Assembly (NCBI GenBank): GCA_029560875.1
Contig: JAKQKB010000063.1
Span: 1 to 35,990 of the forward strand
Direction of reading: 5' to 3'
Origin: Bacteroidota bacterium
GTDB taxonomy: Bacteria; Bacteroidota; Bacteroidia; Bacteroidales; Tenuifilaceae
DNA: 35,990 nucleotides
This document shows, piece after piece, positions 1 to 35,990 of the stretch. The position numbers were made by a program, and so were the translations under genes. The stretch's first letter is position 1, and each line of letters begins with the position of its first letter. The notes under the pieces were generated by a model that saw nothing but the letters and a program-made list of their open reading frames with translations, did not search any database and had not been told where the DNA came from.

Positions 1-1865
1 ATATTCTCAGTATCAAAGCCGCATTCGGCGTATAGCTGCTGGGGAGGACCCTGCTCAATGAACTCGTCGGGGATTCCAAGCCTAACCACCCTAACGTTGT
101 AGCCGTTATCGTTAAGCCATTCCGTTACACCGCTTCCAAAACCACCAGGTAAACAACCATCCTCAACGGTTACGAGAGTCGTAAACCGCTTGGCAACGGA
201 GCGTAGCAGGTCGGCATCCAGGGGTTTAACAAAACGCATGTCGGCATGAAAAACGCTTATGCCTTCGGCTTCAAGCTTCCCGGCTGCAGTAGCAGCAAGA
301 TTACCCACATGGCCAATAGTCAGGATGGCGATGTCGGAACCCTCCCGAAGAATACGGGCCTTGCCAATAGGGATTTCGGTGAATGATTTGCGCCAGTCAA
401 CCATTACCCCATTTCCCCTGGGGTAGCGTATGGAGAATGTACCCTGCCCATCAAGTTGGGCAGTAAACATCATGTTTCGCAACTCCTCCTCGTTCATGGG
501 AGCCGCAATAGTGATATTGGGGATTAACCTTAAGTAGGCTAAGTCGAAAGCTCCGTGGTGGGTTGGCCCATCATCACCAACGAGTCCGGCACGGTCAAGG
601 CAAAACACCACGTGGAGATTTTGAAGGGCTACATCATGTATTACCTGATCGAATGCCCTCTGCATGAAGCTGGAGTAAATGTTGCAGAACGGTATAAGGC
701 CGTCGGAAGCCATGCCGGCAGCAAATGTAACAGCGTGTTGCTCGGCTATGCCCACATCAAATGTTCTTTCTGGCATTTTCTCCATCATAATGTTCATGGA
801 GCATCCGGTGGCCATAGCAGGAGTAATTCCAACTATTCGGTCGTTACTTTGGGCGAGTTCAACCAGGGTTTCACCAAAAACATCCTGATACCTTGGTGGG
901 GCTGGCTTGCTGGTAAGGAGGCTGATTCGCTCACCGGTGTCCTTGTTGAATTTTCCGGGAGCGTGGAAGATTGTTTGGTTTTGCTCGGCAGGAGTATAGC
1001 CTTTTCCTTTAACGGTTATGCAGTGCAGGAGTTTAGGACCCGGAATATCCTTCAAATCGTTTAAAATTCGTATCAGGTAGGCCACATCGTGCCCGTCAAC
1101 AGGGCCAAAGTAGCGAAATCCCAAAGATTCAAACAGGTTACTTTGCCTGAGCAGGGCTGTTTTGATAGCATTGTCGAGTTTCTGGATAGCCGAACGTGCC
1201 TTGGGGCCTAAGCTGTCAAACCTTCCCAGTAAATCCCAAACATCCTTCTTTATCCTGTTGTAGGTTTTGGAGGTGGTTATGTCGAGGAGGTACTCGTTTA
1301 GCGCCCCAACCCCGGGGTCAATAGATATATGGTTATCGTTAAGAATAACCAGCAGGTTCGACTTCAAGCTACCGCCGTTGTTAAGCCCTTCAAAGGCCAA
1401 TCCGCCGGTTAGCGCTCCATCACCAATAATGGCAACAACCTGGTGTGATTCGTGTTTTAACTCTGAGGCAACCGCCATTCCCAGTGCAGCAGAAATGGAG
1501 GTTGAGGCGTGCCCAACGCCAAATGCATCGTAGGGGCTCTCGCTCCGTTTTGGGAAACCGCTTATTCCTTTATACCTGCGATTGGTGTTGAAAACATCCC
1601 TTCTGCCCGTAAGAATTTTATGTGCGTAGGCCTGGTGGCCAACATCCCAAATTAGCTTGTCGTCGGGTGTATTGAATACATGATGAAGGGCAACTGTCAG
1701 CTCAACTACCCCCAGGCTGGCTCCTAGGTGGCCGGGATTAGTTGAAACCACCTCAACGATAAATCTGCGCAACTCCTCGCTAAGCTCAACGAGCTGCTCC
1801 GGTTTCATCCCCTTCAGATCGTTGGGCGAGTTAACATGGGGTAATATTCTATAGTCGCTGCCCAT
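1..1865 (-). CDS. dxs: 1-deoxy-D-xylulose-5-phosphate synthase, 3' end cut by window edge
   Basis: DXS condenses pyruvate and glyceraldehyde-3-phosphate with thiamine diphosphate, the first step of the MEP isoprenoid pathway, in the cytosol. Translating the minus strand from ATG at 1865 gives about 620 residues without a stop, close to the usual family length of about 630, so only a short C-terminus is missing. Visible landmarks are NPGHLGASLGVVELT and WDVGHQAYAHKILTGR near the N-terminus, the thiamine diphosphate motif GDGALTGG, the transketolase pyrimidine-domain segment DVGIAEQHAVTFAAGMA, and DRAGLVGDDGPTHHG. A TAACTTTG -7 box lies about 30 bases upstream. It diverges from the radical SAM gene. 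The family call is very secure. Confidence 0.97.
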   Translation of the reverse strand, partial: MGSDYRILPHVNSPNDLKGMKPEQLVELSEELRRFIVEVVSTNPGHLGASLGVVELTVALHHVFNTPDDKLIWDVGHQAYAHKILTGRRDVFNTNRRYKGISGFPKRSESPYDAFGVGHASTSISAALGMAVASELKHESHQVVAIIGDGALTGGLAFEGLNNGGSLKSNLLVILNDNHISIDPGVGALNEYLLDITTSKTYNRIKKDVWDLLGRFDSLGPKARSAIQKLDNAIKTALLRQSNLFESLGFRYFGPVDGHDVAYLIRILNDLKDIPGPKLLHCITVKGKGYTPAEQNQTIFHAPGKFNKDTGERISLLTSKPAPPRYQDVFGETLVELAQSNDRIVGITPAMATGCSMNIMMEKMPERTFDVGIAEQHAVTFAAGMASDGLIPFCNIYSSFMQRAFDQVIHDVALQNLHVVFCLDRAGLVGDDGPTHHGAFDLAYLRLIPNITIAAPMNEEELRNMMFTAQLDGQGTFSIRYPRGNGVMVDWRKSFTEIPIGKARILREGSDIAILTIGHVGNLAATAAGKLEAEGISVFHADMRFVKPLDADLLRSVAKRFTTLVTVEDGCLPGGFGSGVTEWLNDNGYNVRVVRLGIPDEFIEQGPPQQLYAECGFDTEN

Positions 1866-1893
1866 TGCTGCTCCACTTATATTCCTTTAACCG

Positions 1894-1901
1894 CAAAGTT
1901 A
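1894..1901 (-). promoter_or_regulatory. Bacteroidota -7 box of dxs
   Basis: On the minus strand the sequence TAACTTTG fits the Bacteroidota sigma-ABfr -7 consensus TAnnTTTG and sits about 30 bases before the dxs ATG. I see no clear -33 TTTG at the expected distance, so this is a partial match. Confidence 0.5.
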
Positions 1902-2292
1902 AGAAAATGTTGCTCTTTTCTGAAAATATTTATAGGGCACACGGAGTTGCTACCTGACGAGTGAAAGGGTTAGCTTAAGTACCATCATAATTTTGATGCG
2001 TTCATCATTTAGGCTTATGTAAGCTTCTGCTTTTTATGTTTGATTTATACTAATGGGTTGTCCTATAACACTTTAATTACAGACAGAATATGTTACATGG
2101 GGGGTTGCCCTCTCATCAGTATTAAAAAATCTAAAATTATGTTAAAAGGCTGGATGCCTATGGTTTTATTCACTACCTTTTGAACACGTTCAAGGCTCAT
2201 AGAATAAAGGGATGGCTTGAATTTTCAATAACCTATTCAGGTTTTTAAAATAAGTTTTTCTTATACGAATTTGTTCATTAATTTTTTAAGCC
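1902..2292. other. divergent intergenic region
   Basis: AT-rich gap between divergent dxs and the radical SAM gene. A TATGTTTG (2035-2042) matches the -7 consensus on the plus strand but has no partner at -33 and would give a leader of about 240 bases. I see no ORF, RNA gene or clear repeat here. Confidence 0.4.
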
Positions 2293-3687
2293 ATGAGAGC
2301 AGAACTTTTAAAGAAGAGAGCATTAACCCGGATGGTTAGGCTGGCTTCAAATCTATCGGACGAAAAGCTGATTAGGATGGTGGAGCTTTCGCAGCGGCAC
2401 CTCATGAGAGGGGTTACCGACGAAAGGGTGAGGTTTACGGCAGAAAAGATTAAGAAGCTCTTTGAGGAGAAACATCCCGCAACCGAGCTGGCCAAAAGCA
2501 CATTCAGAAGAGTATCGAAGGAGAGCCGAAAGCGAATAGTTGAAAATTTCTTTATCAATGCGGGGGTTACCGGAAGGCAAAGGCAGGAGGAGCTGAAACG
2601 TGAGCTGGGATTTGGCATGCCGTGGTTTTTTGTTATTAGCCCAACGGCAAAGTGCAACCTCAAGTGCAAGGGGTGCTATGCCGGGGAGTACACTAAGTCC
2701 GAGGACCTTTCATTCGAGCTGGTTGACCGCATTTTTACCGAGGCCAAAGAGCTGGGGATGTACTTTATCACCATATCAGGTGGGGAACCTTACATGTGGC
2801 CTCCTCTGCTCGATATTTTCAGGAAGCATAGCGATATGTTTTTCCAAACCTACACCAACGGCACGCTGTTAACTAAGGATATGGCCCAAAAGTTGGCGAA
2901 GCTGGGCAACGTGGCACCGGCAATTTCGGTGGAGGGGTTTGAGAAGGAGACGGATGCCCGTAGGGGCAACGGTGTTTTTCAAAGGGTGATGGATGCCATG
3001 GACAACCTGCGTGAGGCCGGTGTGGTATTCGGATACTCTGTTACACCAACACGGCTCAACTCCGAATTGCTAGTTTCCGACGAGTTTGTTGACTTGATGA
3101 TTCAAAAGGGGTGTGTGTTTGGCTGGTACTTCCAGTACGTGCCAATTGGCCGTAAACCGGATGTTTCGCTCATGGCAACGCCCGAGCAAAGAAACTATAT
3201 TAGGCAGCGCACCAAGGAGATAAGGAATACAAAGCCAATTTTTATCGGCGACTTCTGGAACGATGGTCCAATTGTGGGCGGATGCCTTGCCGGTGCCAGG
3301 CACAGGGGATACTTCCACATCAACTGCAAGGGCGACGTGGAGCCCTGCGTTTTCCTGCAGTTTTCGGTGGACAACATTAAGGATAAAAAGCTGCTTGACG
3401 TTATACAATCTCCATTCTTCAGGGCAATTCAGGATGCCCAACCCTATTGTGAGAATAAGAACCTTCTCACCCCCTGCGCTCTAATTGATAATCCCCAGGT
3501 TTTAAGGGATGTTGTTAAGCAGCACAACGCCAGGCCCTCCTACAACAGCAGCTACGAGGTGATTTCTAACCCCGATGTTTGTAATTTTTTAGATGCCTAT
3601 TCAAAGGATTACAAGAAAATTACCGATCCAATTTGGGAAAACGAGGTTAGCTTGAAGTACCAATCCTGGAAGGAACGCTTCAGCTAG
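2293..3687 (+). CDS. radical SAM protein with extra C-terminal cysteines (SPASM-like)
   Basis: A 464-residue radical SAM enzyme. The CX3CX2C cluster motif is C121, C125 and C128 (KCNLKCKGCYAGEY), followed by the SAM-binding-type GGEPYMW. An N-terminal helical region of about 110 residues precedes the barrel. The C-terminal third has further cysteines (GGCLAG, INCKGDVEPC, YCENKN, TPCAL) that would suit an auxiliary 4Fe-4S domain of SPASM type. The start MRAELLKK lies about 430 bases from divergent dxs, and no operon partner is visible. Substrate is unknown. Similar proteins in Bacteroidota are usually annotated only as radical SAM/SPASM protein. It is the last ordinary gene before the repeat-rich edge of the cassette array. 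Confidence 0.85.
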   Translation: MRAELLKKRALTRMVRLASNLSDEKLIRMVELSQRHLMRGVTDERVRFTAEKIKKLFEEKHPATELAKSTFRRVSKESRKRIVENFFINAGVTGRQRQEELKRELGFGMPWFFVISPTAKCNLKCKGCYAGEYTKSEDLSFELVDRIFTEAKELGMYFITISGGEPYMWPPLLDIFRKHSDMFFQTYTNGTLLTKDMAQKLAKLGNVAPAISVEGFEKETDARRGNGVFQRVMDAMDNLREAGVVFGYSVTPTRLNSELLVSDEFVDLMIQKGCVFGWYFQYVPIGRKPDVSLMATPEQRNYIRQRTKEIRNTKPIFIGDFWNDGPIVGGCLAGARHRGYFHINCKGDVEPCVFLQFSVDNIKDKKLLDVIQSPFFRAIQDAQPYCENKNLLTPCALIDNPQVLRDVVKQHNARPSYNSSYEVISNPDVCNFLDAYSKDYKKITDPIWENEVSLKYQSWKERFS

Positions 3688-3713
3688 CAGAAATTTTGCC
3701 CACTTATAGGATG

Positions 3714-3768
3714 TTCAGGGCTGGCATGCCTCAACCTACTCCGGATGAGGGGTAGGATTTGCCCTGAA
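3714..3768 (+). terminator. hairpin after the radical SAM gene, possible terminator
   Basis: TTCAGGGC (3714-3721) and GCCCTGAA (3761-3768) are perfect inverted repeats. Inside, CCTCA and CCTAC can pair with TGAGG and GGTAGG, and ATGTTTTT follows. The large loop makes it an untypical terminator; it may instead be a structured intergenic repeat. Confidence 0.4.
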
Positions 3769-3802
3769 ATGTTTTTGGGCATAAAACCCCGCTACTCCAC
3801 AA

Positions 3803-3873
3803 ACCGAACCGCCAGCAGGAGGAGTGCCCGGCGAAGCCAACCGTGCGGCAGCAAAGGGACGTATAATTTATTC
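3803..3873 (+). repeat. left copy of a ~70-bp direct repeat flanking the cassette array
   Basis: This stretch, with core GCGAAGCCAACCGTGCGGCA followed by GCAAAGG, is similar and in the same orientation to 17894-17965 (core GCGAAGGCAACCATGCGGCA). The two lie just outside the left and right ends of the cassette array. Similarity runs from ACCGA to TTTATTC with scattered substitutions. It could be a boundary repeat or one of many dispersed genomic copies. Confidence 0.6.
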
Positions 3874-3948
3874 CGATACGAACAAGTTGTTCGGTTAAAT
3901 ATTTTGCAATGTTAAGTAGTAGATAGATAGAAAAATTTTTGCAAAAAG

Positions 3949-3985
3949 ATGAACCGAGCTTGCGAGCTCAACGAAGTTAATTTTT
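3949..3985 (+). repeat. 37-bp exact direct repeat, copy 1
   Basis: Identical to 4078-4114. The unit contains the hairpin GAGCT-TGCG-AGCTC. Copy 1 sits between CAATGTT (near 3908) and its inverted complement AACATTG (near 3993), so the unit lies in the loop of a larger inverted repeat. Confidence 0.8.
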
Positions 3986-4077
3986 TGATACAACATTGAA
4001 ATTTTTATGTTACCTTTACTTTGATTTTGAAAAATCGTTAATGGGTTCTACGATTTTTTTGAATTAAAAGTGAAAAA

Positions 4078-4114
4078 ATGAACCGAGCTTGCGAGCTCAA
4101 CGAAGTTAATTTTT
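4078..4114 (+). repeat. 37-bp exact direct repeat, copy 2
   Basis: Identical to 3949-3985. This copy lies between TGGGTTCTA (near 4042) and its inverted complement TAGAACCCA (ending near 4122). The surrounding arms differ from those of copy 1 although the arrangement is the same. Confidence 0.8.
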
Positions 4115-4133
4115 AGAACCCACCTTAATCAAA

Positions 4134-4300
4134 ACATTCGTAAACGCAACTAATTTTTCTTAAATAGATATTAACTTAACATAATGATACCATGTATTTT
4201 ATCTTTCAATATCAAGCGTAAACTCAAAAGTGGTTTACGCAAGTTTTAAATTTTGCATATACGAATGTTGTATATTAGTTGCGTAAATAAGACGTTAGGC
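4134..4300 (+). other. structured recombination-site-like region opening the cassette array
   Basis: ACATTCGTA (4134-4142) and ACGCAACTAAT (4144-4154) are each followed about 120 bases later, in the same order, by their reverse complements TACGAATGT (4260-4268) and ATTAGTTGCGT (4274-4284). A perfect hairpin GCGTAAAC/GTTTACGC lies between them (4216-4240). The region ends in GTTAGGC (4294-4300), an exact match to the integron R' box GTTRRRY. The bases after GTT (AGGCAAC) are the complement of the R'' that closes cassette 1. It may be an attI-like or degenerate attC site; no integrase gene is present. Confidence 0.55.
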
Positions 4301-4444
4301 AACATAAAAGACGCAAGACACACTTCACAAAAAACATTATTACACTTAATTTTTTTAAATATATTAAATTGGAGCCTGAACCATATGAAAAACGGGGCGT
4401 AACCGAAAAGCCAAACGAGTAGGAATAATTAAACATCTGATACT

Positions 4445-4813
4445 ATGAAAAGTAAAATGTTTAAAATCGCAATGCGTTGTACTGCCTTTTTCAACTTTCT
4501 GTTAATTATCTGTAGTTGTAGTAGTCAAACTCCAGAGTGTTTTTATGAAAGATTCAAAGAAGCTGATAACAATCGCTTTCTTGACAACAAAGAAGTCTAT
4601 TACGCTATGTCCAACCATTCTATAGAGAGATTCATAGAAAGGTTCAAAGAAGCTGATAATAATCGCTTTCTTGACAATAAAGAGGTTTACTACGCTATAT
4701 CAAACTATTCTATAGAGAAATTTATAGAAAGGTTCAAAGAAGCTGACAATAATCGCTTTCTTGACAATAAAGAAATATATTTTGCCGCCTCAATTCACAA
4801 AATTTGTGAATAA
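4445..4813 (+). CDS. cassette 1 lipoprotein with three 30-residue repeats
   Basis: A 122-residue product of unknown function. The N-terminus carries a positively charged start and a hydrophobic stretch ending in IICSC, so it is probably an SPII lipoprotein. The rest is almost three tandem 30-residue repeats built on RFKEADNNRFLDNKE. At DNA level the period is exactly 90 bases, with unit starts near 4547, 4637 and 4727 and few substitutions, which indicates recent duplication. The last repeat runs into a short IHKICE tail. It shares cassette 1 with the longer lipoprotein that follows after about 97 bases. I do not recognise the family. Confidence 0.65.
   Translation: MKSKMFKIAMRCTAFFNFLLIICSCSSQTPECFYERFKEADNNRFLDNKEVYYAMSNHSIERFIERFKEADNNRFLDNKEVYYAISNYSIEKFIERFKEADNNRFLDNKEIYFAASIHKICE
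4547..4800 (+). repeat. 90-bp tandem repeat inside the cassette 1 lipoprotein gene
   Basis: Nearly three in-frame copies with a 90-base period (starts 4547, 4637 and 4727). Each begins GAAAGRTTCAAAGAAGCTGA, and the differences are mostly single bases. Copy number could vary by slippage or recombination. Confidence 0.9.
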
Positions 4814-4910
4814 TCTTTATAAAAAGTGCTGGTGTGCTAAAGTAAAACATCAGGAACTAAAGTACGCATATTATTAACAAAAAACATATTGTTTATTAAA
4901 ATTTACGATT

Positions 4911-6374
4911 ATGAAAACAAGTACTCGACTAATTATTCTGTTGATTTTAATAGTCACTTCATTTTCTTGTAATAAACAAAAACCAGAAGAAGTTGACGTA
5001 TCCTCTTTAGTTACACATTGCGACTACATTAAACATATTTCCGAAATTATTACTGAAATACAAAGAATCGAAGATGCATCAATAAAAGAACCATCCGAAG
5101 CTATAGATGTTAGAAATAAACTATTGCATAACAAACTATTTGAAATAATAGATTATGCGGTTAGCAATGAATTAGAAATACATTTATTTACTAATTGTGA
5201 AGGATTTAATAAGTTAAGACACGATACAATATCAATAAAACTATTTGATCGTGGCATGTTATATTTCAATCCTGAAAACTATAAAAAATCATATTTGTAT
5301 TTTAACTTAGCTGAGTTATCTGACAAAACAACCATTGAATTACTTTCATATTATTTTGACAATATTCTAAATATTAGCAACGATAGTTTAAGTAAATGTA
5401 TTGCTAATCTGGATATGATGTATGATATTATTAAAGAAAAAGGGGATAAAAACCCCTATTTTCTTGGTGGGTATGATTACATGGTAGCGGTATCAAATAT
5501 ATTAACCAAATCAGCTAGTAAACAATCTGATATAGTTCTAGGCGAATTTAATTTTTTTAAGTTGAATAGAAGTTATTATCGTATTCTTTTACCAAAAGAC
5601 TATAATGTAAAAAATAGTGAAGAGTTGTTTGGCATGGCATTCTTCAAACCATTATTAATGAATAATTTTAAAAACATATCTTATCATAAGATCAATAATT
5701 TAAGCACAAAAGAACTATTTGAAATGGTATCCGCTAATTCATTTCAAAATTTTTTTAAGGCCAGTAACTACAGCACTGTATATTATTGGTTAGACTTAAC
5801 TTATGCTGATCAACTTGCTGATATTTACAATAAAATCAAGAAACTTGACCAATATAGCATTAATGACAAAAGAGAAGAATTTGTATCTACTCTAAATAAA
5901 CTAAAAGAACAATATTCAATTGCTGAAAATAATTATAGACAAAAGAAATTCCTAGTACATGGTACTTGCTTCGCTAATGAAAAAGACTATGATATCAACA
6001 CCCAGACTTTAAAAATTACTCTTTTTCTAGAAAACTCATACCTATGTGACACTTATGCAAACATGCCCTATGAAAATGCCAAATTACTTTTTAATAGTAA
6101 TAAAATGCAAAAGGGCACGGTAGAGTTTATAGTATCACCTGGGTCAGGTTATACATACTTCACATCTTCTCCCTATTATGATGACGCAATAACAACATTA
6201 ATATTACTTGAAGAATCAAATATTATTTTTAAAACTAGTAATGGTGAAATAAGATTTATTACACAGGACTATAAAGGAAAACCATTATGGAGTGGTGCGG
6301 AAAAATGGTGGAGAACTATACAAGGAATGAACTACCCTGATAATAGAATAAAAATAAACGCAAAAAAGATATAG
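4911..6374 (+). CDS. cassette 1 large lipoprotein of unknown function
   Basis: A 487-residue predicted lipoprotein. The signal is MKTSTRLIILLILIVTSFSC with the lipidated Cys at 20. The mature part is soluble-looking, rich in Asn, Lys, Tyr and Ile, with no further membrane segment. Residues around 115-175 look helical (LYFNPENYKKSYLYFNLAEL) and might form a helical-repeat fold, but I cannot confirm this. The gene ends 12 bases before the R'' box of attC1, the usual tight packing of cassette genes. AT-rich codon use contrasts with the flanking housekeeping genes. Function unknown. Confidence 0.75.
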   Translation: MKTSTRLIILLILIVTSFSCNKQKPEEVDVSSLVTHCDYIKHISEIITEIQRIEDASIKEPSEAIDVRNKLLHNKLFEIIDYAVSNELEIHLFTNCEGFNKLRHDTISIKLFDRGMLYFNPENYKKSYLYFNLAELSDKTTIELLSYYFDNILNISNDSLSKCIANLDMMYDIIKEKGDKNPYFLGGYDYMVAVSNILTKSASKQSDIVLGEFNFFKLNRSYYRILLPKDYNVKNSEELFGMAFFKPLLMNNFKNISYHKINNLSTKELFEMVSANSFQNFFKASNYSTVYYWLDLTYADQLADIYNKIKKLDQYSINDKREEFVSTLNKLKEQYSIAENNYRQKKFLVHGTCFANEKDYDINTQTLKITLFLENSYLCDTYANMPYENAKLLFNSNKMQKGTVEFIVSPGSGYTYFTSSPYYDDAITTLILLEESNIIFKTSNGEIRFITQDYKGKPLWSGAEKWWRTIQGMNYPDNRIKINAKKI

Positions 6375-6386
6375 TTTAATTACGTT

Positions 6387-6518
6387 GCCTAACAAGGGGT
6401 GTAACCAATTTGGGCTGAATGGGTTACGGGAGCGGGTCGGCACGCAGGGAAACATCTTAATGGGGGATAAATCCTAAGCCCCGCGCCCCCAAACTGGTCA
6501 CACCCCCAGCCGTTGTGT
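6387..6518 (+). other. attC1
   Basis: R'' GCCTAAC (6387-6393) and R' GTTGTGT (6512-6518). The arms AAGGGGTGTAACCAATTTGGG and CCCAAACTGGTCACACCCCC pair with the unpaired extra bases typical of attC. Length is about 132 nt. Confidence 0.85.
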
Positions 6519-6572
6519 GCCATTTTAAGAAACCGTAACGATACAACTTGTGAAATCTGATAATTAAGTAAT

Positions 6573-7460
6573 ATGAATATAGATTGGAATTGGTTTTTTA
6601 GCTCATTTAGTCAAAGTGCAGCTGCTTTACTTGGAATAATTGGTGCTTTTATAATTTCAAGACTTATTGGAATTGATGAAAAGGCTAATATTTTATCTTC
6701 TGATTTTGAAGATTTGAAAATAGCATACAATAAAATAAGAGATAGTTTCTCTATTCGCAAATATAGTTGGGTAAATAGAACATTTATCAAATATGATGAC
6801 GATATAATAAAACAAATACAGAATAGAGAATATGAGGGTTTGTCTGAAAATGAGATATTAGGGAAATTGTATGAGCAAGATGGCCGCTTATACCATGATG
6901 ACAAATCAATATTAGACGCATTTAATGAATTATACGAAAAATATAAACCCAAAGAGGAACCTATAAGAAAACCAGGCGAGTTTTATGTTGTTAATAATCC
7001 TTTACCAATTCTTAATTTTCCACCCGATGGCACTTGGGATAAAATTGGAAACGAAAGAGATTTAATAAATAAACACCTTGTTGATACTGGTGAACTGATT
7101 AGAAAATTCAGTAAACATTTGGAAAGTCTCAAAAATTTTGCGAGTAGTTTACAAACAATTAAAATGATTGTTTGGATTTTAATTGTTTCATTTCCTATTA
7201 CTGTTATATATCCATTACATTTCCTTCCAATTGAAATAGGAAAAGAGCCTATGTTGACTTATAATTTGGTGCTTATAATTAAAAGCTATATTACTCTTAA
7301 GAATATATTGCTAACAGTATTTCTTATTGCTGTTGAAGGTATCTTTGTTTATTTTCTATTTCTTATAAGACAAATAAAATTACGACTATCTAATCTTGAA
7401 AAAGAACATTTAGAGGAATATAGAGATATTAATTCATATTGTGATTATTATAGAGAATAA
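6573..7460 (+). CDS. cassette 2 membrane protein of unknown function
   Basis: A 295-residue protein. A hydrophobic segment at residues 11-31 (QSAAALLGIIGAFIISRLIG) is followed by a charged helical region of about 160 residues. Two more membrane segments lie near 198-218 and 240-264, and a Lys/Glu-rich tail follows. It is the only gene of cassette 2, starts 60 bases after the opening GTT and stops 5 bases before attC2. The N-terminal segment next to a cytosolic coiled region resembles small membrane proteins often seen in mobile cassettes, but I cannot name a family or function. Confidence 0.7.
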   Translation: MNIDWNWFFSSFSQSAAALLGIIGAFIISRLIGIDEKANILSSDFEDLKIAYNKIRDSFSIRKYSWVNRTFIKYDDDIIKQIQNREYEGLSENEILGKLYEQDGRLYHDDKSILDAFNELYEKYKPKEEPIRKPGEFYVVNNPLPILNFPPDGTWDKIGNERDLINKHLVDTGELIRKFSKHLESLKNFASSLQTIKMIVWILIVSFPITVIYPLHFLPIEIGKEPMLTYNLVLIIKSYITLKNILLTVFLIAVEGIFVYFLFLIRQIKLRLSNLEKEHLEEYRDINSYCDYYRE

Positions 7461-7464
7461 AAAC

Positions 7465-7596
7465 GGCACACAACACGCGGTATAAAAAATTGCCGGTTCA
7501 GTAGGTTATTCAAGGGTTGTAGCCCGCTTCAACTTTTGTGTAACTGGATAGGAAATCGCCCGCAATCGGCAACTTTTCATACCGCCAACGTTACCG
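7465..7596 (+). other. attC2
   Basis: R'' GGCACACAAC (7465-7474) is the exact reverse complement of GTTGTGTGCC at the start of cassette 2. R' is GTTACCG (7590-7596). The arms CGCGGTATAAAAAATTGCCG and CGGCAACTTTTCATACCGCC pair. Confidence 0.87.
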
Positions 7597-7784
7597 CCAA
7601 GTGTAAAAGACAACACCGTATACAATTTGCAATATAAAGATGAAAAAATAAAAACTTTAAAATGTACAGCCAACGCACAAAACAGCACATTTGCAAATCG
7701 CACAATTCCACACACGACCAAAATTTGCAAAAGAGCTGTATTTATTGATATGCTACAAGAAAATTAAATGAAAATACTTGAAAT

Positions 7785-8027
7785 ATGTTTGACAGGAAAA
7801 ATAAAATAGAAGTAAATGCAATTCTAGATACACAGATTGAAGAAATCTTAAAGAAGACTTCTCAATATGAGGATTTAATTGAAGGGAAGCTAATCTGTAG
7901 TTCATGCGGTTCCACAATTAATTATCAAAACATTGGGATTATGCTACCAATTGAGAATGGTACAAAAATAAAATTTTACTGTGACAGAATAGATTGTGCA
8001 GAACAATATAAACTTGACCATGAATAA
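7785..8027 (+). CDS. cassette 3 small zinc-ribbon-like protein
   Basis: An 80-residue protein with two cysteine pairs, CSSCG near residue 38 and CDRIDC near residue 70, spaced as in a small treble-clef or zinc-ribbon fold. An N-terminal helix (ILDTQIEEILKKTSQYEDL) precedes them. Its stop overlaps the start of the next gene in ATGAATAA: the downstream ATG is at 8020 and this stop ends at 8027. Translational coupling and a shared function with the S1-repeat protein are therefore likely. Start at ATG 7785. About 190 bases of cassette DNA without an ORF precede it. Function unknown; nucleic acid or protein binding is an inference from the zinc-ribbon shape. Confidence 0.65.
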   Translation: MFDRKNKIEVNAILDTQIEEILKKTSQYEDLIEGKLICSSCGSTINYQNIGIMLPIENGTKIKFYCDRIDCAEQYKLDHE

Positions 8028-10560
8028 AATCATTGAGGCTCTTAAGGCATTTTTTGAAGGACAAGGTCTTTCTTCTTTGCTGGTAATAATTATCCTATTG
8101 CTTTTGTTTATTGGAGCTACAAAACCTGAAAATTTTCAAATTTATTTTGGGTTTATATGGAGGATTTTAGCACGTCCTTTTAAATCTTTAAGAAAACATT
8201 CAATTAAAAGTGATGTTGAAGGTCCTTGTACAAAGGCTTTAAAGAGTATTGCAAATGAGCTCCCCGACATTGATATTCCTGCTTTAACAATAAATTGGGT
8301 AAGTGAAGATAATTTAGAAACGGCACTCAAAGATGGTAAGGCAATAGTAAAATTAAAGTTTGAAGACAATCCAACAAAAAATATAGTTAAGGCAACTACA
8401 ATCTATGTTAAAGATGCTTTTCTTAAACACACCAAACCCTATATAAATGATAATTTTAGAAAGGCTTTAGATATTTCAGTTACCAAAAAAATTTTACTAA
8501 ATATTGAGAAAAACAGTTCAAATATCCTAGCAACATTTATTGATGAAAATACCTCTGAAAGTTCAGATGTTTTTGAGCGTTGTGAGTTAATCGAAGATAT
8601 TGATGATAAAGGCTTATTTACTCGAATTTTATTACGTGAGTTAGACCTCTTTGGCAAAAAGTTACATGGTAGAACTATAAAGGAAGAGTACAAAAGAGAA
8701 TCCGACGAGTTTCTTCGATTTGTTAATCAAATCTCAATACGAGAGTATGATGATGACACACCATTAGCATTTTCAAAACAAATATTAAAAGTTGGAATTG
8801 TCTTAGTCGCAAAGGAAGAAACATTTATAAATTACGGAATTAAACCATATTTAAGACGCATAAAACTTGGAATGTCTAAAGGAATCGAAAGCTTTTATCT
8901 ATTAGCTAGAGGTACAAGTGTTCCAATTCTACGAGAAGTAGCTAAACAACTTCTTAATACAGGCAATTTTATTTTAATAAACAAACCAAAGGAGTATTTT
9001 GATTTAAAAAATCGCTCTGCTATTTGTTATTGTATTCGCATAAACAGTGACAGTATACTCTCTAATACATTAAAAGACATTGGAAAAGCAATAGAAAATA
9101 AAACTCCAATTGCTGGAGTAATAACATATGTTCAAGAAAACTATCTAAAAATTGATATAAATGGAATTGAAGGTTATTTAAGGAAGGGGAATCTAAGTGT
9201 CATTGATATTCAAGATGCTAGGAGGTATTTTAAAGAAAACACTTATATAGAGGCTATTCCAATTGAAATTCAGGAAAACGGAATTGTAGAATTAAGTTTA
9301 AGAAATACTAAAAGTGACCCAAATAATATTTTAACAACTCAATATGAAATAGGTAAGAGAATAACTGGGAAAATTTCTTTTATTGAAGATTCTTTTGCTA
9401 CAATAGATTTAGGCTTGGATAAAATTGAAGGATTTGCTTTCCGAAAAGACTTGACCTATAGCAGATATGGTTTTCTACATAAATTATTTAATCTAGGTGA
9501 CGAATATGAATTTGATGTTCTTGGATATAATTTTGAGAGAGGTAATATTAGACTTCGTTTAGCAGACCTTAAAGACCCTTGGGATAGGATCTTTTATTCC
9601 AAAAATTCTGAAGTGGAGATGATTATTTGTAAAAAAGCCGCAAATTCTTTTGTAGGTGAAATTGCAGAGGGAATTGAAGCTATTCTTCCTTTCAGAGAAC
9701 TTTCATGGTCTGAGGATGATATTACATCTTTAAAGCAACAATTCAAACTAAATAATAAAGTTAAATGTTACGTTGACCTTGTTGATAAAGAAAAGAAAAT
9801 TGTCTTTGTAACACTTAAACATAAAAAAGAGAATCCATTCATTCAATTTTATAAAGTAAATCAAGGGAAAACATTTGATTTAATAGTAAATGAAGTCAAT
9901 TCATCTGGGATTGTTGGGCATATTATTGCCGATAAAACATACAGTGTATATGTCCCAAGCTATGAGACTACTTGGAATGGGACAAGTTACACCTACAAAG
10001 TTGGTAATCAATATCAGGTTCAAATTATAGGCACAGATAAATACAATACTAAACTACTTGGTTCTTTTAAACCGTTTATAAAACATCCACTGGCTGAATT
10101 TTCTAGTTCCTTTGAGATAGGTCAAGTTTTAAAACGACTTAAAGTTTGCGAATCAAACCAATGGGGGTTATTTTATATTATCAAGCATCAAAATAAAGAA
10201 ATTAAAGCTCTATTGCATCGTCGTGATATTGCTGATGGATATATCGAAGATTGTAAAATGCTTAAAAACGTTCTTGACGATATACCTTTATGTTTAGCCT
10301 TAATTGATTTGGAAAATAATCGTGTCGCATTAAGTTTAAAAAACTTACTTGCAATGAATATAGAACGAATTGAGAATTTCGAATATGAAAAGACCTATTC
10401 CGGGCATATTATAGCTTTGAACAAAAAGGATTATCATGTTTTGATTAAAGGTGCGTGGGTACTAGGGAAACTAGAATCTAGTAAACGATATAATTTGGGG
10501 GATTCTGTTGTTGTTAGACCAATAGCAAAAAATCGTGAATTGATATTAACTGATGAATAG
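8020..10560 (+). CDS. cassette 3 membrane-anchored protein with about six S1-like RNA-binding repeats
   Basis: An 846-residue protein. One N-terminal membrane helix lies at about residues 18-33 (SLLVIIILLLLFIGA), followed by about 320 residues of unrecognised sequence. From about residue 360 to the end come roughly six S1/OB-fold-like repeats of about 80 residues. The clearest are AGVITYVQENYLKIDINGIE...GYLRKGNLS, GKISFIEDSFATIDLG...GFAFRKDL, and NSFVGEIAEGIEAILPFREL. S1 repeats bind RNA in ribosomal protein S1 and related factors, so an RNA-related role at the inner membrane is inferred. The start at 8020 is chosen for its coupling overlap with the zinc-ribbon gene; an in-frame ATG 24 bases upstream lies inside that gene. 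It occupies the largest cassette of the array. Confidence 0.72.
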   Translation: MNKIIEALKAFFEGQGLSSLLVIIILLLLFIGATKPENFQIYFGFIWRILARPFKSLRKHSIKSDVEGPCTKALKSIANELPDIDIPALTINWVSEDNLETALKDGKAIVKLKFEDNPTKNIVKATTIYVKDAFLKHTKPYINDNFRKALDISVTKKILLNIEKNSSNILATFIDENTSESSDVFERCELIEDIDDKGLFTRILLRELDLFGKKLHGRTIKEEYKRESDEFLRFVNQISIREYDDDTPLAFSKQILKVGIVLVAKEETFINYGIKPYLRRIKLGMSKGIESFYLLARGTSVPILREVAKQLLNTGNFILINKPKEYFDLKNRSAICYCIRINSDSILSNTLKDIGKAIENKTPIAGVITYVQENYLKIDINGIEGYLRKGNLSVIDIQDARRYFKENTYIEAIPIEIQENGIVELSLRNTKSDPNNILTTQYEIGKRITGKISFIEDSFATIDLGLDKIEGFAFRKDLTYSRYGFLHKLFNLGDEYEFDVLGYNFERGNIRLRLADLKDPWDRIFYSKNSEVEMIICKKAANSFVGEIAEGIEAILPFRELSWSEDDITSLKQQFKLNNKVKCYVDLVDKEKKIVFVTLKHKKENPFIQFYKVNQGKTFDLIVNEVNSSGIVGHIIADKTYSVYVPSYETTWNGTSYTYKVGNQYQVQIIGTDKYNTKLLGSFKPFIKHPLAEFSSSFEIGQVLKRLKVCESNQWGLFYIIKHQNKEIKALLHRRDIADGYIEDCKMLKNVLDDIPLCLALIDLENNRVALSLKNLLAMNIERIENFEYEKTYSGHIIALNKKDYHVLIKGAWVLGKLESSKRYNLGDSVVVRPIAKNRELILTDE

Positions 10561-10707
10561 CTCATGTCTATCAAGCACATTGGCTGGTCGCTCAAAAAAG
10601 TCAACACTCATCCAAAACCAGCCAAAGAGCTTGCCTACCCAAACGCACGGCAAACTGAAACAGAGTAGCAAATTGAAAGATAAAATGACGGAAAACAAAG
10701 AACACCA

Positions 10708-10843
10708 GGCGGTAACAAGCGGTATAGTTAATTGCCGGTGTAGTGCGTATTTGAGGGGCACAGCTCGTATCAAAAGCAGTTGTAACTTGACAGGTAAGTG
10801 CTTCGAAATCGGCAACTAACCATACCGCCGTCCGTTACCTGCT
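10708..10843 (+). other. attC3
   Basis: R'' GGCGGTAAC (10708-10716) is the exact reverse complement of GTTACCGCC opening cassette 3. R' is GTTACCT (10834-10840). The arms AAGCGGTATAGTTAATTGCC and GGCAACTAACCATACCGCC pair. About 145 bases between the S1 gene and this site have no convincing gene. Confidence 0.87.
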
Positions 10844-10903
10844 ATGTTAGAAAGACGACCGTGCATAACAACAACAACGACACGTTTTGGCGGACTGACA
10901 TTC

Positions 10904-10911
10904 TACTTTTG
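10904..10911 (+). promoter_or_regulatory. possible cassette 4 promoter -7 box
   Basis: TACTTTTG fits TAnnTTTG, 62 bases before the ATG at 10973. A TTTTG lies upstream (10885-10889) but only 14 bases away instead of the usual 19-21, so the promoter call is tentative. Confidence 0.35.
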
Positions 10912-10972
10912 CAGGGAAAGGGGGAAGCTGAAAACCGATTAGAGTAGGCACTAACAATTAAAACCATAAAAT

Positions 10973-11203
10973 ATGGGACAAATGATTAACAGGGGCAAAG
11001 AAATAATCCGTATAAGCCCCAAACAACAAAACAAACTTGAGTATTCCACCAATGACGGTAGGACTTGGAATACTCGTTATTCAGGCAGCTCTTATGGAGA
11101 CTTTCAAGACTTAACGGACAATGGCAAAGAAATTTTGGGTCAAACAACAAAAGGACTTTACTACTCTACTAATGACGGAAGAACTTGGAATAAGAGAAGC
11201 TAA
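10973..11203 (+). CDS. cassette 4 small protein with two YSTNDGRTWN repeats
   Basis: A 76-residue protein without a signal peptide or membrane segment. The motif YSTNDGRTWN occurs twice (about residues 24-33 and 64-73). It resembles the Asp-box (BNR) SxDxGxTW motif of beta-propeller blades, but a whole propeller needs more repeats, so this may be a blade pair or an assembling peptide. A perfect 19-bp hairpin follows immediately. It shares cassette 4 with the nuclease-like gene. Function unknown. Confidence 0.6.
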   Translation: MGQMINRGKEIIRISPKQQNKLEYSTNDGRTWNTRYSGSSYGDFQDLTDNGKEILGQTTKGLYYSTNDGRTWNKRS

Positions 11204-11205
11204 AA

Positions 11206-11247
11206 GACAAATGTAAAAGCGGTGCAAGCACCGCTTTTACATTTGTC
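11206..11247 (+). terminator. perfect hairpin inside cassette 4
   Basis: A 19-bp perfect stem, GACAAATGTAAAAGCGGTG, with a 4-base loop (CAAG) starts two bases after the stop of the YSTNDGRTWN gene. The 3' arm contains TTTT but no T-run follows the stem, so it could be a terminator, an mRNA-stabilising hairpin or a regulatory structure before the nuclease gene at 11284. Confidence 0.65.
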
Positions 11248-11283
11248 ATTGATTTTATAAATAAATTTCTAATAACAAATAAA

Positions 11284-12309
11284 ATGAATTATTGGCTTCA
11301 TAGAATTTCCCACGTAGCGGAGTTATCTTATCCTTTGTTAGACAAAGGATACCTAACTATTGGATTTTCAGATTTTACAAATAGTGAAATAGTTGACAAG
11401 GTTTTAGCAAACGATTGGAATTATTTTAATGGACAGTTTCAGGAAATGTGGGGAACAGTTCCAAGAACAAGACATAATCTTTGGAATTTTTTAAAAATGT
11501 CAAAAGGTGACATTGTAATAATCCCAAGTTGGGGTACTTTTTTTGTTTGTGAAATCACGGACGAAAGACCTTTGTTAATTGGCGAGACTTTCTCTGAAGG
11601 ACTTAAATCTTGGGGCGACAAATCAGTCTCTACAAATGGTACGCACTTAATTTCTGAAAATGGGAAAGCATACGATTTAGGTTTTGCACGAAAAGTAAAA
11701 GTCATTTACAGACAAATTTCAAGAGACAAGTTTGCCGATGCAAAGCTTACCTCAAGAATGAAAATAAGACAAACCAATGCTTCAATCAATGATTTAAAAA
11801 ACAGCATAGAAAAAAGTATAGAAAATTATAAGGTCAATAAGCCAATTCATTTACATTCAATAATTATAGACAAAACTGCAAATCTTGTCTTGGATGCAAT
11901 AAAAAACGAATTGAACCCAGACAAATTTGAGAAATTGGTAAAAACATACTTCAAGACCATTGGAGCAAATGAAGTTTCAATTCCTGCTAAAAATGAAAGT
12001 AACAAAGAAGGTGATGCAGACATTGTGGCTGTTTTTGAAAACATAAAATTAATCATTTACACTCAAGCCAAATTTCAAAAAGGACAAATTAGTGAGTGGG
12101 GAATAACTCAAATTTTAGATTATAAGACAAACAAAGAAAGTATAGATGACGGCTACAATAAAGTTGCTTGGGTAATAACGACAGCTAACACCTTCAATGA
12201 AAAGGCAGAAAATCTTGCAAAGGAAAATGAAATTCAATTAATAAATGGACTTGAATTTTCCAAAATGTTGTTGAATGTTGGGATTAACTTATTGAATACG
12301 AACCTATAA
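11284..12309 (+). CDS. cassette 4 Mrr-like PD-(D/E)xK nuclease with an N-terminal possible PUA-like domain
   Basis: A 341-residue protein. The C-terminal half reads as an Mrr_cat-type restriction endonuclease domain: helix DKFEKLVKTYFKTIGANEV, then D246 in GDADIVAVFE, then Q261-A-K263 in YTQAKF, fitting the D...QxK variant of PD-(D/E)xK. The N-terminal about 100 residues (KGYLTIGFSDF, LKMSKGDIVIIPSWGTFFVCEI) look like a PUA/EVE-type fold that in other type IV enzymes reads modified bases; that assignment is an inference. No methyltransferase is in the cassette, which favours a methylation-dependent or stand-alone defence nuclease. It ends 14 bases before attC4. Confidence 0.72.
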   Translation: MNYWLHRISHVAELSYPLLDKGYLTIGFSDFTNSEIVDKVLANDWNYFNGQFQEMWGTVPRTRHNLWNFLKMSKGDIVIIPSWGTFFVCEITDERPLLIGETFSEGLKSWGDKSVSTNGTHLISENGKAYDLGFARKVKVIYRQISRDKFADAKLTSRMKIRQTNASINDLKNSIEKSIENYKVNKPIHLHSIIIDKTANLVLDAIKNELNPDKFEKLVKTYFKTIGANEVSIPAKNESNKEGDADIVAVFENIKLIIYTQAKFQKGQISEWGITQILDYKTNKESIDDGYNKVAWVITTANTFNEKAENLAKENEIQLINGLEFSKMLLNVGINLLNTNL

Positions 12310-12323
12310 TGACAAGAAACACA

Positions 12324-12458
12324 GCAGGTAACAGCACCTACCCAAAAGTGGCGGTTCAGTGGTTAAATCAAGCTTTGTGCTTCTATCAAAGTTTCTGCTT
12401 GGTTGACAGTGAAGTGCTCCGAAATCCCCAACATTTCATACCGCCGACCGTTATGGGC
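12324..12458 (+). other. attC4
   Basis: R'' GCAGGTAAC (12324-12332) is the exact reverse complement of GTTACCTGC opening cassette 4. R' is GTTATGG (12450-12456). The arms are less well paired than in attC1-3. Confidence 0.8.
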
Positions 12459-12464
12459 AATAAT

Positions 12465-13115
12465 ATGAAGACTATGAAACATTTTTTGTTAATAAGCATT
12501 ATCTTAATGATTAGTTGCACTTCTAATCAGAACACGATTATTGTTGAAGAATCTAGAGTAAATACAATAAAAAGTGAAACTAAATCTGAGATTAATGAAG
12601 AAAAATCCTTTGAAGATGATAATCATGATTTAGTAGTAAAACTGAAAAATTCGACAATCAGAGTAAACATAAAAACAGACACTCTATATATTTTTAATGA
12701 GTCTGACACATTGAAGAAAATAACAAGTAATGAATTAGCATACGTTGATGGTTATAACTTTTTTCATTATAACAACAATCTTTTCTTTAAAGTACAAATA
12801 ACATATTACGGGACAGGATATAATAACTTTGATTATCTCTTTATTGTTGATACGATTAACTGTAGATTAGATAGCGTTGAAATTGAATACGCATCTAGTT
12901 ATTACCAGAAATACTTAGAAAAAGGAAAAGGGATTTGGAAAGGAGAAGGAAGACAATATAGAACGAATCAAATTTCAGGAATATTTCAAATATATAATGA
13001 CTCTGATGCAAATTGTTGTCCAACAGGAGGTTTTGTAAAAGTAAGATACATAATCGAAAAAATAAATGACAGATACAAAATGCATCAAGATACATGTATT
13101 TATGAGAAGTTATAA
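12465..13115 (+). CDS. cassette 5 lipoprotein of unknown function
   Basis: A 216-residue predicted lipoprotein with signal MKTMKHFLLISIILMISC, lipidated Cys18. The reading frame is open further upstream, but that part covers attC4, so the start is placed at ATG 12465, 15 bases after the opening GTT; ATG 12474 is an alternative. The mature part is acidic near its N-terminus (KSEINEEKSFEDDNHD) and then shows beta-strand-like sequence with many Tyr and Asp, plus ANCCPTGGF near the C-terminus. It stops 5 bases before attC5. No family recognised. Confidence 0.7.
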   Translation: MKTMKHFLLISIILMISCTSNQNTIIVEESRVNTIKSETKSEINEEKSFEDDNHDLVVKLKNSTIRVNIKTDTLYIFNESDTLKKITSNELAYVDGYNFFHYNNNLFFKVQITYYGTGYNNFDYLFIVDTINCRLDSVEIEYASSYYQKYLEKGKGIWKGEGRQYRTNQISGIFQIYNDSDANCCPTGGFVKVRYIIEKINDRYKMHQDTCIYEKL

Positions 13116-13120
13116 ATTAC

Positions 13121-13259
13121 TGCCCCTAACAGGTGGTTTAGCCTACTGGGGCTGATTTGCAGGTACGAAAGTTTTTAGTAATTTAGTATGTTTTTAACAT
13201 GGGATGACGCCGCTGGCTATTAACTTCCCAGCGTAAGCAACTGCCGACCGTTATGGGAA
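13121..13259 (+). other. attC5
   Basis: R'' TGCCCCTAAC (13121-13130) is the reverse complement, with one change, of GTTATGGGCA opening cassette 5. R' is GTTATGG (13250-13256), nearly the same as in attC4. Confidence 0.8.
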
Positions 13260-13474
13260 ATTTATGAAACTTGAATGTAAGCATCCAAAAGGAATACTGA
13301 CACTAGATTGAATTTAATAAAAAAATAATTTCAATTCACTAGTAATGTATTACATACAAAAATTTATTTTTACAATAATCAATATTAAGTTTAAATTTTG
13401 GATTTTATATTTCATATGTTATATTTGTATTAAATTTCTTTATACTAATGTTTAACTTTAAAACTGTTTAATTT
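13260..13474 (+). promoter_or_regulatory. cassette 6 leader with a -33/-7 promoter at 13396-13427
   Basis: TTTTG (13396-13400), 19 bases, then TATATTTG (13420-13427) matches the Bacteroidota -33/-7 promoter with ideal spacing, about 47 bases before the ATG at 13475. This cassette therefore probably carries its own promoter. The rest of the AT-rich leader has no ORF. Confidence 0.65.
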
Positions 13475-14077
13475 ATGAGAGCACGTTATTTTTTATTGTT
13501 TTTAGTATTTTTTATTACCCTTCAATCCTGTGAAAAAGTCGAATCACCTCAAAAACCAATGAGCAAAAAGGAAGCGTTAACAAATCTCGAAAAGAGTTTA
13601 GCTAACTTCAATTCCCAGAAATTAAAAAGTATTCTCATAGAAAAATCGTCCAAAACAAATGCTGATGAAGAAATTGCTATTGCATTACAACCAATACTAA
13701 ATAATAGCAAATTGGTGCTTAATGCTTATGAAATAGATTATAACAAAGAGTTTCAGTCAGTTAACGATCCACAAATAATTATAACAAGTTTAGTTCTTCT
13801 AACCTTAGAAAAAGAATTTCAAGTAATTGATTCCAATGGCTCTTCAAAAATAAAATTATTGAACAACTCGAAAGGTGCTTGGGACTGGGCAATGGAAGCA
13901 ATTGGTGTTGCGGCAGTTGCGGAATTAATATCATCAATTGGTTCATCAGCAGCCATTCAGGCCTCAAGAACTTTAATCTTAAAAACTGTTGGAAAAATTG
14001 CCAGCCGCTATGCAGGCTGGATTGGAGCAGCAATTATGGTGGCAGATTTCGCTGAATGTATGGCAACTGGAGATTAA
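13475..14077 (+). CDS. cassette 6 lipoprotein with a Gly/Ala-rich hydrophobic C-terminus
   Basis: A 200-residue protein with a lipoprotein signal (LVFFITLQSC, Cys19). The middle about 110 residues are charged and helical. The last about 65 residues are rich in Gly, Ala, Ser and Ile (WAMEAIGVAAVAELISSIG, then RYAGWIGAAIMVADFAECM), resembling membrane-inserting bacteriocin-like or glycine-zipper peptides. It has its own promoter (13396-13427). A two-TM small protein starts 11 bases after the stop, a toxin/immunity-like layout, but this reading is inference. No family recognised. Confidence 0.7.
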   Translation: MRARYFLLFLVFFITLQSCEKVESPQKPMSKKEALTNLEKSLANFNSQKLKSILIEKSSKTNADEEIAIALQPILNNSKLVLNAYEIDYNKEFQSVNDPQIIITSLVLLTLEKEFQVIDSNGSSKIKLLNNSKGAWDWAMEAIGVAAVAELISSIGSSAAIQASRTLILKTVGKIASRYAGWIGAAIMVADFAECMATGD

Positions 14078-14088
14078 TTTTTAGAATT

Positions 14089-14268
14089 ATGTGGGATAAA
14101 ATTATATTATTAATAATTTCACTTACAATAGTGATATCTATAGTTGGTTTATTTTATATTGTCATTAAAAAACCTAACGACGAAATAAAAATAAAAACTC
14201 GCACACTTTTAATTGCTATTATTGCCATAGGACTTCTTCTAATAAAGTCTTATCTTGCCAAAATATAA
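14089..14268 (+). CDS. cassette 6 small two-helix membrane protein
   Basis: A 59-residue protein beginning MWDKIILLIISLTIVISIVG at ATG 14089. One membrane helix spans about residues 4-26, a charged loop (KKPNDEIKIKTR) follows, and a second helix spans about 38-55. The size and its position right after the Gly/Ala-rich lipoprotein would suit an immunity or partner protein. A strong terminator follows nine bases after the stop, closing a two-gene unit. Function unknown. Confidence 0.6.
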   Translation: MWDKIILLIISLTIVISIVGLFYIVIKKPNDEIKIKTRTLLIAIIAIGLLLIKSYLAKI

Positions 14269-14276
14269 TTAAAAAC

Positions 14277-14311
14277 AAAGAAAGATGCTCCACTTTAAAG
14301 CATCTTTCTTT
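14277..14311 (+). terminator. terminator of the cassette 6 two-gene unit
   Basis: A 13-bp perfect stem AAAGAAAGATGCT/AGCATCTTTCTTT with a 9-base loop; T residues lie in and after the 3' arm. It lies directly after the small membrane gene. Confidence 0.8.
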
Positions 14312-14400
14312 ATTAAGTTTCTTTCAAATTAACTCATTATAAATAGAATCCCGAAACCCTTATCTTTATTTAATTAATTATTTGTTATCGGCTGAAACTG

Positions 14401-14533
14401 CTTATAACAAAGTATTAATTTTATTTGGGCAAATTTTTTTTGCAGGGTTCATCCCTTTTATTAATTTTACACTCGAATGATGACACCGTTGGAGGTAACT
14501 CCCAAACAAAATAAACACTCGACCGTTAGCACC
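14401..14533 (+). other. attC6 (degenerate R'')
   Basis: R' GTTAGCA (14525-14531) is clear. The R'' TTATAAC (14402-14408) only partly complements GTTATGGGAA opening cassette 6. The arms ATTTTATTTGGG and CCCAAACAAAAT pair well. Confidence 0.65.
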
Positions 14534-14563
14534 AAGTGTAAAAAACGAAATAAGTAACGATAT

Positions 14564-15034
14564 ATGAAAACAGAAAAGACATTTTGTAAAGTTTCGATTC
14601 AGGAGATGTTTCTACTTATGGGATTAATGCTTATTCTATTTAACGGTTTGATTTTCACGTTTACATTTATAACAGGTAGTCCCAGATTATTGGTTTACGA
14701 TACATCTTGGATTATACAATTTGGATTTCCAATTCTTTTCTCGATTATTTGGACATCAATAAATCGGAATGGATTTTTAAGAATTTCGGAATTTAATGAC
14801 TCAACGCTATTGACTGCAAAAATAGAATCAATTATGACCAAAAGTTATAATAGATTTGACTCGGAAACTGGTAATATAGAGTATTTGAAAAAGACAAAAT
14901 TGGCTAGATTTTTCAATTACTTTTTTAGAGAAAATATTAAAATTGAGAAGACTAAAGAAGAAATTGTCATTTTTGCAAAGAAAAATATTCTTGACACGAT
15001 AGAATTGAAAATCAAAAATGTTAGAACAAATTAA
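14564..15034 (+). CDS. cassette 7 two-helix membrane protein of unknown function
   Basis: A 156-residue protein with two N-terminal membrane helices (about residues 13-36 and 47-66: MFLLMGLMLILFNGLIFTF and IIQFGFPILFSIIW). A cytosolic, Lys-rich C-terminal half follows (EKTKEEIVIFAKKNILDTIE). It starts 38 bases after the opening GTT and ends 8 bases before attC7. No promoter stands out in the short leader, so expression may depend on upstream transcription. I do not recognise the family. Confidence 0.65.
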   Translation: MKTEKTFCKVSIQEMFLLMGLMLILFNGLIFTFTFITGSPRLLVYDTSWIIQFGFPILFSIIWTSINRNGFLRISEFNDSTLLTAKIESIMTKSYNRFDSETGNIEYLKKTKLARFFNYFFRENIKIEKTKEEIVIFAKKNILDTIELKIKNVRTN

Positions 15035-15042
15035 AAACACCT

Positions 15043-15178
15043 GGTGCTAACAGTGGCTCAAAAAAAATGCAGGGTGAAGGAATACTCAAACTTTTGTACT
15101 AATTTTAAACATTATTAACGGCGGATTGTGAAACATGGCGAAAACCCGCACTTTTTTTAGCCACAACAGTTGGCAGCA
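15043..15178 (+). other. attC7
   Basis: R'' GGTGCTAAC (15043-15051) is the exact reverse complement of GTTAGCACC opening cassette 7. R' is GTTGGCA (15169-15175), a good match to GTTRRRY. The arms AGTGGCTCAAAAAAAATGC and GCACTTTTTTTAGCCAC pair nearly perfectly. Confidence 0.88.
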
Positions 15179-15252
15179 AGTAGAAGCATACTACACAATA
15201 AGATAGATAGTTACATCATACTCCACTTAATAAATCAAACAAAATATAAAAA

Positions 15253-15930
15253 ATGAAACACCAGACCATCTTTCTGATTTTGAGTTGCATTATTTTATCA
15301 TCCTGCACAGCAACCAAACTTTTAACATCAAATGTCCAACCTACTGAAGTTACTAATCTTAAACTCCTTGAACCTTATTCCTATATTTCGATGATAAAAA
15401 AGGGTAATAGGGGACAATTAGATGACAGTATATCATCAATTTCAAAACAACTAAATATCAATGTTTTGAAAAGTTTCAATGGACAGATTCCAATTACAGG
15501 GGATATTATCCTGATTGACTCTACAATTAACAAAGATCTGGAGAAAGAATGCGAAAATTTAATTCTGACTGCTGAAAGAAACAAGAATATTTCAAATCTT
15601 AAAATAACGCCTACTCTTGATAAAATACTAGAGGCAAATGACACAAGATTTGGTTTGATTATTATCTGCACAGGCTTTACCAGACTAAAAGGAAACTATG
15701 GTAAAGAAATTGCAAAAGGAGCTGCACTAGGTATATTAACTTTAGGGATGTATTATCAAATTCCAGTAAAAGCCTATTCGACTATATATGCTATGATTGT
15801 CGATTCAAAAGAAGATAACGTTGCATTTTATAGAAAGTCATTTAAGCAAGATCTTGAACCACTAGATCAAGAAGTCTTGACAAATCAATATAAGAAAATT
15901 TTTGAAGGATATTTCTGGACAACTAAATGA
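15253..15930 (+). CDS. cassette 8 lipoprotein of unknown function
   Basis: A 225-residue predicted lipoprotein: signal MKHQTIFLILSCIILSSC, lipidated Cys18, followed by TATKLL. A small Gly/Ala-rich hydrophobic patch near residues 150-170 (GKEIAKGAALGILTLGMYYQ) could touch a membrane or line an oligomer. The rest is mixed alpha/beta. The gene begins 83 bases after the cassette opens and ends 7 bases before attC8. No family recognised with confidence; an outer membrane assembly or surface role would be a guess. Confidence 0.7.
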   Translation: MKHQTIFLILSCIILSSCTATKLLTSNVQPTEVTNLKLLEPYSYISMIKKGNRGQLDDSISSISKQLNINVLKSFNGQIPITGDIILIDSTINKDLEKECENLILTAERNKNISNLKITPTLDKILEANDTRFGLIIICTGFTRLKGNYGKEIAKGAALGILTLGMYYQIPVKAYSTIYAMIVDSKEDNVAFYRKSFKQDLEPLDQEVLTNQYKKIFEGYFWTTK

Positions 15931-15936
15931 TTGCCA

Positions 15937-16070
15937 GCTGCTAACAAACGGTATAGGTCATGGCTATCTTTTGTAACCACTGGAGCTTTGTAAACGAAAT
16001 TAAACTTTGTATACCACGACAGGAAAATGTCTTTTAGTCGCCACGACCCATACCGTCAACTGTTGACATT
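15937..16070 (+). other. attC8
   Basis: R'' GCTGCTAAC (15937-15945) matches, with one change, the complement of GTTGGCAGC opening cassette 8. R' is GTTGACA (16062-16068). The arms AACGGTATAGGTCATGGC and GCCACGACCCATACCGT pair. Confidence 0.83.
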
Positions 16071-16116
16071 CATTGTAAAAGTAACCTGCTAATTATAAAA
16101 ATCATCATAGATTAAA

Positions 16117-16491
16117 ATGATTAACATGAAACGAAATGTAACTAGGAAAATAATTGGTGGATTAAGTTTGACATCTGCAATGTTTGTATTTCAAGCATGC
16201 TATGGTACACCTCAGGATTTTGGGCTGGATATATTAATTGAAGGTCAAGTAAAATCAAAGACATCAGGTTTGCCAATTAAAGGAATAAAAGTTTCAGTTG
16301 CCGACAATGTACAATATGAGGTGACTGATGAAGAAGGCAAGTTTTCATTTTATACAGAAATTCTTGAAGGATTAACACTACATTTTCAAGATATTGATTC
16401 CACTCAAAACGGACGTTATATTGATAAGGATACTGTATTGACAGATTTAAAAGAGAATATTTACTTAGATATAGCTTTGGAAGAAAAATAA
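16117..16491 (+). CDS. cassette 9 rSAM-associated putative lipoprotein
   Basis: A 124-residue lipoprotein (signal to MFVFQAC, Cys28; ATG 16126 is an alternative start). The mature part has a carboxypeptidase-regulatory-like beta-sandwich signature: EGQVKSKTSGLPIKGIKVSV, then VTDEEGKFSFYT. Its stop TAA is directly followed by the ATG of the radical SAM gene (zero bases between). This matches the small lipoprotein of the rSAM/lipoprotein system described as protein-family pairs in Bacteroidota (TIGR04134-type, from memory). It may be the substrate or the delivery partner of the radical SAM enzyme; the modification is not known. Confidence 0.75.
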   Translation: MINMKRNVTRKIIGGLSLTSAMFVFQACYGTPQDFGLDILIEGQVKSKTSGLPIKGIKVSVADNVQYEVTDEEGKFSFYTEILEGLTLHFQDIDSTQNGRYIDKDTVLTDLKENIYLDIALEEK

Positions 16492-17571
16492 ATGCTTTCA
16501 TCAATCAAAAAATACAGTTTCAGAAAATTTAGAGATTCAGAGACAAAACGGCACGAACTGAATTATTTGTTTTGGGAGTGCACTACACGATGTAATTTAA
16601 ATTGCCTGCATTGTGGAAGTGATTGCTCAAAAGATAGTTTGCATCGAGATATGCCTGCTGAGGATTTCTTTCAGGCAATTGACACAATTGAAAATATACC
16701 ACAAAACTTTACGGTTGTATTTACAGGCGGTGAACCTCTTTTACGAAAGGACATAGAACTTTGTGGAAAAGAACTACGAAAACGAGGTTTTAAATGGTCG
16801 ATAGTTTCAAATGGACATTTATACGATAAACAAAGACACATTTCATTACTAAATGCTGGAATAGGTGCATTGACAATTAGTTTAGACGGGCTTAAGGAAT
16901 CTCATAATTGGTTGAGAAATAATGAAAAGAGTTTCGATAAAGTAATAAATGCAATTGAATTGGCATCATCTTCCAATCGTATCAACTTCGATATTGTTAC
17001 TTGTGTTAACCAAAAGAATATCAATGAACTTGAACAAATCAGGGAATTATTGATTTCGAAAAATGTTAAGGCATGGAGATTATTTACAATTATTCCTATC
17101 GGTAGAGCGGCTCATAATCCCGATTTGTCGTTAGCTGACAATCAGTTTGTCCAATTAATGGATTTTATTTCAGAAACTCGAAAATCCAAAGGAATTGACG
17201 TTAAGTTTAGTTGTGAAGGCTATGTTGGAAAATACGAATTATTAGTAAGGGATTCGTACTTCTTTTGCAGAGCAGGAATTAATATTGGCTCGATTCTTAT
17301 TGACGGTTCAATTTCAGCCTGTCCCAATATTGACAGGTCTTTTTCGCAAGGAAATATTTACACGGACAATTTTTATAAGGTTTGGGAAAACCAATTTCAA
17401 CCATTTCGAAACAGAGAATGGACAAGAATCGGTCAATGTGAATTGTGCAAAGATTTTAAAGATTGCCAGGGAAATGGATTTCATAACTGGCATGGAGATA
17501 AGAAAAACGTATTAGTCTGTCATAATGAGAAAATAGAAAAACAACGAAATGCCAACATTTTGTATAAGTAA
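16492..17571 (+). CDS. cassette 9 radical SAM/SPASM enzyme of the rSAM/lipoprotein system
   Basis: A 359-residue radical SAM enzyme. The iron-sulfur CX3CX2C is C34, C38 and C41 in CTTRCNLNCLHCGSDC, followed by FTGGEPLLRKD (SAM motif) and SIVSNGHLYD. A SPASM-type C-terminal domain has many cysteines (FCRAG, SACPNIDRS, GQCELCKDFKDCQGNG, VCHNEK) that would bind auxiliary clusters. It starts immediately after the lipoprotein stop, so the two are co-translated. The pair fits the rSAM/lipoprotein family set (TIGR04133-type, from memory). SPASM enzymes usually modify peptides or proteins, so the upstream lipoprotein is a natural substrate candidate. The whole pair rides on one integron cassette. Confidence 0.85.
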   Translation: MLSSIKKYSFRKFRDSETKRHELNYLFWECTTRCNLNCLHCGSDCSKDSLHRDMPAEDFFQAIDTIENIPQNFTVVFTGGEPLLRKDIELCGKELRKRGFKWSIVSNGHLYDKQRHISLLNAGIGALTISLDGLKESHNWLRNNEKSFDKVINAIELASSSNRINFDIVTCVNQKNINELEQIRELLISKNVKAWRLFTIIPIGRAAHNPDLSLADNQFVQLMDFISETRKSKGIDVKFSCEGYVGKYELLVRDSYFFCRAGINIGSILIDGSISACPNIDRSFSQGNIYTDNFYKVWENQFQPFRNREWTRIGQCELCKDFKDCQGNGFHNWHGDKKNVLVCHNEKIEKQRNANILYK

Positions 17572-17683
17572 TGGCAGGAGTTGTATCAAGTATCAAAGGT
17601 TGTAACCCGCTCAAACTGCGTAGCGGTTTGAAAGTGAAGAAGCCCCCAATCCCCAACGTTTCATACACGCAACCGTTGTGCGG
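17570..17683 (+). other. attC9, terminal and degenerate
   Basis: R' GTTGTGC (17675-17681) is present, but where R'' should read AATGTCAAC (the complement of GTTGACATT opening cassette 9) the sequence is AATGGCAGG, so the AAC core is lost. The arms still show common spacing (GTTG..T..GTAT.AAA against TTTCATACACGCAAC). Probably a decayed site closing the array. Confidence 0.6.
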
Positions 17684-17796
17684 TCATTTCAGGACGACCC
17701 CGCCGCTAAGGATAATGTGAATAAAAACACGGCACCCTATGGCTTCAAATCCATGGTATAAGTTAGATTTCCCCCGCTACCCTGCGAGCCCCCTCG
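17675..17796 (+). repeat. array tail, inverted copy at 35517-35639
   Basis: From the last R' box (GTTGTGCGGTCATTTCA) through GCGAGCCCC this segment aligns, with scattered substitutions, to the reverse complement of 35517-35639. Both copies start exactly at the final R' box of a cassette array. No ORF lies in it. Confidence 0.85.
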
Positions 17797-18035
17797 TGAG
17801 GTGAATAACTAATAATGGTAAAGTGCAGAAGGAGTAGCCTATTGGTGCTTTACCTGCTGTTAAAGTGTATTTGAAAGGTCGCCGAAAGGTAAAACCGATT
17901 CGCCCGCCGGCGGAGAGCTTGGCGAAGGCAACCATGCGGCAGCAAAGGCGTGTATTTTTTTATTCACACACCGAACCAAACGAAGTGAATTGAGGTGAAA
18001 ACCTTAATTTTATAGGTCCGTTTACATGTATAAAA
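17797..18035. other. gene-free region between the array tail and the OmpA-like gene
   Basis: Holds a possible hairpin GGTAAAG/CTTTACC (near 17818-17855) and the right direct repeat described separately. No ORF is convincing. Confidence 0.5.
17894..17965 (+). repeat. right copy of the ~70-bp direct repeat flanking the array
   Basis: Same orientation as 3803-3873. Shared core GGCGAAGGCAACCATGCGGC followed by AGCAAAGG, then a T-rich TATTC end. It also contains CCCGCCGGCGGA, a form of the CCGCC/GGCGG hairpin units seen elsewhere in the window. Confidence 0.6.
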
Positions 18036-18041
18036 TTTATG

Positions 18042-18049
18042 TACATTTG
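18042..18049 (+). promoter_or_regulatory. -7 box of the OmpA-like gene
   Basis: TACATTTG matches TAnnTTTG, 23 bases before the ATG at 18073. Confidence 0.55.
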
Positions 18050-18072
18050 CTTTCAAATTAACCCCTTACCAG

Positions 18073-19104
18073 ATGTTTAGAATTTCATCGTTAACAAGTG
18101 CTTTATTTTTTAGCTTGGCTATCCTAGCTGCATGTGTGCCTGCCAAGGAATTTCAAGCGCTACAGGATAAGAATGCCAAGTGTGAGGAGGAGCGCGAAAA
18201 GCTGAGTACCGAAAACGAGGATTTAAGCTCCCGATCGGCCGAACTTCAGGCAAAGAATATTTTGCTGGAGGCAAAGGTAAGCACGCTGGCCTCCGATAGC
18301 GCAATATGCGCCGTTGAGCTGAGCAAAACAAGGGAGCAGCTGGCAACCCTTAACGAGCGCTACGCCGACCTGCAGAGTATTCAGGATGGGGTAATCTCCG
18401 GAAGTAAGGATGAAACAAGAAAGCTGCTGGCTCAAATTCAGAAGAACCAGGAGGAGCTTCAGCAGAAGGAGGATGCCCTGAAGGAGCTCGAGCGAAAGCT
18501 TTACCAGCGCAAGCTTGGTCTCGACCAGGTTCAGGCAAATCTCGACAAGATGAGCAAGGACCTTGAGGAAAGAAACGCCCGTCTGGTCGAGCTCGAACGA
18601 ATGCTTAACAGCAAGGACTCCCTAATGAACGCTCTTAGGAAAAAGGTTGCCGATGCGCTTTTTGGGTTTGAAGGCAAGGGGCTAACTGTTTCCATTCAAA
18701 ACGGCAAGGTTTACGTTTCGCTGGATGAGAAGCTGATGTTCAAATCGGGGCGTTACGAGATAGATGCCAAGGGGGCTGCTGCCATAAAACAGCTGGTGCC
18801 GGTGCTCGAGCAGAACACGGATATCAACATTATGGTTGAAGGTCATACCGACGATGTTCCCTACCGGGGAACGGGCGACCTGATGGATAACTGGGATTTG
18901 AGCGTTAAACGCGCTACAACCATTGTTAGGTTGCTGCTCAATGGAAGCAAAATTGATCCTGTTCGCGTAACCGCTGCCGGACGTAGCCATTTTTTACCTG
19001 TTGATAGGGCTAAAACTCCTGAGGCCAGGCAGAAAAACCGCCGAACTGAAATCATCCTTACACCAAAAATGGATGAAATATTAAAGCTACTCGAGGCCAA
19101 CTAG
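18073..19104 (+). CDS. OmpA-family peptidoglycan-binding lipoprotein with a coiled coil
   Basis: A 343-residue outer membrane lipoprotein. The signal ends SLAILAAC (Cys21). Residues about 35-190 are a long coiled coil rich in Glu, Lys and Leu (ERKLYQRKLGLDQVQANLDK). Residues about 215-340 form an OmpA C-terminal domain, with VEGHTDDVPYRG, NWDLSVKRATTIVRLLL, AAGRSHFLPVD and NRRTEI giving the peptidoglycan-binding site. It probably ties the outer membrane to the cell wall. A single gene with its own -7 box; moderate GC and housekeeping codon use contrast with the array to its left. Confidence 0.9.
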   Translation: MFRISSLTSALFFSLAILAACVPAKEFQALQDKNAKCEEEREKLSTENEDLSSRSAELQAKNILLEAKVSTLASDSAICAVELSKTREQLATLNERYADLQSIQDGVISGSKDETRKLLAQIQKNQEELQQKEDALKELERKLYQRKLGLDQVQANLDKMSKDLEERNARLVELERMLNSKDSLMNALRKKVADALFGFEGKGLTVSIQNGKVYVSLDEKLMFKSGRYEIDAKGAAAIKQLVPVLEQNTDINIMVEGHTDDVPYRGTGDLMDNWDLSVKRATTIVRLLLNGSKIDPVRVTAAGRSHFLPVDRAKTPEARQKNRRTEIILTPKMDEILKLLEAN

Positions 19105-19161
19105 ACAAAAGTTGCCTACACTCCGTTCAACCCTGAGGTTATAGGAGGTTTTTCGGCCTGT

Positions 19162-19193
19162 TTTTGCATAATCGGGCAATTGCCATAAATTTG
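19162..19193 (+). promoter_or_regulatory. ychF promoter
   Basis: TTTTG (19162-19166), 19 bases, TAAATTTG (19186-19193), then ATG at 19214: a textbook Bacteroidota -33/-7 pair. Confidence 0.7.
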
Positions 19194-19213
19194 TACCCAT
19201 TAAATCACCGTTT

Positions 19214-20311
19214 ATGGGTTTACAGTGTGGAATTATTGGGATAACCAATGTGGGGAAAACCACCATTTTCAACTGCATGTCGAGCACCAAGGCGGCTGCC
19301 AGCAGTTTTGCCTTTAGTGCCAGCAAGTCGAACATAAGCATCATTAATGTTCCCGATAGCCGGCTCTACGAGCTGGAAAAGTTTCAGCCCACCGAGCGCA
19401 TTGTTCACACTACAGTTGAGATTGTTGATATACCCGGGTTAGCCAAGGGGTCCAACAAGGGCGAAGGAGTTGGCAACAAGTTCCTGGCCGATATTCGCAA
19501 CTGTGATGCCCTCATACATGTTCTACGTTGCTTCGACGACCCCAACCTGCCCCACGTTGATGGGTCGGTTGACCCAGTTAGGGATATTGAAACGGTGAAC
19601 TTTGAGCTGCAGGTGCGCGATCTGGAGTCAATTGAGAAGAAGCTTCAGCGCCTCGAAAAGGCTGCCAAGGTTGGCGATAAGGAGGCCAAACAGGCTGCTG
19701 CCGTGCTTGGCGTGTACAAGAACCACCTGGAATCATTCCAGAATGCTGCTACGGCGCCTGTTGACGAACAGGACAAAAAGTATGTTGAAGACCTTTTCTT
19801 GCTGTCAACTAAACCTGTCATATACGTTTGCAACGTAGATGACCAATCGGCAGTAACAGGTAACCACTATGTTGACAAGGTGAGGGAATTCCTTAAAAAC
19901 GAGCAAACCGAAATACTGGTTATAGCCGGTAAGCTGGAAGCTGAAATTGCCGAACTCGAGAATGAGGATGATCGGTTGGCCTTCCTTTCCGATGTGGGAC
20001 TTACCGAACCCGGGGTAAACAAGCTTATCAGGGCCGCGTACTCCCTGCTCAACATGGAGACATTCTTTACCGTTGGACCAAAGGAAATTCGTGCATGGAC
20101 CATCAAGAAGGGAATGACGGCTCCTCAGGCTGCAGGGGTAATTCATTCCGACCTGGAGCGCGGGTTCATTCGTGCTGAGGTTATGAAGTATAACGATTTC
20201 ATAACCCTCGGTTCCGAGCAGGCCTGCAAGGAGAAGGGTAAACTTTTTGTTGAGGGCAAGAACTACGTTGTGGAGGATGGCGACATTCTGCATATAAGGT
20301 TTAACGTGTAG
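19214..20311 (+). CDS. ychF: redox-regulated ATPase YchF (Obg-family, OLA1-type)
   Basis: A 365-residue protein, the normal length for YchF. The P-loop is GITNVGKTT (residues 9-17), with switch-type DIPGLAKGSNKGEGVGNKFL, then NCDALIHVLRCF. A coiled-coil insertion follows (RDLESIEKKLQRLEKAAKVG). A C-terminal TGS domain ends in VEGKNYVVEDGDILHIRFNV. YchF hydrolyses ATP rather than GTP and binds ribosomes; it is linked to stress responses. It has its own promoter and stands alone here. Confidence 0.96.
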   Translation: MGLQCGIIGITNVGKTTIFNCMSSTKAAASSFAFSASKSNISIINVPDSRLYELEKFQPTERIVHTTVEIVDIPGLAKGSNKGEGVGNKFLADIRNCDALIHVLRCFDDPNLPHVDGSVDPVRDIETVNFELQVRDLESIEKKLQRLEKAAKVGDKEAKQAAAVLGVYKNHLESFQNAATAPVDEQDKKYVEDLFLLSTKPVIYVCNVDDQSAVTGNHYVDKVREFLKNEQTEILVIAGKLEAEIAELENEDDRLAFLSDVGLTEPGVNKLIRAAYSLLNMETFFTVGPKEIRAWTIKKGMTAPQAAGVIHSDLERGFIRAEVMKYNDFITLGSEQACKEKGKLFVEGKNYVVEDGDILHIRFNV

Positions 20312-20553
20312 CAGCCGGCTACATTGCTGAGCAATATTTTTCCTGAATCTTCTTATTAATCTGGTGCTAAACCATCATACTTTCAATGATGTTTTAGATT
20401 GTCCCTGTTTCCTCGAAATGTAGTTTATTGCCGCATAAATCTTCCATTCGACAGGTAAATTTTCTGTTCACTTTTCAAAACAATTACCTCCTAAGCTAAA
20501 GTAAAGGTTGAATTACACCATGCTTTTGCGCCGGTCTTTTTGGCCTGGCCCTT

Positions 20554-20805
20554 ATTTGGGATGTCGGACAAACACTACTACACTACCGGCAAGATGCAAG
20601 TTCTTGCACACGCCGGGTTGGGATGAAGTGGTAGCGAATGGCAGGGGTGTTACTGGTGGCTGCAAATCTAGGAGAAGCCATAAGCAAGGGCAGCGTGCAG
20701 ACGCACACAAATCCGCCGGTAGGCGGACAGGTTTGAACCCTGAGTAGTTAGACAAATGTTATAGTGAGCCAGCCGAACTACTCACTGTAACACCTGTCGA
20801 AGGGT
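20554..20805 (+). mobile_element. 5' fragment of a group II intron-like element
   Basis: About 190 bases from GTCGGACAAACACTACTACA are strongly similar to 22561-22750, including CGGCAAGATGCAAGTTCTTG and GAAGCCATAAGCAAGGGCA. Later pieces (GTGAGC, CACCTGT) match up to about 20805; then the similarity is lost and CCGCC repeat units follow. The catalytic 3' part is absent, so this is a dead 5' relic of the element at 22559. Confidence 0.6.
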
Positions 20806-20886
20806 GAATCCGCCAGTAGGCGGACAAGTTCCGTGAGAAAGCGGACAAGTTCTTGAATCTGAAATCCACCGGTAGGCGGACAAGTT
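20711..20886 (+). repeat. cluster of CCGCC(N)GTAGGCGG hairpin units
   Basis: Near-identical units ATCCGCCGGTAGGCGGACA (20711-), ATCCGCCAGTAGGCGGACA (20808-) and ATCCACCGGTAGGCGGACA (20864-), each followed by A/GGTT. A half unit GCGGACAAGTTC lies at 20841. Each unit can form a CCGCC/GGCGG hairpin. They occupy the end of the intron relic upstream of htrA. Confidence 0.75.
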
Positions 20887-20912
20887 TATCTTATCCTTTA
20901 CCCTGTTCATTT

Positions 20913-20949
20913 TGTCAGAAAATTTTCATAAAAATATGAAAAACTGACA
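20913..20949 (+). promoter_or_regulatory. imperfect palindrome upstream of htrA
   Basis: TGTCAG (20913-20918) and CTGACA (20944-20949), with inner TTTTCAT and ATGAAAA, form an imperfect inverted repeat about 95 bases before the htrA start. It may be an operator or hairpin in the promoter region. The regulator is unknown. Confidence 0.4.
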
Positions 20950-21043
20950 TACAGGAGGTTAACAAGTGTTAAGGAAAAGGTTAGGGCGGCTTAGGGTATA
21001 TTTTTTGATTGCTACTTTTACAAGAACTTAAAACGTTAAAGCT

Positions 21044-22498
21044 ATGAAAGGACAAAAAATTTTAATACCTATAGCTTCAGCCATTATTGGTGGTTTGGTA
21101 GCAGTGGGCATTTCGGAGGGCATCTATCAAAATAACCGGGTTAATGTTGCCACTGAGCGGGACAATAATGCTACAGTGCAGCTCACCCGGGTGTTTAGTG
21201 GAGCCGATTCAGCCTACACAGATTTTACGTGGGCAGCCGAAAAAACGGTTGATGCTGTGGTGCATGTAACCACATCGTACACCCAAACGCTCGACTACTC
21301 TTTCGGGAATCCCCTGTTCGACTTCTTTTTTGGGCCAAACGGATTCGATCAACGACGTCAAGTGCAGAGTTCCGGGTCGGGTGTAATTCTTACAAACGAC
21401 GGTTTTATCGTAACCAATAATCATGTGGTGGAAAATGCCGAGGATATTACCGTAGTTTTAAACGATAAGCGTAAATTTTCTGCAAAGGTTGTTGGAGCCG
21501 ACCCCAACACCGACATTGCCCTTCTTAAAATTGATGCCAAGGACCTTCCCACCATTCCTTTTGGTAATTCCGACGACATTAAGGTAGGGGAGTGGGTTTT
21601 GGCAATTGGCAACCCTTTCAACCTTAACTCAACGGTTACTGCAGGTATTGTAAGTGCTAAAGCTCGTAACATTCAAATACTTAGCAACAGGGAGTTTGCC
21701 ATTGAATCGTTCATTCAAACCGACGCAGCTGTTAACCCGGGCAATAGTGGTGGTGCGCTGGTTAACCTAAGGGGTGAGCTCATTGGCATTAATACCGCCA
21801 TTGCTTCCCGTACTGGCACATTTGCAGGGTATGCCTTTGCTGTTCCCTCATCAATAGTTAAAAAGGTGGTTACCGACTTAATAGAGTTTGGTGAGGTGCG
21901 GCGTGCTGTTATGGGTGTTCGAATCCAGGAGCTAACCGATGAGCTGGCTAAGGAAAAAGGCATTAAGGATATAAAAGGAGTGTATGTTGCCGATGTTGAA
22001 AAGAATGGTGCTGCCGATAAAGCAGGTATCAAAGCGGGCGATGTTATTCTTTCAATCAACAATGTTGATGTAAACAGCACTGCCCAGCTTCAGGAGCAAA
22101 TTAGCCGCTACCGGCCTGACCAACAGGTGGATGTTCTGGTAAACCGTGATAATACTAAGAAACATTACACCGTTACCCTTAGCAATCTGAAAAGCGAGAT
22201 GAAGTTTTCAAAGTCTGAAGATGCCTTCAGCAGTCTTGGTGCAACCTTTGCCGAGGTACCAGCCAAGCTGAAAAGGGATTTGGGCATAGACTATGGCCTT
22301 CAGGTTGTTGAGCTAGCCGATGGCAAGCTTAAGGATGGGGGCATTAGGCAAGGATTTATAATTACCCGTGTTAACCGAACACCGATAAGGAGTGAAGATG
22401 ATTTGAAGCGGGTGCTTAGCATTTCGTCCGGGGGTGTGCTGATTGAGGGTGTTTACCCCAACGGAACTGTTGGTTACTACGCAATTGGTGTAGATTAG
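21044..22498 (+). CDS. periplasmic serine protease/chaperone HtrA (DegP/DegQ family), Do type with two PDZ domains
   Basis: A 484-residue Do-family protease that degrades or refolds misfolded envelope proteins. The N-terminal signal anchor is residues 5-28 (ILIPIASAIIGGLVAVGISE). The trypsin-like domain has the full catalytic triad: H127 (NNHVVENAED), D157 (NTDIALLKID) and S235 (NPGNSGGALV). PDZ1 is at about residues 290-380 (GVYVADVEKNGAADKAGIKA) and PDZ2 near the C-terminus (GFIITRVNRTPIRSEDDLKR). It is followed by a strong terminator. Confidence 0.95.
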   Translation: MKGQKILIPIASAIIGGLVAVGISEGIYQNNRVNVATERDNNATVQLTRVFSGADSAYTDFTWAAEKTVDAVVHVTTSYTQTLDYSFGNPLFDFFFGPNGFDQRRQVQSSGSGVILTNDGFIVTNNHVVENAEDITVVLNDKRKFSAKVVGADPNTDIALLKIDAKDLPTIPFGNSDDIKVGEWVLAIGNPFNLNSTVTAGIVSAKARNIQILSNREFAIESFIQTDAAVNPGNSGGALVNLRGELIGINTAIASRTGTFAGYAFAVPSSIVKKVVTDLIEFGEVRRAVMGVRIQELTDELAKEKGIKDIKGVYVADVEKNGAADKAGIKAGDVILSINNVDVNSTAQLQEQISRYRPDQQVDVLVNRDNTKKHYTVTLSNLKSEMKFSKSEDAFSSLGATFAEVPAKLKRDLGIDYGLQVVELADGKLKDGGIRQGFIITRVNRTPIRSEDDLKRVLSISSGGVLIEGVYPNGTVGYYAIGVD

Positions 22499-22524
22499 AA
22501 CCAGGAAAATATCTTATAGGTTAT

Positions 22525-22551
22525 ATAAGGCCGCTTATCAAGCGGCCTTAT
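22525..22551 (+). terminator. htrA terminator
   Basis: A perfect 12-bp stem ATAAGGCCGCTT/AAGCGGCCTTAT with loop ATC. The intron-like element starts eight bases later. Confidence 0.85.
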
Positions 22552-22558
22552 TGGTATG

Positions 22559-23243
22559 GTGTGTCGGGCAAACACTACTACACTACACTACCGGCAAGAT
22601 GCAAGTTCTTGCACACGCCGGCTTGGGAGTAAGCGATAGCGAATAGCAGGGATGTTGCGGGTGGTTGCAAATCTGGAAGAAGCCATAAGCAAGGGCATCG
22701 TGCAGACGCACCGAAATCCGATAGAAGGCAGACAAGCGGAGGGTGAGCGAGCCATGGATTGCGAATAACCCGAAGGCCAACCGTAACCGGTTACAGAAAA
22801 TAAGGCAGCACCTGTTGAAGGCAGTACTGTTTATTCCGAGAGGTCTTGCAGGGCGCACCTACTGAGAGCACGAGCGGCAGCGATGCAGCTTTTACCCCGC
22901 AAGAAGTCAGCGGAGGCGATAGTAGTTTACTCAAGCCAGGCTAGGATGAAGGGCTGAATCTTTTAATGTGGGGGGGACGGTACAGAAGTAAACCCTATGG
23001 AGCGGAAGCAAGCTATAGGGTATCAGCTGGAGCCTTTTTCCGACAGCACCGGGAGCGCTGTACACCAGTGAAGCCGAAAGCGGAGCTGGGGGGAGTGAAG
23101 GTTCAGCAGGAGGGTTTAGCAGGCGTACAGCGACGAGCCTTGATGCACAATTTATGAGAGGTTACACGTTAAAAGGAACCGCCGTGCCCGCCGCAGGCGG
23201 AAGCCGGGTGGTGTGAGAGGGCGGGGGAGTAATCCCCTCATAC
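22559..23243 (+). mobile_element. ORF-less group II intron-like element, class C-like insertion site
   Basis: Starts with GTGTG, which fits the group II 5' end GTGYG, eight bases after the htrA terminator hairpin. The segment AAGAAGTCAGCGGAGGCGAT, followed by GAAGGGCTGAATCTTTTAATG, resembles the stretch that in Bacteroidota introns leads into the reverse transcriptase gene. Here no RT follows. The 3' end GGAACCGCCGTG...GGGTGGTGTGAGAGG resembles domain V, and GGGGGAGTAATCCCCTCATAC fits a domain VI hairpin with the intron 3' end. The tip of domain V seems replaced by a CCGCCGCAGGCGG unit. Probably a non-autonomous, perhaps inactive intron. The class and domain calls rest on recalled motifs. Confidence 0.6.
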
Positions 23244-23316
23244 GAAAACATTTGGTTTCTTAGCTATCGTCTAAAAGCGGAAGATTTACTACTTTTGTTT
23301 TCCTTTTCAAATTTTT

Positions 23317-23430
23317 ATGTATTTCATTCAGGAGGAGTTGCATTGGCGGAAAGCCTGGGTCTTATTATGCCTCCTGTTGGAAATCAGTTTTTTCCAGCTG
23401 CTATGGGTAGTCGTGCATTGGTGGTATTAA
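23317..23430 (+). CDS. possible tiny membrane protein (37 residues)
   Basis: ATG 23317 to TAA 23430. The start MYFIQEELHWRKAW is followed by a membrane helix (VLLCLLLEISFFQLLWVVV) and ends HWWY. It lies 17 bases before the next gene, so the two may be co-transcribed. It could also be the N-terminal relic of a larger membrane protein. No family is recognised and it is short enough to be chance. Confidence 0.35.
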   Translation: MYFIQEELHWRKAWVLLCLLLEISFFQLLWVVVHWWY

Positions 23431-23447
23431 TAAAAAGGTATTAAGAA

Positions 23448-24062
23448 TTGAAAAAACCAGGAAAACTTTGCGTTATACTGATTATTTCGGCTTGCCCAGC
23501 TGTGGTGTTTTCACAAGGGTTTAAGGCAGGTTTTACTCTTGGTATAGCTGCAACCCAGGTTGACGGCGACACCTACGGCGGTTTTGATAAGGCTGGCCCG
23601 GTGGCCGGAGTGTGGGTGGGCCGAAACCTTGGTAACAGCTGGTTGGGCATGATGGAATTACGCTATGCTCAAAAGGGAAGCTATGCCAAAACAACAGTTA
23701 ATGAGTTCAATGGTTACTACCGGATGAGGCTTCACTACTTTGAACTACCTGTTATGGGGGGGTATCGCTTTGTGAATGGCTTTCAGACGCTTGGTGGAAT
23801 TAGCCTGGGATACCTAGCAAAGGCGGAGGAAATGACTGAGCTCGGCCCCTTTCCCGAGGAGGATATCTCGGCATTTAATCAGTTTGAACTGGCCATGCTG
23901 TGCGGTGTGGAGTATAACTATAGCGAACATTGGGCTTTCGGGGCATTCTTCAGCTACTCTATCTTTCCCATTCGTCCCTATAAGGGAAATATTACCTACA
24001 GGATGAACAGGGGGCAGTACAACCAGGTCGTAGAATTATTGGTAAGATATAAAATACAGTAA
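23448..24062 (+). CDS. PorT-like outer membrane beta-barrel protein
   Basis: A 204-residue protein starting at TTG 23448. An SPI signal peptide ends near CPAVVFSQ (residues 1-23). The rest shows alternating aromatic/hydrophobic strands and glycines typical of the Bacteroidota outer membrane beta-barrel families (KAGFTLGIAATQVDGDTYGG, MMELRYAQKGSYAK, GYRFVNGFQTLGGISLGYLA), with strand-like C-terminal VELLVRYKIQ. Its ligand is unknown. It is followed after 11 bases by the PagL-like gene, so they are likely one operon. Confidence 0.75.
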   Translation: MKKPGKLCVILIISACPAVVFSQGFKAGFTLGIAATQVDGDTYGGFDKAGPVAGVWVGRNLGNSWLGMMELRYAQKGSYAKTTVNEFNGYYRMRLHYFELPVMGGYRFVNGFQTLGGISLGYLAKAEEMTELGPFPEEDISAFNQFELAMLCGVEYNYSEHWAFGAFFSYSIFPIRPYKGNITYRMNRGQYNQVVELLVRYKIQ

Positions 24063-24073
24063 ATCATTGTGCT

Positions 24074-25210
24074 ATGGGTTGGTTTGGTAAAGGTTTAAGG
24101 CTAAAAGTCGCATTTTCGGCGATGGGATTGCTGGCTGTTATCACTGGAGCAGATGCGCAGGATGCTCCTATTAGGGATAGGCTTTTTTTCGGAGTTGAAC
24201 CGCGATGGGGATTCGTGATGCCCCATCACGACTACATGGCCTACTTTCTTGAGAGCAATGTGAACAGCTTTCAGCTGAATGTTGGGCTAAACACTACGGG
24301 ATATAAGGACTGGCATAAGAGTTTCAACTACCCGCAGCTGGGTGGCGGGTTCTTCTACTCCGGGCTTGGCAACGATCGTATCTATGGTAAAATGCTTGCA
24401 GCCTACGTTTTTATCGATCGACAGTTTTTGCCCCGGAAAAATAGGTTTAATATTGGCAACCGGGCTGCATTTGGGATGAGCTACCTCACCAAGCAGTTTG
24501 ATTTGCATTCCAACCCCTACAACATGGTTATTGGAACTCCTTTCAACGTTTTCTTTCAGTACGATTTAACCCTTTACTACCGCCTAAACTCCAACCTGAA
24601 TCTACGTTGGGCACTGGGCTTCAGCCATGCCTCCAATGGCAACCTGAGGGAACCCAACAAGGGTTTTAACCTGATTACCAGCGGTTTTGGACTGCAGTAC
24701 TCCATATCAGACGATAGGTTACTAGTAACACAGGCCCCCGGCTACCATTCCGATTCAACCCGAACATACGTTAGCATTGGAGTTCTGGGAAGTGCCAAAT
24801 CTGTTTCTCGTGAAAATACCAACCTCTACCCTGTTTACGGCATGTCCGTTGAATGGCTAAGACGTTTGAGCAAAACCTCTCTGGCTGGAGTTGAGCTCGC
24901 TGCCTATAAGGATAAAGCAATTAAGTACACCTATCAAGCTAAGGATGATAGCACATACAGGTCATCCGATTCCTATGCAGTTACTCTCAATCCCGCCTAC
25001 ATTATGCAGCTGGGAAGAACTATGTTTGTTTTCCAGCCCGGAATTTACCTGAAACGAGGCTACAAACCCGACGGGTACATTACCAACAAGGTTGGAATGC
25101 GCTTTCAGCTCTCCCAAAACCTATACGCTTCGTGGGCAATTAAAGCCCATTGGGCTGCCAAAGCCGATTTTGTTGAGTTTGGAATTCGGTACAGAATCAT
25201 TGCCGATTAA
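24074..25210 (+). CDS. acyloxyacyl hydrolase / PagL-like lipid A deacylase
   Basis: A 378-residue outer membrane protein with an N-terminal signal ending near GADAQ (residue 29). The PagL signature is GFSHASNGNLREPNKG, with H185 and S187 in the H-x-S arrangement of the lipid A 3-O-deacylase catalytic site. Aromatic, strand-like segments through residues 40-378 suit a beta-barrel. PagL removes the 3-linked acyl chain of lipid A at the outer membrane; this family in Bacteroidota is annotated acyloxyacyl hydrolase. It is longer than PagL of Pseudomonas (about 150 residues) and has an extra C-terminal barrel-like part. Gene order places it with two envelope proteins. Confidence 0.8.
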   Translation: MGWFGKGLRLKVAFSAMGLLAVITGADAQDAPIRDRLFFGVEPRWGFVMPHHDYMAYFLESNVNSFQLNVGLNTTGYKDWHKSFNYPQLGGGFFYSGLGNDRIYGKMLAAYVFIDRQFLPRKNRFNIGNRAAFGMSYLTKQFDLHSNPYNMVIGTPFNVFFQYDLTLYYRLNSNLNLRWALGFSHASNGNLREPNKGFNLITSGFGLQYSISDDRLLVTQAPGYHSDSTRTYVSIGVLGSAKSVSRENTNLYPVYGMSVEWLRRLSKTSLAGVELAAYKDKAIKYTYQAKDDSTYRSSDSYAVTLNPAYIMQLGRTMFVFQPGIYLKRGYKPDGYITNKVGMRFQLSQNLYASWAIKAHWAAKADFVEFGIRYRIIAD

Positions 25211-25250
25211 TCATTCTGCAGGCAATTGTTTAATATAAAGGTTAATTATC

Positions 25251-25979
25251 ATGTTTTACAAAAAGTTTACCTACTTAAATCTGCTCCTAATTTTCATTTT
25301 GGGTTGCAGTACGAATGAGATTATTGACCCGGGCGATGTTGAAACCCGGCGTGTTGAAATTTCGAAAAGCTACAGGTCCATTGAAGTGGAGAATACCTTT
25401 GAAATAACCCTTGTTCAGGATTCGCTTTCCTATGCTCTGGTAACCTGTGGCGAAAAACTTCAGCAGGATGTGAGCATTATGGTAAAGGATAGCATTCTTT
25501 TCCTGAAGAATAATCTTAACCTGCACTTCCTTAAAGGATACGATAAGGTTAAAGTTGAACTCCACCTCAACGAAATTCCTATTACTAACATTCGAAAACC
25601 CAGCAAAATTCAAACGGCTGGTGTTTTTCGTACACCAACGTTCTACCTTGTTGACTGGAATAGTTTTACCGATTGCAACGTCAACCTTGAGGTGGACAAC
25701 CTCATACTGAGTATTTCGGGTTCTAACTTTGGCAGCTACCATGTGGAGGGGAAAGCCATTAGCGCCTCGCTTTTCTGCGAGGGAACAGCCCTGTTCGACC
25801 TGGCGAACATGAGCATAGACTCTTGCTGTGTTTCGCATGACGGGTTGAATGATGTTTTCCTACATGTTAATAGGTATTTAAGCGCAACCTTTACGTCGAA
25901 AGGAAACGTGTACTATTCGGGCGAGCCAATTTGTTTGGTGTCAGGAGATGGAAGTGGCAGGCTGATTAAGGTAAACTAG
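25251..25979 (+). CDS. head GIN domain (DUF2807) lipoprotein
   Basis: A 242-residue predicted lipoprotein with signal ending ILGCS (Cys19). The sequence SYRSIEVENTFEITLVQDSL, followed by YALVTCGEKLQQDVSIMVKD, is the start typical of the DUF2807/head-GIN family. The family forms a right-handed beta-helix with repeated short strands (VNLEVDNLILSISGSNFGSY). Function is unknown; an adhesin-like surface role has been proposed for the family. It lies 40 bases after the PagL-like gene in the same direction. Confidence 0.8.
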   Translation: MFYKKFTYLNLLLIFILGCSTNEIIDPGDVETRRVEISKSYRSIEVENTFEITLVQDSLSYALVTCGEKLQQDVSIMVKDSILFLKNNLNLHFLKGYDKVKVELHLNEIPITNIRKPSKIQTAGVFRTPTFYLVDWNSFTDCNVNLEVDNLILSISGSNFGSYHVEGKAISASLFCEGTALFDLANMSIDSCCVSHDGLNDVFLHVNRYLSATFTSKGNVYYSGEPICLVSGDGSGRLIKVN

Positions 25980-26354
25980 CACATTGGTGGATGTTCTTGC
26001 TCATGGCTACGATTTTCCCCAGGTAATTTAAGCATGACTGTTTCTACCTCATTATAATTCAATAAAAACTAAACATAATTTGATGCTTCTGGTAAATTAT
26101 TATATTTTAAACAGTTAGTAATTAAATAGATAACATTATATGGAGAAAAATTTCTTTGATTGATGATTTTCTCGTATCCTGGCACCATGTTTATAATTTT
26201 TTTATCCCTGCAATGGCCATCTTTCCTTATATTTAAAACGATTGCGTTAAAATTTTAAAAAAATTATAGCATTTTTTTCGATAAAAAATTAATAAAATAT
26301 GTTATATAACATATAAAAGTGTTTACATTTGCAGCGGATTCAAATCTGGGACTT
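25980..26354 (+). promoter_or_regulatory. AT-rich leader of the carboxylase operon with palindrome and -7 box
   Basis: ATATGTTATATAACATAT (26297-26314) is a perfect 18-bp palindrome placed about where the -33 region should be. The -7 box TACATTTG follows at 26324-26331, 23 bases before the ATG at 26355. This arrangement suits a repressor operator. The upstream 300 bases contain long A and T runs and no convincing gene. Confidence 0.55.
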
Positions 26355-27869
26355 ATGATTAAAAAAGTGCTAATTGCTAACCGGGGCGAAATTGCCGTCC
26401 GGGTTATAAGAACATGCCGGGAAATGGGCATTCTTACTGTGGCCGTTTACTCCGATGCCGACCGTAAAGCCTTGCATGTTCGCTACGCCGACGAGGCCTA
26501 CTACATAGGACCTTCGCCCTCAAGAGAAAGCTACCTGAATGGTGACAGGATTATTGAAGTGGCGCTACGTAGCGGCGCCAATGCCGTTCATCCGGGCTAT
26601 GGTTTTTTGTCCGAGAATGCAGACTTTGCACGTAAGTGCGCAGAAGCCGGTCTTATTTTTATTGGCCCCGATCCCTGGGCCATGACCCAAATGGGAGATA
26701 AAATTACCGCCCGCCAAACCATGATAAAAGCCGGCGTTCCCGTTGTTCCCGGAACCCAGCAAAAGGTTGACGACATTCAGGCAGTTCGGCGTATTGTTGA
26801 TGAAATTGGGCTGCCCATCATCATTAAGGCTTCTGCCGGAGGAGGTGGTAAAGGAATGAGGCTTGTACGCCAACCGTCCGAGCTGGTGTCGGCTCTGAAA
26901 ATGGCACAATCGGAGGCGCTTTCCTCGTTTGGCGACGATACGGTTTACATAGAGAAGTACGTTGAAGCACCCCACCATATTGAGTTTCAAATACTAGCTG
27001 ATAAGTTTGGCAATACGGTTCATCTGTTCGAAAGGGAGTGTTCCATCCAGCGCAGGCACCAGAAGGTTGTGGAGGAAACCCCATCGCCTTTTATGACTCC
27101 TGAGCTGCGTGAGAAAATGGGGCAGGCCGCTATAGCAGCAGCCAAAGCCGTGAATTATACGGGCGCAGGGACTATTGAGTTCCTGGTTGATGCCGAACGC
27201 AACTTTTACTTCCTGGAGATGAATACCCGTTTGCAGGTTGAACATCCCATCACCGAAAGGGTTACGGGGGTTGACCTGGTAAAGGAGCAAATCCGAATTG
27301 CCTCGGGTATGCCGCTTTCGTTTAGCCAGAACCAAATCCATCAGCATGGCCATGCAATTGAATGTCGGGTTTCTGCTGAAGATCCCTTCAATAACTTCAT
27401 GCCATCACCCGGACTAGTGCGGCATATAAGTGAACCCAACGGGCTGGGAATTAGAACCGATGGTTATGTTTACGAGGGATACGAGATCCCCATTCACTAT
27501 GATCCTATGATTAGCAAGCTGATTTCGTGGGGTAGAACTCGCGAGGAGGCGGTTGACCGCATGAAGCGGGCACTTTTTGAGTATAAGATTACCGGTGTAA
27601 AGACCTCGCTTCGCTTCCTTTCCAGAATAATGGAAAATAAGGATTTCCGCAATGGGGTGTACAACACCCACTTTGTACCCGATCATTTTGACGAGTTGAT
27701 TGGCGGTGAAGCTACAGAAAAACCCATATATGAGGATATGGCCGTTATTGCTGCCTACTTCGATTTTACCTCCAAGATGGAGCGTGTTGCCATGAACGAC
27801 TTTTCCATTCAGCATAAGCCCGACAGCTGGAAGGTTTACGGTATTAATAGAAACTTGATGCGCATATAA
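26355..27869 (+). CDS. acyl-CoA carboxylase biotin carboxylase subunit (propionyl-CoA carboxylase alpha/AccC type)
   Basis: A 504-residue ATP-grasp enzyme that carboxylates biotin with bicarbonate. It begins MIKKVLIANRGEIAVRVIRT at ATG 26355; an in-frame upstream ATG at 26319 overlaps the promoter and is rejected. Motifs: VHPGYGFLSENADFA, the ATP-binding glycine loop KASAGGGGKGMR, ECSIQRRHQKVVEE, and the catalytic EMNTRLQVEHPITE. The length is somewhat above the about 450 of AccC, with a C-terminal extension (residues 450-504). It is the first gene of an operon with the biotin carrier (10 bases downstream) and the carboxyltransferase. Confidence 0.94.
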   Translation: MIKKVLIANRGEIAVRVIRTCREMGILTVAVYSDADRKALHVRYADEAYYIGPSPSRESYLNGDRIIEVALRSGANAVHPGYGFLSENADFARKCAEAGLIFIGPDPWAMTQMGDKITARQTMIKAGVPVVPGTQQKVDDIQAVRRIVDEIGLPIIIKASAGGGGKGMRLVRQPSELVSALKMAQSEALSSFGDDTVYIEKYVEAPHHIEFQILADKFGNTVHLFERECSIQRRHQKVVEETPSPFMTPELREKMGQAAIAAAKAVNYTGAGTIEFLVDAERNFYFLEMNTRLQVEHPITERVTGVDLVKEQIRIASGMPLSFSQNQIHQHGHAIECRVSAEDPFNNFMPSPGLVRHISEPNGLGIRTDGYVYEGYEIPIHYDPMISKLISWGRTREEAVDRMKRALFEYKITGVKTSLRFLSRIMENKDFRNGVYNTHFVPDHFDELIGGEATEKPIYEDMAVIAAYFDFTSKMERVAMNDFSIQHKPDSWKVYGINRNLMRI

Positions 27870-27879
27870 CTTTCAGAGG

Positions 27880-28389
27880 ATGGGACTTGAGGTAAAAATT
27901 GGCGATCGGGTTGCCGACGTAAAGCTTGTTAAACGGGAAGGCCAGCAGGTTACCATTGAGGTTGACGGGAAACTCTACGAGGTGGATATTGCCCAGGTGG
28001 AAAACGGAGTTTACTCCATTTTGCACAACGGCAAATCGTACAACATTGAAATTATCCCTGGCGATGGTCCTAAAAGTTACTTTGTGAATACCTTCTACAA
28101 CTCGCATGAGGTTGAGATTATAGATGCCCACAGCCGTTACATGATGAGCCGAAACCTATCGTCTGAAAATGCAGCAGATAGGGTTATTTCAACACCAATG
28201 CCCGGTAGGGTGGTTAAAATCCCTGTAACCGAAGGCGAGCAGGTGTCAAAAGGAGCAACGGTAATCGTAATTTCGGCCATGAAAATGGAGAGCGAGTATA
28301 AGAGCCCCGTGGATGGAACTATCCGAAAGATTCATGTTGCCGAGGGTGATAATATCGCTGCAAATCAACCCCTTATCGAGATTGAGTAG
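27880..28389 (+). CDS. biotin carboxyl carrier protein of the acyl-CoA carboxylase
   Basis: A 169-residue subunit with a C-terminal biotinyl domain (about residues 95-169). The biotinylated lysine is K135 in SAMKMESEYKSP. TPMPGRVVKIPVTEGEQVSK and IRKIHVAEGDNIAANQPLIE form the two halves of the domain. The N-terminal about 90 residues likely dock onto the carboxylase or transferase subunits. The gene starts 10 bases after the biotin carboxylase. Confidence 0.9.
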   Translation: MGLEVKIGDRVADVKLVKREGQQVTIEVDGKLYEVDIAQVENGVYSILHNGKSYNIEIIPGDGPKSYFVNTFYNSHEVEIIDAHSRYMMSRNLSSENAADRVISTPMPGRVVKIPVTEGEQVSKGATVIVISAMKMESEYKSPVDGTIRKIHVAEGDNIAANQPLIEIE

Positions 28390-28406
28390 CTCTATTAAGG
28401 GCTACT
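28385..28406 (+). terminator. weak hairpin between carrier and carboxyltransferase genes
   Basis: AGTAGC (28385-28390) and GCTACT (28401-28406), followed by TATTCTTT. It might reduce read-through within the operon; the stem is only six bases. Confidence 0.3.
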
Positions 28407-28469
28407 TATTCTTTATGATTCATTTTGCGGTAGGTCAAGCTACTACCTGCCAAATTTAACCATCTTTTT

Positions 28470-30011
28470 ATGAGGTCTTTAGAAAAACTTTACAGCGAGC
28501 TGGAGGCTCGTAACCAGGCGGCTGAAATGGCCGGTGGTCAAAAACGTATTGATAAGCAGCACGAGGGTGGAAAGAAAACCGCCCGCGAGCGTATTGTTGA
28601 GCTGCTTGATCCGGGAACGTTCACCGAAATAGACAAGTTTGTAACCCATCGGACAGTAGAATTCGGCATGGCCGATAAGCATATACCCGGTGATGGAATC
28701 GTATCCGGATACGGTAAAATCGACGGGCGACGGGTTTACGTTTATGCCTACGACTTCACGGTATTTGGAGGAACGCTGAGCCGTGCCAATGCCGACAAGA
28801 TTATCAAGCTCCAGCAGCTGGCCTTAAAAATGGGTGTTCCGGTCATTGGGCTCAACGATTCCGGAGGCGCCCGCATACAGGAAGGCGTGCAAAGTCTTGC
28901 GGGATATGCTGAAATATTCTACAATAACGTGAGGAGCTCCGGGGTAATTCCTCAAATAACCTGCATCATGGGGCCGTGTGCAGGCGGAGCTGTTTACTCA
29001 CCCGCTCTAACCGATTTCATCGTGATGGTAAAGGACACCAGCTACATGTTTGTAACCGGCCCCGACGTCATTAAAGCTGTAACCCACGAGGATGTTACCA
29101 AGGACGAGCTGGGCGGTGCGGTTACCCACAACTCTAAAAGCGGGGTGGCCCACTTTATTGCCGACAACGACGAACAGGCCCTAATGCTTGTACGGGAGCT
29201 GATGAGTTTTCTGCCCATAAATAACATGGAGGAGCCTCCAATTGTGCCAACAACCGACGATTCTACCCGCGAGGATGAGCTACTGCAAACCCTGATTCCC
29301 GCCGACCCGAATAAACCCTACGATATAAAGGATTTGATCCTGTCGGTGGTGGACGATAGAAACTTCCTGGAGGTTCAGGCTCTTTTTGCAAAGAATATTG
29401 TGGTGGGTTTTGCCCGGATGGCCGGACACACCGTGGGCATTGTAGCCAACCAGCCTGCCCACCTGGCGGGGGTTCTCGATATTGATGCTTCGGTTAAAGC
29501 TGCCCGATTTGTCCGCTTCTGTGATTCCTTCAACATTCCGCTGGTTACCTTTGTGGATGTCCCCGGATTTCTACCGGGAGTGAACCAGGAGTCTAACGGC
29601 ATTATCAAGCATGGAGCGAAGTTGCTCTATGCCTACTCCGAGGCAACTGTTCCCAAAATTGCCGTTATTACCCGTAAGGCTTATGGTGGTGCTTACTGCG
29701 TGATGTCGAGCAAGCAGGTTGGTGCTGATGTTAACTTTGCATACCCCATGGCCGAAATTGCCGTTATGGGGCCGGATGGGGCTGTTAATATTCTCTACCG
29801 TGACCGGATAGATAACGAGGAGGTTCGCCTACAGCTGATTGAGGAGTACCGTGAAACATTTGCCAACCCCTACAGGGCAGCTGAGCTGGGATATGTTGAC
29901 GAGGTTATCTATCCTAAGCAAACCCGGTACAAGCTGATACAGGCACTGGAGATGACCCGCAGTAAGAGTCAGCCTACTCCGCCACGCAAGCATGGAAATA
30001 TTGCTCTTTAG
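28470..30011 (+). CDS. acyl-CoA carboxylase carboxyltransferase subunit (propionyl-CoA carboxylase beta)
   Basis: A 513-residue carboxyltransferase of the AccD5/PccB/MmdA family. Motifs: [20 protein letters not shown] at the start, [37 protein letters not shown] (acyl-CoA/oxyanion site), [16 protein letters not shown] and [13 protein letters not shown]. It moves the carboxyl group from biotin to an acyl-CoA, most likely propionyl-CoA to methylmalonyl-CoA, which feeds succinate/propionate metabolism. With a biotin carboxylase in the same operon, an ATP-driven carboxylase is favoured over a Na+-pumping decarboxylase; no membrane decarboxylase subunit is nearby. Confidence 0.93.
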
Positions 30012-30124
30012 GAAGGCTTATCCCATTCTTAATAAGGGCTTTATATGTGAATCTTTAAATGTTGAAATGTGAGCGTTCATCTTTTTACAAGAGTAACGTA
30101 GCCACTTCTCTTTTAAAAAATAAT

Positions 30125-30148
30125 CGCCTGAACTTGTTAAGTCAGGCG
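30125..30148. terminator. bidirectional terminator between carboxylase operon and truA
   Basis: CGCCTGA/TCAGGCG stem followed on the plus strand by TTTACTTTTTTT and preceded by AAAAAA, so it could serve the plus-strand operon and also the convergent truA. Confidence 0.8.
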
Positions 30149-30174
30149 TTTACTTTTTTTCAGCACAGCAAAGG

Positions 30175-30960
30175 CTAGTGGTGACTAATATTCATAAGCC
30201 ATTCGGGCTCATCGGCAATTTTATCGCCCGGGTAGTAAACCCTTTCCAGGTAGAGTCCCGATGGAGGTGCGGTGAACCGGGCAGGTTGTTCGGAGTACTC
30301 AGAAAAAAATCGCTGAATATCATCACCGGTGATGCTTCCCCTTCCAACCTCAACCAGTGTCCCCACAACTCGACGAACCATTTTCCAAAGGAAGTGCGAG
30401 CCAACTATATGCACCAGTATGGAATCGTCAACCTCAAATAATTTGACCGTTTGCAGCTTAACCAGGGTTGAGCTGTCGTCCTTTTCTGCCATTCCAAATG
30501 ATCGGAAGTCCTTCATCCCCGTGAAAAGGGTTGTGGCATCGGCCATATCCTTTACGTTGAGCTCATCCTTTACCCACCAGGTGTAGTCCTTACCAAAAGC
30601 AGTACGTCTTTTAGATATGTGATAAACATAGCTACGGGCAATAGCGCTGTAACGGGCGTGGAAACGGGGGCTAACCTTTTCGATGTTAAGTATGTTGATG
30701 CTGGAGGGCAGCTCCTCATTGAGCCTGCTCTTTGCCATGTGAGGCGGAAGATCAGATTCAATATCCAGGTGTGCTATTTGAGCCAGAGCGTGAACGCCTC
30801 CATCAGTCCGTCCCGAACCGTACAGCTCGTATTCGTGTACCTTGTAAACCTCCTTAATGGCATCCATCAGCTTACCCATAACCGTAGGCATCTCGCGTTG
30901 AAACTGCCATCCACGGTAATGGGACCCATCATACTCAATTGTCAGCTTGAACCGGGGCAT
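30175..30960 (-). CDS. truA: tRNA pseudouridine(38-40) synthase
   Basis: A 261-residue enzyme that isomerises uridines 38-40 in the tRNA anticodon arm. The catalytic Asp is D53 in GSGRTDGGVHALAQ, and the N-terminus RFKLTIEYDGSHYRGWQFQ is typical of TruA. SHFLWKMVRRVVGTLVEVGR in the second half is another family signature. A TATATTTG -7 box lies just upstream (30973-30980, minus strand). It is transcribed towards the carboxylase operon and shares its terminator. Confidence 0.96.
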   Translation of the reverse strand: MPRFKLTIEYDGSHYRGWQFQREMPTVMGKLMDAIKEVYKVHEYELYGSGRTDGGVHALAQIAHLDIESDLPPHMAKSRLNEELPSSINILNIEKVSPRFHARYSAIARSYVYHISKRRTAFGKDYTWWVKDELNVKDMADATTLFTGMKDFRSFGMAEKDDSSTLVKLQTVKLFEVDDSILVHIVGSHFLWKMVRRVVGTLVEVGRGSITGDDIQRFFSEYSEQPARFTAPPSGLYLERVYYPGDKIADEPEWLMNISHH

Positions 30961-30972
30961 AATTTTTTGTTA

Positions 30973-30980
30973 CAAATATA
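30973..30980 (-). promoter_or_regulatory. truA -7 box
   Basis: TATATTTG on the minus strand, 12 bases before the truA ATG; it matches TAnnTTTG exactly and implies a very short leader. Confidence 0.5.
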
Positions 30981-31159
30981 CAGCTTTATTCCCAGCTGTA
31001 GAAGTTTAGGGTGCTAAAGGTGAGCCATGTGCAGCTGCCAATAGGTTACTGCCAGCCATGCAGGGTGGTTTTCAGCAAGTTGATTATAATATATTTGAGG
31101 CTATTTTCAGTAGTATTCCAATACCTACCGGTTCACACCTTTAAGGTAATATGGGGTTT

Positions 31160-32179
31160 CTACATCATCGCGTTGTTACTAGCACAGCATTCGTCGGGCC
31201 AAACGGAGGCCTGAACATCCCGTATGTGTGATTTTCGTAGCAAAAACATGCAAAGCCGCGATTGGCCTATTCCTCCCCCAATGCTTTGTGGCAGCTTGTC
31301 CTCGAGTAGTTGGCGGTGGTACCAAAGCCCGCGACGATTATCGCAATCCTGCATCGCCAGCTGCAGCTTAAGCGCCTCGCTGTTAACCCTAATTCCCATA
31401 GACGAGAGCTCCAGTGAATTTTGAAGGGTGGGATGCCAAACCAGGATATCGCCGTTGAGGCCTCTTTTACCATCACCTCGGAGGGTTGACCAGTCGTCGT
31501 AGTCGGGTGCCCGACCATCTGCAGGATGGCCATTCGATAGGGGATAGCCAATTCCCTCGATACATACAGCTCCAAGTTCCCTGCAGCTTTCATACTCGCG
31601 TTGTCGGTGCGAAAGGTTTGGAAACCTTGCCTCCAGCTCGCTGGTGTGGATGAAGTGTATTTTATCGGGCAAAACTGGCGCTAGTTGGGGAAAGTGCTCA
31701 AAGATATGAGATTCCAAATCTTTCATGGCGGAGTAAATTTGTTCAACCGTTCTTCTGAAGTACTCCAGGTTGCGTTGAGCATCAGCTATACATTTTTCCC
31801 AATCCCACTGGTCAACGTAAATTGAATGTGTGGCATCGAGCGTTTCGTCAGGTCGGAGTGCATTCATGTTGGTGTAGATACCCTTTCCTGGCTCTACTTT
31901 AAGTCTGGCAAGGGTTATCCTTTTCCACTTGGCCAGCGACTGCACAACTTCAACCTCCCTGTTGCCCAGCGATTTGGCGCTGAACCTGACAGGTTGTTCA
32001 ACCCCGTTGAGGTCGTCGTTTATACCCATACCCGAGGGTACTATCAGCGGTGCGGTAACACGCCGTAGGTTTAGCACTGCTGCCAATTTCCCGGGAAAGA
32101 AATCGTGGATGAGGGCGATTGCATCTTCTGTCTGGCGGGCATCCAGAACGTTTTGGTATAATTTAGCTGGTGTTTCCAT
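31160..32179 (-). CDS. asnA: aspartate-ammonia ligase (asparagine synthetase A)
   Basis: A 339-residue class II aminoacyl-tRNA-synthetase-like enzyme that makes asparagine from aspartate, ammonia and ATP. Recognisable parts: VTAPLIVPSGMGINDDLNGV, SLAKWKRITLARLKV, DETLDATHSIYVDQWDWEKC, GKRGLNGDILVWHPTLQNSL, SSMGIRVN and the ATP-site motif GGGIGQSRLCMFLLRKSHI. Length is normal. The start ATG 32179 overlaps the end of a leader frame (stop at 32163). Its leader (32180-32488) carries two Asn-rich ORFs and two terminator hairpins, so expression is probably attenuated by asparaginyl-tRNA supply. Confidence 0.96.
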   Translation of the reverse strand: METPAKLYQNVLDARQTEDAIALIHDFFPGKLAAVLNLRRVTAPLIVPSGMGINDDLNGVEQPVRFSAKSLGNREVEVVQSLAKWKRITLARLKVEPGKGIYTNMNALRPDETLDATHSIYVDQWDWEKCIADAQRNLEYFRRTVEQIYSAMKDLESHIFEHFPQLAPVLPDKIHFIHTSELEARFPNLSHRQREYESCRELGAVCIEGIGYPLSNGHPADGRAPDYDDWSTLRGDGKRGLNGDILVWHPTLQNSLELSSMGIRVNSEALKLQLAMQDCDNRRGLWYHRQLLEDKLPQSIGGGIGQSRLCMFLLRKSHIRDVQASVWPDECCASNNAMM

Positions 32180-32324
32180 GTAATTTATTTTTTTTAGGTT
32201 GAGGAACTTGCATAAAAAGAAAACCCTTCACACGGTTTTTCCGGGAAGGGCAAATACAGCATGATCCTGACCCGGAGGGAGGTGGGCGGTTATTATTATT
32301 TCCGTTTAGTAGCGGGGTTTGCAT
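32163..32324 (-). CDS. asnA leader ORF 2 with an Asn run
   Basis: ATG 32324 starts MQTPLLNGNNNN: five Asn codons among residues 7-12. The Pro/Ser-rich stretch RPPPSGSGS and then terminator 2 follow. The frame stays open through the terminator to 32163, 17 bases inside asnA, which is unusual for a leader peptide. Best read as a regulatory leader rather than a functional protein; the downstream part (residues 20-53) may be incidental. Confidence 0.5.
   Translation of the reverse strand: MQTPLLNGNNNNRPPPSGSGSCCICPSRKNRVKGFLFMQVPQPKKNKLHGNTS
32214..32250 (-). terminator. asnA leader terminator 2
   Basis: On the minus strand CCCTTC pairs with GAAGGG, with inner CGG/CCG, and TTTTCTTTTT follows directly. 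TCCGGG earlier in the leader can pair with CCCGGA in the 5' arm, giving a competing antiterminator. It lies 35 bases before the asnA ATG. Confidence 0.7.
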
Positions 32325-32354
32325 GGTGTTACTTCTAGTTGGGTTACTGCAATC

Positions 32355-32387
32355 AAAAAAGGCTCTCCCTTTTTGGGAAAGCCTTTT
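32355..32387 (-). terminator. asnA leader terminator 1
   Basis: On the minus strand AAAAGGCT-T-TCCC pairs with GGGA-G-AGCCTTTT around an A5 loop and is followed by T residues. It lies 21 bases after the stop of leader peptide 1. It could also serve as terminator of the upstream OsmC/DUF1858 operon. Confidence 0.8.
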
Positions 32388-32407
32388 GCGGGTAATCAAT
32401 GTTTATT

Positions 32408-32488
32408 TCAGCAATAGCAATCCCCTTTCAACAACCAGCCATTATTGTTGAAATTGTAATTGCAATTATTGCGGAATATGTGAATCAT
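32408..32488 (-). CDS. asnA leader peptide 1, 26 residues with seven Asn
   Basis: ATG 32488 to TGA 32408. Residues 7, 8, 10, 12, 14, 15 and 16 are Asn (FRNNCNYNFNNNGW), i.e. seven of ten. The Asn codons lie in a perfect hairpin TTTCAACAA/TTGTTGAAA that a stalled ribosome would open, and an intrinsic terminator follows the stop. This is the classic layout of ribosome-mediated attenuation, placed upstream of the asparagine synthetase gene. Confidence 0.75.
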   Translation of the reverse strand: MIHIFRNNCNYNFNNNGWLLKGDCYC

Positions 32489-32507
32489 TTCATCCAAATT
32501 TTCAAGG

Positions 32508-32539
32508 GCAAGGTAGGATTTTCCTTTAAATTCTCAAAA
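32508..32539 (-). promoter_or_regulatory. asnA leader promoter
   Basis: Minus strand: TTTTG (32539-32535), 19 bases, TACCTTGC (32515-32508). The spacing is ideal; the -7 box deviates from TAnnTTTG by one base. The expected transcript start lies about 12 bases before leader peptide 1. Confidence 0.5.
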
Positions 32540-32540
32540 T

Positions 32541-32750
32541 TTACTTTGATTTTTTTAGCTGGTTTAGCTCCTCGATAGTTGCTTCAATAGCCTCGTCGGA
32601 AAGTCCCTTTTGTTGGGCTACCTCAGCAAGTGTTCCCCATACAGCCTCTCCGCAAACTATGCAGATAATTCCTTTTTCCCTAAGGAACGAAACCGATTCG
32701 GGTAGCTGCTCCACCAGGTCCTCAATCAGGGTATTGCCGGTTATGTTCAT
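32541..32750 (-). CDS. DUF1858 domain protein
   Basis: A 69-residue protein with the DUF1858 pattern: N-terminal ITGNTLIEDLVEQLPESVSFL, then the redox/metal-type CIVCGEAVWGTL, then a helical tail. DUF1858 proteins are small, often with hydrid-cluster or cysteine-redox partners; function unknown. It starts 13 bases after the OsmC stop, so the two form an operon. Confidence 0.85.
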   Translation of the reverse strand: MNITGNTLIEDLVEQLPESVSFLREKGIICIVCGEAVWGTLAEVAQQKGLSDEAIEATIEELNQLKKSK

Positions 32751-32763
32751 CCTTATTCTCCTG

Positions 32764-33186
32764 TTACTCTTCGTGAATCTTTACCTCGAAAGTAATTGGC
32801 ATAGCCTTGCGGTATGAGGCGCTAACCCCACAGTACTTTTCCTGCGACAGGTTGATGGCCTTGTTGATGCTTTCGGGCGGAAGATCCTTTCCCCAGAACT
32901 CGTAGATTATGTTCATCCCAACATAGTGCCTGGGGTGCTCATCGGTTTGCATGGCCTCAACGCCAACGCTGAACCGTTTTACGTCAACCCTCATTTTCTT
33001 AAGGATAGAAATTACATCCATTCCCGTGCAGCCGGCCAGGGCAACCAGCATAAGCGGTTTAGGGCGGGGGCCGCGGTTGCTTCCCCCGGCATTTTCGTCG
33101 GCATCAACAATCAGCTTGTGGCCGTTTACCTCTGTTTCAAAGGCCAAGCCTTCCAACCATTCGGCCTGAATAGCTACTTTCTCCAT
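32764..33186 (-). CDS. OsmC family protein
   Basis: About 140 residues from MEKVAIQAEWLEGLAFETEV (ATG 33186; a longer frame from 33234 is open but the family begins here). OsmC/Ohr features: GPRPKPLMLVALAGCTGMDV with the reactive Cys, then VDVKRFSVGVEAM and the C-terminal KYCGVSASYRKAMPITFEVK with a second Cys. Such proteins reduce organic or fatty-acid hydroperoxides through the Cys pair. It is first in an operon with DUF1858. Confidence 0.9.
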   Translation of the reverse strand: MEKVAIQAEWLEGLAFETEVNGHKLIVDADENAGGSNRGPRPKPLMLVALAGCTGMDVISILKKMRVDVKRFSVGVEAMQTDEHPRHYVGMNIIYEFWGKDLPPESINKAINLSQEKYCGVSASYRKAMPITFEVKIHEE

Positions 33187-33326
33187 AGTGTTAGTTTTGA
33201 TATGTAAGAACCGAATTTTTGGGGTAAAGTTCAAAAAAATTTTTACAGATCAAGTATGAAAGGGTAAAGCACCAGCGGGGTACTAAAAGAAATCATGTAA
33301 GCAACTTCTATATGCTTGATAATTGC

Positions 33327-33334
33327 TAAATTTG
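33327..33334 (+). promoter_or_regulatory. -7 box of the restriction-modification operon
   Basis: TAAATTTG matches TAnnTTTG, 16 bases before the ATG at 33351. If transcription starts about seven bases later, the leader is very short, which argues for ATG 33351 over GTG 33342. Confidence 0.5.
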
Positions 33335-33350
33335 TAAAAATGTGTTGCGA

Positions 33351-34211
33351 ATGATTCTGTGGAATAACGATATTGAAATTCAATTTTTTGAGGAAGCACT
33401 GAAGAATTTTGCCTCTCCGGAAAAGTTATTTTACAAGTTGAATACAGGTTATTTTGCATATATTCCTAAAGGTACGGAGAATGAGGGGCACACCCTGCAA
33501 AGTAGGAATTCGCTGATTGGGCAGTTTACCGAGAAATGGTGTAAATCTATCCTTGAACCCATAGCTGGTAAATTTGGACTGTACGCCATTAATGGCGTTG
33601 TATGTGAAGAAATTGGCCTATCGAGGCAATCATCTGCCGATCTGGCGCTTTGCACTTCGAATAAAATCATTCAACGTCCCGAAAACATCAAGCTTATTTT
33701 TGAAATTAAGATGAGTATCGTTTCAAACTATAAATATACTGAGCCGAACAGAATTGAATTTATTAGCGACTACAAGCATCATAAGGGTAATCCTTCATTG
33801 CTCCGTTCCGATTCTATGCTCAAAGCTATTGGAAAATCTATTAGCATTCGGGTTTCAGGAAATTCCTCGTGTAAAATTCCCATTGTTACTATTGGCAATA
33901 GCCCAATTAGCAAAAATTATGTTGATAAAATTGATTTTTTAAAATCTTCAGGTGTTATTCAAGGTTTTTGGTCGCTAAACCCTAATCCCTGCAATTCCGA
34001 ATTTATCAAAGAAACTCCGCAAAAAGGCTTTCAAACATTCAAAAACCAGAAAATGATTACAGAAAGTTGTAAGGAATTGTTAGAAAGCGATATGCTCTAT
34101 TTTTCATCAATGGTTTCTATGCCAAAACTTGGTGAAATTATTAGATTGGCTAACAAAGAGAAGACAGATGCTGCGAAAGCCGAAAAATTTTTAACATTAA
34201 TCCGGGGATAG
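33351..34211 (+). CDS. type II restriction endonuclease (PD-(D/E)xK)
   Basis: About 286 residues from ATG 33351 (GTG 33342 would add three). A PD-(D/E)xK-type core is visible: D97 in SSADLALC, then E118 and K120 in LIFEIKMS (numbered from the ATG). The C-terminal half has no recognised domain. It ends two bases before the methyltransferase start, as in compact restriction-modification operons, so it is read as the partner nuclease. Lower GC than the flanking OsmC gene suggests transfer. Recognition sequence unknown. Confidence 0.75.
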   Translation: MILWNNDIEIQFFEEALKNFASPEKLFYKLNTGYFAYIPKGTENEGHTLQSRNSLIGQFTEKWCKSILEPIAGKFGLYAINGVVCEEIGLSRQSSADLALCTSNKIIQRPENIKLIFEIKMSIVSNYKYTEPNRIEFISDYKHHKGNPSLLRSDSMLKAIGKSISIRVSGNSSCKIPIVTIGNSPISKNYVDKIDFLKSSGVIQGFWSLNPNPCNSEFIKETPQKGFQTFKNQKMITESCKELLESDMLYFSSMVSMPKLGEIIRLANKEKTDAAKAEKFLTLIRG

Positions 34212-34213
34212 CT

Positions 34214-35113
34214 ATGGATAAAAGAAATGGGACAGAAACCAGCGCCTTTGGAACTAAGGGTAGAATTAATCATGACAGTTCAAAGTTCTATAGCTCGAAG
34301 CTATACTCCGAGATAAATAATAATTTTATAGGTGATAAGGCTGAAAATCAAATCCCCAACGAATACGAAAACCGGATCATACTGGGTTCAGCTGAAAATA
34401 TGAAGGAACTGCCTAATAATTCGGTTCATTTAATGATAACCTCGCCTCCCTATAATGTTTCAAAGGAATACGATAGCGATTTATCGTTAAGCGAATACTT
34501 ACAACTTTTGCAAAATTCATTTAAGGAAACCTATCGGGTGCTGGTATATGGTGGTAGAGCATGTATAAATATTGCAAATATTGGGCGTAAGCCATATATT
34601 CCTCTCTCTGACTACATTTCGAGAATGATGATTGATATAGGATTTAACATGCGCGGCGAAATAATATGGAACAAAGCTTCAAGTTCTAGCCCCTCTACAG
34701 CATGGGGGAGTTGGCAGAGCGCCGCCAATCCTACATTAAGAGATGTACATGAATACATATTAATTTTTTCAAAGGGAAACTACAAAAGAGAAAAAGGGGA
34801 CAAGACGGACACCATATCCAAGGAGCAGTTCCTGGAGTGGACAAAGTCAATTTGGACTATGAATGCTGAAAGCGCAAAGAAGATTGGACACCCTGCCCCA
34901 TTTCCTGAAGAATTACCCTATAGATTAATCCAGCTATTTTCTTTCACCGATGATGTTGTTTTGGACCCATTTATCGGGAGTGGTACTACCGCTATTAGCG
35001 CCTTAAAATCGAAAAGGAGATATGTTGGGTATGAAATATCGGAAGAATATGTGAATCTGGCCGAAAGGAGAATTTCCCCTATTAAGCAGCAATCGGTTAT
35101 AAATTTCAGGTAG
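34214..35113 (+). CDS. type II DNA methyltransferase (beta-class, probably N4-cytosine)
   Basis: A 299-residue enzyme. Motif IV TSPPYNVSKEYD (residues 76-87) precedes motif I DPFIGSGTTAIS (about 257-268), the order of beta-class enzymes. The SPPY form of motif IV is typical of N4-cytosine methyltransferases, with N6-adenine types also possible. GRINHDSSKFYSSKLYSE near the N-terminus and GYEISEEYVNLAERRI at the C-terminus are common in this family. It protects host DNA from the nuclease encoded two bases upstream. Confidence 0.9.
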   Translation: MDKRNGTETSAFGTKGRINHDSSKFYSSKLYSEINNNFIGDKAENQIPNEYENRIILGSAENMKELPNNSVHLMITSPPYNVSKEYDSDLSLSEYLQLLQNSFKETYRVLVYGGRACINIANIGRKPYIPLSDYISRMMIDIGFNMRGEIIWNKASSSSPSTAWGSWQSAANPTLRDVHEYILIFSKGNYKREKGDKTDTISKEQFLEWTKSIWTMNAESAKKIGHPAPFPEELPYRLIQLFSFTDDVVLDPFIGSGTTAISALKSKRRYVGYEISEEYVNLAERRISPIKQQSVINFR

Positions 35114-35128
35114 GTTTTATGGAAAAAA

Positions 35129-35152
35129 CCCTGCCAGCAAAGGTTGGCAGGG
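35129..35152. terminator. bidirectional terminator after the methyltransferase
   Basis: CCCTGCCA/TGGCAGGG stem, with TTTT on the plus-strand side and six T's when read on the minus strand. It suits both the methyltransferase and the convergent oxidoreductase remnant. Confidence 0.8.
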
Positions 35153-35181
35153 CTTTTGAGTGAAGTGGAGCATCGGGAGTT

Positions 35182-35331
35182 TTACTTGAATGCTTTCTCG
35201 GGTAGGCCGTCGCCTTCGAGGCTTAAGCGGCCAAAGTAGTCGGGAACAGGTTTTCCCGTTAGCGCATCAACGTACATTTTGGCTAGCCCCATGCTTAGCA
35301 TGAATCCCTGGCCCTCGCTCGGCGAAGTCTG
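35182..35331 (-). pseudogene. 3' remnant of an FAD-dependent oxidoreductase
   Basis: The minus strand ending at TAA 35182 encodes 44 residues: EGQGFMLSMGLAKMYVDALT, then GKPVPDYFGRL and SLEGDGLPEKAFK. The GFMLS...A..VDALTG pattern resembles the C-terminal end of DAO-type FAD oxidoreductases (glycine, sarcosine or D-amino-acid oxidase-like). Upstream the frame hits a stop at 35331 within foreign sequence that starts at the inverted-repeat element (35312-35524). The gene has lost its FAD-binding N-terminus here. Family call moderate because only the tail is seen. Confidence 0.6.
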
Positions 35332-35524
35332 TTACTTCGTAGTACTGAAGTGGAGGTTCCTGACCGTGTCAAATACTTGCTAAAGTTCCGGTCTCCAGAC
35401 CGAAAACTACTACCAACGAAAAACAAACTTTGCCTTACAACAAGACAGTTGTAAGCTGTCCTTTAGCCACGACATAGTTCCCCTACGCGCAAATCCTAAT
35501 GCACAAAACTACGCCGAGCGAGGG
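35312..35524. mobile_element. 213-bp MITE-like element with 13-bp terminal inverted repeats
   Basis: CCCTCGCTCGGCG (35312-35324) and CGCCGAGCGAGGG (35512-35524) are perfect inverted repeats bounding 213 bases with no ORF and two small hairpins (GGTCT/AGACC near 35381 and GACAG/CTGTC near 35443). It cuts the oxidoreductase stump at one end and meets the array tail at the other. No clear target duplication is visible. Confidence 0.65.
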
Positions 35525-35639
35525 GCTCGCGGGGTAGCGGGGGAAATCTAACTTATACCACGGATTTGAAACCATAGGGTGCAGTGTTTTTATTCACATA
35601 ATCCTTGAAGACGTGGTCGTTATGAAATGACCGCACAAC
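35517..35639 (-). repeat. inverted copy of the array tail
   Basis: Reverse complement of 17675-17796 with scattered substitutions; it begins at the final R' box (GTTGTGC, minus strand 35639-35633) of the right-hand array and ends at the terminal inverted repeat of the 213-bp element. Confidence 0.85.
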
Positions 35640-35715
35640 GGATTACGGATAAAAGAAGTCGCCGAATGCAATATAGGCAAAGCGTAGCGAAGCCTTTTAT
35701 TCGTTGTTAGGTGAT
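35630..35715 (-). other. attC of the right-hand (minus-strand) cassette array
   Basis: Minus strand: R'' ACCTAAC (near 35712-35706) and R' GTTGTGC (35639-35633). The arms CAACGAATAAAAG and CTTTTATCCGTAATCCGTTG pair with extra bases. At about 85 nt it is shorter than the attCs of the left array. Confidence 0.75.
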
Positions 35716-35728
35716 AACCTTCTAGGAC

Positions 35729-35990
35729 TCATTCATAAATCATATTGAACAACTTATTCGCTAAATCTCTGTCCAATTCTTTAAGAATCCTGTATTCTTC
35801 CAATGCCGAATCGTTATTTCCAACTATAAAATAAGTCACGCCTAGACCCAAGTGCGCATCAGCATAATCAGGATTTATGCGGATTGCATGCTTGTATGCC
35901 TCTACTGCTTCACTGTAGCGACCGAGTTCGCCATAAGCCACACCTAGATAATAGTGAGCCTCGGCAAGATTAGGATTTATGCGGATTGCA
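35729..35990 (-). CDS. TPR-repeat protein in a cassette, 5' end beyond the window
   Basis: The minus-strand frame runs off the right edge and stops at 35729. It encodes tetratricopeptide repeats: AIRINPNLAEAHYYLGVAYG, ELGRYSEAVEAYKHAIRINP, DYADAHLGLGVTYFIVGNND, then SALEEYRILKEL. At DNA level GGATTTATGCGGATTGCA occurs twice, 100 bases apart, so the repeats are recent duplicates. The TPR fold mediates protein-protein contacts. The gene ends 14 bases before an attC site, so it is the last cassette of a second array on the minus strand. Confidence 0.8.
   Translation of the reverse strand, partial: AIRINPNLAEAHYYLGVAYGELGRYSEAVEAYKHAIRINPDYADAHLGLGVTYFIVGNNDSALEEYRILKELDRDLANKLFNMIYE

What the first reader, a model, noticed from the sequence alone, without database searches (positions are those of the whole stretch)
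32163..32488. Tandem asparagine attenuator-like leaders upstream of asnA
Leader peptide 1 (32488-32408) has seven Asn in residues 7-16, a stop, and then terminator 1 (32355-32387). Downstream, leader ORF 2 (from 32324) has five Asn in residues 7-12 and is followed by terminator 2 (32214-32250), whose 5' arm CCCGGA can instead pair with TCCGGG. A promoter-like TTTTG-19-TACCTTGC precedes both. Two serial Asn-sensing switches before an asparagine synthetase gene would be a graded or fail-safe control. Trp, His and Ile/Val leaders of this kind are classic; I do not know of a described tandem Asn one.
Basis: partly seen in the sequence, partly recalled or inferred. Interest (0 to 1): 0.82.

Follow-up and report, generated by a model that had tools for sequence, protein, structure and literature searches.

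The report
Tandem asparagine switches with proline brake
In a number of Bacteroidota, two short reading frames packed with asparagine codons, each followed by a predicted transcription terminator, stand in a row before a gene for making asparagine; together they likely let the gene be read only when asparagine is short, and the second likely uses a run of prolines to park the ribosome in place of a stop codon.

Summary
Before asnA (31160-32179, minus; TIGR00669) lie leader ORF 1 (7 Asn in residues 7-16), terminator 1, leader ORF 2 (5 Asn in residues 7-12) and terminator 2. This is not chance. All 15 asnA genes found in the window's family carry both leaders. A model of leader 2, searched against 393 genomes of the order, found 9 leaders it was not built from: 7 before asnA, one at a contig end, and one before an unrelated asparagine synthase, asnB. 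Asn codons vary silently, terminator 1 and antiterminator 2 covary, and the antiterminator arm mostly starts 10-18 nt after the last Asn codon, just outside a ribosome stalled there. Best reading: two ribosome-mediated Asn attenuators in series (AND logic). The first is classic, with a stop codon parking the ribosome. In the second type the Asn run is followed either by an early stop codon, nearly always preceded by Pro (14 of 15), or, where the frame runs on, by consecutive prolines (24 of 24; 22 as PPP/PPG/PPW; RPPP in most of this family). I infer that this pause replaces the stop codon. No expression data exist here. I found no published Asn attenuator in the open-access library searched.

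The parts
32508..32538 (-). promoter-like site, TTTG-19-TACCTTGC (Bacteroidota -33/-7 type)
   Evidence: sequence; (8 of 10; 19 nt before the ORF 1 ATG)
32408..32488 (-). leader ORF 1, 26 aa, type 1
32441..32470 (-). Asn codons of leader 1 (7 of 10 codons)
32416..32424 (-). antiterminator arm 1 (GGGATTGCT)
   Evidence: in the window itself not better than shuffles (p 0.24), supported in most relatives
32355..32387 (-). terminator 1: hairpin 32387-32357 and U-tract
   Evidence: -19.8 kcal/mol; covariation
32163..32324 (-). leader ORF 2, 53 aa, type 2, runs through terminator 2 and 17 nt into asnA in another frame
32289..32306 (-). Asn codons of leader 2 (5 of 6 codons)
32277..32288 (-). Arg-Pro-Pro-Pro codons, predicted ribosome pause (brake)
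   Evidence: RPPP is a strong pauser in an E. coli reporter (PMC8129111, passages)
32266..32276 (-). antiterminator arm 2 (TCCGGGTCAGG)
   Evidence: p 0.034; covariation in the family
32214..32251 (-). terminator 2: hairpin 32251-32223 and U-tract
   Evidence: -14.1 kcal/mol
31160..32179 (-). asnA, aspartate--ammonia ligase, the regulated gene
   Evidence: TIGR00669, 365.8 bits (cut-off 292.8)

Best explanation
The leader of asnA carries two asparagine-codon-rich reading frames and two terminator-like hairpins in series, and it most likely works as two ribosome-mediated attenuators that would both have to be opened by asparagine shortage before RNA polymerase reaches asnA. Inferred step 1: with charged tRNA-Asn plentiful, the leader 1 ribosome reaches its stop codon, covers the antiterminator arm, and terminator 1 forms; when Asn is short it stalls on the Asn codons, the arm is left free and pairs with the 5' arm of terminator 1, and transcription goes on. 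Inferred step 2: the same decision is repeated at leader 2 for polymerases that passed terminator 1, so leakage when Asn is plentiful is the product of two small fractions. Inferred step 3: in leader 2 the parking place is made not by a stop codon but, in the window and many relatives, by a polyproline pause (RPPP) at about the codon position where other type-2 leaders have their stop; this pause would hold the ribosome over arm 2 and keep it from running into terminator 2. I hold the tandem Asn attenuation at about 0.85 and the proline brake at about 0.5. Shown directly: the two ORFs, the hairpins as sequence, their conservation, their covariation and the spacing.
For: Conservation: 15 of 15 asnA genes found in the window's family are tandem (some genes nearly identical). 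Tandem leaders also occur in Nafulsella (Cesiribacteraceae), a Flavobacteriales MAG and several Bacteroidales families. Model search of 393 genomes: 21 hits with E below 1e-5; 12 are leaders of the training set or near copies of them, 9 are new: 7 before asnA, 1 before asnB (NF006949, 659 bits), 1 at a contig end. Silent Asn codon changes. Terminator 1: 7 of 9 pairs with two-sided changes, score 0.437 against 0.238 shuffled, 0 of 500. Antiterminator 2 in 12 family leaders: 91.5% paired, score 0.185 against 0.107, 0 of 500, slid versions at most 0.077. Antiterminator complementarity with p at most 0.05 in 38 of 46 type-1 and 18 of 30 type-2 representatives, and 7 of 8 new type-2 leaders. Arm start 10-18 nt after the last Asn codon in 33 of 42 type 1 (8.4 expected) and 27 of 29 type 2 (8.0 expected). 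Masked folds: antiterminator of 4 or more pairs in 46 of 46 type 1 and 26 of 29 type 2 with the ribosome two codons upstream of the last Asn; 10 of 46 and 0 of 29 with it at the stop or brake. Pro-Pro motif in type 2 only (type 1: 0 of 46).
Against: No transcript, ribosome or starvation data. In the window itself the leader 1 antiterminator is no better than shuffles (p 0.24), and within the family L002 and L005 fail for leader 2 (p 0.22, 0.13). L242 and L243 have type-2 leaders without a credible antiterminator. Of 110 further asnA upstream regions of the order only 10 had an Asn-rich leader, so it is dispensable. In wild-type E. coli with EF-P a polyproline motif did not raise termination at the pyrL terminator; the effect was seen in cells lacking EF-P (PMC5021804, passages), which weakens the brake unless EF-P is limiting or the context differs. 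Two late-stop leaders have PPF (L276) and PPV (L280). Leaders within a family share ancestry, so counts are not independent. Antiterminator 1 covaries only modestly (89.1% paired against 86.7% shuffled). The footprint used for masking is recalled, and folding is at equilibrium.
Confidence: 0.82

Rival explanations
1. The Pro codons of leader 2 are kept for RNA reasons: their C-rich sequence pairs with the G-rich antiterminator arm (a classic 1:2 hairpin), and the peptide is irrelevant.
For: The Pro codons are C-rich and arm 2 is G-rich; in L005, L218, L220, L242 and L261 the ribosome-free RNA forms almost no antiterminator (under 1 expected pair), as a 1:2 hairpin would give.
Against: In 21 of 29 type-2 leaders the ribosome-free RNA forms the antiterminator (4 or more pairs), including 10 of the 12 family leaders of alignment A3, so there the C-rich stretch does not sequester arm 2. 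The CC doublets lie in the Asn frame although 0, 1 or 2 codons separate them from the run, all four Pro codons are used (CCA 30, CCC 21, CCT 15, CCG 9), and the residue after PP is mostly P, G, W or a stop.
Confidence: 0.22
2. Leader 2 senses proline as well as asparagine, like mgtP of Salmonella, so that the pair integrates two amino acids.
For: mgtP has three consecutive Pro codons and responds to low proline (PMC3641672, passages).
Against: A ribosome starved at the Pro codons would already cover part of arm 2 and favour termination, the wrong sign for mgtP-like induction (inference from the spacings). Type-2 leaders with one Pro or none keep the Asn run (L054, L242, L243). Proline has no clear link to asparagine synthesis.
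Confidence: 0.08
3. Leader 2 works by translational coupling: ribosomes run through terminator 2 and reach the asnA start, so ORF 2 feeds translation of asnA.
For: In the window ORF 2 ends at 32163, 17 nt inside asnA.
Against: In 15 of 30 type-2 representatives the stop lies before terminator 2, so the overlap is not a conserved feature.
Confidence: 0.05
4. Only one leader works at a time; the second is a relic of duplication or a spare.
For: Type 1 alone and type 2 alone both occur; leader 2 is decaying in L252 and L260 (Asn run left, terminator 2 gone); L242 and L243 lack a good antiterminator 2.
Against: Both Asn runs and both hairpins are kept in all 15 asnA genes found in the family, with covariation in the second unit. 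The two types differ in sequence and parking device, which a recent duplication does not explain.
Confidence: 0.1

Closest known systems
Ribosome-mediated transcription attenuators of the trp/his/thr/ilv type
   Same: Leader peptide rich in codons of the end product, stall-dependent antiterminator, intrinsic terminator, biosynthetic gene downstream.
   Different: Asparagine is the sensed amino acid; two complete units in series for the same amino acid; the second type often has no stop codon in range and has a polyproline motif instead.
Salmonella mgtCBR tandem attenuators (mgtM, mgtP; PMC3641672, passages read)
   Same: Two short ORFs in one leader; consecutive Pro codons in the second; [quoted passage not shown]
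   Different: There the two ORFs sense different signals (ATP, proline) and act additively; here both carry Asn runs, each with its own terminator, and would act multiplicatively. Here the Pro codons are a predicted brake, not the sensor.
ermB with two leader peptides (PMC8274638, start of abstract in the search listing only)
   Same: Two leader peptides before one gene, one inducer.
   Different: Translational attenuation by a drug, not transcription termination by an amino acid.
Engineered his-leader reporter with PPP motifs (PMC8129111, passages) and polyproline-pyrL reporter (PMC5021804, passages)
   Same: Show that RPPP pauses strongly, and that a polyproline stall upstream of an intrinsic terminator raises termination in cells lacking EF-P.
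   Different: Artificial constructs; no such rise in wild-type cells; the second paper only names as conceivable that such stalls could favour a terminator or an antiterminator.
T-box control of asparagine genes in Firmicutes (recalled, not from a call)
   Same: Reads tRNA-Asn charging to control termination before Asn genes; tandem copies are known (recalled).
   Different: RNA binds uncharged tRNA directly, no leader peptide; no T-box or other Rfam family reaches threshold here.
Leader-peptide candidates in Bacteroidota (PMC9723704, PMC7366714, passages)
   Same: Report clues for leader-peptide attenuation before amino-acid operons in Flavobacterium psychrophilum and leader-like sORFs in B. 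thetaiotaomicron.
   Different: The term asparagin- does not occur in either main text; their supplements could not be read here.

Membership tests
Ribosome-mediated transcription attenuator (trp type) | Translated leader ORF with a run of codons for the end product | tested here: met
   Both ORFs; Asn codons conserved with silent changes, other frames not; translation itself not observed
Ribosome-mediated transcription attenuator (trp type) | Intrinsic terminator between leader ORF and gene | tested here: met
   (sequence, energy, covariation); termination itself not observed
Ribosome-mediated transcription attenuator (trp type) | Alternative antiterminator using the terminator's 5' arm | tested here: met
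   38 of 46 type 1 and 18 of 30 type 2 better than shuffles; covariation; the window's own leader 1 is not significant (p 0.24)
Ribosome-mediated transcription attenuator (trp type) | Stalled ribosome leaves the antiterminator arm free, parked ribosome covers it | tested here: met
   Spacing; masked folds (predicted, recalled footprint; 10 of 46 type-1 leaders still form it with the ribosome at the stop)
Ribosome-mediated transcription attenuator (trp type) | Parking by a stop codon of the leader peptide | tested here: inconclusive
   Met in leader 1; not met in leader 2 of the window (no stop before terminator 2); stop inside, beyond or not met before asnA in 15 of 30 type-2 representatives
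Ribosome-mediated transcription attenuator (trp type) | Downstream gene makes the sensed amino acid | tested here: met
   asnA; once asnB
Ribosome-mediated transcription attenuator (trp type) | Expression rises on shortage of that amino acid | not testable with these tools
   No RNA data
mgtCBR-type tandem attenuators | Two leader ORFs sensing two different signals | tested here: not met
   Both ORFs carry Asn runs in 28 of 28 tandem representatives; the signal itself not tested
T-box and other Rfam leaders | Match to the family model at its gathering score | tested here: not met
   none in this region; best is Thr_leader 27.1 bits against 55 required

The most novel reading that the evidence does not exclude
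Type-2 Asn leaders are a new kind of attenuator unit in which a built-in polyproline arrest, not a stop codon, sets the parked position of the ribosome; stop codon and polyproline are interchangeable at about the same codon position in evolution, and the unit is stacked behind a classic Asn attenuator to make a two-gate, multiplicative asparagine switch that can be moved between non-homologous synthetase genes (asnA, asnB).
Probability: 0.45. Interest if true: 0.82.

Novelty: new variant of a known kind. Interest (0 to 1): 0.72.

Why it matters
It adds asparagine to the amino acids with a ribosome-mediated attenuator, in a phylum where such control has been little worked out, and gives a natural case of two same-signal attenuators in series, where the gain from stacking can be measured. 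If the proline brake is right, it is a natural use of polyproline pausing to set termination, an idea that in the papers seen here was raised only from artificial reporters, and it ties asnA control to EF-P. The cassette before both asnA and asnB shows selection on the sensor rather than on one gene's history.

Tried and rejected
Generic sigma-70 promoter and terminator scan: no use here; it lists neither terminator. Rfam: no family; the weak Thr_leader match (27.1 bits, 55 needed) is taken as generic leader-like shape. RNAalifold found no common pair in the cross-family type-2 alignment, so model R1 is sequence only. The 1:2 hairpin reading of the Pro codons, proline co-sensing, translational coupling and a relic second leader were considered and put lower (see rivals). 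My first automatic pairing of leaders with terminators picked wrong hairpins in several loci and was replaced. In one search the last-Asn position is misplaced for L243 (type 2) and for L174, L190, L249, L260 (type 1); L243 was dropped and the four others corrected in the folds, and all five were dropped in the placement test. The asnA matches below the listed ones were not fetched by place; some of them proved to carry leaders. Single Asn-rich leaders in Ligilactobacillus (L035) and in L071 were seen and not followed. Papers: passages read in PMC3641672, PMC5021804, PMC8129111, PMC2965389, PMC7366714, PMC9723704, PMC4833913; all other papers seen as search listings only. The statement that no Asn attenuator and no same-signal tandem transcription attenuator was found in print rests on searches of an open-access library; supplements could not be read.

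Full report
What is there. On the minus strand, upstream of asnA (31160-32179; TIGR00669, 365.8 bits), the sequence shows in order: a promoter-like TTTG-19-TACCTTGC (32538-32508), leader ORF 1 (32488-32408) with seven Asn in residues 7-16, a terminator-like hairpin with U-tract (32387-32355), leader ORF 2 (from 32324) with five Asn in residues 7-12, and a second hairpin with U-tract (32251-32214). One thing it did not note: ORF 2 has no stop before terminator 2; it runs through it and ends at 32163, 17 nt inside asnA in another frame, and its Asn run is followed at once by Arg-Pro-Pro-Pro.

How common it is. asnA is itself patchy: 24 of 392 genomes of a phylum sample, two of them only at E above 5e-4, 158 of 393 of the order, 14 of 27 of the window's family. 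In the family all 15 asnA genes found have both leaders and both hairpins (some pairs are near copies; in L005 and its twin L042 terminator 2 is weak, -8.9 kcal/mol for L005). Elsewhere many asnA genes lack them: of 110 further upstream regions fetched from the order, 10 showed an Asn-rich leader at the cut used, an eleventh (L174) with a laxer cut. Beyond the family, tandem leaders occur in Nafulsella turpanensis, a Flavobacteriales MAG, and several Bacteroidales groups. My curated set has 46 type-1 and 30 type-2 representatives: 28 tandem, 18 type 1 only, 2 type 2 only (L218, L220). Five of the type-1-only cases are from one family of another order (L064, L065, L231, L233, L234). On an AsnA tree of 123 rows the states are clustered but need at least 18 changes (shuffled mean 38.2; gene fragments and cut contigs are among the rows without a leader). 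In one family leader 2 is seen decaying (L252, L260: Asn run left, terminator 2 gone).

Model test. A sequence model of type-2 leaders (R1, built from 29 of them) searched against 393 genomes gave 61 matches at E up to 0.01. Of these 21 lie below 1e-5. Twelve are leaders of the training set or near copies. Nine are new: seven before asnA (L272, L274, L276, L277, L278, L279, L281), one at a contig end (L280), and one, in a genome without an asnA match (G701), before an asparagine synthase B (L275; NF006949, 659 bits). That asnB copy has both leaders and both hairpins. Six of the nine are tandem; L272, L276 and L281 show type 2 only. The other 40 matches have E above 2e-4; ten of them were fetched and none has asnA in the held stretch. 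The same cassette before two non-homologous asparagine synthetases is the strongest single argument that it senses asparagine.

Codons and frame. Over 30 type-2 representatives the six codons up to the last Asn are Asn in 30, 30, 28, 26, 26 and 22 cases (last codon first), with AAT and AAC mixed at every place; over 46 type-1 representatives the last three are Asn in 45, 41 and 42. The other two frames of the same stretch are rich in Ile and stops.

RNA structure. Terminator 1 covaries strongly (7 of 9 pairs with changes on both sides; score 0.437 against 0.238 in shuffles, 0 of 500; slid versions at most 0.255). Antiterminator 1 is 89.1% paired (86.7% in shuffles) with modest covariation (score reached by 4 of 500). 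In 12 family leaders, antiterminator 2 is 91.5% paired with score 0.185 against 0.107 (0 of 500; slid versions at most 0.077), though only two of its ten pairs carry two-sided changes; pair 40-84 is seen as A-U, C-G, G-C and U-A. Taken singly, the arm complements the terminator's 5' arm better than dinucleotide shuffles (p at most 0.05) in 38 of 46 type-1 and 18 of 30 type-2 representatives, and in 7 of 8 new type-2 leaders. The window's own leader 1 fails this test (p 0.24); its leader 2 passes (p 0.034).

Geometry. The arm's first base lies 10-18 nt after the last Asn codon in 33 of 42 type-1 leaders (8.4 expected from shuffles) and 27 of 29 type-2 leaders (8.0 expected) (relatedness not removed). 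With a recalled footprint of about 12 nt ahead of the A-site codon, a ribosome waiting at the last Asn codon just leaves the arm free. Folding transcripts that end at the terminator loop with the footprint masked gives an antiterminator of 4 or more expected pairs in 46 of 46 type-1 and 26 of 29 type-2 leaders when the ribosome is two codons before the last Asn (43 of 46 and 26 of 29 at the last Asn), against 10 of 46 with it at the type-1 stop codon and 0 of 29 at the type-2 stop or brake. The arm was chosen as the best complement, and a ribosome at the brake covers much of the spacer anyway, so the second contrast is less telling than the placement test.

The proline motif. Type-1 leaders have no Pro-Pro in this stretch (0 of 46). 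Type-2 leaders fall in two sets (30, eight, and L280 read by eye). Early stop, within four codons of the last Asn: 15 leaders, of which 14 have Pro as last residue (PPP*, CPP*, LPP*, RPP*, SPP*, FSP*, PHP*, THP*, YP*, P*); the exception is L242 (T*). Late stop: 24 leaders, all with consecutive Pro within five codons, 22 of them as PPP, PPG or PPW; the exceptions are PPF (L276) and PPV (L280). In the 30 the codon that would stand in the A site at the pause (third Pro, Gly, Trp, or the stop) starts at spacer base 10 in 17, 13 in 7, 7 in 4 and 4 in 2. In 12 of the 13 family representatives the motif is RPPP (L054 has YP*); RPPP was a strong pauser in an E. coli his-leader reporter where TPPP was weak (PMC8129111, passages). 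A polyproline stall before an intrinsic terminator raised termination in cells lacking EF-P but not in wild type (PMC5021804, passages). That PPG, PPW and a Pro before a stop also slow ribosomes is recalled, not from a call. In 15 of 30 type-2 representatives the stop codon lies inside or beyond terminator 2 or is not met before asnA, so a stop cannot park the ribosome over the arm there. I therefore infer that the polyproline pause does.

Order of events. Terminator 1 ends 12-41 nt before the ORF 2 ATG in 28 of 28 tandem representatives, too little for a promoter clear of the terminator, and a promoter-like site precedes ORF 1 (8 or more of 10 in 36 of 46; mean 8.3 against 6.7 in letter shuffles). 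Leader 2 is thus reached, as far as sequence can say, only by transcripts that passed terminator 1. Both gates ask for the same thing, Asn shortage, so the logic is AND and the residual leak is a product. This is inference.

Known and new. It works like the trp/his attenuators, and type-1 leaders as a group meet every feature of that kind that could be tested. Type-2 leaders differ in the parking device. The nearest tandem transcription attenuator, mgtCBR, senses two different signals (PMC3641672, passages); ermB has two leader peptides for one drug but by translational attenuation (PMC8274638, listing only). I found no report of an Asn attenuator or of two same-signal transcription attenuators in series in searches; subscription papers and supplements were not searchable. 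Verdict: real, conserved, a new variant of a known kind, with a testable and less certain new element in the proline brake.

Noticed in passing
whole window (G000:C69): A stretch of 4.1 kb around asnA is 99.7% identical to a contig of 'Bacteroidales bacterium UBA1064' (L003), and 3.6 kb to G004 (L040), while the window's assembly G000 (contamination 6.48%) has another asnA, 64% identical as protein, on C183. The window contig is probably misbinned.
   Followed up: partly
L252 and L260, upstream of asnA: Leader 2 caught in decay: Asn run left, terminator 2 lost, leader 1 intact.
   Followed up: no
L035 (Ligilactobacillus araffinosus) upstream of asnA: A single Asn-rich leader (MANRNNNGNNLNNNIYRHIIAESQ) and a terminator-like hairpin before asnA in Bacillota, perhaps independent.
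   Followed up: no
L071 (G348) upstream of asnA: A single Asn-rich leader (NANLNSNLNLNANNN) and a terminator-like hairpin in a distant lineage of the phylum.
   Followed up: no
window 4364-4429 (+): DUF805 RNA (RF03081), 65.4 bits, a known cis-regulatory RNA family.
   Followed up: no
window 22655-22954 (+): Group II intron fragments (RF02001, RF01998).
   Followed up: no
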